Assembly: GCA_028821475.1 (NCBI GenBank)
Contig: JAPPGB010000129.1
Location: 62,001 to 126,000 of the forward strand
Source of the DNA: Spirochaetaceae bacterium
GTDB lineage: Bacteria > Spirochaetota > Spirochaetia > SZUA-6 > Bin103
Reading direction: 5' to 3'
DNA: 64,000 nucleotides
The position numbers were made by a program, and so were the translations under genes. This document shows, one piece after another, positions 1 through 64,000 of the stretch. A model generated the notes under the pieces. The model was not told the origin of the DNA. It searched no databases and saw only the letters and a program-made list of their open reading frames with translations. The number at the start of each line of letters is the position of its first letter. The first letter of the stretch is position 1.

Positions 1-54
1 TTCCGCCACCAGAGCCTGGAATACCTGCAAGCCGCCGGCGCCGCGAGCCACTGA
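1..54 (+). CDS. C-terminal end of an unidentified protein (cut by window edge)
   Basis: An open frame enters from the left edge and ends at a TGA at 52-54. The readable 17 residues end in AAGAASH. They are too few to identify. The codons have the GC-rich third positions of the neighbouring genes, which suggests a real 3' end, but chance openness over 17 codons cannot be excluded. Confidence 0.35.
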   Translation, partial: FRHQSLEYLQAAGAASH

Positions 55-103
55 CCGGCGGCGGGCGCCGCCCGTAGGGACCTGCCGGACTCGGGACGGG
101 CGC

Positions 104-1609
104 CTACGCTGGCCGCGATGGGCCGGAAGCGGCGGCGGCGGTTTGGGGTCGCAGGGCGTACAGGTCGTCGAGGGAGTACCAGCCGTCCGATTCCCTCCGT
201 GTCGCCGGTTTGCGGCGGGTGAAGTAGCGGCGGCTGAGCGTGGCGCCCCGGCTGTTCGGATACTGCTGCCGTTTGCGTTCCAGTTCCGTTTCCAGGGCAC
301 GCGGCGAGCGCACCCGACCCCACTTGCACTCGCCGAGGTCGGTCCAGTTGTCGTCGCGCATGCCGACCACGTCGATCTGCGCTGCCGCGCTCCAGTATTC
401 GCCGACTTCGAAACCGGCTGCCACCCCCTCCTGGGCATAAATGAGTGGCAGCGCTTCCCGGCACAGCCGTTCGAAGCGGCCACCGAACCAGGAGTCGAGC
501 GATGGCGCAATGCGGTCGCCGAAAGCACGTTCCGCCCCGGCACTGCGGATCACGCTGACGTTGGGGAACACGAAACGGAACCAGAACTGCAGCAGCGGGT
601 CATCGATCTCGAAACGCACCCGGCGAGGATTGGGCCGGCGGCTGTCCAGCGGGTAGCGGCGGCGCAGGTAGCCGAGGCCGGTCAGTTGCCGCAGGTAGTA
701 GTGCAGACTGCGTTCCGGCAGCCCCGTGGCGGCAGCGATTGACGGCGCGGTGCCTCGGCCGAAGGCGACCGCATGCAGCGTCGCCTGGTACGGCCCGATC
801 TCACGCAGTTCCTCGCGCAGCAGAAGTAGCGGCTCGTGAAACAGCGGTGCGAACTCGGTAAGCAACTGTTCCTGGATGTTGACCTCGATGGAGCGGCTGT
901 CGTCGAGGCACAGCAGGTAGTGCGGCAACCCGCCGACCAGGAAGTAGGCGCGCGCCTGATCGGCAAGCGGCCAGTGCGGATGAAACTGGGCCGCATCCCG
1001 ATAGCCGAACGGTTGCAGGTGGATCTGCGCCGTGCGCCGGCCGAACAGCGGGCTCTTGCTGCCCAGCACTTCCCGCTCCATGAAGCCCAGGTAGGACCCG
1101 CACAGCAGGAGCATGACGTTGCCCGCATCGCGCAACCAGCGGTCCCAGCAGCGCTGCAGGTCGGAGAGCAGGCTCGGGCTGGAGGCGGCGATGCACTGAA
1201 ACTCGTCGAGTGCGAGCACCAGCTTCTTCCCCGGGTTGGCGCGCGTCCACTGCTCGGTAACCGTGCGCAACGCCGGCTGCCAGTCGGCAGTGCGCAGCGC
1301 GGCGAGCAGCGGCATGCCCAGCGCGCGGGCGGCCTCGGCCAGGAACTCCCTCACTTGCAGCGCGGCCGAAGACTGCTGGCCCAGGTAGTACACGCCCGGC
1401 ATGTCCGACATGTGCTTCAGGATGAGTTCGCTCTTGCCCACCCGGCGCCGCCCGTAGATGGGGATGAGTTCCGATCTGGGCGAATGGAAGGCTTGGCGGA
1501 GGAGGTCCAGTTCCGCTTCGCGACCGACAAACTGCACGACACCGGCAACGCCGAACCTACGCCGACTCGTCAAGTCGTGTCTGGACAAGTTATGACTTGA
1601 CGATGTCAC
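104..1609 (-). CDS. AAA-type ATPase, archaeal ATPase/DUF234 family
   Basis: A 501-residue P-loop ATPase. Walker A GRRRVGKS is at about 53-60 and Walker B LVLALDE at 130-136, followed by a sensor-like strand. The middle holds a winged-helix-like segment near 290-320. The C-terminal part (about 330-450) has the DPLLQFWFRF motif typical of DUF234 and a nuclease-like DLGECKWG motif near 430, as in many members that carry a degenerate PD-(D/E)XK fold. Such proteins are common in accessory DNA of bacteria and archaea, often near toxin-antitoxin or defence genes; their role is not settled. The gene stands alone; its upstream region (1610-1900) separates it from the flavoprotein gene. The family call is firm, the function unknown. 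Confidence 0.85.
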   Translation of the reverse strand: MTSSSHNLSRHDLTSRRRFGVAGVVQFVGREAELDLLRQAFHSPRSELIPIYGRRRVGKSELILKHMSDMPGVYYLGQQSSAALQVREFLAEAARALGMPLLAALRTADWQPALRTVTEQWTRANPGKKLVLALDEFQCIAASSPSLLSDLQRCWDRWLRDAGNVMLLLCGSYLGFMEREVLGSKSPLFGRRTAQIHLQPFGYRDAAQFHPHWPLADQARAYFLVGGLPHYLLCLDDSRSIEVNIQEQLLTEFAPLFHEPLLLLREELREIGPYQATLHAVAFGRGTAPSIAAATGLPERSLHYYLRQLTGLGYLRRRYPLDSRRPNPRRVRFEIDDPLLQFWFRFVFPNVSVIRSAGAERAFGDRIAPSLDSWFGGRFERLCREALPLIYAQEGVAAGFEVGEYWSAAAQIDVVGMRDDNWTDLGECKWGRVRSPRALETELERKRQQYPNSRGATLSRRYFTRRKPATRRESDGWYSLDDLYALRPQTAAAASGPSRPA

Positions 1610-1654
1610 TCAGCGGACCTTGAACCTCCTGCATGATTCAACTCTCCGACTCTC

Positions 1655-1688
1655 GGACCAATTCTGCACCCGACCGACCGTTTGGTCC
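1655..1688. promoter_or_regulatory. Inverted repeat upstream of the ATPase gene
   Basis: GGACCAA at 1655-1661 and TTGGTCC at 1682-1688 form a perfect 7-base inverted repeat with a 20-base spacer, 46-79 bases upstream of the ATPase start. It could be an operator, but 7-base arms can arise by chance. Otherwise nothing is recognised in 1610-1900. Confidence 0.25.
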
Positions 1689-1900
1689 ATACCCAAGGAA
1701 TGAAATACGACCGAGATCAGTGTCTTTTGCGGATGTAGCAGGCCTGTTTCATATCGAGTGCGGGCCGCGGCCACATTGACTGCGCCATGGCTGTCGCTGG
1801 CGCTCCGGCTCCTCCCGACATCCGAGTCGTCACCCGGCGGCGCGGGTTGAGCGACGGCCTGTTGCTGTCCTGACCGTGGTCCGGTCGCGCCAACCGCGCT

Positions 1901-4453
1901 TTATGCTTTCATGCGCGTGTCGGTGGGGTCGAAGGTGGCCAGGCCGGGGGCGACGGTGACCGGGAAGGGTTCGTTCATGTACAGCACCTGCAGGCGGGTG
2001 CCGGGGGCGGCGTGCTCGGGCGGCAGGTAGGCGAACAGCAGGTACTTGCCCACCGAGGGACCCATGCCGGCGGAGGTGACGCGCGACTCGCGGCCGTGGG
2101 CATCGACGATGCGCGCGCCGGCCGCGGTCAGGATCGGCTCGTTGCCGCCGGTTGGGAAGCGGTCGATGCCGGCGGCGCCGGTGTGACGGTCCATGGTCAG
2201 GGCGCACATCCTCGCGGGGGGCGCGGCGGCGCGCGCCTCCAGGTAGGCCTGCTTGCCGACGAAATCGTCGCGCTTCACCCGCGGGCGGGCCAGGCCCGCC
2301 TCCACCGGCGAGTACTCGGCGGTGAGGTCGGAGCCCATCAGCAGGTAGCCCTTCTCCATGCGCCCGGTGGTGCCGTACACGCCGATGCCGACCGGGCGGG
2401 CGTCGAGCGGGCGGCCCGCGTGCCACAGCGCATCCCACAGGCGCACGCCGTGCTGCATGCGGGTGGTAATCTCCCAGCCGCTCTCGCCGACGTAGGAGAT
2501 GCGCAGCATGGACACCGGCACCCCGTCGATCAGCGCCTCGCGCACCGTGCCGTAGGGAAACTCCGCCTGCGACAGGCCGGTGTCGGTGATGCCGGCGAGC
2601 AACGCCGCCGCCTCCGGCCCCCACACGCCGATGGTGCACAGCGCCGACGAGACGTTCTCGAACTGCACTGAGCCGTCGGCGGGCAGGTGGCGGCGGAACC
2701 ATACCTCGTCGCGCGCCCCGTCGAAGGCGCCCGTCACCACCCGGAAGCGGTCGGCGGCCAGCCGCCCGATGGTGAGGTCGGCGCGGATGCCGCCGTCCTC
2801 GGTGAGCAGCGGCGTGTAGATCGAGCTGCCCACCGGGCGGTCGCACTTGTTGACGGTGAGCCGCTCCAGGTAGGGCACCACCCCCGGGCCGGACACGTCG
2901 AAGATCTGGAACGCGCTCAGGTCGACGATGCCCACCTTGTCGCGCAGGTGCAGGTGCTCGGCGGTGCTGATCGGCGACCACCAGCGCCGGTCCCACTCGT
3001 GCGGCCGGTCGGGCACGCCGTAGCGCCGCACCAGGTCGGCGTTGGACTCGTACCACTGCGGGCGCTCCCAGCCGCGCGCGTCGTAGTATTCGGCGCCGAG
3101 GGCCGTGGTGCGGTCGTGAAACGGGGCGCGGTTCATGCCGCGCTCGGAGGCCCACTGCTCGCGCGGGTGCACGATGCCGTAGGTCTTGTTGAAGTGCTCG
3201 TCGGCGCGGGCGCGGATGTGCTGTTCGGTACGCTCGTGGGCGTAGAAGCGGGTGATGTCGGAGGCGTGCGGATCGCACAGCCGCGGGTAGCCGTAGGTCA
3301 TCCACTCCGCGATCAGGCGCGCGGTACCGGGGCCCTCCTTGATCCACACCGCCGCCGCCGACCACAACTTCTCCACCTCGGCGGTCTCGCCGAGCACCTG
3401 GTGGGTGTCCGGGGTCAGCGACAGCAGCCCGTTCACGGAGTACTGCATCTCGGTGCCGGCGAGCAACTCGCCCATGATCTCGCGCGCGTGGCCGAGCTGG
3501 GGGGCGAAGTCGTCGCCGGTGAACGGCATCTCGGTGGGAGAACGCTCCGCCGCGGCGAGCGATGGAATGTCGTCCGGGCGCACCAGGATCGGGCGGTGCG
3601 CGTAGGAGCCCACCTCCATCGCCTCGTGGCTCTGCCGCTCGTACATGAACACGTCCATGTCGCGCACGATCGGGTAGCCGATCTCGTTGCCGGTCCTGGC
3701 CAGCAGGTCGACCGGCCCCATGTCGGCCATCTGGTGCACGGCCGGGGTGAGCGGGATGCTGGCCCCGGCCATGGCGGCGATGCGCGGGCTCCACACGCCG
3801 CAGGCGACCACCACCTGCTCGGCGGCGATGGTGCCGCGGTCGGTAATCACGGCCCGGATGCGCGGGCGGCTGTACGGCCGGGCCTCCACTTCCAGCCCGG
3901 TCACCTCGGTGTTGTCCAGCACGGTCAGCACGCCCTTGGCCAGCGCGCGCTCGCGCATGACGGTGCCGGCCCGCACCGAGTCCACCACCGACACCTCCGG
4001 CATCCAGAAGCCGCCCTTGATCACGGCGCCGTCCACGAACGGAATGCGCGCCACCACCTCGTCCGGGGTCAGCAGCTCCGCCTCGATGCCCCAGGAGCGC
4101 GCCGAGGTCATGCGCCGGCGCAGTTCCTCCATGCGCTCCTCGGTGCGCGCCACTTCGGCGCCGCCGCACGTGGTCCGCACCCCGAGCTCCTCGTACTGCC
4201 GCATGCTCTCCAGGGTGAGCATGGCAATCTCGCGATTGTGGTCGGTGGGAAAGATGAAGTTCGACGCGTGCCCGGTGGAGCCGCCGGGGTTGGGCAGCGG
4301 CCCCTTGTCGATCAGCACCAGGTCGTCCCACCCCAGCCCGGCGAGATGCCCCACCAGGCAGTTGCCGACGATCCCGGCCCCGATCACCACGACCCTCGCC
4401 CTCTCCGGCACCGCCCGCGAACCCGACTCAGTAGCAGTTCCCATAGCCTCCAT
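1901..4453 (-). CDS. FAD-dependent oxidoreductase fused to GcvT domain (dimethylglycine/sarcosine dehydrogenase-like)
   Basis: 850 residues. An N-terminal FAD-binding DAO domain has the Rossmann motif VVVIGAGIVG at about residues 21-30 and a GSTGHASNFIF segment typical of the family near the flavin. The second half (about 430-850) is a folate-binding GcvT domain with its C-terminal barrel. This is the dimethylglycine/sarcosine dehydrogenase architecture: oxidative N-demethylation with the one-carbon unit passed to tetrahydrofolate. No signal peptide, so cytoplasmic. I chose the ATG at 4453 (MEAMGTAT) because the longer reading begins with 44 residues unlike the family; ATG 4444 is also possible. 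Part of its 5' region recurs at 6011-6147. With the nearby TmpA/TmpB-like and GcvT genes it suggests methylated-amine catabolism. The exact substrate cannot be read from sequence. Confidence 0.85.
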   Translation of the reverse strand: MEAMGTATESGSRAVPERARVVVIGAGIVGNCLVGHLAGLGWDDLVLIDKGPLPNPGGSTGHASNFIFPTDHNREIAMLTLESMRQYEELGVRTTCGGAEVARTEERMEELRRRMTSARSWGIEAELLTPDEVVARIPFVDGAVIKGGFWMPEVSVVDSVRAGTVMRERALAKGVLTVLDNTEVTGLEVEARPYSRPRIRAVITDRGTIAAEQVVVACGVWSPRIAAMAGASIPLTPAVHQMADMGPVDLLARTGNEIGYPIVRDMDVFMYERQSHEAMEVGSYAHRPILVRPDDIPSLAAAERSPTEMPFTGDDFAPQLGHAREIMGELLAGTEMQYSVNGLLSLTPDTHQVLGETAEVEKLWSAAAVWIKEGPGTARLIAEWMTYGYPRLCDPHASDITRFYAHERTEQHIRARADEHFNKTYGIVHPREQWASERGMNRAPFHDRTTALGAEYYDARGWERPQWYESNADLVRRYGVPDRPHEWDRRWWSPISTAEHLHLRDKVGIVDLSAFQIFDVSGPGVVPYLERLTVNKCDRPVGSSIYTPLLTEDGGIRADLTIGRLAADRFRVVTGAFDGARDEVWFRRHLPADGSVQFENVSSALCTIGVWGPEAAALLAGITDTGLSQAEFPYGTVREALIDGVPVSMLRISYVGESGWEITTRMQHGVRLWDALWHAGRPLDARPVGIGVYGTTGRMEKGYLLMGSDLTAEYSPVEAGLARPRVKRDDFVGKQAYLEARAAAPPARMCALTMDRHTGAAGIDRFPTGGNEPILTAAGARIVDAHGRESRVTSAGMGPSVGKYLLFAYLPPEHAAPGTRLQVLYMNEPFPVTVAPGLATFDPTDTRMKA

Positions 4454-4613
4454 TGGTGGGAGCTCGCGTTCGCTGGTCAAGGATACCCGTACACTCGACC
4501 ACGACACCGTCAGGCTCTCCGCGTGGTGAGGGGGCGGAGCGGACGTGTGGGCGAGAGTGCCGTTGACCTGATGGAGTTGCCTCAAGCATAGTGCTTACGG
4601 TGAAGGACGCGTC

Positions 4614-4826
4614 ATGGCCTCAGAAACGACCTACAGATATCGCTTCAAGGTAGACGGGAAGATCGTGCATTGCGGCATCACGACCGACTTGGTGCGCCGC
4701 GAGCGCGAACACAGCCGCCGGTGGCCGACGGGCCGCATTGAACAGGTGGGACCGGCAACCACGCGCGAAGAAGCGTGGCATTGGGAGAGGCAGCAGGCCA
4801 GCAGCGGTTCAAGCTCCGCTTCCTGA
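4614..4826 (+). CDS. Small GIY-YIG-like protein
   Basis: 70 residues. The order YRYRFKV, HCGIT, then DLVRREREH resembles the minimal GIY-YIG nuclease core: a degenerate GIY strand, a degenerate YIG strand and the Arg-rich helix with catalytic-type Arg. It is shorter than the usual 80-100-residue domain and lacks the canonical tyrosine pair, so it may bind rather than cut DNA. The start is supported by GAAGGA six bases before the ATG. Its TGA (4824-4826) overlaps the ATG of the SIR2-like gene (TGATG), indicating translational coupling. Similar short proteins are usually annotated as hypothetical or GIY-YIG family. The gene is divergent from the flavoprotein gene. Confidence 0.65.
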   Translation: MASETTYRYRFKVDGKIVHCGITTDLVRREREHSRRWPTGRIEQVGPATTREEAWHWERQQASSGSSSAS

Positions 4827-5887
4827 TGTCTTCACATGAACCGATCCCGGGGGATGCGGATACCGCGCAGACCCTGTCCGGCAATCATGTCGTGGTCACC
4901 GGCGCCGGGTTCACCCGCGCGGTTGTCCCCGGCGCGCCGTTGCTCGTCGACGATTTCAAGAACGATGACCTCGAAACCAAGGTCCGCGGATTGCCCAACG
5001 CGAGCCGCCTGCTGGACTGGGAACGAAGTCTGGACGAGAGAGGTCACATCGACATCGAGCGCCTGATGACGCGTCTCGATGCCCTGATGCCCTACGACCA
5101 CGCCGAGAGTGCGGGCAACGCGGCGAACGAATACCGCTTCCTGCTTTCGGAACTGAAGAGAGCGTTCCTCGACCGGCTCCGTGAAGCCCGGAACGGGGAC
5201 GTCCGTCGCGAGGAACTGAAGCGATTCGCGACCTACTGCGAAGCCAAGGCATGCTGCTGCGTCACATTCAACTACGACGATTTCCTCGACGAGGCACTGG
5301 AGGAGACCGACAGGTGGAACCCGTATTGGGGATACGGGTTCTTCTGCCCTTCCTCATTGGACACGATTGCCACGGGCGAGGAATTCATACCGGAACCGGA
5401 GTTCCTGCTGCTGAAACTCCACGGATCGATCAACTGGCGGCCGAAACTGGGCTATTCGAGCCCGGTCGCGATCGACAGCATCACACACCATCACGAGTGG
5501 TCCGATGGCGGTTATGTCGGTCCGCAGGTCCGCGGTCACCTGGAGCCCGAACCCGTAATGGTCCCGCCGATTCTGTCGAAGTCCAGTCTTGTGGAACAGC
5601 CGGTGCTTCGGCTCGTCTGGTCGCAGGCGTTCGACCGCCTGGCGACGGCCCACGAAGTCACGTTCGTCGGCTATTCGTTCCCTACCACGGATATGGCGGC
5701 GCGGACGCTGTTCTCCGAAGCGCTGAAGGACCTCCCGCGAGACGACATCACTGTCGTCAATCTGAGCCGCGAAGCGCCGGAGGCCGAGTTGACTCGCAGG
5801 CGCTACCGATCGGTGTTCGGCGATATCCCCGACGAACGGTTCCATTTCGGCGGCGCTCTGGAATGGATAAGAGGTTTGTCGAGGTAG
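4826..5887 (+). CDS. SIR2-like domain protein (putative NAD-hydrolysing defence effector)
   Basis: 353 residues with the marks of the SIR2-like (SIR2_2) fold. These are GAGFT at 26-30 (NAD-binding loop), TFNYDDF near 147-153 (position of the sirtuin TQN-D motif, Asn about 149), LKLHGSINW with the catalytic-type His at 199, and VGYSFPTTD near 281-289 (nucleotide-binding loop). There is no zinc-binding Cys pair, so it is unlikely to be a true deacetylase. Proteins of this class act as NADases in several anti-phage systems (for example Thoeris ThsA, DSR proteins); that role here is inferred. I start it at ATG 4826, which overlaps the stop of the GIY-YIG-like gene; an earlier in-frame start would lie inside that gene. 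The pair forms a two-gene operon next to nuclease genes and rearranged sequence. Confidence 0.8.
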   Translation: MSSHEPIPGDADTAQTLSGNHVVVTGAGFTRAVVPGAPLLVDDFKNDDLETKVRGLPNASRLLDWERSLDERGHIDIERLMTRLDALMPYDHAESAGNAANEYRFLLSELKRAFLDRLREARNGDVRREELKRFATYCEAKACCCVTFNYDDFLDEALEETDRWNPYWGYGFFCPSSLDTIATGEEFIPEPEFLLLKLHGSINWRPKLGYSSPVAIDSITHHHEWSDGGYVGPQVRGHLEPEPVMVPPILSKSSLVEQPVLRLVWSQAFDRLATAHEVTFVGYSFPTTDMAARTLFSEALKDLPRDDITVVNLSREAPEAELTRRRYRSVFGDIPDERFHFGGALEWIRGLSR

Positions 5888-5957
5888 CGCTGCCGCAACC
5901 GGACAGGAGGAGATCGACCACCAGAACGCCCTGGAGTGTCCAAACTCACCACTACGC

Positions 5958-6190
5958 GAACTCCGCGACGCGGTTACTCACCCGGAATTTCGGCAGTACG
6001 CCGTCAGATGCGGCCCTTGATCACGGCGCCGTCCACGAACGGAATGCGCGCCACCACCTCGTCCGGGGTCAGCAGCTCCGCCTCGATGCCCCAGGAGCGC
6101 GCCCTCTCCGGCACCGCCCGCGAACCCGATTCAGTTGCCCTGTCCATGCCTGCCAATGGTGGCGTATCGCGCTTACGGGTCAAGGTGTCC
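5958..6190 (-). pseudogene. Chimeric remnant: 5' part of the FAD/GcvT gene with an internal deletion, joined to a 3' flank like that of the TmpA-like gene
   Basis: Positions 6011-6103 match 4011-4103 of the flavoprotein gene with about one mismatch, and 6100-6134 match 4397-4431 with one mismatch. The join removes exactly 297 bases (99 codons) at a shared CGCC and keeps the frame. A 47-codon reading frame therefore survives at 6147-6004 (starting MDRATESG and running into SWGIEAELL). Upstream of its start (6148-6190) similarity to 4445-4490 persists but is lower. At the other end, 5958-5970 and 6003-6015 repeat in order two words found at 7858-7869 and 7888-7900, around the stop of the TmpA-like gene; the remnant ends GRI-stop as that gene does. 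No function is expected. Confidence 0.8.
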
Positions 6191-6287
6191 GCGCAGCTCG
6201 CGTGCGTGCGGAAGCTTCTCCCTGTGCAGCAGGAATGTTGCTGGGCCCCGCAGGCGGTGCTATCTTGTCGGAGGCGGAGCGCACCCG

Positions 6288-6980
6288 ATGGCGGATCACA
6301 ACGGACACAGTGGGCCGGCTGACTCAGAGGAAGTGTGGGCTATCCTGCGCGAACTCGCACGGAGCCAGCAGGAGACCGATCGCCGCATGCAGGAGACCGA
6401 CCGGCAGATGCAGGAAACCGACCGCCGCATGCAGGAAACCGACCGGCAGATGCAGGAGACCGATCGCCGCATGCAGGAAACCGACCGGCAGATGCAGGAG
6501 ACCGACCGCCGGCTCCGCAGGCTCGACGATCTGTTCAACGGGCAGTGGGGCAAGCTGATGGAAGCCCTGGTGGAAGGCGATCTCGTCGAGTTGCTCAACG
6601 AGCGCGGCATCAGGGTCGAGCACACCGCAACCAATCTCAAGAGGGAGCGCGGTGCGCGCCGCTGGGAAATCGACATTCTGGCCGTCAACGGTGACGAGGT
6701 CGTAGTGGTGGAAGTGAAGACCACCCTCAAGGTGCGCCACGTCGATCACCTGGTGGGTCTGTTGCGCGATCTTCCGGAGTTGATGCCCGAGTATCGAACC
6801 AAGCAGATCTACGGAGCGGTCGCCTATCTCAAGGCCGATGAATCGTCGGGATCCTACGCCGAACGACAGGGGCTGTACGTGATTCGCGCCACCGGCAGCA
6901 GCGCCAGCATCATCAACCGGGAAGGCTTCCGGCCACGCAGGTTCGGCCGTCACGCCGCCGCCGCAGGCCGGCACGAGTAA
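6288..6980 (+). CDS. Coiled-coil PD-(D/E)XK nuclease-like protein, copy 1
   Basis: 230 residues. Residues about 28-76 are six to seven near-perfect heptads alternating QETDRRM and QETDRQM, a predicted coiled coil. The C-terminal domain (about 85-215) carries a PD-(D/E)XK-type core: EIDILAVNGDEVVVVEVKTT, with Asp129, Glu142 and Lys144. Proteins of this build (DUF3782-like) are common in bacteria with expanded accessory genomes; their task is unknown, though the core suggests nuclease or nuclease-derived activity. The ATG at 6288 follows GGAGGCGGAGC and lies just before a family-like N-terminus; longer readings have no homology-like content. An almost identical second copy follows at 7087. It lies between the SIR2-like pair and the TmpA-like gene. 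Confidence 0.75.
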   Translation: MADHNGHSGPADSEEVWAILRELARSQQETDRRMQETDRQMQETDRRMQETDRQMQETDRRMQETDRQMQETDRRLRRLDDLFNGQWGKLMEALVEGDLVELLNERGIRVEHTATNLKRERGARRWEIDILAVNGDEVVVVEVKTTLKVRHVDHLVGLLRDLPELMPEYRTKQIYGAVAYLKADESSGSYAERQGLYVIRATGSSASIINREGFRPRRFGRHAAAAGRHE

Positions 6981-7086
6981 CACTCCCGTCGCAGCTCCCG
7001 TGCGTGCGGACGCTTCTCCCTATGCGACAGGAATGTTTGCTGGGGTCGGCAGGCGGTGCTATCTTGTCGGAGGCGGAGCGCACCCG

Positions 7087-7779
7087 ATGGCGGATCACAA
7101 CGGACACAGTGGGCCGGCTGACTCAGAGGAAGTGTGGGCTATCCTGCGCGAACTCGCACGGAGCCAGCAGGAGACCGATCGCCGCATGCAGGAGACCGAC
7201 CGGCAGATGCAGGAAACCGACCGCCGCATGCAGGAAACCGACCGGCAGATGCAGGAGACCGATCGCCGCATGCAGGAAACCGACCGGCAGATGCAGGAGA
7301 CCGACCGCCGGCTCCGCAGGCTCGACGATCTGTTCAACGGGCAGTGGGGCAAGCTGATGGAAGCCCTGGTGGAAGGCGATCTCGTCGAGTTGCTCAACGA
7401 GCGCGGCATCAGGGTCGAGCACACCGCAACCAATCTCAAGAGGGAGCGCGGTGCGCGCCGCTGGGAAATCGACATTCTGGCCGTCAACGGTGACGAGGTC
7501 GTAGTGGTGGAAGTGAAGACCACCCTCAAGGTGCGCCACGTCGATCACCTGGTGGGTCTGTTGCGCGATCTTCCGGAGTTGATGCCCGAGTATCGAACCA
7601 AGCAGATCTACGGAGCGGTCGCCTATCTCAAGGCCGATGAATCGTCGGGATCCTACGCCGAACGACAGGGGCTGTACGTGATTCGCGCCACCGGCAGCAG
7701 CGCCAGCATCATCAACCGGGAAGGCTTCCGGCCACGCAAGTTCGGCCGTCACGCCGCCACCGCGGGCCGGCACGAGTAA
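7087..7779 (+). CDS. Coiled-coil PD-(D/E)XK nuclease-like protein, copy 2
   Basis: Second copy of the preceding gene, of the same length (230 residues) and offset by exactly 799 bases. The heptad region and the nuclease-like core are identical by eye. The differences I see are in the last residues: an Arg-to-Lys change in PRRFGR/PRKFGR and an Ala-to-Thr change in the tail. The upstream 100 bases resemble those of copy 1 but are more diverged (for example cctgtgcagcagg against cctatgcgacagg). This suggests an older duplication with later homogenisation of the coding part, or selection on the protein. Both copies look intact, so both may be expressed, perhaps as homo-oligomers through the coiled coil. 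Confidence 0.75.
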   Translation: MADHNGHSGPADSEEVWAILRELARSQQETDRRMQETDRQMQETDRRMQETDRQMQETDRRMQETDRQMQETDRRLRRLDDLFNGQWGKLMEALVEGDLVELLNERGIRVEHTATNLKRERGARRWEIDILAVNGDEVVVVEVKTTLKVRHVDHLVGLLRDLPELMPEYRTKQIYGAVAYLKADESSGSYAERQGLYVIRATGSSASIINREGFRPRKFGRHAATAGRHE

Positions 7780-7888
7780 CACCGGCGTCGCAGCGTGGCC
7801 GCCAGACACGCCGGGCCGAACCCAATTCAAGCAAGCGGCATTGACGCGGCCGCAGGTAACTCCGCGACGGCCCCGCCGAGTGGCGAAG

Positions 7889-9013
7889 TCAGATGCGGCC
7901 GGTGCGGCGCAGCAGGGCGAGGTGGTTGCGGACGTTGTCGTGCTCGAAGTAGGCGTCCTGCAGGTGGCGCCGTCCTGCCGAGCCCAGCGCGGTGCGTCCG
8001 TGCAGCACGCGGTGCGCGGCGATCAGCAGCACCTGTCCGGCCCCCAGGCGGAGAGAGACCCGTGAGCCGGCCGCGTTCACGCGCGTGGACAACTCGTGGT
8101 AGGCGGCGTAGAAGGCGCCAAGGCGGTGCTCGGCAAGGGGGACGGTCTTCATCTGCTGGGTGTTGAAGCGCAACAGCCTGACGTTGCCTTCGCCGTCGAG
8201 CTCGACCATCGGGTTGACCGCGTAGCTCTCGTCGTGCTCGCTGGCCAGGCGGAACGGCACCGGCACCGTGCACAGCACGTCGAACAGGCCGGGATGTTCG
8301 CGGCGCAACCCGTCGAGCACCCGGAAGCCGTCCACGATCGAGGACTCGCCGCCGTCGCACTCGTTGGCCAGCATGTGCAGCACCTGCACGCTCGGCGGCC
8401 AGCTATAGCTGGTGAAGTCGTTGTGCGGCGCGATCGCCAGGTCGGTGTGCGCGATGCTGTATCCCTTCGGATCTACCACGACGTTGTGGATGCGATCGAA
8501 CACCACCTCGCGCAGCGGGCCCAGACGGGCGGTGAGCTGCTCCGAAGAGTCGGGTTCGGTGGGGGCGTCCACGAGCACGCACGCCCCCGTCGCCAGGAAC
8601 TCCTCGATCAGGTCGGCGGCCGTGCGGTCGTCGTGGAGGAACCGGCTGAAGTCGTACCTGCGCGGCTGGAAGCTGGAATCCCAATGCTGGACGTGGTCGG
8701 GCGTCCGGTGAGGCTGACCGGCCAATCGGCGAAGCTCCCCCGATCCATACCGGGTACGGTGGCCGTCGGGCCACACGATCGCCAGCGCCTCGTCGTCGCG
8801 GCCGGGACACTCGATGGCCACCTGCCGCGGACGAATCTCGCGGGCGACCCGGAAGATGTGGAACCGCTTCTCCGTGGTCTGCACGACACGGCATTCGCTG
8901 CAACCGCAATTGTCGCGCAACCAGAGGTAGGGGAGGCTGGTCTCCTCCCCGCCCCGCCAAACCGCCGCCATGGCGTCGCCGTTCTCGACGACCCTGCTGA
9001 TGGAGTGCTCCAT
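7889..9013 (-). CDS. tmpA-like: TmpA / gamma-butyrobetaine hydroxylase-like Fe(II)/2-oxoglutarate dioxygenase
   Basis: 374 residues. The N-terminal domain (about 1-95) is the small zinc-binding domain of the butyrobetaine-hydroxylase family, with Cys36, Cys38, Cys41 and His52. The catalytic TauD-like barrel carries the iron motif H197-N-D199 and a distal His338 in HGRTAL, followed by Arg348/349 positioned to hold 2-oxoglutarate. Family members hydroxylate gamma-butyrobetaine to carnitine; TmpA, annotated the same way, hydroxylates 2-(trimethylammonio)ethylphosphonate. The divergent neighbour is a PhnZ-type HD oxygenase, the partner expected for TmpA and not for carnitine synthesis, so TmpA is favoured by context. 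Start: ATG 9013 behind GAGGTG with a seven-base spacing. Its 3' flank is partly copied at 5958-6015. Cytoplasmic. Confidence 0.8.
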   Translation of the reverse strand: MEHSISRVVENGDAMAAVWRGGEETSLPYLWLRDNCGCSECRVVQTTEKRFHIFRVAREIRPRQVAIECPGRDDEALAIVWPDGHRTRYGSGELRRLAGQPHRTPDHVQHWDSSFQPRRYDFSRFLHDDRTAADLIEEFLATGACVLVDAPTEPDSSEQLTARLGPLREVVFDRIHNVVVDPKGYSIAHTDLAIAPHNDFTSYSWPPSVQVLHMLANECDGGESSIVDGFRVLDGLRREHPGLFDVLCTVPVPFRLASEHDESYAVNPMVELDGEGNVRLLRFNTQQMKTVPLAEHRLGAFYAAYHELSTRVNAAGSRVSLRLGAGQVLLIAAHRVLHGRTALGSAGRRHLQDAYFEHDNVRNHLALLRRTGRI

Positions 9014-9103
9014 GTTCGATCACCTCAACCCGTCGCGACCGATCTGGGGCCGTGCGGCCCCGGCGATGTGAAGCAAGAATGCAGAATGGGAATCTGGCTC
9101 TCC

Positions 9104-9132
9104 AAATGACTTGTGACGCCCTGCCTTGTCAA
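9104..9132 (-). promoter_or_regulatory. Possible promoter of the TmpA-like gene
   Basis: Reading leftward, a consensus -35 TTGACA lies at 9132-9127, followed 17 bases later by a weak -10-like TCATTT at 9109-9104. It is in the 255-base divergent region between the two oxygenase genes, which must hold promoters for both. The -10 match is poor, so this is tentative. Confidence 0.3.
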
Positions 9133-9268
9133 GAGTTTTCCGAGCTGTTTTTCGACTATTTTTCCGGAGCGCCGAAGGTGCGCCCGCCGGCATCCCTCGC
9201 GACCGGCGGGAGGCCGTATTGACCCGCCGCGCGATCCCGCGTAAATACCATCGCAGGGGGCAGGTTGC

Positions 9269-9865
9269 ATGCATGGAACCGGAACGGCGCGCGCCGCCAC
9301 GGTGAGCTTCACCACCATGGCAGACGGCACCCGCGAGGACTACGAGCTGCTGGCGCGGTTCGAGGAAGAATACGCCGCCGGGCTCGCCGACCGCGTGCTG
9401 GCACAGTTGCGCGCGCTGGCCGGCTCGCTGGCCGGCTACCGGGTGGACCGCCTGGAGCACTCGCTGCAGACTGCGACGCGCGCGCACCGCGACGGCGCCG
9501 ACGAGGAGATGGTGGTGGCCGCGCTGCTGCACGACATCGACGACCTGCTCGCCCCGCACTGCCACGGCGAGCTGTCCGCCCTCATCCTGCGCCCGTACGT
9601 AACCGAGAAGACGTACTGGATCGTGCGCCACCACGGGCTGTTCCAGCTCGTCTACTACGCCCACCACCATGGCCGCGACCGCAACGCACGCGACAAGTAC
9701 CGCGGCCATCCGTGGTACCAGGACGCGGTGGACTTCTGCCACCGCTGGGACCAGGCGGCATTCGACCCCGACTACGTGTCGCTGCCGCTGGAATTCTTCG
9801 AACCGATGGTACGCCGGCTGTTCGCGCGCGAGCCGTTCAGCCTGGCGCCGAGGGGGCATTCATGA
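9269..9865 (+). CDS. tmpB-like: TmpB / PhnZ-like HD-domain mixed-valence diiron oxygenase
   Basis: 198 residues of the HD fold. The ligand set fits a dinuclear iron site: LEHS (His64), the HD pair His88-Asp89, His97/His99, His121/122 and Asp161. The LEHSLQ...GADEEMVVAALLHD stretch closely follows PhnZ, an oxygenase that cleaves the C-P bond of hydroxylated aminoethylphosphonate. TmpB performs the same chemistry on (R)-1-hydroxy-2-(trimethylammonio)ethylphosphonate, giving glycine betaine and phosphate. A plain phosphohydrolase role is the alternative, but the adjacent TmpA-like gene argues against it. The ATG at 9269 follows AGGGGG; GTG 9302 and ATG 9317 are alternative starts. Its stop overlaps the next gene (ATGA at 9862-9865). 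Confidence 0.8.
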   Translation: MHGTGTARAATVSFTTMADGTREDYELLARFEEEYAAGLADRVLAQLRALAGSLAGYRVDRLEHSLQTATRAHRDGADEEMVVAALLHDIDDLLAPHCHGELSALILRPYVTEKTYWIVRHHGLFQLVYYAHHHGRDRNARDKYRGHPWYQDAVDFCHRWDQAAFDPDYVSLPLEFFEPMVRRLFAREPFSLAPRGHS

Positions 9866-11166
9866 CCGGCCAACCGCAAAGCGTCGACCAGTCCGACCGC
9901 ATCGTTCCGATCAACCTGCGCCAGAGCGGGCGCACGCCCACCGAGCTGTTGATCTCCAACCGCGTGCGCAAGTCGCCCTACTGGCACCTGTCGCACGAGG
10001 CGGGCTGCTGGCGCGCCACCGTGTACAACCGCATCTACCATCCGCGCGGCTACGTCCGCCCGGAAGATGGCGGCGCGTCCGCCGAGCACGAGGCGCTGAC
10101 CCACCACGTCACCATGTGGAACGTGGCGGTGGAGCGGCAGATCCGCGTGCAGGGCCCGGACGCGGAGCGGTTCGTGGACTACGTGATTACCCGCGACGCC
10201 ACCCGCATCAAGCCGATGCACGGCAAGTACGTGATCCTGTGCAACGAGCGCGGCGGCATCCTCAACGACCCGGTGCTGCTGCGCCTGTCCGAGGACGAGT
10301 TCTGGTTTTCGCTCGCCGACTCCGACCTGCTGTACTGGCTGCAGGGCGTCAACGTCGGCGCGCGCATGGACGTGCGGATCGACGAAATCGACGCGTGCCC
10401 GGTGCAGATTCAGGGCCCCAGGTCGGAGGCGCTGATGGCCGACCTGGTGGGCGCGGGCATCCGCGACATCCCCTACTACGGCATCATGGAGGCCGAGGTG
10501 GGCGGTTGCCCGGTGGTGATCTCGCAGTCCGGCTTCTCCGGCGAGAAGGGCTACGAGATCTACCTGCGCGACGCCACGCTGCACGCCGAGGCGATGTGGA
10601 ATGCGGTGCTGGAGGCGGGCAAGGCGCACCAGCTCTCGGTGATCGCCCCCGGCCACCAGCGCCGCATCCAGGCCGGCATCATGTCGTGGGGCCAGGACAT
10701 CGACCACGAGACGCTGCCGTTCCAGTGCAACCTGGCCTACCAGGTGCCGCGCCGCAAGCAGGGCGACTACATCGGCAAGGCGGCGCTGGAGCGGGTCCGC
10801 GAGCAGGTGGACGCCGGCAATCCGCCGTTCAGGATGATGCTGGTGGGCATGACGTTGGGCGGCAAGCCGATCGACGACTACGCGCCGGACTTCTGGCTGG
10901 TGTCGGATGCCGCCGGCGGCGACCCGATCGGCTACCTCACCTCGCCGTGGCACGCGCCGGAGCTGGACACCAACATCGCGCTCGGCTACGTGCCGGTGGC
11001 GCTGTCCGCGATCGGCACCGAGCTGACCGTGCACCTGCCGGACGAGTACGCCCCCGAGCCGGGCAAGCCGGTGCCCGCGCGCGTGTGCGAGGTACCGTTC
11101 CGGCCGTCGGTCAACCCCAGCGCCCGCGAACTCGCCCACGCCCGCGGCGAAGACGCCACCCGGTAG
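9862..11166 (+). CDS. GcvT-family folate-dependent aminomethyl/methyltransferase
   Basis: 434 residues of the glycine-cleavage T-protein family, comprising the GcvT folate-binding domain and C-terminal barrel. It is not fused to an oxidase and lacks the short length of housekeeping GcvT, resembling the DmdA-like and unassigned branches that demethylate small betaines or sulfonium compounds. The start ATG 9862 overlaps the TmpB-like stop by four bases and has AGGGGG five bases ahead, so the two are translationally coupled. Downstream of a reaction yielding glycine betaine, a tetrahydrofolate-dependent demethylation of betaine or dimethylglycine is an attractive but unproven role. Cytoplasmic, no signal peptide. 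A long frame joining this gene to upstream sequence is an artefact. Confidence 0.85.
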   Translation: MTGQPQSVDQSDRIVPINLRQSGRTPTELLISNRVRKSPYWHLSHEAGCWRATVYNRIYHPRGYVRPEDGGASAEHEALTHHVTMWNVAVERQIRVQGPDAERFVDYVITRDATRIKPMHGKYVILCNERGGILNDPVLLRLSEDEFWFSLADSDLLYWLQGVNVGARMDVRIDEIDACPVQIQGPRSEALMADLVGAGIRDIPYYGIMEAEVGGCPVVISQSGFSGEKGYEIYLRDATLHAEAMWNAVLEAGKAHQLSVIAPGHQRRIQAGIMSWGQDIDHETLPFQCNLAYQVPRRKQGDYIGKAALERVREQVDAGNPPFRMMLVGMTLGGKPIDDYAPDFWLVSDAAGGDPIGYLTSPWHAPELDTNIALGYVPVALSAIGTELTVHLPDEYAPEPGKPVPARVCEVPFRPSVNPSARELAHARGEDATR

Positions 11167-11179
11167 CGGCCCGCCGAGC

Positions 11180-12523
11180 GTGCAACCCAACGTCGTCTAC
11201 ATCGACTGCCACGACCTGGGGGACTGGCTCGGCTGCTACGGGTATCCGTGGCTGGACACACCTCACTTCGACGCGCTGGCGGCGCAGGGCGTGCGCTTCG
11301 GCGAACACATCGCGGCCGCGCCAATCTGCATGCCGAGTCGGACCGCGATCTACACCGGGCTGATGCCGCACCAACTGGGCGTGACCGGCCAGGAGTCGCT
11401 GCTGTTGGAAGGCAACGCGCCCCCGCTGGCGGCCCGATTTCGAAACGCCGGCTACCGGACCGTGCTGTGCGGGCGGCTGATGGTGCTCAACAGCCCGGAA
11501 GAGATGGGCTTTACCAAGCAACTCGAAACGGACCGCGAGGATCAGGCTGCCACCGCGGCGGCGTTCCTGGAAGCGCACGGGGCGGGCGACGCCCCGTTTC
11601 TGCTGTCGGTGTCCTTCACCCAGTGCCACCGTCCGTTCGGGGCGCAATACGACCCACGTGTGGTGGACCGCGTGGAGGTGCCGCCCTACCTGCCGGACAC
11701 GGCCGCCACGCGCCGCGACCTGGCCACCCTGGCGTGGCAGATCCGCGACCTGGACCGGCGCGTGGGCCTGATCCTGGCCGCCCTCGACCGTGCCGGTCTG
11801 GCGAACGACACACTGGTGGTGTTCACCACCGAGCACGGCCCGGCCATTGCGCGTGCCAAGCACACCACCTACGACTCCGGGTTGCGCACCGCCCTGCTGC
11901 TGCGCCTGCCGGGCACCATCCCCGCGGGCACGATCGTGGATACGATGACCGGCAACGTCGACCTGCTGCCCACGCTTGCCGACCTGTGCGGCCTGCCGGC
12001 ACCCGCCAGCGGCGGCATCAGTTGGGCCGCCCGCCTTACCTCCGGCGACACGCGGACGGTACGCCAATTCGCGTTCAGCGAGTTCAACTGGGGGCGGCGC
12101 AGCGGCGCCTGGTACTACACCCCGAGCCGGGTGATCCGCGGCCCGCGCTACAAGCTGATCCGCGGCTACCGGCGCATCCCGATCTACGTGGACTCCGGCT
12201 GGCTGGCGCGCTATGCCGGCGACCGGGAGACGGTGGAGCGCTGGTACGCCGAGCCGCTGCCCGATGCCCAGTTGTTCGACCTGCAGAAGGATCCGTTCGA
12301 GCTGCGCAACCGCGCCGGCGAAGCCGCCCTGGCAGACATCGAAGCCGACCTCAACCGGCACCTCGACGAGCATCTGCGCGCCACCGGCGACCCGATCCTG
12401 GCCGGGCCGGTAGCCAACCGCGCCGGCGAACCCGACGTGCCGCAGTGGCACCGCCTGCCCGACGGCAGCTTCCGGCTGATCACCGACGACCCGGCCGACC
12501 CCGGCGAAGCCTCCTTCACCTGA
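11180..12523 (+). CDS. Type I sulfatase (sulfamidase-like, family S1)
   Basis: 447 residues with the alkaline-phosphatase-like fold. The metal-binding YIDCHDLG motif is at residues 7-14. The formylglycine signature C-M-P-S-R is at 50-54, where Cys50 would be oxidised by a formylglycine-generating enzyme. TEHGP near 218 holds further metal ligands. The overall pattern resembles heparan N-sulfatase (sulfamidase) relatives. The reading begins with a GTG 13 bases after the GcvT stop, and the family-like N-terminus begins at once, so there is no signal peptide. This makes it a cytoplasmic enzyme acting on imported or small substrates. The substrate is unknown; the setting could mean a sulfated small metabolite rather than a polysaccharide. 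Confidence 0.85.
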   Translation: MQPNVVYIDCHDLGDWLGCYGYPWLDTPHFDALAAQGVRFGEHIAAAPICMPSRTAIYTGLMPHQLGVTGQESLLLEGNAPPLAARFRNAGYRTVLCGRLMVLNSPEEMGFTKQLETDREDQAATAAAFLEAHGAGDAPFLLSVSFTQCHRPFGAQYDPRVVDRVEVPPYLPDTAATRRDLATLAWQIRDLDRRVGLILAALDRAGLANDTLVVFTTEHGPAIARAKHTTYDSGLRTALLLRLPGTIPAGTIVDTMTGNVDLLPTLADLCGLPAPASGGISWAARLTSGDTRTVRQFAFSEFNWGRRSGAWYYTPSRVIRGPRYKLIRGYRRIPIYVDSGWLARYAGDRETVERWYAEPLPDAQLFDLQKDPFELRNRAGEAALADIEADLNRHLDEHLRATGDPILAGPVANRAGEPDVPQWHRLPDGSFRLITDDPADPGEASFT

Positions 12524-12682
12524 CGGCAGCCACTCGGCGACAGCTTCCGGCGCGCTGACGACCCGGGCGATCCGGACAAATCTCGTTCACCTGACGGCGG
12601 CGCGGCGCCGCACCCTGCGCAGGCCGCCGCTCTTGCAGAAGAGTTGCCGGCCGCCGATGATCGGCGTCGAAGAGGGGACGCC

Positions 12683-13540
12683 ATGAACGAGATCACGCCA
12701 ACGGCAAACGAGTACGCCGACGAGCGCTTCGCAGCAGCCGCCCTGCAGCGGGCGGTCACGGCTCTGCACACCGACGGGTTCGTGGTGATCAACGGCGTGG
12801 TCGACCACGCCCACCTCGACCTGCTGCGGGAGCGGATGACGGAGGACCTCGCGACCGTACGCACCCTCCCGGTGGTGCCGCACAACTTCGTCTGGGGCAA
12901 CGTGCAGCAGAACCCGCCCCCGGACGCCGGCCTGGTGTTCCGGGACGTGATCGCCAATCCGTTCGTGTGCCAGGTAACGCGCGCCGTGTTGGGGCCGGGC
13001 GCGTTCAACGACTGCCTGACCGGGAACACCAACCTGCCCGGCAGCGGGCTGCAGCCGGTGCACGTCGACGACGGCCAACTGTGGCCCGAGCTCGGCATCG
13101 CGCATCCGGCCGCGCGGCTGGTGGTGAACATCGCGCTCGGCGACACCACCGTCGAAAACGGTGCCATTGAGCTGTGGCCGGGCACGCACCTCGATACCCA
13201 CGTGGTGATCGGGGGCAGCATCCGGGTGCCGGAGGAGCGGGTCGCCGCGCGCCGGGCGGTCCGCGCGCCGGTCCGGGGCGCCACCCGCAAGGGGGCGGTG
13301 CTGATCCGGGACATGCGGCTGTGGCACCGGGGCACCCCCAACCGCGGCGCCGAACCGCGCTTCATGGTCGCCATGATCCACAGCGTGGCCTGGTACCGGC
13401 GGGCAACGCGCTGCGAACTGGAGCAGGCGTGTGCGCCCGTGTTCGCCGGCTGCCCCATCGAGAACGCCATTCCGCTGGTGCCCCGCCCGCGGGACCACCT
13501 GGCCGGCAACCACCGCTACGAGTACGACGGGCCCAACTGA
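12683..13540 (+). CDS. Phytanoyl-CoA dioxygenase (PhyH)-family Fe(II)/2OG oxygenase
   Basis: 285 residues with a double-stranded beta-helix fold. The iron motif is H127-V-D129, the distal His is H215 in LWHRGTPNRG, and the Arg after it binds 2-oxoglutarate in the family. GAIELWPGTH (about 160-169) is also typical. PhyH members hydroxylate diverse small molecules, and the substrate cannot be told here. ATG 12683 was chosen because it follows GAGGGG with a seven-base spacing; upstream in-frame codons are unsupported. It is the last gene of the rightward accessory block and converges on the sugar ABC operon. Confidence 0.85.
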   Translation: MNEITPTANEYADERFAAAALQRAVTALHTDGFVVINGVVDHAHLDLLRERMTEDLATVRTLPVVPHNFVWGNVQQNPPPDAGLVFRDVIANPFVCQVTRAVLGPGAFNDCLTGNTNLPGSGLQPVHVDDGQLWPELGIAHPAARLVVNIALGDTTVENGAIELWPGTHLDTHVVIGGSIRVPEERVAARRAVRAPVRGATRKGAVLIRDMRLWHRGTPNRGAEPRFMVAMIHSVAWYRRATRCELEQACAPVFAGCPIENAIPLVPRPRDHLAGNHRYEYDGPN

Positions 13541-13579
13541 GCGCGCCGAACCGCCGCGCGCGGCTCGACGCGGCTCGCC

Positions 13580-14470
13580 CTATCCCTTCACGCTGCCGAG
13601 CAGCACGCCCTTCACGAAGTACTTCTGGATGAACGGGTAGACGAACAGGATCGGCACCGTGGCCACCATGATCACCGCGCCCTTGATGGCGTCCGGCGGC
13701 GGCGGCGCGTCCATCTCGTAGAGCATCTCCGGGTTGTCGTTGAGCACCTCGGTGGCGTTGATCAGGATGCGGCGCAGGATGATCTGCACCGGCATGCGGC
13801 GGATGTCGGCGATGTAGATGGCGGCGTCGAACCAGGAGTTCCAGTGCCACACCGCGTAGAACAGCCCGATGGTGGTCAGCACCGGCATGCTCAGCGGCAG
13901 CACCACCTTCCACAGCACCACCGGCGGGGTGGCGCCGTCGATCAGCGCAGACTCCTCCAGACTCTCCGGGATGGTGAAGAAGAAGTTGCGCATGATCAGC
14001 ATCCAGAACGGGTTGACGAGCTGGGGAATCACCAGCGCCCACAGGGTGTTGTACAGGCCGGTGTAGCGCACCACCAGGTAGGTCGGGATCAAGCCGCCAT
14101 GGAACAGGATGGTGAAGAACACGAACATCGTGATCGGCGTGCGCCCCGGCACGCTGCGCTTGGACAGGGCGTAGGCGAACGGCGCCGTGAACAGCAGGTT
14201 CAGCGCCGTGCCCACCACCACCCGGAACAGGGTCACCCCGTAGGAGCGGATGATCGCGCTGCCCTTGGCGAAGATCGCGTGGTAGGCGCCGAGATCGAAG
14301 GTCTGCGGAATCAGCACCAGCCCGCCGCGCCGCGCCGCCTCCGCCGCGCCCACCACCGACGTGGACGCCACCACCACGAACGGAACGATGAACCACGCGG
14401 AGAGGAGGATCATGAACACGACGTTGCAGCCGTTGAAGACCCTCTCGCCGCGCGAGATGCTGACCGCCAT
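13580..14470 (-). CDS. Sugar-type ABC transporter permease (LplC/YtcP-like)
   Basis: 296 residues with six predicted membrane helices. The EESALIDGATPPVVLWKVVLP stretch is the cytoplasmic EAA loop that docks the ATPase. It belongs to the carbohydrate uptake-1 class (LplC, YtcP). The ATG at 14470 overlaps the stop of the partner permease by one base (TAATG). No ATP-binding subunit is encoded nearby; these systems commonly share an MsmX-type ATPase encoded elsewhere. The neighbouring oxidoreductase and sulfatase hint at sugar or sulfated-sugar uptake, but the substrate is open. Confidence 0.9.
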   Translation of the reverse strand: MAVSISRGERVFNGCNVVFMILLSAWFIVPFVVVASTSVVGAAEAARRGGLVLIPQTFDLGAYHAIFAKGSAIIRSYGVTLFRVVVGTALNLLFTAPFAYALSKRSVPGRTPITMFVFFTILFHGGLIPTYLVVRYTGLYNTLWALVIPQLVNPFWMLIMRNFFFTIPESLEESALIDGATPPVVLWKVVLPLSMPVLTTIGLFYAVWHWNSWFDAAIYIADIRRMPVQIILRRILINATEVLNDNPEMLYEMDAPPPPDAIKGAVIMVATVPILFVYPFIQKYFVKGVLLGSVKG

Positions 14471-15456
14471 TACCAGAGCCCTTCCTGCTCCAGCTTCTTG
14501 GCGGTGAAGTTGGCGCCCACCACCATCAGCAGCGCGATGATCGACTTGAACACGTCGACCGCCGCCGCGTAGGAGAAGTTGAGCTGCTGCAGCCCCTCGC
14601 GGTACACGTAGGTGTCGATGATGTCGGACACGTCGTACACCACCGGACTGTACAGCAGCAGGATCTGCTCGAAGCCGGCGTTGATCAGGTTGCCGATGTT
14701 GAAGATCAGCAGGATGGAGATCACCATGGCGATCGACGGCAGCGTGATGCGGAAGATCTGCTGCAGCTTGTTGGCGCCGTCGATGATCGCCGACTCGTAC
14801 AGCTCCGGGTTCACGCCGGCGAGCGCGGCCAGGATGATGATCGTGCCCCAGCCGATCTCCTTCCACACGTGGGTGGCCACCAGCACGCTGCGGAAGTAGC
14901 GGGGATCGCCCAGAAAGCTGAGCCGCTCGCCGCCGAGCCACTCGATCAACTGGTTCACCAGGCCGTCGGAGGTGGAGAACATCTTGAACGCGAGGCCCGC
15001 CACCACCACCCAGGAGATGAAGTGCGGCAGGTAGGAGATGGTCTGCACCACGCGCTTGAACAGCACGTTGACCAGTTCGTTGATCAGCAGCGCCAGGACG
15101 ATGGTGGTGGGGAAGCTGAACAGCAGCTTGAGGCCGCTGATGATGAAGGTGTTGGCGACGATGTTGCCGAAGAAGTAGGAGCCGAAGAATTTCTGGAAGT
15201 TCTTGAAGCCGATCCACTCGCCGCCGAGCACGCCCTTGAGCCCGATGAACGGGTTGATCTCCAGGAAGGCGATGGAGATGCCGAGCATCGGCAGGTACTT
15301 GAAGATGAGCAGGTACAGCAGGCCGGGCAGCATCAGCCAGTAGTAGAAGTGATGCTTCCTGATGCTGCGAGCGAGCATGCCGGGGCTGCGGGTAGCGGTG
15401 CGCAGTTCGGCTTCCGGTGCAATTACCGTGTGGTCACTGCCTGACACGCCCGTCAT
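14470..15456 (-). CDS. Sugar-type ABC transporter permease (LplB/YtcQ-operon type)
   Basis: 328 residues with six membrane helices after a 40-residue cytoplasmic start. The pattern FKYLPMLGISIAF and an EAA-like loop ESAIIDGANKLQQIF match LplB-type permeases. It pairs with the next permease as the heterodimeric channel for the binding protein encoded upstream. The ATG at 15456 follows GGAGGAAG closely (about three bases), a short but usable spacing. It is separated from the binding-protein gene by a strong terminator-like hairpin (15495-15540), so its expression should be below that of the binding protein. Confidence 0.9.
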   Translation of the reverse strand: MTGVSGSDHTVIAPEAELRTATRSPGMLARSIRKHHFYYWLMLPGLLYLLIFKYLPMLGISIAFLEINPFIGLKGVLGGEWIGFKNFQKFFGSYFFGNIVANTFIISGLKLLFSFPTTIVLALLINELVNVLFKRVVQTISYLPHFISWVVVAGLAFKMFSTSDGLVNQLIEWLGGERLSFLGDPRYFRSVLVATHVWKEIGWGTIIILAALAGVNPELYESAIIDGANKLQQIFRITLPSIAMVISILLIFNIGNLINAGFEQILLLYSPVVYDVSDIIDTYVYREGLQQLNFSYAAAVDVFKSIIALLMVVGANFTAKKLEQEGLW

Positions 15457-15494
15457 CTTCCTCCGTCATCGTACCATCACCCGCCGTCGTTCAC

Positions 15495-15540
15495 AAAAAA
15501 GGCCGCCGCGGCACCGGTCGGCGGACCGGGCCGCAGCGGC
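15495..15540 (-). terminator. Intercistronic rho-independent terminator between binding protein and permease
   Basis: Reading leftward, a GC-rich stem of about 16 base pairs (15540-15525 with 15518-15502, one wobble pair and one bulge) and a short loop are followed by six T residues at 15500-15495. It lies after the binding-protein stop and before the permease start on the same strand. This fits partial termination that keeps the binding protein in excess. Confidence 0.8.
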
Positions 15541-15564
15541 TCGCGTGTTGCCGCCTGAGAACGG

Positions 15565-17067
15565 CTACTGCATCGCGTTGTACTGGCGGGTGTACTCGTC
15601 GACCCACTTGCCGACGCCGGCGTCCCGCATCTCCTGCTGGAAGTCGTCCCACTCGGACATCGGACGCTGGCCGGTAATGAACTTGACCGGCTCGGAGTCC
15701 CACAACCGCTTCAGGTCGGTCATCGGCACCACGTCGTTGATCACCGTCATGTCCCAGACGATGGACACGTCGAACGGATGCTTGATGCCGTCCAGGTCGT
15801 CGGTGCCGTTGATCAGGTACTCGCTCCAGAACTCGATCTCCGGGCTCAGCACGCGCGCCTGCACCTCGACCGGCAGGCCGACGGCGAAGCGGTAGTCCTC
15901 GAACAGCGCGCGGTTGCCGATGTACTCGTAGGTGTCGCCCTCCTCGACCCACTGCCAGTGCTGGCCCTTGATGCCGTCCTGGCCGGTGATATAGTTCTCG
16001 ACGTCGGAGTACTGCCACTCGAACACCTTCAGGAACGCCTCGGTGTTCTCATCGGGCGAGCGCGCCGGGAACACCCAGCCATGCGTGCCGGCGGGATTGA
16101 GCGTCTCGATCATGCCGGCGGGGCCCATGATGGGCCGCTGGTAGACCGGATCGGCGTCGGGGAAGTTCTTGAGGATAGTGTACTTGCCGATGCCGACGGC
16201 CGACACCCAGTAGGCGGTGGTGGCGAACTGGCCCTGGTAGATTACCGGACGCACCTCGCTGGCCGGGATGTTGAAGCTGTCCGGCCAGATGTAGCCCTTT
16301 TCGTACCAGTCGTGCATCTTGGCGATGAAGTCCCGGAACCCGGGGTGCAACTCGGGCGGCTTGACCATGTTGTCGGCCGGATCCAGCCACGGGCCGTAGC
16401 CGTCCGGCAGCCAGCCGCCGGCCATCACCATGCGCAGGTGCGGGGCGTAGCTGGTGATCATCACCTGGGTCTGGCCGCCGCCGATCGGGTCGTTCTGCAG
16501 GAACACCTCCAGCACGTTCTCGAGTTCGTCGATGGTGGTGGGATACTCCAGGCCGTACTCGCGCAGGTATTCGCCGCGGATCCACACCGGCCACGATGTC
16601 ACCACCTCGCCGCGCGGAATGGCCCAGGTCTGGCCGTCGGTGGTGCTCACCTTGGACCAGGCGATGTCGGTCCACGCCTTGCGCGTGTTGGGGATCTGGT
16701 CGAACCACTTGTTGATCGCCTTGATCGCGCCCTTGGGCTGGAACTGCGGCACCTGGATGCCGGCGATCACGTCCATCGGGTCGTTGGAAGCCAGCAGCAG
16801 GGTGATCTGCTCGATGTAGCCCTGGCGCGGAATGCGGTGCGTGAACACGCGCACGCCGGTGTGCTCCTCGATGTATGCCTGCACGTCGTCGAGCACCTGC
16901 TGCGCGGTGCCCGCCTCCGAACCGGCGGAGTGGGAAACGGTAGCGTAGCTGTGCACCTCGATCACGTCGTCGGCGGCGCCGGCCTCGCCTTCCCCGGCCG
17001 CGAACGCGGCTCCCGTCACGAACACGCTCAGCAGCGCCACAGCGCCGAGCGTCAGCATTCTTTTCAT
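15565..17067 (-). CDS. Extracellular sugar-binding protein of ABC transporter (LplA-like, family 1)
   Basis: 500 residues. A clear signal peptide (MKRMLTLGAVALLSVFVTGAAFA) is followed by an acidic, Gly/Glu/Ala-rich linker and a large solute-binding domain of the LplA/YtcQ type, ending MSEWDDFQQEM and WVDEYTRQYNAMQ as is usual in that group. There is no lipobox Cys, so it is presumably periplasmic and soluble. The start is ATG 17067, with GGGAGGAA six bases ahead; a longer reading has no added signal. It heads the operon with the two permeases. The Spirochaetota-like style of the N-terminus is one of the taxonomic hints. Confidence 0.9.
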   Translation of the reverse strand: MKRMLTLGAVALLSVFVTGAAFAAGEGEAGAADDVIEVHSYATVSHSAGSEAGTAQQVLDDVQAYIEEHTGVRVFTHRIPRQGYIEQITLLLASNDPMDVIAGIQVPQFQPKGAIKAINKWFDQIPNTRKAWTDIAWSKVSTTDGQTWAIPRGEVVTSWPVWIRGEYLREYGLEYPTTIDELENVLEVFLQNDPIGGGQTQVMITSYAPHLRMVMAGGWLPDGYGPWLDPADNMVKPPELHPGFRDFIAKMHDWYEKGYIWPDSFNIPASEVRPVIYQGQFATTAYWVSAVGIGKYTILKNFPDADPVYQRPIMGPAGMIETLNPAGTHGWVFPARSPDENTEAFLKVFEWQYSDVENYITGQDGIKGQHWQWVEEGDTYEYIGNRALFEDYRFAVGLPVEVQARVLSPEIEFWSEYLINGTDDLDGIKHPFDVSIVWDMTVINDVVPMTDLKRLWDSEPVKFITGQRPMSEWDDFQQEMRDAGVGKWVDEYTRQYNAMQ

Positions 17068-17350
17068 GAATTCCTCCCTGCGGCCCATTCGGGCCGGTGT
17101 CTCTTGGTGCGTACTGGTATATCACGGATTCGTGCGCCGCGCCAACAACCGCAACGGGCGGCCGCGGCTCCGCGTCGGCCTGCCTCCGTCTGGCGCGGCT
17201 GCCTCGCCGGCCGGGACCGTGCACTGGGTGCGGGGCACTCGGAAGCCTGCCGCGGTATGCGTTGATGCCGCCCTCCGGCATGCCGATAGTCCTAGGGAGG
17301 TCCGTAAAGCCGGAGACGGCAACAGTGACGGCTCACGATCGGGGGACACG

Positions 17351-18424
17351 ATGCGCACATCGGACAGCACGCCACTGCGCGTGGCCGTGGCGGGCTGCCA
17401 CCGCCAGGTAACGAGGAAGCCGGGCTCGCACAACTGGGCCGCCGCCTTCGCCGAGGTGGCGGACACGCGGGTGGTTGCGGTATACGACCGCGGCGCCGAC
17501 ACGCGGGCCGGGTTCTGCGCCGCCTGGCGCGACACGTGGGGCGAAATCGCCGCCTACGACGACTACCGGCGGATGCTCGGCGAGGCACGCCCGGACATCG
17601 TGTGCATCGCTACGCGGCAGACCCATCACGCCGCGCAGATCGTCGACGCCGCGGCCGCCCGGGTGCGCGGCATCCTGTGCGACAAGCCGTTCGCCACCAC
17701 GCTGGCCGAGGCGGATGAGGCGTTGGCGGCGTGCCGGAAGGCGGGAGTGGCGGTCGCCTACGGCACCGAGTGGCGCTGGGATCCGGCCTACCGCCTGCTT
17801 GCCGAACGGCTGCGCCGCGGACTGGTCGGCGAGGTGCGCGCCATCCTGGCATACGGGGCGCCCAACCTGATCTTCCACGGCTGCCATTGGTACGACATCG
17901 CCCTGCTGCTCGCCGGCGATGCCGAGCCGCTGTGGGTCAGCGGGCGGGTGGACCCGGTGGCCGACGACGAACCCGACAAGGGCCGGCGCCTCGACCCGCC
18001 GGGCCGCGCCTGGGTGGGGCTCGACGGCGGCGCCCTGCTGGCCCTGCTGCCGGAGGGCGGCGGGCGCGGCTTCTCGGTGATCGGCAGCGCCGGCCGTATC
18101 GAGATCGTCAACGACGCCCGCCAAGCGTATATTTGGCACGCGCAGGCAGGGGGGCCGGGCGCCGGTCACCTGTCCGCCGCCCCCACCGGCCTGGAGTTGC
18201 CGCAGCCCGATTCACCCTGGCCCCGGGGAGCGGTGCTGGTGCGCGACTTGGCGCGGGCGGTGCGCACGCGCGGCGCCACGCAGTGCGACGTGGAGCAGAT
18301 CCGCCGCGCCACCGAGATCGGCTTCGCCGTGCACGAGTCGCACGCCGCGGGCGGCGCGGCCGTCACCTTGCCGGTCGCCGACCGCACGCGGCGCATCGAC
18401 CCGCGCGCCTGGGGCAACGATTAG
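17351..18424 (+). CDS. GFO/IDH/MocA-family NAD(P)-dependent oxidoreductase
   Basis: 357 residues. The Rossmann strand LRVAVAGC (9-16) lacks the usual GxGxxG, continuing instead as HRQVTRKPGSHN. The family motif DKPFATTLAEAD follows near 117, corresponding to the EKP motif whose Lys is catalytic. The C-terminal sheet domain includes HGCHWYDIALLLAG with a conserved His. Such enzymes oxidise or reduce sugars and inositols. The ATG at 17351 follows a GGGGGA. The gene is divergent from the sugar-binding-protein gene, consistent with a shared catabolic locus. The altered glycine motif means cofactor use is uncertain. Confidence 0.8.
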   Translation: MRTSDSTPLRVAVAGCHRQVTRKPGSHNWAAAFAEVADTRVVAVYDRGADTRAGFCAAWRDTWGEIAAYDDYRRMLGEARPDIVCIATRQTHHAAQIVDAAAARVRGILCDKPFATTLAEADEALAACRKAGVAVAYGTEWRWDPAYRLLAERLRRGLVGEVRAILAYGAPNLIFHGCHWYDIALLLAGDAEPLWVSGRVDPVADDEPDKGRRLDPPGRAWVGLDGGALLALLPEGGGRGFSVIGSAGRIEIVNDARQAYIWHAQAGGPGAGHLSAAPTGLELPQPDSPWPRGAVLVRDLARAVRTRGATQCDVEQIRRATEIGFAVHESHAAGGAAVTLPVADRTRRIDPRAWGND

Positions 18425-18449
18425 GAGAATCACCGAACCGCGGTAGACC

Positions 18450-21400
18450 ATGGGACACACCGGATTGGCCACTCGCAGGGCAGACAGCACGCGGCAAGTG
18501 AGCGCCGCCGATGCACCCGTGGCGGACAGCGCGGCCCCCGCGTACGCGCCCGGTCCAGCGCCGCCCGTCCCCCCCGCGGTCTTCACGCCGCCGCCGGCGG
18601 ACGACCACTCCGCCACCGCCCGCGAATCGGAACCCTCCTCGCCTGGCGCCTCCAACGCTGCCGCCCTTGCCGCTCCGGGCAGCCGCCCCGCGATGGCGCG
18701 CGCACCCAGCCCGGCTCCGCCGGTCCCTTATGGTCCGCCCACGCCGCCCGCTGCAGGCGGTCGCACCGCGATGGCGCCCACGCCCGGCACGGCACGGCCT
18801 GTCCCTCGCAATCCGCACGCGCCGCCCGCTACCGGCAACCGCACCGCGACGGCCTGTGCACCCAGCCCGGCTCCGCCGGTCCCCTGCGATCCGCCCGCGC
18901 CGCCCGCTACCGGTGGTCGCATCGCGATGGCGCCCACGCCCGGCCCGGCACGAGCTGCCCCTCGCAATCCACCTGCTCCGCCCGCTACCGGCGGTCGCAC
19001 CGCGACGGCGCTTGCACCCGGTCCGACACGGCCGGTCCCTCGCAATCCGCACGCGCCGCCCGCTACCGGCGACCGCACCGCGACGGCGCTTGCACCCGGT
19101 CCGGCACCGCCGGTCCCTCGCCGTCCGTTCGCCGCGGACGACGGCTCGGCCTCTACCCGCGCCCGCGGCTCTGCGCCGCCCGTCCCTTTCGCAGCCCCCA
19201 AACCACCGCCGGCGGGCGGCGGCTCAGCCCCGGCGCACGGGCCGGACACCGCCTCACCCGACCGTACCGCGGCTTCCAAACCGCCGGCAGCGGCGCGCAT
19301 GGCAGCGGCGCGCATGGCAGCGTCGGCCGCGGCCGCGGTACGCGAGGCCCTTGAGTGGCTGGTGTCGATGCGCGCGGCCGTGGTGCGGCTGGTCGAGACG
19401 GGCGTTGCCGCCATGCGCCGTGCCGCGGTGTACGACGGCCCGGTACACTTGGCCGCCAAGCGGTTGGCGGCGGCGAAGTACGCCCTGCCGGCCGCGGTGT
19501 TCGCGGTGTGTCTTGCCGCGTACGTGAGCAACGGCGACTTCCTGCCCGGCAGCGACCAGCAGGGCAACATGCTGTTCAGCATCAACCTGCTGAAGCGCCA
19601 ATCGCTGTCCCTCGGCCCGTTGGACGCGCCCTACTCGTTCTCCTGGACCCTGCAGCAACCCGGCGAGCAACCGCTCAGGGTCACCGTGGACCAGTGGAAC
19701 AGTGCCGCCGACGAGGCGTACCGGGATGGCCGCCTGCAGGCGGTCGATCACCACTTCTACCTGGCCGAGACGACGCGCCACCGGGTGTTCGTCAACACCT
19801 TCGGCCTCGGCGCCCCGCTGTTCGGGCTGCCGGTATACGCACTGCTTGACCTGTTCGTGGACATCAAGAACGACCGCTTCTGGTGGTGGCACGGCGGCGC
19901 GCTGACCGCCGCGTTGCTGACCGCCGGCGCGGCGCTGTTCGTGTTCCTGGCGGCGCGCGGCTTCGTGCGGCCGCTGCCGGCGGCCCTGGTGGCGCTGGCG
20001 TTCGGACTGGGGAGTTGCGCATGGCCGGTCAGCAGCCAGGCGCTATGGCAGCATCCGGCGAGTACGTTCTGCCTCAGCGTGGGCGCCTGGCTGCTGCTGC
20101 GCGGCGACGCCCGCCGGAACGCGGCCGCCTGGTGCGGAGCCGCATTCGGGATGGCCGTACTGTGCCGGCCGGCAACCGCGGTGGCCGTGGTGTGCGTGGG
20201 CGCCTACCTGCTGTGGGCCGACCGACGGCGGTGCCTGGCCTACGTCCTCGGCGGGTTGCCGTTCCTGGCGGCACTGGCGCTCTACAACACCTACCACTTC
20301 GGCAGCCCGCTGGAGTTCGGACAGACGCTGGTGTCCAGGGCCGTCGCGCTGCGCGCCACCGGCAGCGAGCACCTGTGGCAGAGCTCCTGGAGCGAGAGTC
20401 TGCCGGGCCTGCTGATCAGCCCGGCGCGCGGGCTGCTCTGGTTCTCGCCGGTGCTGGCGCTGGCGCTGGCCGGCGCCGCGGCAGTGTGGCGCGAACGGCG
20501 CTACCGCCCGCTGATCCCGCTGTTGGCGTCCGTCGTGCTGATGATCCTGGCGGCCGGCAAGTGGTTCGACTGGTGGGGCGGCACGGTCTGGGGCTACCGC
20601 ACCATTGTCGATACGGCACCGTTCCTGGCCCTGCTGCTGGTTCCGGCCATCGAGCGGATGCTTGCTGCACGCGCTACCCGCGCCGTGTTCGCGGCGCTGC
20701 TGCTGTGGTCGATCGGCGTGCAGTTCGTGGGCGCCTATACCTACAACCTGGTCGGATGGATCGACCACTGGCGCGAGCAGGACAACCCCGACCATGCCAG
20801 CCTGTGGCAGTGGCAGCGGCCGCAGATCGGCTACCACCTGGCCAACTTCGGGCAACAGCGCGCGCTGAAGCGGCAGTTGGTGGCGGCACACGTCAACAGC
20901 TCGACGCCGATTCTCATCCTGCGCGACCGGCCGCGGCGGGAGGCCGCGAACGGCGCCGCGCCCCTCGGCGCGAGCCAGCGCGACCCGGCGGCGATGCAGC
21001 GCCACGCCCAGTCGCTTCTGGAGCAGGGCCGCTACGAAGACGCACTCGCGGTGTTCGGGGCAATCCTGGAGATCGACCCCGAGCATGCGCTGGCCCACGC
21101 CGGCACGGGTGATGCGCTGTTCCGCATGCGCCGGTACGAGGCTGCCCTTGCGGCCATGGGCCGCGCCCTGGCGCTGCAGCCCGACCTGCCGGTAGCAGGC
21201 TCGCTGCATCGCTTGATGGGCCGTAGCGAACAGGAACTGGGGCGGCCCGACGAAGCCCTGCCGCACTACGAGCGCGCGCTGCAGATCAACCCGGACGACG
21301 CGCGGGCAATCGAGCTGCTCGCCCGGCTGCAATTCGTGCGGGAGCGCTACCTGGAGTCGTTCGCCCTGTTCGAGACGCTGGTCGAGTCCGACCCGGACAA

Positions 21401-21548
21401 CGCCGAGATCCATGCCAACCTGGGCGCCACGCTCTACCACCTGGGACGGGTCGAAGATGCGATCGCGAGCTTCGAGCGCGCCCTCTCGCTCGACCCGACG
21501 CTGGAGTCGGTGCGCACCACCCTCGATCAGTTGCGCAGCGCGCGATAG
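18450..21548 (+). CDS. Large membrane protein: Pro/Ala-rich repeat region, GT-C-like transmembrane domain, C-terminal TPRs
   Basis: 1032 residues in three parts. Residues 1-280 are low complexity, with six 26-residue Pro/Ala-rich repeats at about 82-237. Residues about 330-790 hold ten or more predicted membrane helices with a large outside loop rich in aromatic residues, resembling the glycosyltransferase-C (PMT/ArnT-like) fold; FLPGSDQQGNM supplies an acidic motif in the first loop. Residues about 850-1030 are four to five tetratricopeptide repeats (for example GRPDEALPHYERALQINPDD). The likely role is glycosyl transfer from a lipid carrier, possibly with partner binding by the TPRs. The start is weakly supported (no good ribosome site), and initiation further in, after the repeats, is possible. 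Unusual as a fusion. Confidence 0.65.
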   Translation: MGHTGLATRRADSTRQVSAADAPVADSAAPAYAPGPAPPVPPAVFTPPPADDHSATARESEPSSPGASNAAALAAPGSRPAMARAPSPAPPVPYGPPTPPAAGGRTAMAPTPGTARPVPRNPHAPPATGNRTATACAPSPAPPVPCDPPAPPATGGRIAMAPTPGPARAAPRNPPAPPATGGRTATALAPGPTRPVPRNPHAPPATGDRTATALAPGPAPPVPRRPFAADDGSASTRARGSAPPVPFAAPKPPPAGGGSAPAHGPDTASPDRTAASKPPAAARMAAARMAASAAAAVREALEWLVSMRAAVVRLVETGVAAMRRAAVYDGPVHLAAKRLAAAKYALPAAVFAVCLAAYVSNGDFLPGSDQQGNMLFSINLLKRQSLSLGPLDAPYSFSWTLQQPGEQPLRVTVDQWNSAADEAYRDGRLQAVDHHFYLAETTRHRVFVNTFGLGAPLFGLPVYALLDLFVDIKNDRFWWWHGGALTAALLTAGAALFVFLAARGFVRPLPAALVALAFGLGSCAWPVSSQALWQHPASTFCLSVGAWLLLRGDARRNAAAWCGAAFGMAVLCRPATAVAVVCVGAYLLWADRRRCLAYVLGGLPFLAALALYNTYHFGSPLEFGQTLVSRAVALRATGSEHLWQSSWSESLPGLLISPARGLLWFSPVLALALAGAAAVWRERRYRPLIPLLASVVLMILAAGKWFDWWGGTVWGYRTIVDTAPFLALLLVPAIERMLAARATRAVFAALLLWSIGVQFVGAYTYNLVGWIDHWREQDNPDHASLWQWQRPQIGYHLANFGQQRALKRQLVAAHVNSSTPILILRDRPRREAANGAAPLGASQRDPAAMQRHAQSLLEQGRYEDALAVFGAILEIDPEHALAHAGTGDALFRMRRYEAALAAMGRALALQPDLPVAGSLHRLMGRSEQELGRPDEALPHYERALQINPDDARAIELLARLQFVRERYLESFALFETLVESDPDNAEIHANLGATLYHLGRVEDAIASFERALSLDPTLESVRTTLDQLRSAR
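18693..19160 (+). repeat. 78-base tandem repeats coding a Pro/Ala-rich segment
   Basis: Six imperfect direct repeats of 78 bases (26 codons each) inside the membrane-protein gene, recurring as APSPAPPVP/APTPGTARPVP blocks followed by PPATGGRTA. The length stays in frame, so the array can expand or contract without breaking the protein. The last unit is degenerate. Confidence 0.85.
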
Positions 21549-21704
21549 CCGAACCCCACCGGCCGCGGCGCGCTGCGGCGCGGGCAATCAGCGCGTGGCG
21601 TCCGGTGGCGCTGACAACACGCGCTGCTCGCTGGCGGACTTGGCCGCACCTGCCGGACTGCCAGACTCTGCACCGGCGACCACGATCCGCGTTACAGTAC
21701 GGCC

Positions 21705-22484
21705 ATGCGGTTTCTTCGCAAGCGGGTGCTGGCCGGCGAGGTGCTGGCCGGCACGTTCTGCAACCTGGGCTCGGCGATCACCACCGAAATCGCCGGGCGC
21801 GCCGGGTTCGACTGGCTGCTGCTCGACCTGGAACACGGCGCCGGCGACCAGAGCGAGCTGATGCACCAGCTCCAGGCCGCCGGCGCCGCGGACACGCCGG
21901 CACTGGTAAGGATCGCGTGGAACGAGCCGTGGCGCTTCAAGCGGGTGCTCGACGCCGGCGCCGCCGGGGTGATGGTGCCCTGGGTGAGCACGTCCGAGGA
22001 GGCACGGGCCGCCGCCGAGGCGATGCGCTACTTCCCCGACGGGGTGCGCGGCGCGGCCACGCTGATCCGCGCCAACGGCTTCAGCCGCAACCGAGACGAG
22101 TACTTGGCGGCCGCCAACGACAACCTGCTCACCGTGGTGCAGATCGAGACCCGGCAGGCGGTGGACAACGCCGCCGCCATCGCCGCGGTGGACGGCGTCG
22201 ACGTGCTGTTCGTGGGACCGTTCGACCTGTCCATCGGCCTCGGCATCCGCGGCCGGTTCGACCACCCGCGCTTCACGGCCGCGCTCGAGGCGGTGGTGGC
22301 CGGCGCCCGCGCGGCGGGCAAGGCGGCGGGCATCCTGCTGCAACGGACCGACCAGGTGGCGGCCACGGTGAAGCGCGGCTTTACCTTCGTCGCGATCGGC
22401 TCCGACGCCGGCCTGGTGGCCAACGGCATGGCCGAGCTGGCGGACTCCTTCACCCCCTACCGCCTGCGCCTGGAAGAGGAATAG
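21705..22484 (+). CDS. HpcH/HpaI-family aldolase
   Basis: 259 residues of the HpcH/HpaI aldolase/citrate-lyase barrel. LLLDLEHG (about 38-45), the QIETRQAVDNA segment (metal-binding Glu) and FVGPFDLSIGLG (metal-binding Asp) are in the expected order. Members reversibly cleave 2-keto-3-deoxy or 4-hydroxy-2-oxo acids into pyruvate and an aldehyde, with a divalent metal. It lies three bases before a hydroxyacid dehydrogenase gene, forming an operon that could process a keto-deoxy sugar acid. The precise substrate is not determined. Confidence 0.88.
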   Translation: MRFLRKRVLAGEVLAGTFCNLGSAITTEIAGRAGFDWLLLDLEHGAGDQSELMHQLQAAGAADTPALVRIAWNEPWRFKRVLDAGAAGVMVPWVSTSEEARAAAEAMRYFPDGVRGAATLIRANGFSRNRDEYLAAANDNLLTVVQIETRQAVDNAAAIAAVDGVDVLFVGPFDLSIGLGIRGRFDHPRFTAALEAVVAGARAAGKAAGILLQRTDQVAATVKRGFTFVAIGSDAGLVANGMAELADSFTPYRLRLEEE

Positions 22485-22486
22485 CA

Positions 22487-23461
22487 ATGGACAGCATCAT
22501 GATCACCGGGCCGGTCGACCCGCTGGTGGCCGACGCGCTCGGCCCGTTCGGGACCGCGGTGGAGACTCCCGACATCGAAGAGCGCACCCTCATCGAGCAT
22601 GCCCCCGACGCGGTGGCCATCGTGTGCCGCGGTGAGGCCCGGATCACGCGCGCGGTGATCGACGCGGCGCCGCGGCTGCGCGTGATCGGGCGCACCGGCG
22701 TCGGCGTGGACAGCATCGACGTGGCGCGCGCCACCGAGCGCGGCATCCCGGTGATCAACACCCCCGGCGCCAACGCCCGCTCGGTCGCGGAGGGCGCGTT
22801 GACCCTTGCCCTGGTGCTGCTCAAGGAGGTTTTCCACTGGGACCGGCAGGTGCGCACCGGCAACTGGGCGGCGCGCTACCAGCTCATCACCCGCGACATC
22901 GAGGGCACCGTGCTCGGCATCGTCGGCTTCGGCAACATCGGCCGCACCCTGGCCGGGCTCGCGGCGCCGCTCGGCTTCACGGTAGTGGCCAGCGACCCGT
23001 TCGTCAGCGCCGCCGACGCCCAGGCCGCCGGAGTGGAACTGCTGCCGCTGGCGGAACTGCTGAGCCGGGCCGACGTGGTAAGCCTGCACGCCACCCTCAC
23101 CGCCGCCACCGCCGGCCTGATTGACGCCGCCGCCCTGGCGCGCATGAAGCGCGGCGCCCTGCTGCTCAACCTCGGCCGCGGCGGCCTGATCGACGGCCTC
23201 GACATCCTGCACGACGCCCTGCAGGAGGGCCGCCTCGGCGCCGTGGCGCTCGATACCTTCGAGCCGGAGCCGCCCGACCTCGGCCACCCCATCTTCCGCC
23301 ACCAGCGCTGCATCTGCTCACCGCACGTGCTCGGCCTCACCCCCGGCGCCATGCACCGCATCTACACTTCAATGGCCGCCGACATGGCCGCCGTCCTGTC
23401 CGGCAATCCCCCCCGCCACTGCGTCAACCCCCAAACCCTCCCCACGACCGACGACCGCTGA
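22487..23461 (+). CDS. D-isomer-specific 2-hydroxyacid dehydrogenase (phosphoglycerate dehydrogenase-like)
   Basis: 324 residues. The NAD-binding motif GIVGFGNIGRTLAG is near 145-158. The catalytic triad is visible as Arg in LLNLGRGGLID, Glu in DTFEPEPPD and His in CSPHVLGL. It lacks the regulatory ACT domain of long serine-pathway PGDHs, so a role in hydroxyacid catabolism with the adjacent aldolase is more likely than serine synthesis. ATG 22487 has GAAGAGGA just upstream and starts three bases after the aldolase stop; long upstream readings are artefacts of the frame staying open. Confidence 0.88.
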   Translation: MDSIMITGPVDPLVADALGPFGTAVETPDIEERTLIEHAPDAVAIVCRGEARITRAVIDAAPRLRVIGRTGVGVDSIDVARATERGIPVINTPGANARSVAEGALTLALVLLKEVFHWDRQVRTGNWAARYQLITRDIEGTVLGIVGFGNIGRTLAGLAAPLGFTVVASDPFVSAADAQAAGVELLPLAELLSRADVVSLHATLTAATAGLIDAAALARMKRGALLLNLGRGGLIDGLDILHDALQEGRLGAVALDTFEPEPPDLGHPIFRHQRCICSPHVLGLTPGAMHRIYTSMAADMAAVLSGNPPRHCVNPQTLPTTDDR

Positions 23462-23463
23462 CT

Positions 23464-23877
23464 ATGCTGTGTTATACCGTCGATCTCGAAAGTGATGAGG
23501 GAACGCTACTTGTTACGTCTCCTGATTTTCCGGAACTGAAGACCTTTGGAGAAGATCGCGATGAAGCGCTGGGGCGTGCGGTTGATGCGTTGGAAGAAGC
23601 GGTCGCCGCACGGATCCACGACCGGAGAGATATTCCGATGCCCTCTCCGGGCGAGGTCTGCGTTTCGCTGCCGACCCTGACCGCGGTCAAGGTGCTCCTT
23701 TACCAGGGCATGCGAGATCAACACATCGGCAAGGCCGAGTTGGCGCGCCGGCTCGGTTGGCATCTGCCGCAGGTGGATCGTGTGTTGAATATAAACCACC
23801 ACTCTCGGCTGGACCAGATGGATGCCGCCTTGGGAGCCATCGGGTTGCGCCTCGAAGTCACTTCCGTAGCCGCGTAA
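23464..23877 (+). CDS. hicB-like: HicB-family antitoxin-like protein with C-terminal helix-turn-helix
   Basis: 137 residues. The N-terminal half (MLCYTVDLESDEGTLLVTSP, then a helix EALGRAVDALEEAVAAR) is the HicB partial RNase H-like fold. The C-terminal half (about 85-130, AELARRLGWHLPQVDRVLN) is a helix-turn-helix used for autoregulation. No HicA-type toxin gene lies on either side, so it is an orphan antitoxin or a stand-alone regulator. It starts two bases after the dehydrogenase stop with no clear ribosome site, suggesting translational coupling to the operon ahead. Confidence 0.75.
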   Translation: MLCYTVDLESDEGTLLVTSPDFPELKTFGEDRDEALGRAVDALEEAVAARIHDRRDIPMPSPGEVCVSLPTLTAVKVLLYQGMRDQHIGKAELARRLGWHLPQVDRVLNINHHSRLDQMDAALGAIGLRLEVTSVAA

Positions 23878-23963
23878 CTCCAGCCAGCGGCACCGCTGAC
23901 GCATCGAGTCTGCGATCCGTTCGCCTTGTGGTGCAGCTTCCCGCGCGCGGCACGGAGGGTCCC

Positions 23964-24074
23964 TCACAGGGTCGCTTGCCAGAGTTTCACGGTGCGTACC
24001 AAGCTCGGTTCCATAGATAGCGGGTTGAGAAACTCGTCTCTTTCGAGGCCGGCGAATAGTCCGACCAGTTCGGC
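23964..24074 (-). pseudogene. Internally deleted remnant of a Fic-family gene
   Basis: An in-frame 36-residue piece ending MEPSLVRTVKLWQATL-stop, matching the C-terminus of the intact Fic protein encoded at 24643-26103 (LEPSLVRAVELWQATL). It is preceded by ELVGLFAGLERDEFLNPLS, which matches RGLVRLFASLQKDEFVKALS much further inside that protein. About 190 residues between the two blocks are missing while the frame is kept. It is a diverged paralogue fragment rather than a recent copy. Confidence 0.75.
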
Positions 24075-24113
24075 GTTGATCAGGACGATTCTTCGGGGAT
24101 TAACGGTCTTACC

Positions 24114-24140
24114 CACGGGTCAACCGCCGGCTGACCCGTG
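24114..24140. repeat. Perfect 9-base-pair hairpin
   Basis: CACGGGTCA at 24114-24122 and TGACCCGTG at 24132-24140, with a 9-base GC-rich loop. No T run follows on either strand, so it is not a standard terminator. It sits among gene remnants. Confidence 0.4.
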
Positions 24141-24148
24141 CTGGGCTT

Positions 24149-24247
24149 CTACTGCTTCGCCGTTTTCCGATCGGCAGGCGTAGCCGGTATCGGATCAGGC
24201 ATCGGCCGCGGCGGGCGGCCCTGACCTGGCTTCACTACTTCGCTCAT
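24149..24247 (-). CDS. Possible 32-residue small protein or remnant
   Basis: A short frame from ATG 24247 encodes a Pro/Arg-rich peptide with GRPPRPMPDPIP followed by ATPADRKTAKQ-stop. The GRPPRPMP-type motif recalls short conserved hypothetical proteins, here apparently cut short. There is no clear ribosome site. It could be debris like its neighbours. Confidence 0.3.
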   Translation of the reverse strand: MSEVVKPGQGRPPRPMPDPIPATPADRKTAKQ

Positions 24248-24288
24248 GGAAACCTTCCAGGCACCGCGCTACCGTACCACAGAATCGA

Positions 24289-24610
24289 TCAGGTTGCTAC
24301 CCGCACGAGCCTCGTGTACGGCGGCCCGGTTTGGTCTTCGCCCAACGCGCCGGACACTCGCCAAATCATCTTGCTGCTGGTCACGATGTAGTAGACCTCG
24401 GAGCCAACCGTACGCAAGCGATCGTTCAGGTCATCTATCGTAGCTTGATCGAACGGCGCCCGGTGGCCGGCCCTCGGAACCGCACGTCGCGGAAGGACCA
24501 CAGCCCGTGCTGGTCGAAGTCGATGAATTCCTCAAGGGTGTAGTAGCGGCCCCGATGGGAGTAGCCGGTGCGATAAGGGAGTTCCTTGAGCTTGCGAAGC
24601 GCGGTGCGTC
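24289..24610 (-). pseudogene. Remnant of a winged-helix-type regulator plus an unidentified frame
   Basis: Reading leftward from about 24610, one frame gives RRTALRKLKELPYRTGYSHR, then GRYYTLEEFIDFDQHGLWSF, ending at a TAG at 24435-24437. This matches the core of a widespread transposon-associated regulator-like family but lacks both its N-terminal start and C-terminal half. A second frame (24501-24289) encodes DDLNDRLRTVGSEVYYIVTS and continues to a stop. I do not recognise it, and it has no supported start. The 24.08-24.64 kb stretch is best described as gene debris. Confidence 0.5.
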
Positions 24611-24642
24611 TGACGCCCGCAGCGATAGCAGTTGGTTTACCT

Positions 24643-26103
24643 TCACAGCGTTGCTTGCCACAGTTCCACGGCGCGTACCAGGCTGGGTTCCAACCACGTC
24701 AGGAAGCGCTCACCGGTTTCATTGATCGGTTCCTTGTAGTTGATCTGAAACACTTCCTCCGAGACCGGTGCACCCGCACTGACTTGCCGCTCCCCTGTCT
24801 CCGTGGCGGTGCGCTGAAAACAGACCGCCGCACAGGCGAGAACGCCCTGGAACTCTTGGCCAAGGCCATGGAACGAGACCAACAACTCGGTACGGTCGGC
24901 ATCGTTGTTCTCCATCACCAACCGCGCCCAGGACCGGTAGGTTTCGCGGTTTGCGGAGTACCCCAACTGTTTCGCAGATTCGACGATTTGCCAAGCGAAG
25001 TAGTGGCTGTTATCGCCGTGATCGACAGCACCGTCTACAAAGAAGGTAGCGTTCTTGAGTAGATGCTGCATCCCGCTTTGCAGCTCATCGCGCACCTCCC
25101 GCAACCGGTTCTCAGCCGTCTCGCGGAGTTCGTGCGCGATGTCGCGGGCTTCGTTCCACTCCTTTATGAGTGCGTCCCGGCGGCGCTGCAACTGATCGCG
25201 TACCGCACCGATCGCCTGCTCCGCGCGTACAGTGCGCAGAACGCTGCGGGCGATGCTCAGCGCCTTGACGAACTCATCCTTTTGGAGGCTGGCGAACAAT
25301 CTGACCAATCCGCGGAGGTCACCGCAGTCCGCAAGTTTGAGGGCATCGAGGTAGCCGACGCGCCCCTCGTTCCGTACCACCAATGGAAACCACCCGGCAT
25401 TCACAAACACCAGAGTGGCGAGCGCTCGGGCGATGCGGCCGTTGCCGTCCTGGAACGGATGGATCTGCGTGAATCGGTGATGCAGCCACGCCGCCTCCAC
25501 CTCTGGCGCGACGCTCACGTGAGCCTTATGGAGCTTGATCAGCCGATCCATTTCGGCCGCCACGTGCTCGGGAGGACAGTATTCGTGAATCGAGCCGTCG
25601 GGTCGGCGTGGATTGTTGGGCCATTGCTTGTAGTCGCCGCGGATCAACTCGACTCGGCTGATCCGACCCTGCGCATCGGCGGCTTCCGCCCACGCCTGGT
25701 TGCGCGTCATGAGCGCGTGCATCTCCTTGACGTAGCCCGTGGAGAGAGGCCGCTCACCCCGCACGAATCTGAAAATGCTCTCCACCGCGGCTTGGTGATC
25801 CCCAATCATGGCCGCAACCGACTCCGGCTGCTGACCATCTCCGTGCGGGATGAGTGCCGCATCGATGCCGTGCTCAATGAGCAATTCCGTGACGCCGCGA
25901 TCGAACGCGTACAAGCGCTCGATCAGCCCGGTCTCGATGGCCCACTCGCGGTGCAGCCGCTCGTTGAATTGTACGAACGAATCCTGCGTCTCAAGCCGCT
26001 CGCGCTGGTCGTGCCAGACCGCCGCCAGGTGTTTCAGCTCCGCTTGTGCGAACTCCGCCGGATCCGTCTCGTAATCGCTGATGAAGTCCCATGCGTGACC
26101 CAT
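24643..26103 (-). CDS. fic-like: Fic-domain protein (AMPylase-type)
   Basis: 486 residues. The Fic active-site motif HPFQDGNGRIAR is at 215-226, with catalytic His215, an acidic metal ligand and the phosphate-binding GNGR. It is preceded by a Fic N-terminal region (residues 1-120, Fic/DOC-associated). A long helical, charged C-terminus (about 310-400) could form a coiled coil. Fic proteins transfer AMP or other nucleotides to target proteins and act as toxins, regulators or defence factors. I do not see a clear class I antitoxin gene or an unambiguous inhibitory motif, so its control is unknown. ATG 26103 gives a family-like N-terminus (MGHAWDF); the frame upstream is unsupported. Fragments of a paralogue lie immediately downstream. 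Confidence 0.85.
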   Translation of the reverse strand: MGHAWDFISDYETDPAEFAQAELKHLAAVWHDQRERLETQDSFVQFNERLHREWAIETGLIERLYAFDRGVTELLIEHGIDAALIPHGDGQQPESVAAMIGDHQAAVESIFRFVRGERPLSTGYVKEMHALMTRNQAWAEAADAQGRISRVELIRGDYKQWPNNPRRPDGSIHEYCPPEHVAAEMDRLIKLHKAHVSVAPEVEAAWLHHRFTQIHPFQDGNGRIARALATLVFVNAGWFPLVVRNEGRVGYLDALKLADCGDLRGLVRLFASLQKDEFVKALSIARSVLRTVRAEQAIGAVRDQLQRRRDALIKEWNEARDIAHELRETAENRLREVRDELQSGMQHLLKNATFFVDGAVDHGDNSHYFAWQIVESAKQLGYSANRETYRSWARLVMENNDADRTELLVSFHGLGQEFQGVLACAAVCFQRTATETGERQVSAGAPVSEEVFQINYKEPINETGERFLTWLEPSLVRAVELWQATL

Positions 26104-26193
26104 CAGCCAAATGATTACACATCCCGGATTGCAGTTTCCACTACCGGGCTTGCGTGGGCGGGGACGCGAAAAGCGGTAGCTTGAACCAACGGG

Positions 26194-26598
26194 TTGCGGG
26201 TGCCGGTGCGGGGCGGCGACCGGTTCCCGAATTCGGCGCCGAAGCGGCTTGCGTACGCCGACGGGCAGGGCGCGGCGGGGCCGGCGGAGCGGTCGCCGGC
26301 ATTGGAGCGGCACCTCGCCGCGTTGCGCTGCTTCGGGGCGTTGCCGGATGCCCGGTCACGGTACATCCCGGCACCCGTGCGGCGGGAGGTGTGGCGGCGC
26401 GACCAGGGTTGTTGCAGTTATGTCGACCGGTACAGCGGGCGGCGCTGCAGCTCCCGCTATCGGCTGGAGATAGACCACATCGTGCCGTTCGCGCTTGGCG
26501 GCGGTGCGGAGCCGGGGAACTTGAGACTACGCTGCCGTGCCCACCACAGGTTGCGGCACGCTCAGCGCCACGGCCACCCCACGAGTATGGCCGACTGA
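26194..26598 (+). CDS. HNH endonuclease (probably N-terminally shortened)
   Basis: 134 residues as read from a TTG. The C-terminal half is a good HNH domain. A zinc-type Cys pair lies around CCSYVDRYSGRRC, then LEIDHIVPFALGG (catalytic His of the first H) and NLRLRCRAHHRLRHA (N and final H). The first 60 residues are low in family features, and many relatives carry a long extra N-terminal domain, so this is either a short stand-alone nuclease or a truncated one. It is divergent from the Fic gene. The start codon is uncertain (TTG 26194 or GTG 26200). Confidence 0.65.
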   Translation: MRVPVRGGDRFPNSAPKRLAYADGQGAAGPAERSPALERHLAALRCFGALPDARSRYIPAPVRREVWRRDQGCCSYVDRYSGRRCSSRYRLEIDHIVPFALGGGAEPGNLRLRCRAHHRLRHAQRHGHPTSMAD

Positions 26599-26921
26599 AG
26601 CGCGGCGTGCTCCGGTCTTCGCGGTCGATCCCGTGGAGCGAGGGCGGACCGTCGGATCGCGTGCGGCAATCGAGCGGGCCGGGGCGTGATCGCGCCGTCG
26701 TGGAAGCCTGCGCTCCGATTGCCGGCGGTCAATGTGAAGCCGCGCACCATCGCGTCCCCGATCCAGTTCGCCAGTCCCCGGATGATCGCTTTCGCGCCAT
26801 CGAGCGAGTAGATCTGCCGCGATGCTCTGCTTACCGCTTTCCGCGTTCGCATCCGCTCGTGTACCTCGTGTACCTCGTGTACCTCGTGTATCCCGTGCCG
26901 CCCACGCCGTTGCTCAGGTGG
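26599..26921. other. Gene-poor stretch downstream of HNH and AbiEii
   Basis: About 320 bases between the HNH stop and the AbiEii stop (convergent genes). A leftward frame encodes IYSLDGAKAIIRGLANWIGD, which looks protein-like but unrecognised and without context. Apart from the 9-base tandem repeat at 26856-26891 I see no clear element. Confidence 0.4.
26856..26891. repeat. Four 9-base tandem repeats
   Basis: The unit ctcgtgtac occurs three times head to tail plus a fourth ending in t, just past the 3' end of the AbiEii gene. Similar 8-9-base tandem arrays occur at 48751-48786 and 53393-53416 with different units. Confidence 0.85.
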
Positions 26922-27722
26922 TCAGTGGGCGAGGATTGCTTCGAGGTTGGGGCGGGCGATCAGAGCAGCGTCCGTGGGGCGCTCCAGGAAGGGCTGTACG
27001 TCGCGGGCCAGTTCGCGGGTGTCCAGGTCGGCCAGGCGCGTGGACAGCAGGTCGCGCCAGTCGGCCGCCCGGTACCTGCCTGCGCCTTGCGTCTGGTCGA
27101 GTGCGTTCTGCAGGAGTTGCAGGTTCGGCTCCAGCGGCGGGCGGCGTGAGCGGTACCAGATCAGGTCGTACCAGTCGCGGCCCTTGGGGTAGCCGCGGGT
27201 CAGCAGCGCGTGCAGCTTGCCGGCAAACAGCGACGGCAGGTCGTAGTGGCTGACGACGAAGGTGAAGTGGCGAGTTACGAGCGTGCGCTGAATCGCGGCG
27301 CCTGCCGGCGGACGGACGTCGATCTCCAGCTTCACCGAGAGGTTCTGCCGCGCGTGGCCCGACAGGCCGGCCTCCGCGAGGAGGTGCGCGGTCCGTACCC
27401 AGGCTACCTGCACCGGCTCCCGGTCGATCCAGCGAACGGTGCTGTCGAAGCCGGCGAAGTGGAGGTCCCGCTTCAGTTTCTCCAGCCAGCGTACGGGCTC
27501 GTATCCCTCAGCAGAGACGCGGGAGAAGTCCAGGTCTTCGGAGAACCGCGGCAGGTCCTCAAGAAAGCGCAGCGCGGTGCCGCCGACGAACGCCATCGCC
27601 AGCCCCGCCTCGCTCTCGTGCAGCGACCGCATGACGAATGCCTGCAGGTACTCGCGCAGGGCGTTGAGCCGGCGCTGCGGATCGTCGAATCGCAGCGCTT
27701 GGGAGAGCGCCTGCTCCTTCAC
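26922..27722 (-). CDS. abiEii: AbiEii-type nucleotidyltransferase toxin
   Basis: 266 residues of the AbiEii/AbiGii family. The nucleotidyltransferase motif GGTALRF is at 47-53 with RFSEDLDFS following at 59-67 (metal-binding acidic pair). AGKLHALLTRGYPKGRDWYDL in the C-terminal half carries the conserved Lys and Arg-Asp. AbiEii is the toxin of the type IV AbiE abortive-infection system and modifies nucleotides or tRNA. The gene begins at GTG 27722, overlapping the AbiEi stop by four bases (GTGA), so the pair is translationally coupled; longer readings that fuse it to upstream frames are not real. Confidence 0.88.
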   Translation of the reverse strand: MKEQALSQALRFDDPQRRLNALREYLQAFVMRSLHESEAGLAMAFVGGTALRFLEDLPRFSEDLDFSRVSAEGYEPVRWLEKLKRDLHFAGFDSTVRWIDREPVQVAWVRTAHLLAEAGLSGHARQNLSVKLEIDVRPPAGAAIQRTLVTRHFTFVVSHYDLPSLFAGKLHALLTRGYPKGRDWYDLIWYRSRRPPLEPNLQLLQNALDQTQGAGRYRAADWRDLLSTRLADLDTRELARDVQPFLERPTDAALIARPNLEAILAH

Positions 27723-28363
27723 AGTTCGACTCCGTCGGCTTCCTGCTCGGCGCTGCTGCACGCAAGCCACGCGTCCACGGCGCGCCCGATGCGCGGCTTC
27801 CCGATACGATGTGCGAAGGCGCGCAGGCGGTCGTGGTCGACGACTTCGGTCTGCTGAAACCGCATCTCGGTCATCCGGCGCCGGTCCCACTCGCCGGGGT
27901 GCAGGTGGAACAGATCGAGCAGCGCCTTCTCGGCGGTGGCCACCAGCGCCTCGCTGCCGGCCACCGGCACGCTCTGGTAGCCGAAGAACATGCTCCTCTT
28001 GATCGCCGTATAGCGGAACATGCCAAACGCATTCTCGAAGTGAGCGGGACCGCGGGTGGTGACGCTGGTGTAGACCGGGACCGCCTCGGGGATCAGGCCG
28101 TAGAAACCGAGCGCCCACGGACCGCTGAGATAGGACGGAAAGCAGAGCGCATTGGCCAGCGCCGCCCGTGGCACCGGCGCGCGGCGATAGCGGTCGGCCA
28201 GGGCATACATGCCGCGGCGTAGCGGGATCAGCTTCCCCGCCCGGCTCCAGCGGTAGAGCTGATTGACCACGTCCCGGCGCGGCTCACCAATGAGCTGAAC
28301 CACTGTCGCCAAGTCGAACCAGGGCGCCGCACTTAGCAGGTCTGCCACTTCGTCAAGGCGCAT
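27719..28363 (-). CDS. abiEi: AbiEi-type antitoxin/repressor
   Basis: 214 residues. The N-terminal winged helix-turn-helix (about 1-75) includes NQLYRWSRAGKLIPLRRGMY, the typical AbiEi DNA-binding end. The C-terminal domain contains LSGPWALGFYGLIPE and YTSVTTRG, as in the family. AbiEi neutralises AbiEii indirectly (type IV) and represses the operon by binding paired inverted repeats. The ATG at 28363 is right behind such a repeat (28379-28406). It is the first gene of the abiEi-abiEii operon. Confidence 0.88.
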   Translation of the reverse strand: MRLDEVADLLSAAPWFDLATVVQLIGEPRRDVVNQLYRWSRAGKLIPLRRGMYALADRYRRAPVPRAALANALCFPSYLSGPWALGFYGLIPEAVPVYTSVTTRGPAHFENAFGMFRYTAIKRSMFFGYQSVPVAGSEALVATAEKALLDLFHLHPGEWDRRRMTEMRFQQTEVVDHDRLRAFAHRIGKPRIGRAVDAWLACSSAEQEADGVEL

Positions 28364-28378
28364 ATCACGAATCGTTGG

Positions 28379-28410
28379 CAATAACCTACAAAAACACCGG
28401 TTATTGTCAA
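28379..28410 (-). promoter_or_regulatory. abiE promoter with operator-like inverted repeat
   Basis: A consensus -35 TTGACA is at 28410-28405 reading leftward. It overlaps one arm of a perfect inverted repeat (CAATAACC at 28379-28386, GGTTATTG at 28399-28406) whose arms are centred 20 bases apart, about two helical turns. The other arm covers the -10 region. Such placement is what is expected for AbiEi autorepression. The local AT-richness also contrasts with the surroundings. Confidence 0.65.
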
Positions 28411-28449
28411 CAGTTCCTACGTGCCTGGGAGACGCAGGAGGCCACCAAG

Positions 28450-28830
28450 TCACCGCGGGAGGCGCCGCGAGCCGTACCATACGGTGGCGGCGTCGAACAG
28501 CGAGTGGACGTCGATGGTCAAGCCCGGCAGGAGGGCGACTCCACTTGCGCGCCACGGGCAAAGGTGCCGTGCTCGACATAGGCGCCGTCGCGGTAGACCA
28601 GGACGGTCGCCTCGGCGGTGCGGGGATCGACAATCCAGTACTCGGGGATTTCAGCGCCGGCGTAGTCGTGCCGCTTCTCCACGATGTCGCGCTCGGGTTG
28701 ATCGGGATTGACTGCTGTGGTCGCTCAGCCACAGATACTCGTCCTCGCGCCACCCACCTTGCGCAGGAAGGACGTCGAGGACGAACGAGTCGATCTCTTG
28801 TTGAGCCGGGCGCACGGTGGCGCCAGACAT
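28450..28830 (-). pseudogene. Uma2-family endonuclease remnant with central deletion and frameshift
   Basis: From ATG 28830 the frame encodes a Uma2-like N-terminus containing LPAQGGWREDEYLWLSDH. Near 28694 it shifts and continues in another frame with NPDQPERDIVEKRHDYAGAE and IPEYWIVDPRT, the Uma2 C-terminal catalytic block. The roughly 100 residues that normally separate the two blocks are missing. A second shift near 28515 leads into ALLPGLTIDVHSLFDAATVW and a stop at 28450. The product cannot be a functional Uma2 nuclease. Confidence 0.8.
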
Positions 28831-28998
28831 ACGGCGCGCCGCGCTCCTTGCAACAGAACCGTAGCTCTCCCGGGCGAGATCGTCAACGAGACCACGCATC
28901 CATCAGGATCTCGCACCGTACACGCGGACATCCGAAGGCCGCACGCGGCGGCTCCCGCTATGATGACACCCTGTACGACTACGGTTACGCTGCCGCGC

Positions 28999-31899
28999 AT
29001 GAACAGCCACCGGGTGGTTGCCAGGAGGCGGTGGTACGGTGCGTTCCTTACCAAGGTAGCGACGGTGTACTACCGAGAGGGCAGCCTGCAACTGTGGGAC
29101 GCTGCGCAGCAGCCGATTGCCTCCATTCCAGCCAACGATATCGTCCGAATGAGATTGGACCAGCATTGGATCAGTGCTGATCTCGTGGTCACAACCGGAG
29201 ATGGAACGTTCCGCTGCCGGACACTGCCATTGACCAGAGGACGCGAGTTAATCAAGGCATTCCACGACGACTTGGACCGAGTGGCGGCAGCTCGGCCTCG
29301 CGCAAGGGAACTCACTGCTAAGATAGAAATGATCGATCAGCGTCGAAGTGCGTTGTTGTCAGATAGTGCGTACGCTCGGTACTCGGAGGCAGAAGGCCTC
29401 CACAACGACGCCAAGGGTCTAGTCGCTCAGTGTGACTGGTACGTGCGCCAGTGCATGAGCGATACCACGAACGAGGCCCTGCAGCGTATCGAAGAGATCG
29501 TCGTGAGGGAAGAGATGGAGACCCGCCGGCACCGGTCGAACGACCAGTACGTGACACGCACGGTGCCACTGATCAAGACGACAACGGTAGACTTCTTGTC
29601 TACCGGATTGACCGATGAACAGGCAGCAGCGGTGGCTACTGACGAGGACGCAACGCTGGTCCTCGCCGGCGCGGGAACCGGCAAGACTGCGCTCATTACC
29701 GCGAAGGTAGCCCACTTGGTCCGCAACCTGGGAACGGCCCCGGGTGAGATCCTCGTGTTGGCATACAATCGTAAGGCCATGCAGGAGCTTCGAGAACGTC
29801 TTCCCGGCGATCTCCGGGACGTCGCCGTCCACACCTTTCACTCCTTTGGCATGCGGGTGCTGGGTCAGTCCACAGGAAAGAAGCCGACCATCTCCAAACT
29901 TGCCGAAGATAAGACGCAACGGAACGTCGCGATCGATAAGATCATGCAGGAGATGTTGCGATCGCCGCAGCATCGTGAGCAGCTAATAAGCCTACTCGCC
30001 TTCCACCGAAACGACTTCCAATCTCCGTTCGAATTCGACACGGAAGCCGAGTACTACCGATATGTACAGACAACTGAACTACGAACCCTGAACGGTAATA
30101 GAGTAAGAAGCCTTGAGGAAGTGCACGTGGCGAACTTTCTCAGCATGAACGGAATCCAATTCGGGTACGAGCGACCGTACGAAGTGGACACGGCCAGCCC
30201 GCGACACCGACAATATCAGCCCGACTTCTTTCTACCCGAACACGAAATCTACATCGAGCACTTTGCCTTGAACGAAGACGGCAACCCACCGCCATTCTGG
30301 CATTCGTACGGGGAGGGGGTGGACTGGAAGCGGAACATCCACCGCCAATATGGGACACGACTGATCGAGACCTATAGCTGGCAATGTCAGCAAGGGGTCT
30401 TGCAGCGGGAGCTGGCCAGGAGCCTTCGCTGCTTCGGCGTCGAACTCACGCCAGTGCCACCGGAAGACCTACTCGAACAACTCAAGGACATGCATGGCAA
30501 TTGGTTGTCGGGCATCCTCGCCACCTCGATCACACATGCCAAGACCAGTAGAGTATCTTATTCCGAGCTGCGCAACCGCGCCGGCGCATCTCTGCGAAAG
30601 AACGTGTTTCTCGATGTCTTCAAGCCGGTTCTGGACCGGTACGAGCAACTGCTCGCCGACGAGGGTGCGGCCGACTTCGAGGATCTGATCAACCGCGCCG
30701 CTGACCACATTGGTGACGGTAACGGTAAAGTTGGCTATCGCTACGTCTTGGTCGACGAATTCCAGGATATCTCGGTCGGCCGCATGCACTTGATCGCCCA
30801 ACTCAAGCGCCCCGGGGTTGCATACTTCCTGGTGGGCGATGATTGGCAGTCGATCTACCGCTTCGCGGGCAGTGACGTCCGATTGGTCCGCGGCTGTGGC
30901 GACTACCTCGGCTACGTGAGAGAGCGTTTGCTGACCACAACATTCCGCTACCGCCCCGGTATACTGGAGCCGAGCACGGCCTTCGTACAGCGCAATCCTG
31001 AGCAAACCAAGCGTACTCTACACTCAAGGAGCGCGGCGCCCGACTACGGCATCACGGTAGTCGCGGAAGAGTCGCAGGAGTTGGGCGTCACTACTGCGCT
31101 GGAACACATTCGTTGCAGGACCAAGAGAGATGGTGGCTTGTACGATGACTATGGCACGGTCTCCGTGTTTGCCCTCGGAAGATACCGACGTAGCCAAAGC
31201 GTAGTAAAAGGTCGCGTCGAATTCAGCACCATCCACCGCGCCAAGGGACGGGAAGCGGATTTCGTGCTGGTACTGGACCTGAAGAACGACCACTATGGAC
31301 TCCCGTCCCAGATCGACGATGACCCCCTGCTCGATCTGGTGTTGCCGCCTCGTCACAGTACCGCGTTTCCGCATGCCGAAGAACGCCGCTTGTTCTATGT
31401 CGCGGTCACCAGGGCGAGGCGTGGTGTGTATTTGATTACTGACGACAAGCAACCGTCCAGCTTCGTCGAAGAGCTGCTAAGAAGTCATCTGGCCATTCCT
31501 CGTATTGGGAGCGGTGCCGTGGCGCAGAACGGACCGGTCTGCGCCCGCTGCGGTGACCGGCTCGTGGAGTCACAAAGCGGCAAGAATCTTCGCTGCGTCA
31601 ACTACCCTTTGTGCCGACACCTGGCACCGAGGTGCCGAGCGTGCAACCACGGACACGTGGTTGTCACTGGCGGCCGTGCCGTTTGCACGAACGACTCCTG
31701 CGGCTCGCCCGCGAGAGCGTGCCCCCGCTGTGGTTTCGGCGTGCTGACCAGGATCAGCGGTTCACGAGGATCTTTCTTCGGCTGCAGCGAATACCGAGCC
31801 GAACCGCCGTGCGAATACAAGGAAAACATCGGCCAAGCGACAACCAGCCCGGTCGACGCGGACCGCCGCGACGAACGGGTACGGCACAGGAATCGTTGA
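28999..31899 (+). CDS. UvrD/HelD-type superfamily 1 helicase with nuclease-like insert and C4 zinc fingers
   Basis: 966 residues. An N-terminal domain like that of DNA helicase IV precedes the P-loop AGAGTGKT (about 224-231). Between motifs sits a PD-(D/E)XK-like insert, with YQPDFFLPEHEIYIEHFALN near 410-430. Motif II VLVDEFQD is near 581-588, motif III GDDWQSIYRFAGSD near 613-626, and motif VI YVAVTRARRG near 799-808. The C-terminus (about 840-935) carries three Cys4 topoisomerase-type zinc ribbons (CARCG, CRACN, CPRCG). It should be an ATP-dependent 3'-5' DNA helicase with possible cleavage activity, in repair or defence. The start is uncertain: ATG 28999 fits the family, ATG 28960/28963 are alternatives, none with a clear ribosome site. 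Confidence 0.82.
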   Translation: MNSHRVVARRRWYGAFLTKVATVYYREGSLQLWDAAQQPIASIPANDIVRMRLDQHWISADLVVTTGDGTFRCRTLPLTRGRELIKAFHDDLDRVAAARPRARELTAKIEMIDQRRSALLSDSAYARYSEAEGLHNDAKGLVAQCDWYVRQCMSDTTNEALQRIEEIVVREEMETRRHRSNDQYVTRTVPLIKTTTVDFLSTGLTDEQAAAVATDEDATLVLAGAGTGKTALITAKVAHLVRNLGTAPGEILVLAYNRKAMQELRERLPGDLRDVAVHTFHSFGMRVLGQSTGKKPTISKLAEDKTQRNVAIDKIMQEMLRSPQHREQLISLLAFHRNDFQSPFEFDTEAEYYRYVQTTELRTLNGNRVRSLEEVHVANFLSMNGIQFGYERPYEVDTASPRHRQYQPDFFLPEHEIYIEHFALNEDGNPPPFWHSYGEGVDWKRNIHRQYGTRLIETYSWQCQQGVLQRELARSLRCFGVELTPVPPEDLLEQLKDMHGNWLSGILATSITHAKTSRVSYSELRNRAGASLRKNVFLDVFKPVLDRYEQLLADEGAADFEDLINRAADHIGDGNGKVGYRYVLVDEFQDISVGRMHLIAQLKRPGVAYFLVGDDWQSIYRFAGSDVRLVRGCGDYLGYVRERLLTTTFRYRPGILEPSTAFVQRNPEQTKRTLHSRSAAPDYGITVVAEESQELGVTTALEHIRCRTKRDGGLYDDYGTVSVFALGRYRRSQSVVKGRVEFSTIHRAKGREADFVLVLDLKNDHYGLPSQIDDDPLLDLVLPPRHSTAFPHAEERRLFYVAVTRARRGVYLITDDKQPSSFVEELLRSHLAIPRIGSGAVAQNGPVCARCGDRLVESQSGKNLRCVNYPLCRHLAPRCRACNHGHVVVTGGRAVCTNDSCGSPARACPRCGFGVLTRISGSRGSFFGCSEYRAEPPCEYKENIGQATTSPVDADRRDERVRHRNR

Positions 31900-31954
31900 A
31901 AGTGCCGACACATCAAACGTGCTTCATGCCGTACGAGCGGCTCCCGGCCGTGGC

Positions 31955-33106
31955 TTACTTGTAGGGGTCGGCGGCGTCGCGGAGGCCGTCGCCGAGGAAG
32001 TTGAAGGCGAGCACGGCGACCACCACGAACAGGCCGGGGATCAAGAGCCAGGGGTGCAGGAGCACGGCGTGCACGTTCTGGGCGTCCTTCAGCAGGGTGC
32101 CCCAGCTCACCACCGGCGGGCGCAGGCCCAGGCCCAGGAAGCTGAGCGCGGTTTCGCCCAGGATCATGTAGGGCACCGCCAGGGTCAGGCTCACGATCAG
32201 GTAGCTCATGAACGACGGCAGCAGGTGCAGGGCGACGATCCTGCCCTCGCCCCTGCCGGCCACCCGCGCCGCGGTCACGAAGTCCTGCTGGCGCAGCTCC
32301 AGCAGCTTGCCGCGCACCACCCGCGCCAGGCCGGCCCAGCCGAACATCGACAGGATGATGGTGATCGCAAAGTAGGTCTTCAGGGTGCCCCAGTGGGTCG
32401 GCAGGGCGGCGCTCAGCGCCATCCACAGCGGGATGGTGGGCAGCGAGATAAGGATCTCGATTCCGCGCTGAATGATCATGTCGGGTTTGCCGCCGTAGTA
32501 GCCGGAGATGCCGCCCATGGTGCAGCCGAGCACGAAGCTCAGGAACACGCCCACCAGGCCGATCGACAGCGAGATGCGGGAGGCGTACACGGTGCGCGAG
32601 TACAGGTCGCGGCCCAGTTTGTCGGTGCCGAACAGGTAGAACGCACCCTCCTCGACCCCGAACAGGCGCAGGTCCGCCTCCCAGATGCCCCACAGCTTGT
32701 AGGGGTCGCCGTGCACGAAGAAGCGGACGTAGTGGCGCGTCTCCGGGTCTTCCTGGTACACGCGGCGGAACGCCTTGCGGTCCACCACCTTCTGCACGTC
32801 GTACACGAACGGGCGCAGCCCCCAGCCGTTCTGGTCGCCGAAGCGGATCTTCTGCGGCCGCATGTATACGAACTCCGCGTCGTGCTTGAGGATGTCGTGG
32901 GTGGCGAAGAATTCGCTGAAGAGGGCGAACAGGTAGAACACCGCCAGCACCGCCCCGCCCGCGATGGCCAGCCGGTGGCGGGTGAACTTGCGCCACATGA
33001 GCTGCCACTGCGAGGCGACGAAATAGCGGTCGTCCTCGGCGGCATGCGAGACCGGCCCGGCGGTGCGAGGCGCCTGGCCCGCGCCGGGGGAAGCGATTTC
33101 GCTCAC
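31955..33106 (-). CDS. Peptide/oligosaccharide ABC permease, OppC type (cluster A)
   Basis: 383 residues, longer than classical OppC (about 300). After the first membrane helix there is an extra-cytoplasmic insert of about 110 residues before the conserved FGTDKLGRDLYSRTVYASRISL stretch, as in a subgroup of DppC-like permeases. Five further helices and the EAA loop follow. GTG 33106 begins one base after the OppB stop, so the two are coupled. It closes a leftward operon of binding protein, OppB and OppC with no ATPase genes. Confidence 0.9.
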   Translation of the reverse strand: MSEIASPGAGQAPRTAGPVSHAAEDDRYFVASQWQLMWRKFTRHRLAIAGGAVLAVFYLFALFSEFFATHDILKHDAEFVYMRPQKIRFGDQNGWGLRPFVYDVQKVVDRKAFRRVYQEDPETRHYVRFFVHGDPYKLWGIWEADLRLFGVEEGAFYLFGTDKLGRDLYSRTVYASRISLSIGLVGVFLSFVLGCTMGGISGYYGGKPDMIIQRGIEILISLPTIPLWMALSAALPTHWGTLKTYFAITIILSMFGWAGLARVVRGKLLELRQQDFVTAARVAGRGEGRIVALHLLPSFMSYLIVSLTLAVPYMILGETALSFLGLGLRPPVVSWGTLLKDAQNVHAVLLHPWLLIPGLFVVVAVLAFNFLGDGLRDAADPYK

Positions 33107-33107
33107 T

Positions 33108-34103
33108 TCAGCCCGCCATCGCCTCGTAGCGGATGCGCGGATCGATCAGCACCAGCAGCATGTCGGAAATGAACGTGCCTATCACCACCATGAAGGTCAG
33201 CAGCATGGTGATGCTGCCGGCCAGGTACATGTCCTGCGCCAGCAGCGCCCGGAACAGCAGCGGCCCGGTGGTCTCCAGCCCCAGCACGATCGCCGTAATC
33301 GTCTCTCCCGAAACGATGCCGGCCAGTGCCCAACCCACCGTGCTCACGATCGGGTTGATCGACAGCCGCACCGGGTACTTGTACAGCAGGGTATGTTCGT
33401 TCACCCCCTTGGCGCGCGCCGTGATCACGTACTGCCGCGCCAGCTCGTCGAGCAGCGAGCCGCGCATCACGCGCACCAGGTAGCCGGTGCCGGCGGTGCC
33501 GATCACCAGCACCGGGATCGGCATGTGCTTGAGCAGGTCGAGCACCCGCGCCCAGCTCCACGGCGCATCCACGAACTCCGGCGAGAACAGCCCGCCGATG
33601 CTCCAGCCGAACCAGCGGTTGAACAGCAGCATGAAGATCAGCGCGAGCAGGAAGTTGGGCGTCGCCAGACCCACGAACCCCATGAAGGTGAAGGAAAAGT
33701 CGGCGATCGAGTACTGGTGGGTGGCGGAGTAGATGCCGATCGGGATGGCGATGGCGTAGGCGAACAGCAGCGAGGACAGCGACAGCAGCACCGTGAACGG
33801 CAGCCGGTCGGCGATCAGCGTGCCCACCTTCTCCTTGAGGTTGAACGACCAGCCCAGGTTGCCGCGCGAGATGCGCCAGATCCACACCGCGTACTGCACG
33901 TGCACCGGCTTGTCCAGGCCGTACAGCTTGCCCATCGCCGCCAACTCCGCCTCGTCGACGTCGCGCCCGAGGGCCTGCTGGTTGGCGCGATACACGGTCA
34001 GGTAGTCGCCCGGCGGAAGCTGGATGATCAGAAACGCGATCATCGACACCAGCACCAGGACCAGGGCCATGTACAGCACCCGCCGAATGACGTAGTTAAC
34101 CAT
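33108..34103 (-). CDS. Peptide/oligosaccharide ABC permease, OppB type (cluster A)
   Basis: 331 residues with six membrane helices. The start MVNYVIRRVLYMALVLVLVS is the OppB signature N-terminus, and LVRVMRGSLLDELARQYVIT and ARAKG form the cytoplasmic EAA-like loop. ATG 34103 is preferred over a longer reading of 19 poorly conserved residues. It follows a terminator-like hairpin behind the binding-protein gene. Confidence 0.9.
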   Translation of the reverse strand: MVNYVIRRVLYMALVLVLVSMIAFLIIQLPPGDYLTVYRANQQALGRDVDEAELAAMGKLYGLDKPVHVQYAVWIWRISRGNLGWSFNLKEKVGTLIADRLPFTVLLSLSSLLFAYAIAIPIGIYSATHQYSIADFSFTFMGFVGLATPNFLLALIFMLLFNRWFGWSIGGLFSPEFVDAPWSWARVLDLLKHMPIPVLVIGTAGTGYLVRVMRGSLLDELARQYVITARAKGVNEHTLLYKYPVRLSINPIVSTVGWALAGIVSGETITAIVLGLETTGPLLFRALLAQDMYLAGSITMLLTFMVVIGTFISDMLLVLIDPRIRYEAMAG

Positions 34104-34116
34104 TTGCTGCGCTTGC

Positions 34117-34157
34117 AAAAACGGCGGGCACCGGCTGCTGCGGCCGGCGCCCGCCGT
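34117..34157 (-). terminator. Intercistronic terminator between binding protein and OppB (cluster A)
   Basis: Reading leftward, a 15-base-pair stem (34157-34143 with 34135-34121, one wobble pair) and a 7-base loop are followed by a T run at 34121-34117. It sits between the binding-protein stop (34188) and the OppB start (34103). It should reduce permease expression relative to the binding protein. Confidence 0.8.
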
Positions 34158-34187
34158 CATCTATCGTACGCTAGAAGCTCCGGGGAG

Positions 34188-36143
34188 CTACTCCTTGATC
34201 CACCACTGGTAGACGCGGCCGCGGAAGTTGCCCGCGGTGGCGTTGGTCCACGCCAGCTCGTCGTACAGGTTCATGATGTTCTTGCGGAAGATCATCGGGC
34301 GCGGCGGCAGGCCGACGGTGCCGATGGCGAACACGTTCTCGGCGAACATCAGCATGAACTCCTTGCCCATCTCCTGCCACTTGGCGTCGTCGAGCTCGTT
34401 GCGCATCGCGTGGCCGATGTCGAGCATCTCCTTGGCCGCGCCGACCGGCTCTTCGCCCGACTCGCCGTTCGTCTGGTACCAGTTGCGCCACATCGGCGCC
34501 CAGTGGCCGACGGTCAGGAACCAGCCGCTCGCCGGACTGTCGGTGCGGTACTTCAACTGGCTCGGCTCCATGATCCAGGTGGTCAGGTCGTAGTCGGCGT
34601 TGTTGGTGCGCAGCGAGAACAGGCTGCGTTCGATGATGCTGAACTTCAGCTCGATGCCCACCTCGCGCCAGTAGTTGGTGACCAGCTCGGAGATGGTGAC
34701 CAGGTCGGCCAGGCCGGTGCCGGTGATCACCTCCAGGGTCAGGCGGTTGCCGTCCGAACTGAGCCGGTAGCCGTCGCCGTCGCGCTCGGTCAGGCCGATC
34801 TCGTCGAGCAGCCGATTGGCCTCGTCCACGTCGTAGCGGATCGCCTCCTGCTCGGCGGCCTGCACCTCTTCATCGTAGAACGGCTCGTCGCCGAGGGCGA
34901 AGCCGAGCAGCGGCGTGGCCAGCCCCTGGAACACGATGTCGTTGATCTCGTCGCGGTCGATGGCGTGCGACAGCGCCTGCCGGAACCGCTTGTCGCGGTA
35001 CAGCTCGCGCCGCACCGGGTCCTTGTGGTTCAGGTTCAGGTAGTAGGAACCGGCGCCGGCCCACGTGTTGGGACCGATGATTACGTTGTAGTTGTAGCGC
35101 TCGGCGTTCTGCTCCAGGAGCGGCGCCTCGTCCATGCCGAAGCCTTCCACCAGGAAATCGAACTCGCCGGCGATGCCGCGCGCCTTGACCAGCTCCGACT
35201 CGACCACCAGCACGCCGTAGATGTTGTCCAGGTAGGGCAGCTGGTTGCCGGCCTCGTCCACCTTCCAGTAGTAGGGATTGCGGTCCCACACGGTGCGGTC
35301 CATGGTCACCGAGGTGGGCACCCAGGCGTACAGGTAGGGCGGGCCGGGGTAGTGGATGTAGGGCCGCGTCTTCTCACGCGTCTGGTTGAATAGCTGCCAC
35401 CACTCCTCGAGCCCCTCTTCCTTGGCCTTCTTGTCGGCGTCCTCGTTGTAGTCGATGTGCAGCTCCTTGAAGTAGTGCGCCGGGAAGTAGTGGTTCATGT
35501 AGCCGTTGGCGGCGGTGAACATGAACAGTTGCGCGGGCGACGGCCCGGCGAACCCGAACTGCACGGTGCTGTCGTCGATCTGCGTGAAGGTCATGCGCGA
35601 GCCGTGCGACATCCAGGCGCCGGGGGTGAGCGGCGTCAGCTTCTCGTTGAACTGCACGTCCTCGTAGTAGAAGCGCAGGTCCTCGGCCGTGAACGGCGAG
35701 CCGTCCGACCACTTGATGCCCTCGCGCAGGTGCACGGTGAGCTGCGACTTGTCGTCGTTCCAGTCCCAGGCGCGCGCCACGTTGGGCACCACGTTCAGGG
35801 AGTCCTCGGGGTCGAGCTCCATCAACGGTTCGATGTTGACGTGCGCGATCATGTACCAGTTGCCGGTGCTGTGCTTGATGGCCGTGATCGCACCGCCGTA
35901 CTCGCCGATCTCATCCTTGACCTTTACCACCAGCGGCTCCGGCGGCAGCCGTTCCTCCACCGGCGGCAGGTCTCCGGACGCCACCAGTTGCGCCAGCGCG
36001 GGCGCCTCGTTGAAGCTGCCGGAAGCGGCCATCGCCCCCGCCGAACTCGCCTCTGACGAGCCCTCGTCCTCGCCGCCGGCCCAGACCATCGCGGCCGAAC
36101 CGAGCAGCACCAGCGAAACCATTACGCCGGTCATCGCTTTCAT
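34188..36143 (-). CDS. Peptide/oligosaccharide-binding protein, SBP family 5 (cluster A)
   Basis: 651 residues. A signal peptide (MKAMTGVMVSLVLLGSAAMVWA) is followed by an acidic linker (GGEDEGSSE) and a family 5 domain. The stretch GSFNEAPALAQLVASGDLPP is a hallmark of this subgroup of large binding proteins, and LREGIKWSDGSPFTAEDLRF is the family 5 signature near residue 150. Periplasmic, without a lipobox. ATG 36143 has GGGAGGT upstream. Paralogous with the protein at 48877 (same NEAP...LPPV block). Substrate unknown; the family covers peptides, opines and oligosaccharides. Confidence 0.9.
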   Translation of the reverse strand: MKAMTGVMVSLVLLGSAAMVWAGGEDEGSSEASSAGAMAASGSFNEAPALAQLVASGDLPPVEERLPPEPLVVKVKDEIGEYGGAITAIKHSTGNWYMIAHVNIEPLMELDPEDSLNVVPNVARAWDWNDDKSQLTVHLREGIKWSDGSPFTAEDLRFYYEDVQFNEKLTPLTPGAWMSHGSRMTFTQIDDSTVQFGFAGPSPAQLFMFTAANGYMNHYFPAHYFKELHIDYNEDADKKAKEEGLEEWWQLFNQTREKTRPYIHYPGPPYLYAWVPTSVTMDRTVWDRNPYYWKVDEAGNQLPYLDNIYGVLVVESELVKARGIAGEFDFLVEGFGMDEAPLLEQNAERYNYNVIIGPNTWAGAGSYYLNLNHKDPVRRELYRDKRFRQALSHAIDRDEINDIVFQGLATPLLGFALGDEPFYDEEVQAAEQEAIRYDVDEANRLLDEIGLTERDGDGYRLSSDGNRLTLEVITGTGLADLVTISELVTNYWREVGIELKFSIIERSLFSLRTNNADYDLTTWIMEPSQLKYRTDSPASGWFLTVGHWAPMWRNWYQTNGESGEEPVGAAKEMLDIGHAMRNELDDAKWQEMGKEFMLMFAENVFAIGTVGLPPRPMIFRKNIMNLYDELAWTNATAGNFRGRVYQWWIKE

Positions 36144-36401
36144 ACCTACCTCCCTTGGAAGTGTGATGGTCGTTTATAGGCCACCCGGTCCCACCCGTCA
36201 AGGAGCGCCGGCTCGCCCATCGGCGTCCGCTGATGCGAATCGGCACGTCGTCACGTGCCGCGCGGGCGGTTGGGGCGCTGCAGCGATGGGGGAGGGACAA
36301 GACATTGCAGCGACGATGACCTGCCGCGCGACGCCTCGCCACGGGCTGCTAGCGCCCCGAAGCCGCCGCCTGCGGCGACGCTTCCGGCCCCACCGGCCTG
36401 C

Positions 36402-37424
36402 CTAGGGCCGACGCTTTCGAACATTGGTCGGTGGGCCGGACGCGCCTGCACTCCCGCGCGTGGCCCGGTGCGGGGTCTCCGACACCGACTTGGCGGCATC
36501 GGCGCCGAGACGACCCACGCCGCCCCTGAGCGTGGTTGCGCCACGCAACCTTGGATCGAGCAGGTCGCGCACCGCGTCACCCAACATGTTGAAACTGTAC
36601 ACCACGATGGTCAGGCACAGGCCGGGCCACAGCGCCAACCACGGCGCCTGCTCCATGTACTTGCGCCCCTCCCGGCTGAGCATGCCTCCCCAGTCGGGGA
36701 TGGTGGCCGGCAGACCGAATCCCAGGAAGCCCAGTGCGGCCAACGCCATGATCACGCCGCCTATACTGGTGCTGAATGAAATGATTATGACCGGTGTGAT
36801 ATTGGGCACGACATGGCGTAGGAGCGATCTCCATCGCGACGAGCCAACCGCCTCGGCGACGTCGAAATAGGCGTTCTCCTTGATAGCGATGACAGCGCCT
36901 CTGATTACTCTCGCGCCGCCTATGCCGCCCGATATCCCCATGACCAGGATGATCTGCAGCAGTCCCTCCCCCACTATGGCTATGAGGGTCAACAGCAGCA
37001 GCAATCCCGGAAACGCCATCCAGGCATCGACGAATCTCTGCACGCCCAGGTCCAGTTTGCCACCGACAAATCCCGAAACCCCACCGATCACGGTGCTGAT
37101 GAATACGCTGATGGTGGTCACCGATACGCCGACCAGTACGGACACGCGAGCTCCGAAGATAAGGCGGCTCAGGAGGTCTCGTCCGGCCTGGTCGGTACCA
37201 AGCAGATAACGGGCCGATGGGCCCTGCAGGCGGTCTACCAGGTGCAGTTCGGCATATGGATAGGGCGACAATGCATCTCCAAAGACAGCCACCAGGATTA
37301 CCATGAGTATGACGACCCCGCTGGCCGCGCCCAACGGCTTCTCGGTGATCAGCCTGATAACGAATCTGGCCGCCGCGCTGCGTCTCCTGGGCTCGTTCAC
37401 TGCGCCGACGGGCATCCGAGACAT
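36402..37424 (-). CDS. Peptide/oligosaccharide ABC permease, OppC type (cluster B)
   Basis: 340 residues. The usual OppC layout has the first helix near 30-50, then LLGTDQAGRDLLSRLIFGAR near 80-100, five more helices, and the EAA loop ENAYFDVAEAVGSSRWRSLL. It lacks the large insert seen in clusters A and C. The start ATG 37424 overlaps the OppB stop (TGATG). The last 40 residues are a charged extension (GADAAKSVSETPHRATRG) not typical of the family. Confidence 0.9.
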   Translation of the reverse strand: MSRMPVGAVNEPRRRSAAARFVIRLITEKPLGAASGVVILMVILVAVFGDALSPYPYAELHLVDRLQGPSARYLLGTDQAGRDLLSRLIFGARVSVLVGVSVTTISVFISTVIGGVSGFVGGKLDLGVQRFVDAWMAFPGLLLLLTLIAIVGEGLLQIILVMGISGGIGGARVIRGAVIAIKENAYFDVAEAVGSSRWRSLLRHVVPNITPVIIISFSTSIGGVIMALAALGFLGFGLPATIPDWGGMLSREGRKYMEQAPWLALWPGLCLTIVVYSFNMLGDAVRDLLDPRLRGATTLRGGVGRLGADAAKSVSETPHRATRGSAGASGPPTNVRKRRP

Positions 37425-38389
37425 CACTGGTAGCGAATCCTGGGATCCAGGTAGGGGTACAGCATGTCGATGAGTAGAGAGCTGAACAACACGACGCTGG
37501 CCAGGAGCAGGTTGATTGCGGAAACGACCGGGTAGTCTCTCTGGTTGAGCGCAGCCACGAACAGGCGACCTATGCCCGGCAAAACGAATATCTCTTCCAA
37601 GATAACCGAGCCCCCGACCAGGAGAGGGAGCTGCAGGCCGATCAGGGTAAGGACTGGGATGAATGCATTCTTGATGGCGTGTCTGACAATGATCACCCTC
37701 TCCCTGAGCCCCTTGGACCAGGCCGTCCGGATATAGTCCTGCCTGAGCACCTCCAGCATCATGGTGCGCATCAGCCGCATGGTGGCGGCCGACATGGCCG
37801 TGCCCAGGATGAGGGACGGAATGAGGAACATCCCGAGATTCCCCAGCGGGTCTTCCGCAAACGGAATCAACTCTACCGATGGCGACCAGCCCCACCAGAT
37901 TGCCGGGTAGAGCATGACCATGACGCCAAGCCAGAAGTTGGGCGTTGCCAAGCCGATGACGGCGACGGTGCGGCCTGCGTAGTCGATCGCCGTATCCTGG
38001 CGAATCGCCGAGTAGAGACCGACTGGCAGCGCTATGACGAGCCCTATTACGATTGCCATAACGCCAAGCTCGACGGTTACCGGCAATCTGCTTATGATCC
38101 TCTCCTCTATTGACCAGTGTCCCGTAAGCGACTCACCGAACGTGCCGCGCAGGAGAATATCTCCCATCCAGCGTCCATATTGCACGTGCACGGGCACGTC
38201 CAATCCCAGCATCCGCTCAAGCGCTTCACGGTCTACCACGCCACCGGCGGAAGACCATGCTTCCATCTCCGCCACCATTGCGTCTATTACGTCGCCGGGG
38301 AGGAAGCGGACCGCGAGAAAGACTATGACGGTCAATATCCACAAGGTGGGGATGGTCAGCAACAAGCGTCTAATGAGATAGGCTCTCAT
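37424..38389 (-). CDS. Peptide/oligosaccharide ABC permease, OppB type (cluster B)
   Basis: 321 residues, MRAYLIRRLLLTIPTLWILT at the start and six membrane helices, with MRTMMLEVLRQDYIRTAWSK and GLRE as the EAA loop. Translationally coupled to the OppC gene by a one-base overlap. It resembles the OppB of cluster D (same RTMMLEVLRQDFIRTAYAKG pattern), so clusters B and D are sister systems. Confidence 0.9.
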   Translation of the reverse strand: MRAYLIRRLLLTIPTLWILTVIVFLAVRFLPGDVIDAMVAEMEAWSSAGGVVDREALERMLGLDVPVHVQYGRWMGDILLRGTFGESLTGHWSIEERIISRLPVTVELGVMAIVIGLVIALPVGLYSAIRQDTAIDYAGRTVAVIGLATPNFWLGVMVMLYPAIWWGWSPSVELIPFAEDPLGNLGMFLIPSLILGTAMSAATMRLMRTMMLEVLRQDYIRTAWSKGLRERVIIVRHAIKNAFIPVLTLIGLQLPLLVGGSVILEEIFVLPGIGRLFVAALNQRDYPVVSAINLLLASVVLFSSLLIDMLYPYLDPRIRYQ

Positions 38390-38433
38390 GGGACAAATGC
38401 CCTTGTCATTGCTTAGCCTGAGCTATTTAGATG

Positions 38434-38476
38434 GGGAGCCGGGAAGCGCCCGCAGGCGAATCGCCTCCCGGCTCCC
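38434..38476 (-). terminator. Intercistronic hairpin between binding protein and OppB (cluster B)
   Basis: Arms 38434-38448 and 38462-38476 pair over 15 bases with one wobble; the loop is 13 bases. No T run follows, so it may stabilise the upstream message or stall RNA polymerase rather than terminate fully. It lies between the binding-protein stop (38487) and the OppB start (38389), the same place as the T-tailed hairpins of two other ABC operons. Confidence 0.7.
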
Positions 38477-38486
38477 TTATTCATCA

Positions 38487-40301
38487 CTAGTTTCCCATCT
38501 CTTCCTTCATCTCCTGGTCGATCCAGAGGCGCGCCAGGTGGGTCATGCGTTCGCCCCATCCCATGCCTGCTTCACCGAAATAACCCTGAACCCACGGTTG
38601 GTTCACGAAATGATTGGGGATGTTGGATTTCACCAAGCCGCAGTGCTCCCTTACGCAGAGCTCATCGGACTGTCTCTGTATCCTCTTGAACTCCTCGATG
38701 TCGGTAGTCTCCGAGGCGGCAACATAAAGGGCGTCCATGCGCGGATCATTCATCTTGTTGGCGCTGCGTCCGCTGACCAGTGTGGTTACCGCTCCAAACG
38801 TGTATCCGACCAGGCCGGGGCCGCCGAAGTAGCCGTAATACGAAGTAAATAAGCCGTACTCGAGCGTTTCCGCCTTCAAGGCAGCTCCCATTTCAGCGGT
38901 ACCGAACACCTCAAGCTCGCCTTTTACGCCAATGGCGTCGAGGTAGCCGATGACCAGTTCCGGATAGGTCTCATCCCACCGGTCGAAATGGCCCAGCTTG
39001 ATGGTAAATCTATAACCGTCGTCGCCGCGCGGATAGCCGGCAGCATCAAGCAACGCCTCTGCCTCTTCCGGGTGATACTCATACTCATGCTTGACGTCGT
39101 CCGGCCACTCTGCATATGGCCAGCTATACTGTGGCGTGAATTGGCCAACCAACCCGTACGGTGTTGGATCGCCCATACCCTTGTTGTAGGTAGCGTTGAT
39201 GGTCTCGCGGTCCACTGCCATCTGCAGTGCCTTGCGCACATTGACGTCCTGCATGAACGGCACAGTCCAATTGAAATAGAACGTGCCGCTAGGCCGGCTA
39301 TAGACCGGCCAGAACTCCATTTCAGGGTTGGTCTGCTGGAGGCTCGCTACGTCGTCGATAGAGGTTACATAGGCGTCGCCGACGTTACTCAGCATATCAA
39401 TCTTGCCGGTGCGCAGTGCCGCCAGACGTGTCGATGTGTCCGGCATGAGCAGCGACCGGTACTCGTCAATATAGGGCAACCGGTTGCCGAATTTCTCGTC
39501 AACGCCCCAGTAGTCAGGATTCTTCACCCAGGTTGCCGAGCTGCCCTCCACGAAATCAGTCAGTCGCAAGGGCCCGGTGCCGACCACGTTGTTCCAGTCC
39601 TTGGCGTCTCCGTATTTCTCGATTACTTCGCGAGGTAACACGATAAAGTAGTTGTTGGTCATTTTCCCGAGCACATCGAGCTGAGGCTTTGCCAGCTTGA
39701 TCTCAATCGTCCATTGGTCGGTGGCCGTTACCGAGACGATTTCTGCACCCTGAGTTACCCCACCCTTGCCGGTGCTCGGCCCGTCTTCGGCGAAGTCCCC
39801 CAGGCCCAGAAAGCGGTGATAGTTCCATTCGACGTCATGAGCATCGAACTGCCGACCGTTGACCGGCTCCTTGTCGTCCCAGTTGACGCCCTGGCGAATG
39901 TTGAAGATGAACGTGGTGTCGTCGGGCATCGACCAGCTTTCGGCCAGAGACCCTGTGCTCATCTCCGGGGTCACCACTTGGTACAATTCACCGCGCCATA
40001 TATCTCTGGATAGTCCCCAGTCGGCGAACGCGAGCCGTTCATTGACACCCCCGATGAGGTGTTGCGCCCAGCCAGTATTGAACCAGGGGTCGATACCCGG
40101 AGGATAGACCTTGGCGCCCCACGTGAGGGTCCCGCCATACTCCGGCGCGGTCCACGTCCTGCCGGTCGCGGTGTCGAACACCGTTTCCCTCTCCGTAGCC
40201 GCCGCCGGCTCCTCTTCCGCGGCGGCGGCCCAGAGGCCGGTCGCCATCAGCACCAGGATCAACGCAACCGCAAAGGTCCTGGTAACTTGCATGAAATTCA
40301 T
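38487..40301 (-). CDS. Peptide/oligosaccharide-binding protein, SBP family 5 (cluster B)
   Basis: 604 residues. A signal peptide (MNFMQVTRTFAVALILVLMATGLWA) is followed by AAAEEEPAAATERE, a spirochaete-style acidic linker. The family 5 domain includes FNIRQGVNWDDKEPVNGRQF and DAHDVEW near 140-165. It is closest within the window to the cluster D protein at 60667 (shared GREFDAHDV, GDPTPYG and PEEAE blocks). It heads a binding protein-OppB-OppC operon. Soluble periplasmic, no lipobox Cys. Confidence 0.9.
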   Translation of the reverse strand: MNFMQVTRTFAVALILVLMATGLWAAAAEEEPAAATERETVFDTATGRTWTAPEYGGTLTWGAKVYPPGIDPWFNTGWAQHLIGGVNERLAFADWGLSRDIWRGELYQVVTPEMSTGSLAESWSMPDDTTFIFNIRQGVNWDDKEPVNGRQFDAHDVEWNYHRFLGLGDFAEDGPSTGKGGVTQGAEIVSVTATDQWTIEIKLAKPQLDVLGKMTNNYFIVLPREVIEKYGDAKDWNNVVGTGPLRLTDFVEGSSATWVKNPDYWGVDEKFGNRLPYIDEYRSLLMPDTSTRLAALRTGKIDMLSNVGDAYVTSIDDVASLQQTNPEMEFWPVYSRPSGTFYFNWTVPFMQDVNVRKALQMAVDRETINATYNKGMGDPTPYGLVGQFTPQYSWPYAEWPDDVKHEYEYHPEEAEALLDAAGYPRGDDGYRFTIKLGHFDRWDETYPELVIGYLDAIGVKGELEVFGTAEMGAALKAETLEYGLFTSYYGYFGGPGLVGYTFGAVTTLVSGRSANKMNDPRMDALYVAASETTDIEEFKRIQRQSDELCVREHCGLVKSNIPNHFVNQPWVQGYFGEAGMGWGERMTHLARLWIDQEMKEEMGN

Positions 40302-40767
40302 ACGTTACTCCGCATGTCGATTGTCGAGAGTATTGCGTAGCGGCCTGCCGCTCCCTGGCTACCCTCAAGCCCGCAACGCGGGCCGCCAGACTGAGTCAAA
40401 ATTCACCGGCAGCGCGCGGCGTGTGACTCACCGGGCTCGCCCGGGCTCACGCCGTGCGCGGATGCGGTTCCTTGAGTATCATTTTGCACCCCCTATTTTG
40501 ATTTACTTGGCCACGGGGTGCCCGGTCATATGGCTGACAGAAGCTGTGTGTCTCGGGTCGGAAGGAGGGGTCGCCTACGGGGCGATCAGCCGGAGCGGTT
40601 AGTTGTTTCTCGGTCGAAAGTGCCGCGGAGGGAAGGGGGGGCCGACGAGGCATGAATCTGTTCATGATTCTATCGCGGGCTTGTGATCGTGTCACGGACG
40701 TGGAGCGCGGGTAGCGCGGGTCAGCGCCAGCCCACCGACCGAGCCCCAGCGAGCCCCACTGCGGCAT
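40302..40767. other. Intergenic stretch upstream of cluster B
   Basis: No convincing gene. A leftward open frame across 40863-40447 has an Arg/Pro-rich composition and no family-like pattern. The stretch presumably contains the promoter of the cluster B operon, but I cannot fix a -35/-10 pair. Confidence 0.4.
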
Positions 40768-40855
40768 CGCCCGTGCTCGCGCAGCGAGAGGGCCGCTGTC
40801 TCGGAAGCGCTTTGTCCACATTTTGCGCGCCGCGGCTACAAGCGCGCAAGTGACC
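40768..40855 (+). pseudogene. Fragment of the VapB-like antitoxin gene
   Basis: This stretch aligns with 42650-42735 of the intact antitoxin gene (shared run gcgctttgtccac against gcgctctgtccac, followed by gcgcgccgcggct in both). A one-base insertion after the Ser-Thr codons breaks the frame. It ends in unrelated sequence just before the stop of the leftward ATPase gene. Confidence 0.65.
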
Positions 40856-40887
40856 CGTCGCACCAGCCCGGGCCTGCCGGACGCGGG

Positions 40888-42456
40888 TCACATACCCCAC
40901 ACGTCGACTGCCACCGCGCTGCCGCCGTGCGCCGGGTTGTGCCGGAGATGGAACACCTTCTCCTCCCAGCTCCGCCGCTCGCGGCGGTCGATCACGACCA
41001 AGTGCCCCGCTTCGGCCGCGCTGCGGTCCACGTAGCGAGCCGTCTGCGCGACGCCCTCGGCGATGACGCCATCGAGCCCGTCGCGCTCCCGCACCACCTT
41101 GCACTCCACCACGAACTCCTGCACCCGGTCGGCCATCGGCCACACGATCAGCAGGTCCACCCTCCCGCTGCCCAGGGCGTATTCGCGCTCGATGCGCCCG
41201 CCGCCGTTCACCACGCGCTGCAAGTACGCCTGCAGGAGCAACTGCGGCCATGCCTCGGCGTAGGCGAAGCGGTCCCTCCAGTGCTCGGAGTGGCGGCGAA
41301 AGAAGCCCTGGAACTGTTCCATCAGCAACTCCGCGTCCAAGCTGCCGTCCGCTCTCACGAATCGAAGCGGCAACACATCCAGCGTCTCCTGCGCCACCCA
41401 TGCCAGTTCGCGCGGCAGCACCTCGGCGTAGATCGGGTTGGCCACACGCAGCGGCGCATCGCGGGCCACCAGGCCGAGGTCGCGCGCGTAAGCGACATCG
41501 CGGCCGGTGAAGGCGTGACGGCCCGAGCCGCTCAGCATCGGCTCGATCACCCGCCGCACGCGATCCTCACGCAGCTTGTCCGCGAGGTAGTCCAGGTGCG
41601 TCACCCGGTTGACGATAAGATCCTCGCGGACCGAGAGGACGTCGTCCGCGGTCACCGTGCGCGAGCGGTCTTCGCGCAGCGTCCTGTTCCGGAAGCAGGT
41701 GCCGTGCGCCAACGCGTTCACCAGCCAGGGCTGACCGCGCGCCTGGGTCCACACCGCCTCCAGCGCCTCGGGCGCGAATGCCTGGCCGGTCTCTTCCGTG
41801 TGCTGGATCAGCAGCGCCAGCGTCTGCGCCTGTGAGAAGTCTCCCAGCCGCAGCGACACCGCGGCGATGTTGAACGGGCTGCCGGCGGCGCCCATGCGGT
41901 AGTCGCGCAGGTCGCGCATGCCGCACAGGACCACGCTGTGCGGGAAGCGTTCCGGACGCCCGGGGTAGCCGGCGCGGATCTGCTGGAGCACCGACAGGAG
42001 CGAATCGCCCACCAGCGTGTCGATCTCGTCGATCAGCAGCACCAGCGGGCGCGCCGACGCCTGCGCCCAGCGCTGCAGAGCTACGCTCAACGCCAGGTCC
42101 GGACCGAACTCAGCGAGGATCTCCGCCCAAGCGTCTCGCAGGAATCGGTCGCCCGACGCCGCATCTGCCGCATTCGCCAGCGTGGCGAGGACCACGCGCA
42201 TCGCCCGCTGCACGTCGTCGCGGGCGGTGCGGGCGGTCTCGACCGTGACGTAAACGCAACCGTATCCTCGCTCGTTCAACACTTCGGCCAGCGCCAACAG
42301 CGCCGACGTCTTGCCAGTCTGCCGCGGCGCGTGCAGCACGAAGTACTGCTCGTCCCGTACCAGCCCGAGCACTTCGTCCAGGTCGATGCGTTCAAGCGGT
42401 GGGATACAATAGTGCTTGTCGGGCTTGACGGGACCGGCGGTGGTGAACGAACGCAT
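40888..42456 (-). CDS. AAA ATPase with C-terminal PD-(D/E)XK-like domain
   Basis: 522 residues. Walker A HAPRQTGKTS is at 42-51 and Walker B PLVLLIDEIDT near 137-147, followed by a winged-helix region. The C-terminal part (about 430-480) has a nuclease-like core GRVDLLIVW with EFVVECKVV (Asp, then Glu-x-Lys). This is a common ATPase of mobile and defence regions whose biological role is unproven. ATG 42456 has GAGGAT upstream; a much longer open frame beyond it covers the opposite-strand toxin-antitoxin genes and is not real. Confidence 0.83.
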   Translation of the reverse strand: MRSFTTAGPVKPDKHYCIPPLERIDLDEVLGLVRDEQYFVLHAPRQTGKTSALLALAEVLNERGYGCVYVTVETARTARDDVQRAMRVVLATLANAADAASGDRFLRDAWAEILAEFGPDLALSVALQRWAQASARPLVLLIDEIDTLVGDSLLSVLQQIRAGYPGRPERFPHSVVLCGMRDLRDYRMGAAGSPFNIAAVSLRLGDFSQAQTLALLIQHTEETGQAFAPEALEAVWTQARGQPWLVNALAHGTCFRNRTLREDRSRTVTADDVLSVREDLIVNRVTHLDYLADKLREDRVRRVIEPMLSGSGRHAFTGRDVAYARDLGLVARDAPLRVANPIYAEVLPRELAWVAQETLDVLPLRFVRADGSLDAELLMEQFQGFFRRHSEHWRDRFAYAEAWPQLLLQAYLQRVVNGGGRIEREYALGSGRVDLLIVWPMADRVQEFVVECKVVRERDGLDGVIAEGVAQTARYVDRSAAEAGHLVVIDRRERRSWEEKVFHLRHNPAHGGSAVAVDVWGM

Positions 42457-42607
42457 GGTATCCTCGCTTGGCGACGGCCGGGAGTGGCCCGGCGCTCCCG
42501 TGCGGAGTGTATCATAGCGCCTGCTCCACCTCCGGTCGCGACCGCCACCACGCGCCCGCGTGCCTACGCGCCTTGATGCGGTGATGTAACGATGCGATGA
42601 TACCGTC

Positions 42608-42838
42608 ATGCGGACCACCGTGACGATCGACGATGACGTGCTGGCCGTTGCCCGGGCGCTGGCGCAGAGAGACGGCGGCAGCCTGGGGAGCGCTCTGTCC
42701 ACGCTCGCGCGCCGCGGCTTCAGGAACGCGGCAATCGATGACGACGATGAGGACGACCTGCCCACATTTCGCGTTACGCCCGACTCCGCTCCCATCACCA
42801 GCGAGGATGTCCGGAAGGCGCTCAGCGACTGGCCATGA
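42608..42838 (+). CDS. VapB-like antitoxin
   Basis: 76 residues. MRTTVTIDDDVLAVARALAQ is a ribbon-helix-helix start typical of antitoxins of PIN toxins. The acidic tail DDDDEDDLPTFRVTPDSAPI would wrap the toxin. Its stop overlaps the toxin start (ATGA at 42835-42838). Pieces of this gene recur at 40768-40855 and 44283-44341. Confidence 0.85.
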   Translation: MRTTVTIDDDVLAVARALAQRDGGSLGSALSTLARRGFRNAAIDDDDEDDLPTFRVTPDSAPITSEDVRKALSDWP

Positions 42839-43269
42839 TCGCGCTGCCCGACGTCAATACGCTGATAGCGCTCGCCTGGCCCAACCACGTCCACCACCAC
42901 GCGGCGCGCACCTGGTTCGCAGCGACCCGCGCCGCCGGCTGGGCGACGTGTGCCATCACCGAAGCCGGCTTCGTCCGCGTATCCTGCAATCGCTCCGCGG
43001 TCGGCCACGAGGTAACGCCACTCGACGCGCTTGCGCTGTTGCGCAGGCTGCGGCGGCGCGGGGCGCACACGTTCTGGGTCCAGGATCGCTCGATCACCTC
43101 GTTCCCGGATGAGATCCTCACCCGCATCCAGGGATACCGCCAGATCACCGATGCTGTGCTGGTCGCGCTGGCCATGCAGCACGCCGGCCGACTCGCGACG
43201 TTCGACGGGGGAATCAAGAGCCTGTTGCCCAAGACTCGACAGCCGTCGGTACACGTCATCCCCGTCTGA
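42835..43269 (+). CDS. PIN-domain toxin (VapC-like RNase)
   Basis: 144 residues. The acidic residues of a PIN active site are in order: Asp6 in LPDVNTLIAL, Glu in CAITEAGFVR, Asp in QITDAVLVALA and Asp in LATFDGGI. PIN toxins cleave RNA, often tRNA or rRNA, when not bound by their antitoxin. The four-base overlap with the antitoxin gene makes a standard vapBC-type operon. Confidence 0.88.
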   Translation: MIALPDVNTLIALAWPNHVHHHAARTWFAATRAAGWATCAITEAGFVRVSCNRSAVGHEVTPLDALALLRRLRRRGAHTFWVQDRSITSFPDEILTRIQGYRQITDAVLVALAMQHAGRLATFDGGIKSLLPKTRQPSVHVIPV

Positions 43270-43356
43270 TTGAAGCAACCCATGGGCTGCCACCGGCCGT
43301 GTGGCGGGGGTGACGCAGAGCCCGTAGGATAGGGCCCGTGCGACAGAAGGAGACAA

Positions 43357-44340
43357 ATGAAGTTCGGTTCACAGCTCAAGATCTACCGTGCCCGGTGGGA
43401 CGAGATGGAGGCGCAAGTCCAGGCGATGGAAGCGGGGCACTGGAACAGCATCTGGTTTCCCGACCACTTCCTGCCGCCTACCGCCGTCACCAGCATTCCC
43501 GCCGAGCAGGATGAGCGCAATCCGGCCTGGGAAGCGTTCATCCCGCTCGCCGTGACGGCCGGGATCACCAAGCGGCTCAAGCTCGGCACTCTGGTCGCCG
43601 GCAACCCGTACCGCAACCCGGCCCTGGTGGCGAAGATGGCCGCCGAGATCGACCAGGCCTCGAAGGGCCGCCTGATCCTGGGCATCGGCGCCGGCTGGTT
43701 CGAACGCGAGCACCAGGCGTACGGTTGGGACTTCGCCGCCATGAAAGAGCGGCAGGACCGGCTGGAGGAGGCCTGCGCCGTGATCCGCGCGCTGTTCACC
43801 GCGGGCGCGGCGGGCGAGCCGGTCGACTTCCAGGGTGAGTACTACTGGCTGGAGCGGGCGCCGCTGTCCCCTGGCTGTTATCAACAGCCGCACGTTCCGC
43901 TCATGATCGGCGGCAACGGCGAGCGCCGAACGTTGCGCACGGCGGCGCGCTACGCGGACATCTACAACTACAATGGCTGGGCGGGGATGGATGTCGAGGT
44001 GTTCAAGCACAAGCGCAGCGTGCTGGAACGGCACTGCGACGACATCGGCCGGGATCCGGCGGAGATCAGGTTGACGGTTCACTACCCGTTGCGGCTTGCC
44101 AACACCGAAGCGGAGCGGAAACGCATTCTGCAGGAACACCCCAACCGGACGGTCGGATCGCGCAACTTCCACGTCGACCTGGTCGGCGAGTTCGCGGAGG
44201 CGGGGGTCGAGGAGATGTGCTGCGCCACGCAGGACAGTGTCGAAGACCTGCAGAGGGTGGACGAGGAAATCATCGCCGCCTTTGACGACGATAAGGACGA
44301 CGTGCCCACATTCCGCGTTACGCCCGACTCGGCCCCATAA
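43357..44340 (+). CDS. LLM-class flavin-dependent oxidoreductase with an acquired C-terminal tail
   Basis: 327 residues of the luciferase-like/F420-dependent monooxygenase barrel. The N-terminal MKFGSQLKIYRARWDEM, SIWFPDHF, KLGTLVAGNPYRNPALVAKM and LILGIGAGWFEREHQAYG stretches are typical. It presumably oxidises a small substrate with FMN or F420; the substrate is unknown. The ATG at 43357 has a good AGGAG site. The last 18 residues (DDKDDVPTFRVTPDSAP and neighbours) are not family sequence but match the acidic tail of the VapB-like antitoxin encoded 1.5 kb upstream. A second LLM 3' end at 45138-45195 shows the original stop directly after AAFD. The enzyme is probably still folded. Confidence 0.85.
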   Translation: MKFGSQLKIYRARWDEMEAQVQAMEAGHWNSIWFPDHFLPPTAVTSIPAEQDERNPAWEAFIPLAVTAGITKRLKLGTLVAGNPYRNPALVAKMAAEIDQASKGRLILGIGAGWFEREHQAYGWDFAAMKERQDRLEEACAVIRALFTAGAAGEPVDFQGEYYWLERAPLSPGCYQQPHVPLMIGGNGERRTLRTAARYADIYNYNGWAGMDVEVFKHKRSVLERHCDDIGRDPAEIRLTVHYPLRLANTEAERKRILQEHPNRTVGSRNFHVDLVGEFAEAGVEEMCCATQDSVEDLQRVDEEIIAAFDDDKDDVPTFRVTPDSAP

Positions 44341-44341
44341 C
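44283..44341 (+). pseudogene. VapB-like antitoxin 3' fragment fused to the LLM gene
   Basis: About 59 bases align with 42739-42798 of the intact antitoxin gene with few mismatches and one gap (shared runs include cccacatt and cgcgttacgcccgactc). Reading frame is kept from the LLM gene until TAA at 44338-44340. Confidence 0.8.
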
Positions 44342-44436
44342 CGGCAGGATGCCGAGCCGGCCTGCGTCGTCAGACGCTTGGACATGGCCTTGTTGACCGA
44401 TGAAAGGGTCTTCGAAAACGGCGCTTGGCGCCACCA

Positions 44437-44476
44437 TTGCATGACGTGCAAGACACTGCATGACGTGCAAGACACG
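44437..44476. repeat. Two tandem palindromic 19-base units
   Basis: The unit tgcatgacgtgcaagacac occurs twice in a row, and each contains the interrupted palindrome TGCA-TGACG-TGCA. Located about 110 bases before the coiled-coil membrane-protein gene, it could be a tandem regulator site. Confidence 0.5.
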
Positions 44477-44582
44477 CCGGCAACAACAGCCAGCCGTGCC
44501 GGGCCGTGCCGGCGTGCTGGCGTGATCTACCGTCCCAATCGGTGTATGCTGTGCTCATCAGGGGTGATGAGGTGATGACGGC

Positions 44583-44966
44583 ATGAGCGGCGACACCCTC
44601 GCGGTGTTCGGCGTCGGAGTGACGCTGCTGGCCGCGATCCTGACATTCGGCTTCGCGTTGCTAGGCGCGCACCGCACCACGCAGGCCACCCTGAACGCCC
44701 GCATGGACCGCATGGATCAGCGCTTCGACCGCATGGATCAGCGCATGGACCGCATGGATCAACGTATTGAGCAGCGCTTCGACCGCGTGGAAGCGACCTT
44801 GAACGATCTGAGGCGAGACGTGACGGACAGCGACCGCCGCCTGTCGCGCATTGAAGGAGCGGTGTTGGGGCCCTGGCGCCCGGAGCCGCCCACAGAGCCG
44901 CTACCGGAGCGGGAAGCGCGCCAGGAGCCGGTGCCGGCGGCCGGCACCGGCAGCCCGCGGCAATAG
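44583..44966 (+). CDS. Small membrane-anchored coiled-coil protein
   Basis: 127 residues. One hydrophobic helix (about 5-27, TLAVFGVGVTLLAAILTFGF) is followed by heptad-like repeats RMDRMDQRFDRMDQRMDRMD and further coiled coil up to about 95, then a Pro/Glu-rich tail. The build (N-terminal anchor with long coiled coil) is common among conserved hypothetical proteins; no enzymatic motif is seen. A GAGGTGATG stretch ahead of the ATG may serve as ribosome site. Function unknown. Confidence 0.6.
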   Translation: MSGDTLAVFGVGVTLLAAILTFGFALLGAHRTTQATLNARMDRMDQRFDRMDQRMDRMDQRIEQRFDRVEATLNDLRRDVTDSDRRLSRIEGAVLGPWRPEPPTEPLPEREARQEPVPAAGTGSPRQ

Positions 44967-45137
44967 ACCGCAAGGGAGCACGCAGCGCAGCGCACGACAC
45001 CGCCGCCGCCGAACCGATCATCCGCAACACCGGCACGGCAGCGCGGCACGGCACAGCAGCACCGTTGCGAACGCCAGCCCCGCTGGCGAAGACGACGACA
45101 CGGCGATGGCGGCCGAGAAGGAGTACGTGACCGACCG

Positions 45138-45195
45138 GACACGGTCGAAGATCTGCAACGGGTGGACGAGGAGATCATCGCGGCCTTCGATTGAA
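45138..45195 (+). pseudogene. 3' end of a second LLM-class oxidoreductase gene
   Basis: Encodes DTVEDLQRVDEEIIAAFD-stop, closely matching the intact LLM protein (DSVEDLQRVDEEIIAAFD) but with a stop right after AAFD. The upstream part of the gene is absent (no homology before about 45135). It abuts a 5' fragment of an AbiEi-like gene. Confidence 0.8.
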
Positions 45196-45224
45196 CCAGC
45201 GTTTCGGGAGTGGTGCGGAGGCCG

Positions 45225-45404
45225 TTTCTCCCATTGCGGCGTCAGGGTATACAGCCCGCGCCGCAGTTGCCGAATGCGCCCGCTGCGCGTCCAGCGCGAG
45301 AGCTGGCGCCGCAGACTGCCAGGGTCGACGGCCCCGGCCAGCAGCAGCCCGGTCTCGAATACCGGCTCATCCGCCACGACCTCCACCAACTCCTGAAGTC
45401 TCAT
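45225..45404 (-). pseudogene. 5' fragment of an AbiEi-like regulator
   Basis: From ATG 45404, about 60 codons encode a winged helix-turn-helix with LRRQLSRWTRSGRIRQLRRG and LYTLTP, the AbiEi-type N-terminus. The rest of the frame runs antisense through the LLM remnant and is not homologous. No toxin partner remains. An AT-rich inverted repeat upstream (45421-45443) looks like its operator. Confidence 0.65.
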
Positions 45405-45420
45405 TGCAGTAAGTTACCCA

Positions 45421-45443
45421 TATACGGCAAAATATTGCCATAT
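45421..45443 (-). promoter_or_regulatory. AT-rich inverted repeat before the AbiEi-like fragment
   Basis: TATACGGCAA and TTGCCATATC face each other around a 3-base centre (about 45421-45430 and 45434-45443), forming a near-perfect inverted repeat 17-39 bases upstream of ATG 45404. The position fits autorepression, as at the abiE operon. Confidence 0.5.
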
Positions 45444-45492
45444 CGATAGGGATGGCCGGCTGGTTACCGTAAGCGATATCAGTGCCCGCGGA

Positions 45493-45768
45493 TCATGACA
45501 GCTCGATGTGGACCACTTTGCCGAGTGCGCGGGCCACCTTCTCGAGCGTCGCAAGCGTTATGCTCTCGGCGTGATTCTCGAGTCTGGAGATCGCACTCTT
45601 CGTGGTCTGAGTTTCCCGCGCGAGCTGTTCCTGCGTCATGCCTTTCTCGAGGCGCAGCTCCTTGATCAGCAGGCCGATCCGCAGATTGCGCCGCTCCTCC
45701 TCCAGTCCGGCTCGGAAGTTCGGGTTATTCTCCTCCCGCTTCCGGATGTATCTCTCGAGATCGCTCAT
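45493..45768 (-). CDS. XRE-family helix-turn-helix protein (HigA-like antitoxin)
   Basis: 91 residues. The helix-turn-helix MTQEQLARETQTTKSAISRL is followed by LATLEKVARALGKVVHIEL, typical of HigA-type antitoxins and XRE regulators. ATG 45768 has a strong GGAGG site. No RelE/HigB-type toxin gene is found next to it on the same strand (the upstream 190 bases hold no recognised gene), so it may be an orphan antitoxin. Confidence 0.8.
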   Translation of the reverse strand: MSDLERYIRKREENNPNFRAGLEEERRNLRIGLLIKELRLEKGMTQEQLARETQTTKSAISRLENHAESITLATLEKVARALGKVVHIELS

Positions 45769-45962
45769 GGTTGCCTCCGTGCAAAACAGTCCGGGCGATA
45801 TCGTTCCGCGCGATCGATTTCCCGCCGTGGCGTTCTTTGAGGTTAGCAAGAATGTGAATGTCAATCGAGCGCTGACACCAGGAAGCGCCCGACCGGGCGG
45901 CTCGCGGCTTGAGCGGCCCCGCCATTGCGCAGGGCCTCCTCGGCGCGTCGGCGAGGGGTGGG

Positions 45963-46730
45963 CTACGGTGCGAGGTGGCGGCGGAACCAAGCCAGGGCGT
46001 TGGCCCAGCCGGGGGCGGTGAACTCGTGGGCGACTCCCTTGTGGAGGACCACCTCCAGCCGCTCGGGGCAGTGCGCGTACAGCTCTTCGCGCAGGGCGGC
46101 GACGAAGCGTTGGCTCCCGTCGGGCGGCACCTGCCGGTCCTCGGCGCCGTTCTGGAAGCTGATCGCCGGGGTGTGGCGATACGCCGCCAAGTTGGTGAGC
46201 GGATTGTGGCGGTCGTAGCAGGCTTGCGCCGCCGCATCCGGCGCTCCCGGCGGCTCGAACGAACCAGGACGGAGCCAGTCCGGCGTGGCGATGGCCGCGG
46301 CCACCGCCGCAATGCGCGTGTCCACCGCGGTGGCCACGACCGAGGTGTCGCCGCCGGCGGAGATGCCGCCCATGCCGGCCGCCTCGGCCACGCCGAGGTG
46401 CTGCACCGCCCAGTCGAGCACCTGCGGCACCTCTTCCGCGGTGTGCGCAAGGATCGGCCAGAAGTACCGGCGGATGTTGCCGCGTACCCGCTTCACCAAC
46501 TCGTCCTGGGCTTCGATGCGCCGCTCGCCGTGCTGGTACGGGTCGAAGCTCAGCGCCACGAATCCCGCCGCCGCCAGGTCGGCCAGGTAGGGCTGCATCA
46601 TCTCCTTGGTGCCGCTGAACCCCGGCAGCCAGATCACCAGCGTCCGCGTCGCCGCCGCCTCCGGCTCCACCCACACCAGCGGAATATCCCCCGCCCGCCC
46701 GGTATACATCGCCGCGCCGCCTGAACTCAT
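45963..46730 (-). CDS. Alpha/beta hydrolase (dienelactone hydrolase-like)
   Basis: 255 residues. The nucleophile elbow GGISAGGDTS holds the catalytic Ser near 126. The acid Asp in NGAEDRQVP and the His in GVAHEFT complete the triad in the right order. WLPGFSGTKEMM forms the oxyanion region. No signal peptide, so it is a cytoplasmic esterase or acyl hydrolase of unknown substrate. It starts 16 bases after the desaturase stop and is probably co-transcribed with it. Confidence 0.85.
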   Translation of the reverse strand: MSSGGAAMYTGRAGDIPLVWVEPEAAATRTLVIWLPGFSGTKEMMQPYLADLAAAGFVALSFDPYQHGERRIEAQDELVKRVRGNIRRYFWPILAHTAEEVPQVLDWAVQHLGVAEAAGMGGISAGGDTSVVATAVDTRIAAVAAAIATPDWLRPGSFEPPGAPDAAAQACYDRHNPLTNLAAYRHTPAISFQNGAEDRQVPPDGSQRFVAALREELYAHCPERLEVVLHKGVAHEFTAPGWANALAWFRRHLAP

Positions 46731-46746
46731 CTCCGCTCCGTAATCG

Positions 46747-47898
46747 CTACAGCCCGGCGGGGGCGAGTCCGCCGATCGATTTGGAGAGGTTGTCGGGCTG
46801 CTCCCGGCGGGTAGCGGCAGATTCGGTGCCGGGGTTGGCGGTGGGGGGCAGCGGGGTGTCGTACTGGTAGCCGGGGTCGGTTTTCTGGCGCTTCCAGATG
46901 GTGCGCATTTCGCGCCAGGCTTCGGCGAGCGTACGCGGCTTCGGCATGTCGGCGGCGATCTCGCGGTACAGCTTGGACAGGTTGTAGCACGGCACGCCAG
47001 CGTACATGTGGTGCTCGGTGTGCCAGTTCATGTGCCAGTAGATGAACTCCGAGAACGGGTCCAGGGTGATCGAGCGCACGCACTTGCGGAAGTCGGTGAC
47101 GTTGTCGCGCAGGCCGGCGTGCATCGGCAGACCGACGAAGTGCGCCCACCAGTTGGCGATGAACGGAAACAGCGACAGCACGATCGGCAGCACCCACAGC
47201 CCGGTCGCGACCGCCACCACGACGATGGCGCCGTGGAACGCCAGGATGGCGCGCGCCCACCAGATCGCCTTGCGCTTCTCGCGCGGCTGGTCGGCGTACA
47301 TGGCGGTCCACCACTCGCCGCCGACCACGCCGAACGCCGCCTCCACGGTGTCGAACAGCACGGGCAGCAGGCCGCCGTGGCCGAGATTGCGGCGCGAGCG
47401 CCACACGTTGAAGGTGAACAACTGCAGGAGGAGCAGGAAGCGCAGCGACACGTTGGCCGGCAGCACCGCCTCGCGGTCGCCGTCCGGGTGCAGGGTGTAG
47501 CGGTGGTGGTAGGTGTGGCTCACCGCGTAGTGGAACGGGTTGTCCCAGCTCGGCAGCGCGTACACGTACAGGAACAGCTTGTTGAGCCACTTGGTGCGGA
47601 ACACCGTCTTGTGGTTCAGCTCATGGGTCGCCAGGCCGCGGAAGAAGGTGCCGATGGTGCCGTGCGCGAACAGCGCCAGCGCGAACAGGAGCCAGAGCTG
47701 GTGCGCCCAGCACACGATCGCCAGCGCAGCCGTGCACCCGAACAGGGCCAAGTGCCCGCCGGCCTGGAACCAGCCCCTCGCGTCGCTGCGCCGCATCAGC
47801 TCCCGCAGCCTCGCCGGCGCCACCGGGCACCGGTACCACTCCACCCGAAGATCCTTGCGCACCTCGGCCAGCGGCGGCCATTGATCGTTCACATTCAT
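46747..47898 (-). CDS. Membrane fatty acid desaturase/hydroxylase
   Basis: 383 residues with four to six membrane helices and the three His boxes of the family: HELNH, HTYHH and HTEHH, which bind the diiron centre. It introduces a double bond or hydroxyl into a lipid acyl chain or related substrate in the inner membrane. ATG 47898 (MNVNDQWPPL) follows GAGG; a reading from further upstream is less family-like. First gene of a two-gene leftward operon with the hydrolase. Confidence 0.87.
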   Translation of the reverse strand: MNVNDQWPPLAEVRKDLRVEWYRCPVAPARLRELMRRSDARGWFQAGGHLALFGCTAALAIVCWAHQLWLLFALALFAHGTIGTFFRGLATHELNHKTVFRTKWLNKLFLYVYALPSWDNPFHYAVSHTYHHRYTLHPDGDREAVLPANVSLRFLLLLQLFTFNVWRSRRNLGHGGLLPVLFDTVEAAFGVVGGEWWTAMYADQPREKRKAIWWARAILAFHGAIVVVAVATGLWVLPIVLSLFPFIANWWAHFVGLPMHAGLRDNVTDFRKCVRSITLDPFSEFIYWHMNWHTEHHMYAGVPCYNLSKLYREIAADMPKPRTLAEAWREMRTIWKRQKTDPGYQYDTPLPPTANPGTESAATRREQPDNLSKSIGGLAPAGL

Positions 47899-48020
47899 GC
47901 CTCGGTCGCGGATCATATCAGGATGCCCGCTCTCGGCGTAGCGCCAGCGTGCATGACTGGCTTGATTGCATTGCAATCGTTGCGCTATGCTGGGCCGTGA
48001 GGAAACCTGGAGGCTTGACC

Positions 48021-48263
48021 ATGGCGAGCATCACGATCCGCAATCTCGACGACGACGTGAAGACGCAGTTGCGCATCCGGGCGGCAGGCAACGGCCGTTC
48101 CATGGAAGAGGAAGCGCGGCGCATTCTGCGCGAGGCGGTTGGGCCCAAGAGGCGGACCTCGAACCTCGCGCGCGCCATCCGTTCGCGGTTCGCGCCCCTC
48201 GGTGGAGTAGAGCTGGAATTGCCGCCGCGCGAGCCGGCCCGCGAGCCACCTCGTTTCGAGTGA
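48021..48263 (+). CDS. FitA/Arc-type ribbon-helix-helix antitoxin
   Basis: 80 residues. MASITIRNLDDDVKTQLRIR and AAGNGRSMEEEARRILREAV make a classical FitA-like ribbon-helix-helix with the typical RSMEEEAR helix. The remainder would bind the PIN toxin encoded 10 bases downstream. ATG 48021 has CTGGAGG upstream. Second vapBC-type module of the window, unrelated in sequence to the first. Confidence 0.88.
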   Translation: MASITIRNLDDDVKTQLRIRAAGNGRSMEEEARRILREAVGPKRRTSNLARAIRSRFAPLGGVELELPPREPAREPPRFE

Positions 48264-48273
48264 AACCGACGGG

Positions 48274-48696
48274 ATGTACGTGCTCGACACCAATGTCGTT
48301 TCGGAGCTGATGCGGCCGGAGCCGGCTCAGGCCGTCGAGGCCTGGGTCGCTGGGCAGCCGGCAGGGAACCTGTTCTTTTCCGCAGTGGGAGAGGCGGAGT
48401 TGCGTTACGGGGTTGCCATCATGCCGGAGGGCCGGCGCCGGAACCAGGTCGGCGCGGAGGTCGAAGCCGTGTTGAGCGAAGATTTCGAGGGCCGAGTGCT
48501 GCCGTTCGAAAGTCGCGCGGCACGTTTCTATGCGGTGATTGCCGCCGAGTGCCGCGCCGCCGGACGTCCCGCCGCGCAAGCCGATTGCCAGATCGCCGCT
48601 ATCGCGCGGGCACGCGGCATGGCGGTAGCCACGCGCAACGTTCGCCACTTCGAACACATGGGCATCGACGTGACCGACCCGTGGGAGGACGAATGA
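48274..48696 (+). CDS. FitB/VapC-type PIN-domain toxin
   Basis: 140 residues. MYVLDTNVVSELMRPEP supplies the first Asp of the PIN site, followed by Glu in GEAELRYGV, Asp in AQADCQIAAIA and a final position in ATRNVRHFEHMGI (Asn here, as in many FitB proteins). RNase toxin controlled by the preceding antitoxin. Its stop overlaps the ATG of a GH32 5' remnant. Confidence 0.88.
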   Translation: MYVLDTNVVSELMRPEPAQAVEAWVAGQPAGNLFFSAVGEAELRYGVAIMPEGRRRNQVGAEVEAVLSEDFEGRVLPFESRAARFYAVIAAECRAAGRPAAQADCQIAAIARARGMAVATRNVRHFEHMGIDVTDPWEDE

Positions 48697-48788
48697 TTCA
48701 GGATCCGCATCGACCGAGCTACCACCACCTCCTGGACGCTGAACCGCCTCGGCAGGCACGGCAGGCACGGCAGGCACGGCAGGCATGA
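48693..48788 (+). pseudogene. 5' fragment of a GH32-like gene running into a tandem repeat
   Basis: The 31-codon frame begins MIQDPHRPSYHH, matching the start of the intact GH32-like protein at 57178 (MIQDAHRPIYHH). After about 17 codons homology stops at a 9-base tandem repeat that codes RQARQARQARQA-stop. The start overlaps the PIN toxin stop (ATGA). Confidence 0.75.
48751..48786. repeat. Four 9-base tandem repeats (ggcaggcac)
   Basis: Three perfect ggcaggcac units and a fourth ending in t, at the point where the GH32 fragment breaks off. Confidence 0.9.
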
Positions 48789-48876
48789 GCACCTTGAGCG
48801 CGCGGCACGTATTCGTGGTACGGTGAGCGGAAGCCGCTCCGCACAGAATGGAGCCGCCATACGGGAGGGTTTACTT

Positions 48877-50907
48877 ATGAGACGGATTGGAGTCTTCTCG
48901 CCGCTGGCCACGTTCGCGGCCCTGCTGCTGTCGGGGGCGACCGCGTGGGCAGGCGCAGCGTCCGAGCCAGAGGAACAGGCGTCCGGCACGATGGCCGCCA
49001 CGGGCATGTACAACGAAGCCCCCATGCTGGCCAAGCTGGTCGCCGGCGGCGAACTACCACCGGTCGATGACCGGCTGCCTGAAGTGCCCAAGGTGCACTA
49101 CATGATCGAGAGCGTCGGCCGATATGGCGGCGAGCTGCGCGCCTTTGCCGTTACCGACAACATCTGGGAGAACGACCTGCAGGGGCAGTTCGGTTCCTCC
49201 CTGTTCCGCCGGCCGATCGACAATCCGTTCGGCGTGGAGGGCGACCTGGCGCAGGGCTACGAGATCAACGGCGACCGCACCGCCATGACCATCCTGCTGC
49301 GCAAGGGGCTGAAGTGGTCAGACGGCACGCCGTATACGTCGGAGGACATCCGCTTCATGCTGGAGGATTACCGCTGGCATCCCGACCTGCGCGGCGGCTC
49401 CACCTACTACGGCGTCGACTCGGTGGAGGTGGTCGACGACTACACGATCCGTCTGCACAGCCCCGACGGGCTGGGCGACATACCGTTGATCCTGACCGCC
49501 TGGCGCGGCGGATTCCGCATGGTCTTCACGCCGTCGGAGTACATGAAGCAGTTTCACGTCGACTACAATGCCGACGCGCAGAAGACGGCCGCCGAAAACG
49601 GCTTCGACAGTTGGACCGACTACTTTCAGAATCGCATCAACGACGCCCCGCTGCGCAACACCGACAAGCCCCAGGTCGAGCCGTGGGAGCTGACCCAGAT
49701 CACCGACACGATCAAGGTGATGGAGCGCAATCCCTACTTCTGGAGGGTCGATCCCGACGGCAACCAGCTCCCCTACATAGACCGGGTCGTGATCCAGATC
49801 GTCAATCCCGAGGTCTATCAACTGAAGGTGAGCGGCGGCGATGCATCAATCGCATACTATCGCACCAGTCTGGACAACCTGCCCCTGTACATGGCCGGAG
49901 CCGACGCCGGCGACTACCGGGTTATCCTCTACCGCAGCCACTCCACCGCCTGGATGAAGTACTTCACGGTCGGCAGATTCAACAAGGATCCGGTGATCCG
50001 CGAGCTGTTCTCCGACCTCGACTTCCGCCATGCGCTGTCGGTGGCGCTCAACCGGGACGAGATCAACAACGTGATCTACCAGGGACTGGGCGTGCCGGGC
50101 GTCATCGCGCCGCTTTCGAGCGTGTCGTTTTACCAGGAAGGATGGCGCACCGATTGGGCACAGTACGATCCGGACCTCGCCAATCAACTGCTCGACAAGG
50201 TGGGACTGGACCAGCGCGACGCGGAAGGCTTCCGGATGCTGCCCGACGGGCGCCCGTTCAACTTCGTCATCGACTACGGCGCCGACCGCTGGACCGCGGA
50301 GCTGGAACTGTACGTGGAGCAGTACCGCGACGTCGGCATTCGCACCGTGATTCGGCTCGGCGATGCGCGCTCGTACAGTGATCGGCGCTGGCAGGGCGAG
50401 GGAATGGGCTGGGTTCACAACAACCCGATTGTTCCGCAGGCGGGCGAGCGCCAGTTGATCGAGGACTTCTTTACCTGGGACCAGCAGTTCGACGCCTGGA
50501 AGCTGTGGATCGGGTCGCACGCCAATGCGGTGCGCTCGACGCTTCCCGAGGGCGCCATTCTGCCGGCCGGGTGGCAACTGCTGCCGCCCGTACCAAGCTG
50601 GGAGTACGTCGGCAGCCGCGGCCGCGCCGCGGAGGAGCCGCCGCTGCACTGGAAGGAGTGGCGGGCGCTCAAGGACCGCTGGTTGAACATGGAGCATGGC
50701 TCGGATGAATTCATCGCAGCGGGTATCGAGATCTTCGACTACGTGGTGAAGGACTTTGGAATCATCGGGGCTGTCGGCGAGGTTCCGTCGGTGATTGTTG
50801 CCAAGAACGATCTTGGCAACGTCGTTACCGAGGACATCTGGCCGGGCACCGGGGTCGCCGACCTGCTGATGCAGTCCTGGATGGACCAGCTCTACTGGAA
50901 GAAGTAG
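48877..50907 (+). CDS. Peptide/oligosaccharide-binding protein, SBP family 5 (cluster C)
   Basis: 676 residues. Signal peptide MRRIGVFSPLATFAALLLSG then TAWAGAASEPEEQ, with an acidic linker; no lipobox. The block GMYNEAPMLAKLVAGGELPP is shared with the cluster A protein, and LRKGLKWSDGTPYTSEDIRF is the family 5 signature. ATG 48877 follows GGAGGGTTTACTT. Its likely permease partners (51077-53226) are on the opposite strand, facing it, which is unusual and suggests a local inversion. Confidence 0.9.
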   Translation: MRRIGVFSPLATFAALLLSGATAWAGAASEPEEQASGTMAATGMYNEAPMLAKLVAGGELPPVDDRLPEVPKVHYMIESVGRYGGELRAFAVTDNIWENDLQGQFGSSLFRRPIDNPFGVEGDLAQGYEINGDRTAMTILLRKGLKWSDGTPYTSEDIRFMLEDYRWHPDLRGGSTYYGVDSVEVVDDYTIRLHSPDGLGDIPLILTAWRGGFRMVFTPSEYMKQFHVDYNADAQKTAAENGFDSWTDYFQNRINDAPLRNTDKPQVEPWELTQITDTIKVMERNPYFWRVDPDGNQLPYIDRVVIQIVNPEVYQLKVSGGDASIAYYRTSLDNLPLYMAGADAGDYRVILYRSHSTAWMKYFTVGRFNKDPVIRELFSDLDFRHALSVALNRDEINNVIYQGLGVPGVIAPLSSVSFYQEGWRTDWAQYDPDLANQLLDKVGLDQRDAEGFRMLPDGRPFNFVIDYGADRWTAELELYVEQYRDVGIRTVIRLGDARSYSDRRWQGEGMGWVHNNPIVPQAGERQLIEDFFTWDQQFDAWKLWIGSHANAVRSTLPEGAILPAGWQLLPPVPSWEYVGSRGRAAEEPPLHWKEWRALKDRWLNMEHGSDEFIAAGIEIFDYVVKDFGIIGAVGEVPSVIVAKNDLGNVVTEDIWPGTGVADLLMQSWMDQLYWKK

Positions 50908-50918
50908 CCGGCTCCGGT

Positions 50919-50956
50919 CAGAGGGAGGAGGGGCCCCGTGCGGCTCCCTCCTCTCG
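50919..50956. terminator. Imperfect hairpin between convergent binding-protein and OppC genes
   Basis: AGAGGGAGGAG and CTCCCTCCTCT face each other around a GC-rich loop, with two mismatches and no T run. It may act as a shared terminator for the convergent genes, but the evidence is weak. Confidence 0.35.
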
Positions 50957-51076
50957 GAACCCGGCGTCGCACCGGCAGCGGCGAGGCGCTCGGCCGGCGT
51001 GGCGCCGGGCAGCTATGGGTCGGCGGCCTGCAGGGCACGGATGTTGTCCAAAAAACCGCGCCGACCGGTGTACGAC

Positions 51077-52243
51077 TCACTTGTAGGGATCCGCCGCATC
51101 GCGCAGGCCGTCGCCGAGGAAGTTGAATGCAAGCACGGTGAGTACCACGAGCAGCGCCGGGATGATAAGCCACGGATACAGCGTGACCGAGCGGATGTTC
51201 TGCGCCTGCTGCAGGAGGACTCCCCAGCTCACCGCCGGCGGCCGCATTCCGATGCCCAGAAAGCTGAGCGCGGTCTCTCCCAGTATCATCTGCGGGATGG
51301 CAAGGGTGATGCTGACGATCAGGTAGCTGGTGAAGGACGGCAGCAGATGGCGCACCAGTATGCGAGGCTCCCCGGACCCCGCAATCTTGGCCGCCAGCAC
51401 GTAGTCTTCTTCCCTGGTGGCAAGCAGCTTCCCGCGCACCACTCGCGCCAGTCCGGTCCAGCCGAAGATCGACAAGATTATGGTGATCCCGAAGTACACC
51501 CGAATGATCGGCCATACCGGCGGCAGCGCGGCGCTCAGCGCCATCCACAGCGGGATCTGCGGAATGTTCTGGAGGAACTCGATGAGTCGCTGGATGATCA
51601 TGTCTGCGGCTCCACCGAAGTAGCCTGACACTCCGCCCAGGAAACAACCCAGGATGAAACTGATCGCGATCCCCACCAGGCCGACGCTCAGCGACACGCG
51701 CGTTGCGTACAGAATCCGGGACAGCACGTCCCTGCCGATGCTCTCGGTACCCAACAGGTGGATCACGCCCGGCTCGTCCACGCCGAAGAAGTGGATGTTG
51801 CTCGGAATGAGGCCGAGCAACTTGTAGTCCGAGCCGCGAACAAAGAACCGTACCGGGTAGCGCTGCGACCGGTCCTCCGAAAACTCGAGGAAAAAGGTCT
51901 TCGTGCTGCGTTCGCTGGTGACAGCGTAGACGAACGGACGGTGCAGTTTCCCTTCGTGCAACAGTCTCACTCGTTGCGGCGGAAGATGGACCAGGTCGGA
52001 GTGCCGTTCGTAGATGTCGTAGGGCGACCAGAACTCCGCGAATACGGCCAAGACCACGAATGTCGCGATCACCGCGGCCCCGAGTCTCGCCAACCGGTGG
52101 CGGCGGAACTTGCGCCAGATGAGCTGCCGTTGAGATGCGACGAAGTACGCCTCCTCGGCCTGGCTCAAGCGATCGTCCGATGGAGCACCGCTGTCGGCAA
52201 CCGCTTCCCGGGAGCCATGCTGTCCACTCCGCCTTGCACTCAT
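51077..52243 (-). CDS. Peptide/oligosaccharide ABC permease, OppC type with large insert (cluster C)
   Basis: 388 residues, clearly paralogous to the cluster A OppC (same YFVASQRQLIWRKFRRHRLA start and long extra-cytoplasmic insert before LLGTESIGRDVLSRILYATR). Six helices and an EAA-like loop follow. ATG 52243 overlaps the OppB stop (ATGA at 52240-52243). Confidence 0.9.
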   Translation of the reverse strand: MSARRSGQHGSREAVADSGAPSDDRLSQAEEAYFVASQRQLIWRKFRRHRLARLGAAVIATFVVLAVFAEFWSPYDIYERHSDLVHLPPQRVRLLHEGKLHRPFVYAVTSERSTKTFFLEFSEDRSQRYPVRFFVRGSDYKLLGLIPSNIHFFGVDEPGVIHLLGTESIGRDVLSRILYATRVSLSVGLVGIAISFILGCFLGGVSGYFGGAADMIIQRLIEFLQNIPQIPLWMALSAALPPVWPIIRVYFGITIILSIFGWTGLARVVRGKLLATREEDYVLAAKIAGSGEPRILVRHLLPSFTSYLIVSITLAIPQMILGETALSFLGIGMRPPAVSWGVLLQQAQNIRSVTLYPWLIIPALLVVLTVLAFNFLGDGLRDAADPYK

Positions 52244-53226
52244 TTTTCGAGCCTTATCCGTGGATCCACGATCGCCAGGAGGATGTCCGAGATCAGGGTG
52301 CCGATCACGCCCAGCGTACTCACCATCAGTACCAGGGCAGCGGCCAGGTGCATGTCCTGTGCCTGCAGCGCACCGAACAGAAGCGGGCCGACGGTCGGCA
52401 GGTTGAGGACGATCGATGTAATGGTCGAGCCGGACACAATCGCGGGCAGCAGGTTGGAGACCTGGCTGATGATCGGGTTCAGCGCGATACGCACCGGATA
52501 CTTGAAGATCAGGCGCGATTCCGGAAGGCCCTTGGCTTGCGCCGTCACCACGTAGTTCTTGGCAAGCTCATCGAGCAGCGAGGCACGAAGGACGCGGATC
52601 AGGCCGGCGGTGCCGGCTGTGCCCAGGACTACAATGGGGATGGGCAGGTGCTTGATCAGGTCCCAGACCTTGGCGATGCTCCAGGCCGACAACTCGTACT
52701 CGACCGAGAACAACCCGCCGACATCCATCCCGAAGGTGCTGGAGAAGAACAGCATCAGGATCATCGCGAGCAGGAAGTTGGGCGTAGCCAGGCCGACGAA
52801 ACCGAACAGAGTCCATAGGTAGTCGCCCACCGAGTACTGCCTGGTAGCGGAGTAGATGCCGATCGGTATTGCCATGACGTAGGTGAATACCAGGGTGGTC
52901 ATGGAGATGATCACGGTAAGGGTGAGCCGGTCGCCGATCAGTTGCGAAACCGGCCGCTGATACTCCATGCTGCGGCCGAAGTCGCCCTGCAGGATGCGCC
53001 ACGCCCACCTGAGGTACTGCTGATGGAGCGGCATGTCGAGGCCGTAGCGCCTTGCCAGCAGCTCGATCAACTCGTCGGTCACCCGCTCGCCGCGCAGCCT
53101 CATGTTGTCGATCATGTTGGTCACGTAGTCACCCGGTGGAAGCTGGATAATCACGAACGCGACCATCGAAATCGCCACCAGCACGAAGACCATGTACACC
53201 AAACGGCGAACGATGTAGCTTACCAC
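52240..53226 (-). CDS. Peptide/oligosaccharide ABC permease, OppB type (cluster C)
   Basis: 328 residues. MVSYIVRRLVYMVFVLVAIS is the OppB start, followed by six helices and LIRVLRASLLDELAKNYVVT as EAA loop. Sister to the OppB of cluster A. First gene of the leftward permease pair; no ATPase genes follow. Confidence 0.9.
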   Translation of the reverse strand: MVSYIVRRLVYMVFVLVAISMVAFVIIQLPPGDYVTNMIDNMRLRGERVTDELIELLARRYGLDMPLHQQYLRWAWRILQGDFGRSMEYQRPVSQLIGDRLTLTVIISMTTLVFTYVMAIPIGIYSATRQYSVGDYLWTLFGFVGLATPNFLLAMILMLFFSSTFGMDVGGLFSVEYELSAWSIAKVWDLIKHLPIPIVVLGTAGTAGLIRVLRASLLDELAKNYVVTAQAKGLPESRLIFKYPVRIALNPIISQVSNLLPAIVSGSTITSIVLNLPTVGPLLFGALQAQDMHLAAALVLMVSTLGVIGTLISDILLAIVDPRIRLEK

Positions 53227-53392
53227 GCTGACCTCCCACCGATCTTCAGCAGCGTGTCAGGTCGGATACGTCGACTCACGGGCTGAGACGTCGCAGCGGG
53301 TACAGCCCGACGGCCGCCGCGACGAGAGAGCGGGCTCATCCTAGGCGCTGCAGCTTCCTCTTGCAAGCGTGCCGGCAGCCACTACCCGAACC

Positions 53393-53416
53393 CGGCAGGT
53401 CGGCAGGTCGGCAGGT
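53393..53416. repeat. Three 8-base tandem repeats (cggcaggt)
   Basis: Three perfect head-to-tail cggcaggt units at the left edge of an internal GH32 gene fragment. Confidence 0.9.
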
Positions 53417-53419
53417 CAG

Positions 53420-53462
53420 GTGCTGGACGCCTCGCAGGGCAACTCGCTCTACCCGGCGGTGC
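53420..53462 (+). pseudogene. Internal fragment of a GH32-like gene
   Basis: The run cagggcaactcgct plus tacccgg (21 of 22 bases) matches 57568-57589 of the intact GH32-like gene and encodes the same QGNSLYP. It is in the same orientation as the 5' fragment at 48693. Short, so assignment is moderate. Confidence 0.55.
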
Positions 53463-53504
53463 CAATCGCCAACGACTGCGGTCGATTGTGCTATCATAGA
53501 ACTT

Positions 53505-56500
53505 GTGAGTCAGCCGGGAGCATTCCGCAACGCACTGCAGGTCTCGCCGCTTCGCATCGCCACACTTGACGACGCCGATCTGAACGAGTTGATGCGCCAT
53601 CTGCTGCGCGCCCAATCCGTTCGTTGCGGCTGCCCTGACGCCTCTGTCAACGCTCAGGTCGATGCCGCGGACGAAGGCTGTGACGGATGGTCCGCGCAGC
53701 CGAAGTGGCCGGACCCCTGGCTAGGCAACGCTGACACCTGTTGGCAATTCAAATCTGGGACAGCCGGCGAGCCGGCGCGCCTGGCCGGCGAGGTGGAAAA
53801 GACGATACCAAAGCGAACGCTGGAGGGGGGCGGACGCTTCGTCCTGGTTGCGAGTGGCTCGACACGCGGACGATCCGGTGAGGAAGCGCGGCGCGACCAG
53901 CTTGTCGCCGAAGCACGTGACGCAGGACTCCCTGGCGACAAGATTGCGGTCTATGGCAGCGAGAAGCTCACCGATTGGTGCAACCAGTATCCCGCCATCG
54001 CGGCGAGAGTGGCAGGCGCCCCCGCCGGGCTGTCGACGTTCGACGATTGGGCATTCAGCGAAGAGCACCGCATACCCTATCAAGCGTCACCAAAGATCAG
54101 CTCGGAACTATCCAGAGCACGGGCTCAACTCGACTTCGACACCCCTGACGACGCCGAGAGCGCGCTGCACCTTCACGTCCGGGGATTTCCCGGAGTAGGC
54201 AAGACCCGCTTCGCTTTGGAGTTGTGCCGCGATGCCGCGTGGCGGGACACGGTACTCTATGTTCGCCAATCCGAGGATTTCCGCCTCTCGGCGTTGATCG
54301 ACACCGCGGCCGAAGCCCCCGATGTCCGGTTGGTAGTGGTTGCCGATGAAACGCAACCCGAGCACCTCGAGCGCTTGCGCGAATCGGTAGGGAGGGCAGA
54401 CGGACGCGTGCGACTGATCACGGTCGGTAACTGTCACAGTCCTGATCCCACGAGGATTCCCCAGGTCGCTATCGAGCCGCTTGACCCAGCCGCGATGCGT
54501 ACGGTGGTCGGCGGTTGGTACCCCGAAATGCCACTTGAACACGTCGAATTCGTCATCAACTTTGCCGCCGGCTATTTGAAGCTCGGGCGGTTGGCCGCCG
54601 ATGCCGTGGACAGAGATCCCTCGGCAACGCTGCCGAATCTGCTCGCTCGGCACGAGATTCGGGGGATCCTCGACAGCCTGTTGGGCGAGGGCGACAGACG
54701 CGCGCTTTATGTAGTGGCGGTTCTGACGCACGTAGGATGGACCGATGACAAGCAGGGCGAAGGCAGAGCAATTGCGGAGCACTTCGGGCTCGACTGGAAC
54801 GATGTAAGGTATCAGGTGCAGCAGTTTCATGACCGTATGGGTATTGCACCCCGTGGTGGTCGGTACCGTTATATATCGCCGGAGCCGCTGGCCCTTTATC
54901 TGGCCCATGCCGCGGTCGAAACTTTCCCGGATCTACTGAAGTCGCTACCCGACAAGCTTCCATCAGAATCAACGAGAGACGCATACTTCAAGAGGTTAGA
55001 GGCGGTTGCCAGCAACCCGCGGGTAAGGGAGTACTCGCGTGAGCAGTTGAGCCGCTTTTTTTTTCGGATCGATGACTTCGTAGAACCGCACGGTGCCCGC
55101 CGCTGGTCTGCGATTTCGACGGCTGATCCGGACCTTGCGGCGAACAATATTGTCCGCGCCCTGAACTCGTCGAGCACCGATGATCGCCGGCGGATCACGT
55201 TCCGGGCGCTCGCAGAGCTAGTCCGACGATTGGTTCGCATCGCGTCGAGAACATCGGGATTCCACGACGCTGCCACCGCGCTCGCACTGTTGGCCGAGCC
55301 TGAAAACGAGTCATGGGGAAACGGCGCTTCCTACGAATTCGTCGCCAAGTACCACATAACTCTAGGAGGCACGGCACTCCCGTACTTGCAGCGATTGGAC
55401 GTTCTGGATGAACTGATGGACCTGCGGCGTCCCGGAATCGCTAGACTCGTCGTGCGGGCACTGGCCCAAGTTGGTAGTTCCTCGGCCGGTGGATTCGTAA
55501 TGCCGTCCTCGGATCAGGTTCCGGAGCCGGGCTGGCAACCGAATTCCCAGGAACAGCTGCTGGAGTGCATAGTGGCCGGAATTGATCGTTTGCGGACCAT
55601 TGCCGCTGAACGTGATCCCGAACTGCAAGCCGACCTGTTCGCCGCGGCCAAAGAGGTATCATGGTTGCTCCGCTACCGGGATGCAGGCAGCCAAGTAGCG
55701 GCCCTCTACATCCGGCTGCGAGAAGCCTATCCTGAGTTGCGCGAACCACTGCGAAAGCGGATAGCCGATACTATTCGCCGGCATAGCGAGAAACTGTTAC
55801 CGGAACGACTGGAGACGTTACGCCGGTTGCACGCTCGATTCGAAGATTCATCGCTCAACGGCCGGCTGCGTCAAAGTGTCGGGCCGCACGAGTGGGAGCG
55901 AGAGACGCAACCGGACTTTGCGTCGTTCGCCGCGGAGTTGTTGGCCGACCTGCAAGTGCTTGCAGAGCAGTGGCCATGGCTGACGTCCGGACAGGCAGGC
56001 GCGGCTTGGGAACTGGGCGAGGCACTCGCCGCCAAGGATTCCGGAGGTTCGCTGGTCCGAGAATTGCCGAGGCTGCCCGGTGGCGGGCGGGACCAGCGCA
56101 TCGTCTGCGGCTACGCCACGGCACGCCGTCGCGCGATGGGTGACGGGTGGTACGAGGCGTGGGTACTGACGTTGTTCGAACATGATCCACAACCGGTCGC
56201 GCTGCTGCTCGAAGTGGTGTGGCGCTGCGGGGCAACCGACCGATTGGCGAGAAGGACAGCGCAGTTGCTCCGGAGCCGGAACCCGAGCCGCGCCATCGTC
56301 GGACAACTAAAATATGCAGGTTGGCACGATACAGGGGATGCGGCTCTAGCGACACTTCTGCGCGCGCTGATGGAGTCTGGATACCGGGAAACGGCAGCGA
56401 GCATCCTACAGCGCCGGATGGAGGCTGCCACCACCATCGACCGGTGGCAGCAACTTGCCATGGAATTAGTACTGGATCGTGACCTGATCCGCTGTACCGG

Positions 56501-57140
56501 GATGCCCAATCATTATTGGCACGACATCGCCAAGATGATGGCTCCGCACCATCCACGAGAAATCTCCTCAACCATTTTTCAAGCACACGCTCAGCGTGAT
56601 GAATCCGAGCCTTGGTTCCTGCAATACGAAAAGGAAGTTGTCGATGTCCTCCTTGCCTGCACCAAGCATGCGCCATGCCAGGTATGGGACGCACTTCGGC
56701 GTCACTTGTGGCCGCCCCGAAAAGCCGTGTTTTTCGTCATCGGTTTTCCTCCCCAGGTGCTCGAGCTTCTACCGCGGGAGGCTATTCTGGCCTGGATCGC
56801 CGAGACTCCGGTCGACCAGGCGGCTCGTCGAGCGGCTCTAGTGGCGCTGTTGACGAACAAACAGTCCCTGAGCGATGATAGTCTAGCCGCCGGCATTATC
56901 GCTCGGTACGGGAATGATGAGGACGTGAGTGACGCCTTTTTCAGCCACTACGTTTCGGGCACATTCGCAGGCCCCTTGTCGTCTCGATCTCGTGAACTGG
57001 CGAACAATCTCGCCGATATTTCCGAACGGACAGCGCTTCCCGGCCTTCGAAGGTGGGCGGCCAAATCTGCCGCCGCGCTGCGCACCATGGCGGAGAGTGA
57101 GAAACAAGAGGAGGAGGAACGATCTCTTCTGCTTCGTTGA
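53505..57140 (+). CDS. Large STAND-like NTPase with nuclease-like N-terminus (candidate defence protein)
   Basis: 1211 residues. The N-terminal part holds ADEGCDGW (about 53-60) and WQFKSG (about 80-84). The spacing of the acidic residue and Gln-x-Lys recalls a PD-(D/E)XK/Mrr-like nuclease. The P-loop GFPGVGKTR follows at about 227-235 and Walker B RLVVVADE near 276-283. The remaining 800 residues are mostly helical without recognisable enzyme motifs, as in the repeat-rich sensor half of STAND ATPases such as Avs proteins. The GTG at 53505 was chosen because family-like sequence begins there. A -10-like TGCTATCAT ends only a few bases upstream, so the mRNA may be nearly leaderless. It stands alone, not in an operon. 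A defence role is inferred from architecture. Confidence 0.7.
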   Translation: MSQPGAFRNALQVSPLRIATLDDADLNELMRHLLRAQSVRCGCPDASVNAQVDAADEGCDGWSAQPKWPDPWLGNADTCWQFKSGTAGEPARLAGEVEKTIPKRTLEGGGRFVLVASGSTRGRSGEEARRDQLVAEARDAGLPGDKIAVYGSEKLTDWCNQYPAIAARVAGAPAGLSTFDDWAFSEEHRIPYQASPKISSELSRARAQLDFDTPDDAESALHLHVRGFPGVGKTRFALELCRDAAWRDTVLYVRQSEDFRLSALIDTAAEAPDVRLVVVADETQPEHLERLRESVGRADGRVRLITVGNCHSPDPTRIPQVAIEPLDPAAMRTVVGGWYPEMPLEHVEFVINFAAGYLKLGRLAADAVDRDPSATLPNLLARHEIRGILDSLLGEGDRRALYVVAVLTHVGWTDDKQGEGRAIAEHFGLDWNDVRYQVQQFHDRMGIAPRGGRYRYISPEPLALYLAHAAVETFPDLLKSLPDKLPSESTRDAYFKRLEAVASNPRVREYSREQLSRFFFRIDDFVEPHGARRWSAISTADPDLAANNIVRALNSSSTDDRRRITFRALAELVRRLVRIASRTSGFHDAATALALLAEPENESWGNGASYEFVAKYHITLGGTALPYLQRLDVLDELMDLRRPGIARLVVRALAQVGSSSAGGFVMPSSDQVPEPGWQPNSQEQLLECIVAGIDRLRTIAAERDPELQADLFAAAKEVSWLLRYRDAGSQVAALYIRLREAYPELREPLRKRIADTIRRHSEKLLPERLETLRRLHARFEDSSLNGRLRQSVGPHEWERETQPDFASFAAELLADLQVLAEQWPWLTSGQAGAAWELGEALAAKDSGGSLVRELPRLPGGGRDQRIVCGYATARRRAMGDGWYEAWVLTLFEHDPQPVALLLEVVWRCGATDRLARRTAQLLRSRNPSRAIVGQLKYAGWHDTGDAALATLLRALMESGYRETAASILQRRMEAATTIDRWQQLAMELVLDRDLIRCTGMPNHYWHDIAKMMAPHHPREISSTIFQAHAQRDESEPWFLQYEKEVVDVLLACTKHAPCQVWDALRRHLWPPRKAVFFVIGFPPQVLELLPREAILAWIAETPVDQAARRAALVALLTNKQSLSDDSLAAGIIARYGNDEDVSDAFFSHYVSGTFAGPLSSRSRELANNLADISERTALPGLRRWAAKSAAALRTMAESEKQEEEERSLLLR

Positions 57141-57177
57141 ATGACCCATGCCAACCGACTCTGAGGATGCGTGAAGG

Positions 57178-58767
57178 TTGATCCAGGACGCCCATCGCCC
57201 CATCTATCACCACCTCCCGGAAGACGGCCTGTTGTGGGATCCGTGCGCCGCGGTGTTCAGGGGCGGGCGCTACCACTTGTTCTATCTGCACGACTCGTGG
57301 GCGGCGGCGGGGCCGTCGAAGCGGTCGGACGGCTACAACTACAAGGCGTGGGCGCACGTGTCGAGCGAGGACCTCGTGCACTGGCGGCGCCACCCGGACG
57401 CGATAGCCCGCGGCCAGACCGGCAACCTGTTCGATTGGAACGGTACGCCGGCGATCGTGTTTCCCCACCCCGACGGCGGCGGCGCCAGTTGCTTCGCCAG
57501 CAACCCGGAGGGTGACCTGGAGACCTGGCGGTTCGACCCGGCCGGCGCGGCGCTGCGCCACCCGGTGCAGGGCAACTCGCTGTACCCGGGCAGCAACGAC
57601 GTCACAGCCTGGCAGGAGGGCGAGTGGTGCCACGTGCTCACCGGCACCCGCGACCAGCGCCACGGCGGCGACACGCAGCACCTGTTCCGCAGCCGCAGCC
57701 CGTTCGCTTCGGGCGCGCGCCACGGCGACACCGCGGCGTGGGAGTACGTGCACCAATTCTACCGCTCGCGGCGCGAGTGGACCGCCGCTTCCGACGACTG
57801 CGCCTGCCCCGATTTCTTCCGTATCGGCAGTGGAGAGGACGCGAAGTGGATGCTGCTGCACTTCTGCCACAACGCGCCGGGCGGCAGCCGCTACTACCTG
57901 GGCAGCTACCGCGACCGCCGCTTCCACCCGGAGTGCTTCGACCGCATCAACTGGCCGGGCGGCAACCTGCACGCGCCGCGGGCGATGCTCGACGACGGCG
58001 GCCGCCGCATCCTGTTCGCCAACCTCAACGAGCGCCGGCCGCCGGACGAGTTGGTGGCCGCCGGGTGGAGCGGCTGCATGAGCCTGCCGGTGGCGCTGAC
58101 GCTCGCCCCGGGTGGCCGGCGGATTCTGTTCGCGCCGGTAGACGAGTTGCAGGCGCTGCGCCACGACCCGCACGAATGGACCGACGTTGCGCTGTCGGGG
58201 CCGCGTGCCTCGGCGGATGCGAAGGCGGCGCTCCCCGACGCAGGTGCCGGCGGCGCCGCCTCGGCAGGTCCCTCGAACGGCGCTGCCCGCATGGCCGAGG
58301 TGGAGGTCGCGCTCCCGGAGGCGGGCGGCGACGCGTTGGAGATAGAGCTGCAGATCGAGGCCGGCAGCGCCGCCGCCGGCGGCGTCAAGGTGCGCTGCAC
58401 CCCCGACGGCGCTGAGGAGACCGCCGTCGTTCTCAACGCCGCCGAGCGCGCGGTCGAGATCGAGTTCGGCAAGGCGAACCTGCGCAACGACCTCGCCTTC
58501 GCCCGTTGGGACGCCAAGCTGGAACGCCCCGTGCAGAGCGCTCCGCTGGAGTTCGACCCCGAGCAGCCGGTGACCCTGCGCGTATTCCTCGACCACTCGG
58601 TGGTGGAGGTATTCGCCGGCGCCGGCGCGGACGCCCGCCGGTTCGAGCGCTACCTCGTGCAGCGCATCTACCCCACCCGCCCCGACGCGCTCGGCGTGAA
58701 GCTGTTCAGCCGCGGCGGCACGGCCCTGGCGCGCCGCGTGCGCACTTGGCGGATGCATCCCGCCTGA
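57178..58767 (+). CDS. GH32-like glycoside hydrolase (fructosidase-type fold)
   Basis: 529 residues. The N-terminal five-bladed propeller begins YHHLPEDGLLWDPCAAVFRG, where the Asp of WDP corresponds to the GH32 nucleophile region. SNDVTAW stands where the RDP motif is expected. DDCACPDFF replaces the canonical ECP motif, so the acid/base Glu is Ala or displaced. The C-terminal beta-sandwich (about 370-529, with FLDHSVVEVFAG) is typical of GH32. No signal peptide. Start TTG 57178, supported by homology to the GH32 fragment at 48693. Such variants occur in uncharacterised GH32 branches; the substrate is not known and the enzyme may be mechanistically altered. Confidence 0.8.
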   Translation: MIQDAHRPIYHHLPEDGLLWDPCAAVFRGGRYHLFYLHDSWAAAGPSKRSDGYNYKAWAHVSSEDLVHWRRHPDAIARGQTGNLFDWNGTPAIVFPHPDGGGASCFASNPEGDLETWRFDPAGAALRHPVQGNSLYPGSNDVTAWQEGEWCHVLTGTRDQRHGGDTQHLFRSRSPFASGARHGDTAAWEYVHQFYRSRREWTAASDDCACPDFFRIGSGEDAKWMLLHFCHNAPGGSRYYLGSYRDRRFHPECFDRINWPGGNLHAPRAMLDDGGRRILFANLNERRPPDELVAAGWSGCMSLPVALTLAPGGRRILFAPVDELQALRHDPHEWTDVALSGPRASADAKAALPDAGAGGAASAGPSNGAARMAEVEVALPEAGGDALEIELQIEAGSAAAGGVKVRCTPDGAEETAVVLNAAERAVEIEFGKANLRNDLAFARWDAKLERPVQSAPLEFDPEQPVTLRVFLDHSVVEVFAGAGADARRFERYLVQRIYPTRPDALGVKLFSRGGTALARRVRTWRMHPA

Positions 58768-58847
58768 AAGCGCGACTGTCTCCACGAAGCACTCTCCGAC
58801 CGGCCGGGAGAGCTATTACTAACAGGGGCGAACATCGGAGGTCACCG

Positions 58848-59066
58848 GTGGGCAAGCTGAAGCATCTGTCAGGACGAGAGGTTTGTCGGATCCTTCAAGC
58901 CCATGGGTTCGTAGAGGTTCGCCGCCGGGGCAGCCATGTGGTCGTGCAGAAGCGGGAAGGGGAAGACACGGTAACCGTTCCTGTTCCTGATCACTCGGAG
59001 GTCCGTATCGGGACGCTGACGGCGATCATCCGTCAGTCGGGCGTGCCTCGTTCGGCGTTCGAGTAA
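58848..59066 (+). CDS. hicA: HicA-family mRNA interferase toxin
   Basis: 72 residues. The start MGKLKHLSGREVCRILQAHG, the VRRRGSHVVVQK stretch with the catalytic His, and TVPVPDHSEVRIGTLTAIIR are the complete HicA double-stranded-RNA-binding-like fold. GTG 58848 has GGAGG six bases ahead. Its usual partner would be a HicB gene on the same strand; here a HicB-like gene lies downstream on the other strand. Confidence 0.9.
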   Translation: MGKLKHLSGREVCRILQAHGFVEVRRRGSHVVVQKREGEDTVTVPVPDHSEVRIGTLTAIIRQSGVPRSAFE

Positions 59067-59096
59067 TCCAGGTAGGTGAGCGAGGAGCCGTGGCAG

Positions 59097-59351
59097 TCAC
59101 TTTGGCGTGCGGACTGAGACCTGAACCCGTGTCACGTAGACCTCTGAGCGGAGTCGGCGTGCAATCTCGCCGTCCGAGGCCGTTTCGAAAAACAGTTCCA
59201 GCGCTTCCTCAAGGTTGGTGCGGGCCTCCTGGATGGTGTTACCCTGACTGGCTACATCCACCTCCGGGCACAGGGCCACGTAACCGGTGCCCTCGCGCTC
59301 GATGATCGCAGTCAATTCCGCGGGAACCTGGCGCCCGCCACCGGATTCCAC
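59097..59351 (-). CDS. hicB: HicB-family antitoxin
   Basis: 84 residues. ELTAIIEREGTGYVALCPEV, then ASQGNTIQEARTNLEEALEL and the tail RRLRSEVYVTRVQV make a short HicB without DNA-binding domain. Its sequence type is the one that normally accompanies the HicA variant encoded next to it. The genes converge, their stops 31 bases apart. Start GTG 59351 or a nearby downstream codon. Confidence 0.85.
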   Translation of the reverse strand: MESGGGRQVPAELTAIIEREGTGYVALCPEVDVASQGNTIQEARTNLEEALELFFETASDGEIARRLRSEVYVTRVQVSVRTPK

Positions 59352-59497
59352 CTTCGTAGCCTAGCCCGACGCGGGCGCGTGCGTTGAACCAACTGACACC
59401 ATGACAAAAGTATCGCTCACAATGCAATGTGCGGCAACAGCGCCTCACCCCCCGATACACCCGATGAAACCGGTTGCTGAAAGCGTAAGTGCGCGCG

Positions 59498-60313
59498 CTA
59501 CTGTGCCAGGAAGCCGCCGTCTACCGGGATGGCGGCGCCGTTGACGAAGGAGGCGGCGTCGGAGCACAGCCACACCACCAGCTCGGCGACCTCGGGAGGC
59601 TGCCCGAAACGGCCGGCGGGGTACATGCGCAGCAGGCGCTCCATGTATTCCGGCCTGTTGCGCATGCCGATGGTCATCGGCGTCCACACGTGGCCCGGAC
59701 ACACCGCGTTGACGCGGATGCCCTTGGCGGCGTAGTCGAGCGCCGCCGACTTGGTCAGGCCCACCACCGCGTGCTTGCTGGCCACGTAGCCGGCCTGCCG
59801 GTCGCCGCTCACGCCGCCGCCCGCCAAGCCGTAGATGGAGGCGACGTTGCACACCGCCCCGCCGCCCTGCTCCACCATCTGGCGCAACTCCTGCTGCATG
59901 CACAGGAACACCCCGTGCAGATTGACCGCGATGGTGCGCTGCCAGCGCTCCCACGACACCTCGGTCACGCTGCGCCCGTCGCCGCCGACGCCGGCGCTGT
60001 TGAACGCGCAGTCCAGCCGCCCCCAGCGTTCCAGCGTCGCAGCCAGCAGCGCTTCCACGTCGGCCGGCTCGGTCACGTCGGTCTGCACCACGATCGCCTC
60101 GCCGCCGGCGGCCGCCACCGCGTGCGCGGTCTCCTCGCAGCCGGCGGCATTCTGGTCGGCGACCACCACCCGCGCTCCCTGGCGCGCAAACACCACCGCC
60201 GATGCCCGCCCAAGCCCCGACCCGCCGCCGGTAATCAACGCGACCCGGCCGTCGAGCGAGGTCGGAAGCCGGTCGACGCCGGCACCAGTGTCCTGTTTCG
60301 TGCTGTCAGCCAC
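59498..60313 (-). CDS. Short-chain dehydrogenase/reductase (SDR)
   Basis: 271 residues. The cofactor motif TGGGSGLGRA is near 29-38, NSAGVGG near 106, the catalytic Ser in NVASIYGLAG, and the Tyr-Lys pair in YVASKHA. CPGHVWTPM near 210 is the usual post-catalytic loop. A classical SDR using NAD(P) on an alcohol or sugar; substrate unknown. Start GTG 60313. Confidence 0.9.
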   Translation of the reverse strand: MADSTKQDTGAGVDRLPTSLDGRVALITGGGSGLGRASAVVFARQGARVVVADQNAAGCEETAHAVAAAGGEAIVVQTDVTEPADVEALLAATLERWGRLDCAFNSAGVGGDGRSVTEVSWERWQRTIAVNLHGVFLCMQQELRQMVEQGGGAVCNVASIYGLAGGGVSGDRQAGYVASKHAVVGLTKSAALDYAAKGIRVNAVCPGHVWTPMTIGMRNRPEYMERLLRMYPAGRFGQPPEVAELVVWLCSDAASFVNGAAIPVDGGFLAQ

Positions 60314-60666
60314 AATGGCGCTATCTTACCAGCCGTCCGACTTGCCGCAACCCGCCTGTCGTCAGCGCGTGCCCACGAGGATTGGGGACGGTGTCTCGGC
60401 GCCAGTGCCAATGGCGTCGCACACTTCATCGCGGCAATTGGAAATCAACCTTTATTCGGCGCGGTGCGAGCTGTCGCTGCTGCCAGCCGCGGGGCGAGCC
60501 GGGCGAGGCCCCGGTTCACGTGCGGCGCATGCGTCCCCATCGCTCAAGCCGCGCAAACTTGACGTAGGGGATGAGCGGGGCACAATGGGGAGTCTCGCTG
60601 CCCGGCGAATGGCTTGCCGGGCCCGGTGGTCACCGGAGTGTGGCCAGGATCAACGGAGGGAAACGC
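60314..60666. other. Intergenic stretch before cluster D
   Basis: About 350 bases between the divergent SDR and binding-protein genes. No gene is recognised. It must hold the promoters, but I cannot assign them with confidence; frames open here are GC-driven. Confidence 0.4.
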
Positions 60667-62502
60667 ATGTCTGTTCTACTTGACTTGATGCAGTCGCCGG
60701 CGCGGGTTGCCGGGGGAGCGCTGGTGCTGGCCCTGGCGGCCGCCGGCCTGTGGGGATCGCCGGCCACCGAAGAGGGATCGGCCGCCGCCGAAATGGAGAT
60801 GGTGGCCAACGTGTACGGGGAGATGGTCGAGAAGCCGCAGTACGGCGGCACCATCGCGGTCGCCATAACCGAGTCGCCGACCAACTTCGACCCCTGGTTC
60901 GGCTACAGCGTGCCGGAGGTGCTCAACGGGCAGGAACCGGTGTTCGAGCGGCTCGGCGACCTGAATTGGGCGTTCAGGGCCGGCGCCGGCGGCGAGCCGT
61001 CGCGCTACATCAGCCTTCCCGAAACGGCAGGAGAGCTGGCCGAGAGCTGGGAGGTGTCTCCCGATCTCAAGACCTACACGTTCCGCATCCGGCGCGGCAT
61101 CCACTGGCAGGACAAGGGCGAGGTGGCCGGGCGCGAGTTCGACGCCCACGACGTGCTGTTCACCTTTCAGCGCAACTGGGGCCTGGAAGAGTTCAGCGAG
61201 AAGGGCGGCGGCCCGGCGTGGTGGAAGACGGGACAGATCCCCTACGAGTCGATCGAAGCCCCCGACCGGTGGACGTTCGTGATCAAGACGCACACGCCGG
61301 CGCTCGACACCCTGGACCAGATCCTGTGCGCCAACCGGTGCCCGAACTTCATGGTGGCCCCGGAGGTGATCCGCGCCCACGGCGACATGAGCGACTGGCG
61401 CAACGTGGTCGGCACCGGCCCGTTCATGCTCACCGACTTCGTGCCCGGATCGTCGGTCACCTACAGCCGCAACCCGGGCTACTGGAACTCCGACCCGCTG
61501 CATCCCGGCAACCAGCTCCCGTACGCGGACGAGGTCAAGTACTTCGTGATCCCGGAGCCGGAGGCGCGGGTGGCGGCGTTTCGCAGCGGACGGGTGGCGC
61601 TGCCGGGCATGTACTGGAGCTCGCTCACCTTCGAGCAGCGCAGGACGCTCGCTCAGACCAACCCGGAGCTGGTGGAGGTGGCGATTCCCGGCGAGCAGTC
61701 CACCACCTTCACGTTCCGCATGGACCGGCCGCCGTTCGACGACAAGAACGTGCGCATCGCGATGCAGAAGGCGATCAACGCCGCCGAGCTCAACGACCTG
61801 TACTACGACGGCAAGGGCGATCCCACCCCGTACGGCTACGTGAGCACGCTCACGGGCGGCATGAACGTGCCCTACGCAGAGTGGCCGGACGACATCAAGT
61901 GGCAGTACGAGTACGACCCGGAAGAGGCGGAGCGGCTGCTGGACGAGGCCGGCTACCCGCGCGGCGCGGACGGCACGCGGTTCACGGCCGGCTGGGACGT
62001 GACCACCGCCTGGGGCCACGACGTCGACCTCGCGCAGGCGGTCACCACCTACTTCGAGCAGATCGGGGTGGACGTCGAGGTGAACGAGCTGCCCGACGGC
62101 ACCACCATGCAGGACCGGCTGAGCGCGGGATCGCACGGCGGCATCACGGCGGGCTGCTGCCGGCACGCCCCCTACGATGCCTACGCCTCGATGCGCTACC
62201 GCTTTTACGGCGAACCCGGCCTGTACCACGGCGTCACCGACGCGGCGTTCAACGCGCTCATGGATCAGATCGCGGCGGCGACCGACAACGAGACGATGAC
62301 CGCGCTGGTGCGCGCGGTGGACCTGCACTACATCGGCGAGATGTGGTCGGTGTCGTGGCCGCTCAGCCCGATCGGCATGATGCACCAGCCGTGGCTGAAG
62401 GGTTACACCGGCCAGCTCGGCGCCGCCATGGAGGGCGCCGTGTACCTGCTGCCGTACCTGTGGGTCGACCAGGGGCTGAAGGCTCGGATGGGCCACGAGT
62501 AG
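60667..62502 (+). CDS. Peptide/oligosaccharide-binding protein, SBP family 5 (cluster D)
   Basis: 611 residues. ATG 60667 has GGAGGG upstream and begins MSVLLDLMQSPARVAGGALV, a signal peptide ending near LWGSPA, followed by an acidic stretch TEEGSAAAEMEM. The family 5 domain includes FRIRRGIHWQDKGEVAGREF near 140-160. Paralogue of the cluster B protein. Periplasmic, no lipobox. First gene of a rightward operon with OppB and OppC. Confidence 0.9.
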   Translation: MSVLLDLMQSPARVAGGALVLALAAAGLWGSPATEEGSAAAEMEMVANVYGEMVEKPQYGGTIAVAITESPTNFDPWFGYSVPEVLNGQEPVFERLGDLNWAFRAGAGGEPSRYISLPETAGELAESWEVSPDLKTYTFRIRRGIHWQDKGEVAGREFDAHDVLFTFQRNWGLEEFSEKGGGPAWWKTGQIPYESIEAPDRWTFVIKTHTPALDTLDQILCANRCPNFMVAPEVIRAHGDMSDWRNVVGTGPFMLTDFVPGSSVTYSRNPGYWNSDPLHPGNQLPYADEVKYFVIPEPEARVAAFRSGRVALPGMYWSSLTFEQRRTLAQTNPELVEVAIPGEQSTTFTFRMDRPPFDDKNVRIAMQKAINAAELNDLYYDGKGDPTPYGYVSTLTGGMNVPYAEWPDDIKWQYEYDPEEAERLLDEAGYPRGADGTRFTAGWDVTTAWGHDVDLAQAVTTYFEQIGVDVEVNELPDGTTMQDRLSAGSHGGITAGCCRHAPYDAYASMRYRFYGEPGLYHGVTDAAFNALMDQIAAATDNETMTALVRAVDLHYIGEMWSVSWPLSPIGMMHQPWLKGYTGQLGAAMEGAVYLLPYLWVDQGLKARMGHE

Positions 62503-62548
62503 GCGCCAGGCAGGCAGGATCCCGATAGACCGTGGCGGTAGCCGGCAT

Positions 62549-62566
62549 CGCGCCGAGAGCGGCGCG
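62549..62566 (+). terminator. Short hairpin between binding protein and OppB (cluster D)
   Basis: CGCGCCG at 62549-62555 and CGGCGCG at 62560-62566 form a perfect 7-base-pair stem with loop AGAG in the 205-base gap between the genes. No T run. In position it parallels the hairpins of the other ABC operons but is much weaker. Confidence 0.35.
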
Positions 62567-62707
62567 GCGCCCGGCCGGCAAGGCGCGGCGAACGAGCCGA
62601 TCGGCCATGGGTGAGCGAGGAGCGAGCCAACCTGCCGGGATGCATCGCCGCTGGAGTGCAACCGGTGTTTCGCCGCGGTCCGCCGCGGCCTGCGCGCCGC
62701 CGCGCCG

Positions 62708-63664
62708 ATGTTGCGCTATGTAGTCCGCCGCCTGCTGCTCACCATCCCCACCCTGTTCCTGGTGGCGACCATCGTGTTCCTGCTGCTGCGGCTGGTGCCC
62801 GGCGACATGGTGGACACGGTGATGGCGCGGCTGGCGGTGCTCGGCGGCACGGTGGACCGCGCGGCCCTGGAGCGCGCGTTCGGGCTGGACGCCCCGCTGC
62901 ACGTGCAGTACGTCCGCTGGTGGGGCGACCTGCTGCTGCGCGGCAGCCTGGGCATCTCGATGAACTCGGGGCAGCCGGTGGTGCCGCTCATCCTGGGACG
63001 GCTGCCGGTGACCATCGAGCTGGGCCTGCTGGCGATCGCGGTGTCGGTGGCGATCGGCCTGCCGGTGGGCATCTACTCGGCGCTGCGGCAGGACACGGTG
63101 GGCGACTACGCCGGGCGCAGCCTGGCGATCCTGTTCGTGGCCGCGCCGAGCTTCTGGGTGGCGACGCTGGTGATCCTGTACGCGTCGCTGTGGTGGGGGT
63201 GGTCGCCGCCGCTGGAGCTGGTGCCGCTGGCGCGCGACCCGATCGGCAACCTGCGCATGTTCATCCTGCCGGCGTTCATCCTCGGCATGGTGATGGCCGG
63301 CACCACGATGCGGATGACGCGCACCATGATGCTGGAAGTGCTGCGCCAGGACTTCATCCGCACCGCCTATGCCAAGGGGTTGCGCGAGCGGCTGGTAGTG
63401 GTCGGCCACGCGCTCAAGAACGCGCTGATCCCGGTGGTGACGATCGTGGGCGCGGACCTGACCGTGCTGATCGGCGGCGCCGTGATCATCGAATCGATCT
63501 TCGCCCTGCCGGGCACCGGGCGGCTGATGGTGGACGCGCTCAAGGTGCGCGACTACGCGCTGGTGTCGGGCGTGAACCTGGTGTTCGCGGTGGCCGTGGT
63601 CGGCGCCAACCTGCTGGTCGACCTGTCGTACGCGTTTCTCGACCCGCGCGTCCGCTACCGTTGA
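62708..63664 (+). CDS. Peptide/oligosaccharide ABC permease, OppB type (cluster D)
   Basis: 318 residues. MLRYVVRRLLLTIPTLFLVA start, six helices, and RTMMLEVLRQDFIRTAYAKG as EAA loop. Sister to the cluster B OppB. ATG 62708 gives the family N-terminus. Its stop overlaps the start of the next permease. Confidence 0.9.
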   Translation: MLRYVVRRLLLTIPTLFLVATIVFLLLRLVPGDMVDTVMARLAVLGGTVDRAALERAFGLDAPLHVQYVRWWGDLLLRGSLGISMNSGQPVVPLILGRLPVTIELGLLAIAVSVAIGLPVGIYSALRQDTVGDYAGRSLAILFVAAPSFWVATLVILYASLWWGWSPPLELVPLARDPIGNLRMFILPAFILGMVMAGTTMRMTRTMMLEVLRQDFIRTAYAKGLRERLVVVGHALKNALIPVVTIVGADLTVLIGGAVIIESIFALPGTGRLMVDALKVRDYALVSGVNLVFAVAVVGANLLVDLSYAFLDPRVRYR

Positions 63665-64000
63665 CCGTGCGCCAAGGGCCGAACGAGCGCGGCGCGGCGA
63701 GCGCCTTTGTGCGCCGCTTCATGCGCGAGAAGCGGCTGGGGGTGGTGGGCGCGGTCATCGTGCTCATGCTGCTGGTGTGCGGAATCTTCGCCGACCTGCT
63801 CGCCCCCTACGGCATGGACGAAAAGAGCCTGCCCGACCGGTTCGCCGCCCCGTCGGCGCGCTACCTGCTCGGCGCCGACCAGGTGGGCCGCGACATTCTC
63901 AGCCGCCTGATCTACGGCGCGCGCATCTCGATGCTGGTCGGCCTGGCCGCCACCACCGTCACCGTGGCGGTGGCGGCGCTGGTCGGGGTGCCGTCCGGCT
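63661..64000 (+). CDS. Peptide/oligosaccharide ABC permease, OppC type (cluster D), cut by window edge
   Basis: The first 113 residues are present. A short cytoplasmic start (RRFMREKRLG) precedes the first helix (VVGAVIVLMLLVCGIFADLL) and the OppC motif YLLGADQVGRDILSRLIYGA. TTG 63661 overlaps the OppB stop (TTGA); GTG 63667 is the alternative start. No large insert, so it is of the cluster B type. Confidence 0.85.
   Translation, partial: MTVRQGPNERGAASAFVRRFMREKRLGVVGAVIVLMLLVCGIFADLLAPYGMDEKSLPDRFAAPSARYLLGADQVGRDILSRLIYGARISMLVGLAATTVTVAVAALVGVPSG

Follow-up and report, generated by a model that had tools for sequence, protein, structure and literature searches.

Does the divergent gene pair encoding an Fe(II)/2OG oxygenase and an HD-domain protein in this Spirochaetaceae bacterium release glycine betaine and phosphate from a phosphonate, as TmpA and TmpB do, or does it serve another substrate? 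A preliminary description of the window (the whole 64,000-nucleotide stretch of DNA that was analyzed) had taken the former view, and had proposed that a GcvT-family gene and a flavoprotein gene nearby extend the route by demethylating betaine. The gene positions, the iron-site and HD residues, the divergent pair, the stop overlap and the distance to the flavoprotein gene given there were all confirmed. The features concerned are the following:

7889-9013, minus strand: Fe(II)/2OG oxygenase, 374 aa, with Pfam TauD and GBBH-like_N domains
9014-9268, no strand: intergenic region separating the divergent oxygenase and HD genes, seen as sequence only, where promoters are expected
9269-9865, plus strand: HD-domain protein, probable mixed-valent diiron oxygenase, 198 aa, with H64, H88-D89 and D161
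9862-11166, plus strand: folate-dependent methyltransferase of the GcvT family, resembling DmdA but distinct from it; probable SAR11_1265 orthologue
1901-4585, minus strand: DMGO/DMGDH-like flavoprotein with a GCV_T domain (DAO+FAO_M+GCV_T), real start probably at about 4453
4775-5887, plus strand: SIR2_2 gene, outside the module
6135-6980 and 7000-7779, plus strand: two near-identical Hjc/NERD-type nuclease-like genes, outside the module

The HD stop codon (TGA, 9863-9865) overlaps the GcvT start codon (ATG, 9862-9864) as ATGA, and a later HD start at ATG 9317 is possible, since the conserved part of the protein begins near residue 12. The flavoprotein gene lies about 3.3 kb from the oxygenase gene. 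This 3-kb gap looks secondary, given that it is filled by the SIR2_2 gene and a gene duplication with 99.6% identity. The SIR2_2/nuclease-like set was not seen in a genome of the same genus (G002), where the GcvT, HD, oxygenase and flavoprotein genes are closer together than in the window.

The oxygenase, HD, GcvT and DMGO-type flavoprotein genes constitute a conserved four-gene module. A divergent oxygenase/HD pair was present in 27 of the 80 HD loci fetched, with oxygenases 65-72% identical to that of the window, and in many genomes the genes for GcvT and the flavoprotein show linkage to this pair or to each other, such that the arrangement is not due to chance. All four genes occur together in six cases (L025, L027, L029, L048, L051 and G002); elsewhere, one genome carries two pairs, GcvT with flavoprotein and oxygenase with HD. 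Among the loci examined, the exact HD-GcvT stop/start overlap is confined to this spirochaete family, while in Gemmatimonadota it is the flavoprotein gene that closely follows the HD gene. In a survey of 50 genomes, 27 of the 28 bearing the oxygenase also had a GcvT orthologue and 23 a flavoprotein orthologue; at the same identity level, close orthologues of either were found in none of the 22 other HD-bearing genomes. The corresponding Fisher tests (3e-13 for GcvT, 1e-9 for the flavoprotein) treat genomes that are not independent, being mostly MAGs from similar habitats, and shared habitat or transfer may inflate the co-occurrence. Linkage and co-occurrence thus bear out the suggestion that GcvT and the flavoprotein form part of one functional module with the pair, most likely one for betaine demethylation. 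Besides this spirochaete, the carriers include many bacteria, apparently sponge-associated. Our searches of the literature on further HD oxygenases, HD oxygenases with butyrobetaine, and betaine routes of sponge symbionts found no description of the module.

The HD protein had been read as an oxygenase rather than a hydrolase, and this reading held. The only significant PDB matches to its AlphaFold2 model (pLDDT 89.4) are PhnZ and TmpB (E 6e-6 to 1e-4); the next-best folds are MIOX (E 0.14) and HD hydrolases (0.2 or worse). The six-ligand diiron motif is kept, with H64, H88, D89, H99, H122 and D161 invariant in 41 sequences, a ligand set deduced from this invariance, with H99 and H122 assigned by spacing. 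The model thus points to a diiron oxygenase of the MIOX/PhnZ/TmpB class, not a hydrolase. Those three are the only HD-domain oxygenase types named in a review (PMC8177086), and the window protein would form a separate subfamily from all of them. PhnZ and TmpB carry a YxxE gating loop (PMC8177086), in place of which the window protein, when anchored on the first HD histidine, has L54xxY57. It scores far below the cut-offs of the curated models (32.7 bits against 300 for NF049941, and 42.1 against 214.6 for TIGR03276), and its sequence alignment with PhnZ spans just 40-50 residues or so. Two further motifs, HxxAKRY and R-x-x-D, which we take to have a role in phosphonate binding, occur in PhnZ, TmpB and a PhnZ-like protein of the same genome; all 41 HD relatives have HGxFQ and H/E-x-x-D at these positions.

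The pairing of the HD protein with an oxygenase, also proposed earlier, recurs in several independent contexts. Fe/2OG oxygenases of several kinds adjoin the HD family directly: those of the window clade, those of a sister clade to TmpA, found in Pelagibacter and on a Pseudomonas plasmid, a TauD in L198 and a PhyH in L049. Such varied partners suggest a logic of hydroxylation followed by cleavage, the principle known from PhnY*/PhnZ, with which the HD protein also shares its fold (Foldseek E of about 6e-6 to PhnZ). Because its orthologues in Chloroflexi and other taxa come without the other three module proteins, the HD protein can work independently of them, and solitary HD genes are widespread, with class II aldolase or SDR genes as neighbors.

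The window oxygenase, with H197, D199 and H338 at the iron-ligand positions (H-x-D...H), is by sequence an Fe(II)/2OG oxygenase of the BBOX/TmpA superfamily, in a clade of its own. It reaches 225.5 bits against the TmpA model NF049936 (cut-off 400) and 229.9 bits against the BBOX model TIGR02409 (cut-off 414.75). In our tree, the window clade (100/100) falls outside the TmpA clade (100/97) and stands beside human BBOX with a weak placement (69/84); clustering with true butyrobetaine hydroxylases was not observed. The structure model of the oxygenase (pLDDT 52) was too poor and went unused. TmpA binds the phosphonate through N187, N287 and R288 (PMC9296572), for which the window clade has N or S, T, and A or Q, respectively, the T being invariant in 26 relatives (TmpA and TmpB residues were taken from PMC9296572, PMC8177086 and PDB alignments). 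The acid-binding positions of the window protein are N284-T285. For the amine cage of BBOX, which we assume from its structures to be Y177/W181/Y194/Y366, the window protein has F172/H176/H189/Y355, and its clade F/H/H/Y. Because two of these four positions are histidine, the aromatic cage is incomplete and trimethylammonium binding is not assured.

The window GcvT is 79-89% identical to its orthologues in module genomes and 65-67% identical to Pelagibacter proteins encoded beside a metF-like gene (L118/L119). In Pelagibacter, SAR11_1265 is an aminomethyltransferase of unknown substrate, arranged as SAR11_1264/1265, for which a second DMSP demethylation has been speculated (PMC3160333). From this identity and the metF-like gene that the Pelagibacter orthologues follow, the window protein is a probable SAR11_1265 orthologue, the identity of the HTCC1062 locus being deduced. 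The Pelagibacter orthologue lies with C1/DMSP genes, whereas that of the window lies beside the HD gene. Among solved structures and curated models alike, DmdA comes closest; the window protein has the GcvT fold and retains the folate-site E and Y, but is 31% identical to DmdA over 277 aligned columns. DmdA itself was ruled out, both by its score (264.7 bits against a cut-off of 410) and by a Phe that replaces, in the window protein and its whole group of orthologues, the DMSP-specific Trp ("W171" of PMC7487153, W197 in 3tfh). We relied on identity and on this residue for the placement, since the inner nodes of the GcvT tree, rooted with the flavoprotein domain, were weakly supported and one of its branches was very long.

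By homology, the flavoprotein is of the dimethylglycine oxidase/dehydrogenase type, oxidase versus dehydrogenase being unsettled. Its domain order is that of these enzymes (DAO+FAO_M+GCV_T+GCV_T_C), and among solved structures it is closest to N,N-dimethylglycine oxidase (1pj5, full length, 470 bits). The residues aligned with H225 and Y259 of 1pj5, presumably the catalytic His and Tyr, are conserved.

Other genomes place the oxygenase-HD pair close to betaine metabolism. In G277, the pair lies among MttB-like, MtgC-like, MTHFR, RACo, DMGDH-like and sarcosine oxidase genes, an operon predicted to encode a route from glycine betaine to glycine, which need not be betaine-specific, as members of the MttB superfamily use several quaternary amines. 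An MttB gene adjoins the HD gene in L192, as do OpuAC/choline-binding protein genes in L185 and L193, and OpuAC transport proteins were found in 10 of the 16 genomes searched. Of the 30 module genomes searched, 29 lack the MttB family, as does G000, such that GcvT would fill the betaine demethylation step there. The step would be the same as in corrinoid-dependent MtgB/MtgC demethylation, betaine to dimethylglycine with transfer of the methyl group to THF, with GcvT in place of the MttB-family protein; the MtgB/MtgC-type genes surround the same oxygenase-HD pair in G277. Some module genomes also encode S-methyl_trans (PF02574) proteins, which are candidate BHMTs.

We give about an even chance to the reading that the four genes work together as a single module in the catabolism of a small methylated onium compound, with a quaternary amine the likeliest candidate. 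In this model, the starting compound would be a trimethylammonio molecule carrying a removable group X, and the Fe/2OG oxygenase would hydroxylate the carbon that bears X. The HD protein would break the resulting C(OH)-X bond with O2, and the carboxylate left behind would make the product a betaine, for instance glycine betaine. GcvT would then move one betaine methyl group to tetrahydrofolate without a corrinoid, yielding dimethylglycine and 5-methyl-THF, and the DMGO-like flavoprotein, in a step well supported by homology, would oxidize dimethylglycine to sarcosine and pass the carbon to THF. Group X could be a carboxylate-bearing chain just as well as a phosphonate.

Were X a phosphonate, the pair would be TmpA/TmpB in function, converting 2-(trimethylammonio)ethylphosphonate to glycine betaine and phosphate. 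The protein classes match, the HD fold resembles PhnZ and TmpB, and this phosphonate is one possible precursor of glycine betaine in a betaine-demethylation context. We nevertheless find this quite improbable, given the replaced phosphonate ligands, the HD protein without YxxE, HxxAKRY and R-x-x-D, and the oxygenase outside the TmpA clade. Moreover, no phosphonate genes were recognized beside any HD locus examined, and the same genome has, elsewhere, a PhnZ-type gene paired with a PhyH oxygenase gene (L219), a gene pair separate from the one described here. Of the route from phosphonate through betaine to demethylation, then, the betaine half stands, upheld by the G277 operon and the choline/betaine transport genes, while the phosphonate half is unsupported. 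There is a very slim chance that the module is a carnitine route whose oxygenase hydroxylates gamma-butyrobetaine or carnitine: BBOX is the best solved relative of the oxygenase, and a Pelagibacter HD gene lies near genes for carnitine dehydrogenase and a keto-acid cleavage enzyme, but the cage and N293 positions are unlike BBOX, no carnitine genes were recognized in the module, and in a relative (G003/G067, L155) it is another gene, BBOX-like, that adjoins genes resembling those for carnitine dehydrogenase and the cleavage enzyme.

A division of labor is unlikely, though less so than either of these: two pathways might travel together, with GcvT and the flavoprotein degrading imported glycine betaine and the oxygenase and HD protein acting on an unrelated hydroxylated metabolite. 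The two separated pairs in many genomes, the solitary HD genes and the OpuAC transport proteins fit such an arrangement; the near-perfect co-occurrence across several phyla, the adjacency of all four genes in several genomes and the position of the G277 pair inside a demethylation operon argue against it. We consider it very unlikely that the substrate is a sulfonium, DMSP or a relative, shortened by hydroxylation and cleavage before the DmdA-like GcvT takes the S-methyl group. The kinship with DmdA, the speculation on SAR11_1265 and a Pelagibacter GcvT orthologue near DmdA and an acyl-CoA ligase resembling DmdB would favor a sulfonium, but the Trp is Phe throughout the GcvT group, the flavoprotein is of the dimethylglycine type, and the wider context, with MttB and choline-binding proteins, is nitrogenous.

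The module is thus a relative of the known phosphonate pathway, yet distinct from it. Like TmpA/TmpB of Leisingera caerulea, it joins a BBOX/TmpA-superfamily hydroxylase to an HD diiron oxygenase, the two probably acting one after the other, with glycine betaine as a likely product; unlike that pair, its oxygenase has a changed pocket, and its genes are divergent and tied to those for GcvT and DMGO. Judging from homology and context, it probably degrades a small nitrogen compound bearing methyl groups, with simple amino acids and one-carbon units as the products. More tentatively, and with less confidence than in a single onium-degrading module, we propose that the HD protein founds a further class of HD oxygenases, which with Fe/2OG partners would convert non-phosphonate quaternary amines to glycine betaine, and that GcvT and SAR11_1265 are corrinoid-free glycine betaine:tetrahydrofolate methyltransferases. 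If this is true, the HD protein would represent a widespread additional HD-oxygenase subfamily, with members in spirochaetes, Gemmatimonadota and Pelagibacter alike. The module suggests corrinoid-free demethylation of betaines to folate, and provides the SAR11_1265 family, which is conserved in some of the ocean's most abundant cells, with a substrate class that can be tested.

The four genes of the module were found where the preliminary description had placed them, with the residues it had named:

7889-9013, minus strand: Fe/2OG oxygenase, with TauD and GBBH-like N-terminal domains
9269-9865, plus strand: HD protein, its gene overlapping the GcvT gene through ATGA
9862-11166, plus strand: GcvT
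1901-4585, minus strand: dimethylglycine oxidase (DMGO)-type flavoprotein, with DAO, FAO_M and GCV_T domains

The 3-kb gap up to the flavoprotein gene is occupied by a SIR2_2 gene and by two tandem copies of a nuclease-like gene. Since the four genes are spaced more tightly in a genome of the same genus (G002), the gap is probably an insertion. The tandem genes (6135-7779) are 99.6% identical across 720 bases, carry heptad-like MQETDRQ repeats and match Hjc/NERD nucleases weakly. Directly after GcvT, both in the window (11180-12523) and in G002 (84% identical), lies a sulfatase-family gene that was seen in no other module locus and whose product scored above the cut-off for no curated sulfatase.

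The arrangement is real, as had been described, and it is conserved. Using the HD protein as a query, with one genome per species, we obtained 80 loci, 27 of which contain an oxygenase (65-72% identical) divergent from the HD gene exactly as in the window. The order GcvT, oxygenase, HD, flavoprotein is found at L025, L027, L029, L048 and L051, and in many other genomes GcvT and the flavoprotein form one pair, with the oxygenase and HD genes paired elsewhere. We then sought the three partners in 50 HD-bearing genomes (G003 and G067 being one and the same genome), many of which presumably derive from sponge projects. Where a window-type oxygenase (the window protein and its close relatives) is present, a GcvT orthologue (79-89%) was found in 27 of 28 genomes and a flavoprotein of ~73% or more in 23 of 28; at those identity levels, neither was found in any of the remaining 22. 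Three of these 22 have GcvT homologues at 55-69%, two of them being Pelagibacteraceae. Fisher tests gave 3e-13 for GcvT and 1e-9 for the flavoprotein, values that call for care because the genomes are related and mostly MAGs. At the Chloroflexi loci L031-L041, SDR genes flank the HD orthologue and the oxygenase, GcvT and flavoprotein are all missing; the HD protein must therefore also serve some role independent of the module.

The preliminary description had read the oxygenase and HD protein as candidate TmpA and TmpB, converting a phosphonate to glycine betaine. The oxygenase scored 225 bits with the TmpA model and 230 with that of BBOX, far under cut-offs of ~400. At the positions of the TmpA phosphonate ligands N187, N287 and R288 (PMC9296572), window-type oxygenases have N or S, T, and A or Q, respectively. 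TmpA itself falls in a separate clade (support 100/97) with HD-neighbouring oxygenases of Pelagibacter, a Pseudomonas plasmid and the genome G265, and the window clade groups with a 50% identical protein of the genome G277 (100/100). We rejected TmpA on these grounds. BBOX was rejected as well: alignment with solved structures and relatives placed F/H/H/Y at the amine-cage positions Y177/W181/Y194/Y366, unchanged across 26 relatives, and the tree places the clade beside human BBOX with only weak support (69/84) and on long branches. In a relative genome there is also a separate BBOX-like gene (L155), adjoining carnitine dehydrogenase-like and cleavage enzyme-like genes. Together, scores, residues, tree and this separate gene argue that, by the tests run, the oxygenase is neither TmpA nor BBOX.

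The HD protein is likely of the oxygenase class, because its good AlphaFold2 model (pLDDT 89) matched only PhnZ and TmpB with significance in the PDB, with MIOX next and HD hydrolases behind, and because H64, H88-D89, H99, H122 and D161 are unchanged in 41 HD sequences. However, it does not have the YxxE loop by which substrate gating is defined in PhnZ and TmpB (PMC8177086), and it has HGxFQ and H/E-x-x-D where these two proteins, like a PhnZ-type protein encoded in the window's own genome, have HxxAKRY and R-x-x-D.

Across genomes, the HD family adjoins Fe/2OG oxygenases of several types: window-type, TmpA-sister type (from the clade of TmpA), TauD (L198) and PhyH (L049). Independently of any homology to TmpB, this repeated pairing supports a hydroxylate-then-cleave logic. 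Quaternary amines are what the neighbouring genes point to. HD is adjoined by an OpuAC/choline-binding protein at L193 and an MttB-family methyltransferase at L192, and stands between GcvT and a DMGDH-like gene at L201. A Pseudomonas plasmid (NZ_CP115240.1; L185 5863-11820) points the same way independently, with an oxygenase-HD pair followed by genes for a choline-binding protein, choline dehydrogenase and aldehyde dehydrogenase. Most telling is G277, in which overlapping window-type oxygenase and HD genes on a single strand sit among MttB-like, MtgC-like corrinoid protein, MTHFR, RACo, DMGDH-like and sarcosine oxidase genes, a run that reads as a putative route from glycine betaine through dimethylglycine and sarcosine to glycine. 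No phosphonate genes were recognised in the HD neighbourhoods examined, part of whose neighbours were scanned against families. In Pelagibacteraceae (L050, 424-8543; L062), the gene immediately before the HD orthologue encodes a TmpA-sister oxygenase, and an acetoacetyl-CoA ligase lies beside them; carnitine dehydrogenase and a keto-acid cleavage enzyme are also near at L050.

MttB-family proteins were found neither in the window's own genome nor in 29 of 30 module genomes searched, so that GcvT may carry out the first demethylation there. GcvT is DmdA-like (265 bits against a cut-off of 410; best solved relative 3tfh), and retains the folate-site Glu and Tyr but has Phe in place of the DMSP-specific Trp of DmdA (PMC7487153). 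Pelagibacter proteins with 65-67% identity to it are encoded after a metF-like gene, and by this gene order, that of SAR11_1264/SAR11_1265 in HTCC1062, may correspond to SAR11_1265, an aminomethyltransferase with no assigned substrate (PMC3160333). The match of the flavoprotein to dimethylglycine oxidase spans the whole protein, and the residues that align with H225 and Y259 are conserved. In two other HD genomes, relatives of it (52-63%) at L159 (6820-11050) and L160 adjoin genes that by sequence appearance are electron-transfer flavoprotein-like; L159 has a RACo protein nearby as well, together with a possible homocysteine methyltransferase. We propose that these are another form of betaine demethylation locus.

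The window's own genome carries, on another contig and apart from the module, a gene pair that is a candidate for oxidative phosphonate degradation:

G000:C32:152845-153375 (L219, about 8845-9375), minus strand: PhnZ-type HD protein
L219 7472-8407: PhyH-family oxygenase, adjoining the PhnZ-type gene

Against the phosphonate HD model, the PhnZ-type protein reached 209.5 bits, just below the curated cut-off of 214.6. The module pair might still have TmpA/TmpB-type phosphonate activity; if the organism oxidatively degrades phosphonate, the PhnZ-type/PhyH pair is the better candidate. The general chemistry and the link to betaine demethylation proposed earlier stand, but the assignment to TmpA/TmpB acting on phosphonate fails the membership tests run. 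The module is best described as a new variant of the known oxygenase and HD-oxygenase pair, coupled to folate-dependent demethylation, with a putative quaternary amine as its most likely starting substrate.

Follow-up and report, generated by a model that had tools for sequence, protein, structure and literature searches.

A stand-alone PD-lambda-4A-like STAND protein with a nuclease-like domain, probably a phage-defence receptor, in a Spirochaetaceae genome

The window, that is, the whole stretch of 64,000 nucleotides analysed here, is part of contig C129 of a 5.73-Mb Spirochaetaceae genome assembly. On its forward strand lies an open reading frame of 1211 codons plus stop, which is open throughout from GTG 53505 to 57140 and encodes a PD-lambda-4A-like protein of 1211 aa composed of a REase-like domain, a STAND NTPase, and helical repeats (PADLOC profile PDLC03991). 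The frame stays open upstream of this GTG as far as TTG 53361. Because the paralogue encoded elsewhere in this genome and the orthologue of a sister species both begin at the position equivalent to GTG 53505, this is the right start, and the reading frame proposed in the initial annotation stands.

The gene is flanked by oligopeptide transporter genes and a GH32-like glycosidase, and it has no partner gene in the window, in line with its earlier description as lying alone. Its GC3 is 0.66, compared with 0.81 to 0.97 across seven neighboring genes and 0.74 to 0.75 in the copies of the gene found next to leuS (see later). The previously noted weaker GC bias is thus real, and it fits either a foreign origin or low expression. 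The proposal that the gene adjoins rearranged DNA was dropped, since the upstream spacer has no second copy elsewhere in the genome and the sole repeat noticed there is an 8-bp sequence present in three copies at 53393–53417. An empty site for this copy could not be defined via the GH32 neighbor, of which the sister genomes hold only relatives of about 40%.

Several other genes in the window resemble defense or toxin–antitoxin genes, the latter lying some kilobases from the gene. These include a FitA-like antitoxin followed by a PIN-domain toxin (47949–48696, forward strand) and a HicA toxin (58872–59066, forward strand; PF07927, E = 1.3e-17) facing a HicB-like ORF (59097–59351, reverse strand) that has no Pfam match at 0.001; the convergent HicA/HicB order is unusual. 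An AbiEi-like protein of 128 aa is encoded at 45018–45404 on the reverse strand (PF13338; PADLOC AbiEi, E = 2.5e-9), and an ATPase_2/DUF234 protein at 104–1609, also on the reverse strand, matches the PADLOC candidate PDC-S27 (5.9e-52). A SIR2_2-domain protein of 370 aa (4775–5887, forward strand; Pfam PF13289, E = 3.8e-7; PADLOC SIR2, E = 3.5e-6) is possibly another defense effector, judged by these profile matches.

Seven nucleotides before the start codon, the predicted extended −10 promoter core TGCTATCAT can be read at 53489–53497 (forward strand). Motifs of the same form, TGnTATnnT, precede the start of three further copies, ending 9 nt upstream of it in the copy next to leuS and in that of the sister species and 14 nt upstream in the copy of a distant spirochaete (loci L005, L020, and L023, respectively). 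The motif is rare, with nine occurrences in the 128 kb of strand that the window comprises (0.07 per kb per strand), and the chance of finding it in a 20-nt stretch is approximately 0.0014 for one gene at this composition; the four copies are not independent, as the first three are related and the fourth comes from a genome richer in AT. Because this rare element sits 7 to 14 nt before the start in four copies, the transcript would probably have its 5′ end only a few bases from the start codon and be a leaderless or nearly leaderless mRNA, as had been suspected for this gene.

The N-terminal part of the protein is predicted to form a REase-like domain of the PD-(D/E)XK, QxK type (approximately residues 1–175; 53505–54029, forward strand). 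In a 13-member alignment, D56, G58, D60, Q81, K83, and E96 are nearly invariant. The segment D56-E-G58-C-D60 (53670–53684, forward strand) contains the putative metal-binding acid D60, and Q81-F-K83 (53745–53753, forward strand) is the putative catalytic QxK, so the nuclease-like motifs that had been placed near residues 53–84 are indeed present. They combine into the pattern GxD-x20..27-QxK, which corresponds to the acid-x(n)-(D/E/Q)xK signature of PD-(D/E)XK nucleases and occurs in 12 of the 13 relatives; the remaining one, as annotated, starts downstream of the motif. Together with the P-loop described later, the pattern is conserved across bacteria and haloarchaea. An AlphaFold2 model of residues 1 to 215, based, like the C-terminal model, on alignments five rows deep that omitted the plasmid relatives, shows a mixed α/β core with a mean pLDDT of 73.5. 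The best PDB match of this model in Foldseek is the restriction enzyme MspJI (probability 0.97, E = 9e-3, query TM score 0.39); the CRISPR nuclease Can2 is also similar (probability up to 0.95), and other restriction enzymes match more weakly. The match to MspJI is moderate and supports, without proving, a PD-(D/E)XK nuclease at the N terminus; the lack of any nuclease fold in the prediction, which would have spoken against the original reading, was not seen.

The nuclease-like domain is followed by a P-loop NTPase. The Walker A motif GFPGVGKTR, at residues 227–235 as anticipated (54183–54209, forward strand), is present in 13 of 13 relatives, and Walker B, LVVVADE at residues 276–282 (54330–54350, forward strand), contains D281, which is invariant in the 13-member alignment. 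The remainder is a putative autoinhibitory or sensor region, an all-helical array (54600–57137, forward strand) that carries the family signature AxAENExWxNNATGxFxxLFQxxLxGT (residues 597–624; 55293–55376, forward strand), in which E600 and T623 are invariant. The AlphaFold2 model of residues 186 to 1211 (pLDDT 76.7, pTM 0.46) consists of the NTPase with its P-loop core followed by helices only, approximately 50 of them, and almost all of the C-terminal 800 residues are helical, as the initial annotation had estimated. Among PDB structures, this 1026-residue part is most similar in fold to the STAND protein PH0952 (2.3e-6), with SAMD9, an Avs3–terminase complex (1.1e-5), HEAT-repeat proteins, and plant NLRs as further matches. 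Hence, motifs, model, and fold matches all show the Walker A and B core followed by helical domains that characterizes STAND proteins, and one relative matches nSTAND_NTPase5, albeit weakly. The suggested order of a REase-like effector, a STAND NTPase, and a helical sensor is borne out by the motifs in 13 relatives and by the C-terminal fold, with weaker backing from the N-terminal fold.

Since the nearest nuclease fold is that of a restriction enzyme, and since the plasmid of one relative carries Dnd phosphorothioation genes, we considered a direct restriction-type enzyme, in which the REase domain would cut nonself DNA that the protein itself recognizes, with the ATPase in the role of motor or clamp and with no sensing of phage proteins. 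The ATPase, however, is of the STAND type rather than the helicase type, the helical array of approximately 800 residues is of the kind seen in sensors, and no modification-reader domain was found in Pfam. We therefore regard this explanation as unlikely.

Searches of the window protein against Pfam and NCBIfam gave nothing above the cut-off, and a sequence search of the PDB with the single protein gave nothing useful; a profile search of the PDB gave only noise-level matches, led by plant NLRs. The informative match is to the PADLOC profile PD-Lambda-4_A (PDLC03991; E = 1.2e-17, 60.9 bits), which aligns with residues 18 to 720 over 57% of the profile and so spans the nuclease, the NTPase, and the first helical part. 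The same profile matches 13 of 13 aligned relatives, the best at 5.8e-111, and the window protein is thus a homologue of component A of the PD-Lambda-4 system. The PD- systems, including PD-lambda-4, come from phage selection in Escherichia coli (Vassallo et al. 2022, PMC9519451), and a published domain table gives only a P-loop NTPase for PD-lambda-4 (PMC10952713). Component B (PD-Lambda-4_B, PDLC03992) was absent from the protein's own genome and from 12 genome or plasmid records with relatives, in a search that did give matches in a control genome. PDLC03992 appears to be the sole B model, PDLC03993 being PD-Lambda-5_A, and genes neighboring the relatives, checked as candidate B components, did not match it. 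Because B is missing from the genome and the 12 records, the gene is, as far as these profiles tell, a solo PD-lambda-4A-like protein that does not qualify as a PD-lambda-4 system as defined.

No Avs profile matched the window protein at E ≤ 1 or any of 12 relatives at E ≤ 0.01, and assignment to Avs by sequence was accordingly rejected. Of the Avs-type plan in the initial annotation, the domain order therefore holds, whereas the family link does not; the protein, which at that stage could not be placed in a named family, now stands beside PD-Lambda-4_A. No search pointed to a housekeeping family, the outcome that had been named as contradicting the immune reading.

The genome contains a second full-length copy, 56% identical and located between leuS and polA, and a sister species has an 83% identical orthologue of that copy at the same site. 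A remnant of a third copy, comprising the C-terminal 60 codons, lies beside a hydrolase-like gene (L006, 1501–1680, contig C92). A tree built from 15 relatives pairs the two leuS copies (support 99/98) and joins the window copy to them as their sister (100/100 for all three). Either, then, the copies diverged before the two species did, or the window copy was acquired from a close relative. The dN/dS ratio is approximately 0.2 for all pairs, with dS near saturation for the window copy, which indicates that both copies are under purifying selection. Between the paralogues, the helical C terminus is the least conserved part (45–53% identity, compared with 61–62% in the N-terminal domains), a mild effect of the sort expected of a sensor under changing pressure.

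Distant relatives (17–30% identity) occur in another spirochaete, actinobacteria, cyanobacteria, alphaproteobacteria, and haloarchaea, and their spread is patchy: 3 of 98 near relatives have one, as do, by profile, 3 of the 395 genomes of the class. Scanning of genome contigs with the single window protein gave no match, and scanning with a four-row alignment gave four loci; no relative was found in phage records or viral contigs. Two actinobacterial relatives are split into two frames (L021, 8977–12571; L022, 1822–5400) and are broken or misassembled. In addition, we observed proteins of approximately 1360 residues that carry an Xre-type HTH at the N terminus: one in a sister genome (L036, 1218–5333; genome G002, contig C73), a stretch of which matches PD-Lambda-4_A (E = 2e-5), and one that directly adjoins a PD-lambda-4A relative (L018, 2127–6191). 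They may represent another branch of this class of receptors.

Defense genes surround several of the relatives. Besides the plasmid with Dnd-associated genes nearby, one relative adjoins a type I restriction system and an N6-methylase, another is near Piwi and a CBASS phospholipase, and yet another is near AbiEi/AbiEii and two restriction endonucleases. The two full copies in this genome are located differently: the leuS copy sits in a housekeeping neighborhood rather than a mobile island and has been kept vertically, flanked by leuS and polA, in two species, and the window copy lies among transporters without an operon partner. Such settings would suit a STAND protein that regulates something other than immunity, such as transcription or stress, and whose REase-like domain is a DNA binder and not a nuclease. 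Yet even very distant relatives keep D60, Q81, and K83, which is unexpected for a mere DNA binder, the family member A stems from a validated antiphage locus, the spread is patchy and crosses domains of life, and Pfam revealed no DNA-binding regulator domain. We consider a non-immune role improbable, marginally more so than direct restriction.

Taken together, the gene probably encodes a stand-alone, nuclease-armed STAND-class receptor for phage defense, homologous to component A of PD-lambda-4, as judged from sequence, models, and analogy. In favor of this reading are the PD-Lambda-4_A match, the phage selection of the founding member, the conserved motifs, the fold matches, the defense neighbors of relatives, dN/dS of approximately 0.2, and patchiness. 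Against it stand the absence of PD-Lambda-4_B, the coverage of 57% of the profile, the E value of 9e-3 for the N-terminal fold, the kept housekeeping neighborhood of the leuS copy, and the lack of relatives in phage and viral records.

Avs proteins are tripartite, with an effector, an NTPase, and a C-terminal sensor, and the nuclease effector of Avs1–4 cleaves phage and host genomes once phage proteins are recognized (PMC12931631). By analogy with these proteins, the receptor proposed here may be phage-triggered and cut DNA. In the resting state, the long helical array would keep the ATPase closed. Binding of a phage product to the array would then allow the P-loop domain to bind ATP and several copies to assemble, as in other STAND proteins, and assembly would join the N-terminal REase-like domains, which could cut the DNA of the phage, and perhaps of the host, and thereby end the infection.

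So far, PD-lambda-4 has been catalogued as a P-loop NTPase without an assigned mechanism, and the conserved GxD...QxK N terminus together with the STAND fold provides it with a testable mechanism of effector, switch, and sensor. The finding is a new B-less form of a known but little-studied defense protein. We see an even chance that the B-less proteins form a nuclease–STAND branch that split from PD-lambda-4A and functions without component B in bacteria and haloarchaea, and that in these spirochaetes the gene has been vertically kept, duplicated, and made leaderless. The B-less branch points to a receptor that may need no partner in either bacteria or archaea, and a comparison of the two full copies of this genome, which have diverged, would test for differences in sensing between them.

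Compared with known systems, the protein is closest to component A of PD-Lambda-4 (PDLC03989–03991), with which it shares homology over the nuclease, NTPase, and first helical region; it differs in occurring without component B, and identity between the branches is approximately 20 to 25%. With Avs1–Avs4 (AVAST) it shares the order of effector nuclease, STAND NTPase, and helical sensor, and Avs3–terminase is among the top fold matches, but there is no Avs profile match and the protein has approximately 1200 residues compared with approximately 2000 in the Avs3 structure 8dgc. The STAND protein PH0952 (6mfv) and plant NLRs resemble the NTPase and helical part, PH0952 giving its best fold match, whereas the relationship in sequence is at noise level. 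Finally, the PD-(D/E)XK nucleases MspJI and Can2 are the best fold matches of the N-terminal domain, with moderate similarity (E values of 9e-3 to 0.07), and differ from it in not being fused to a STAND NTPase.
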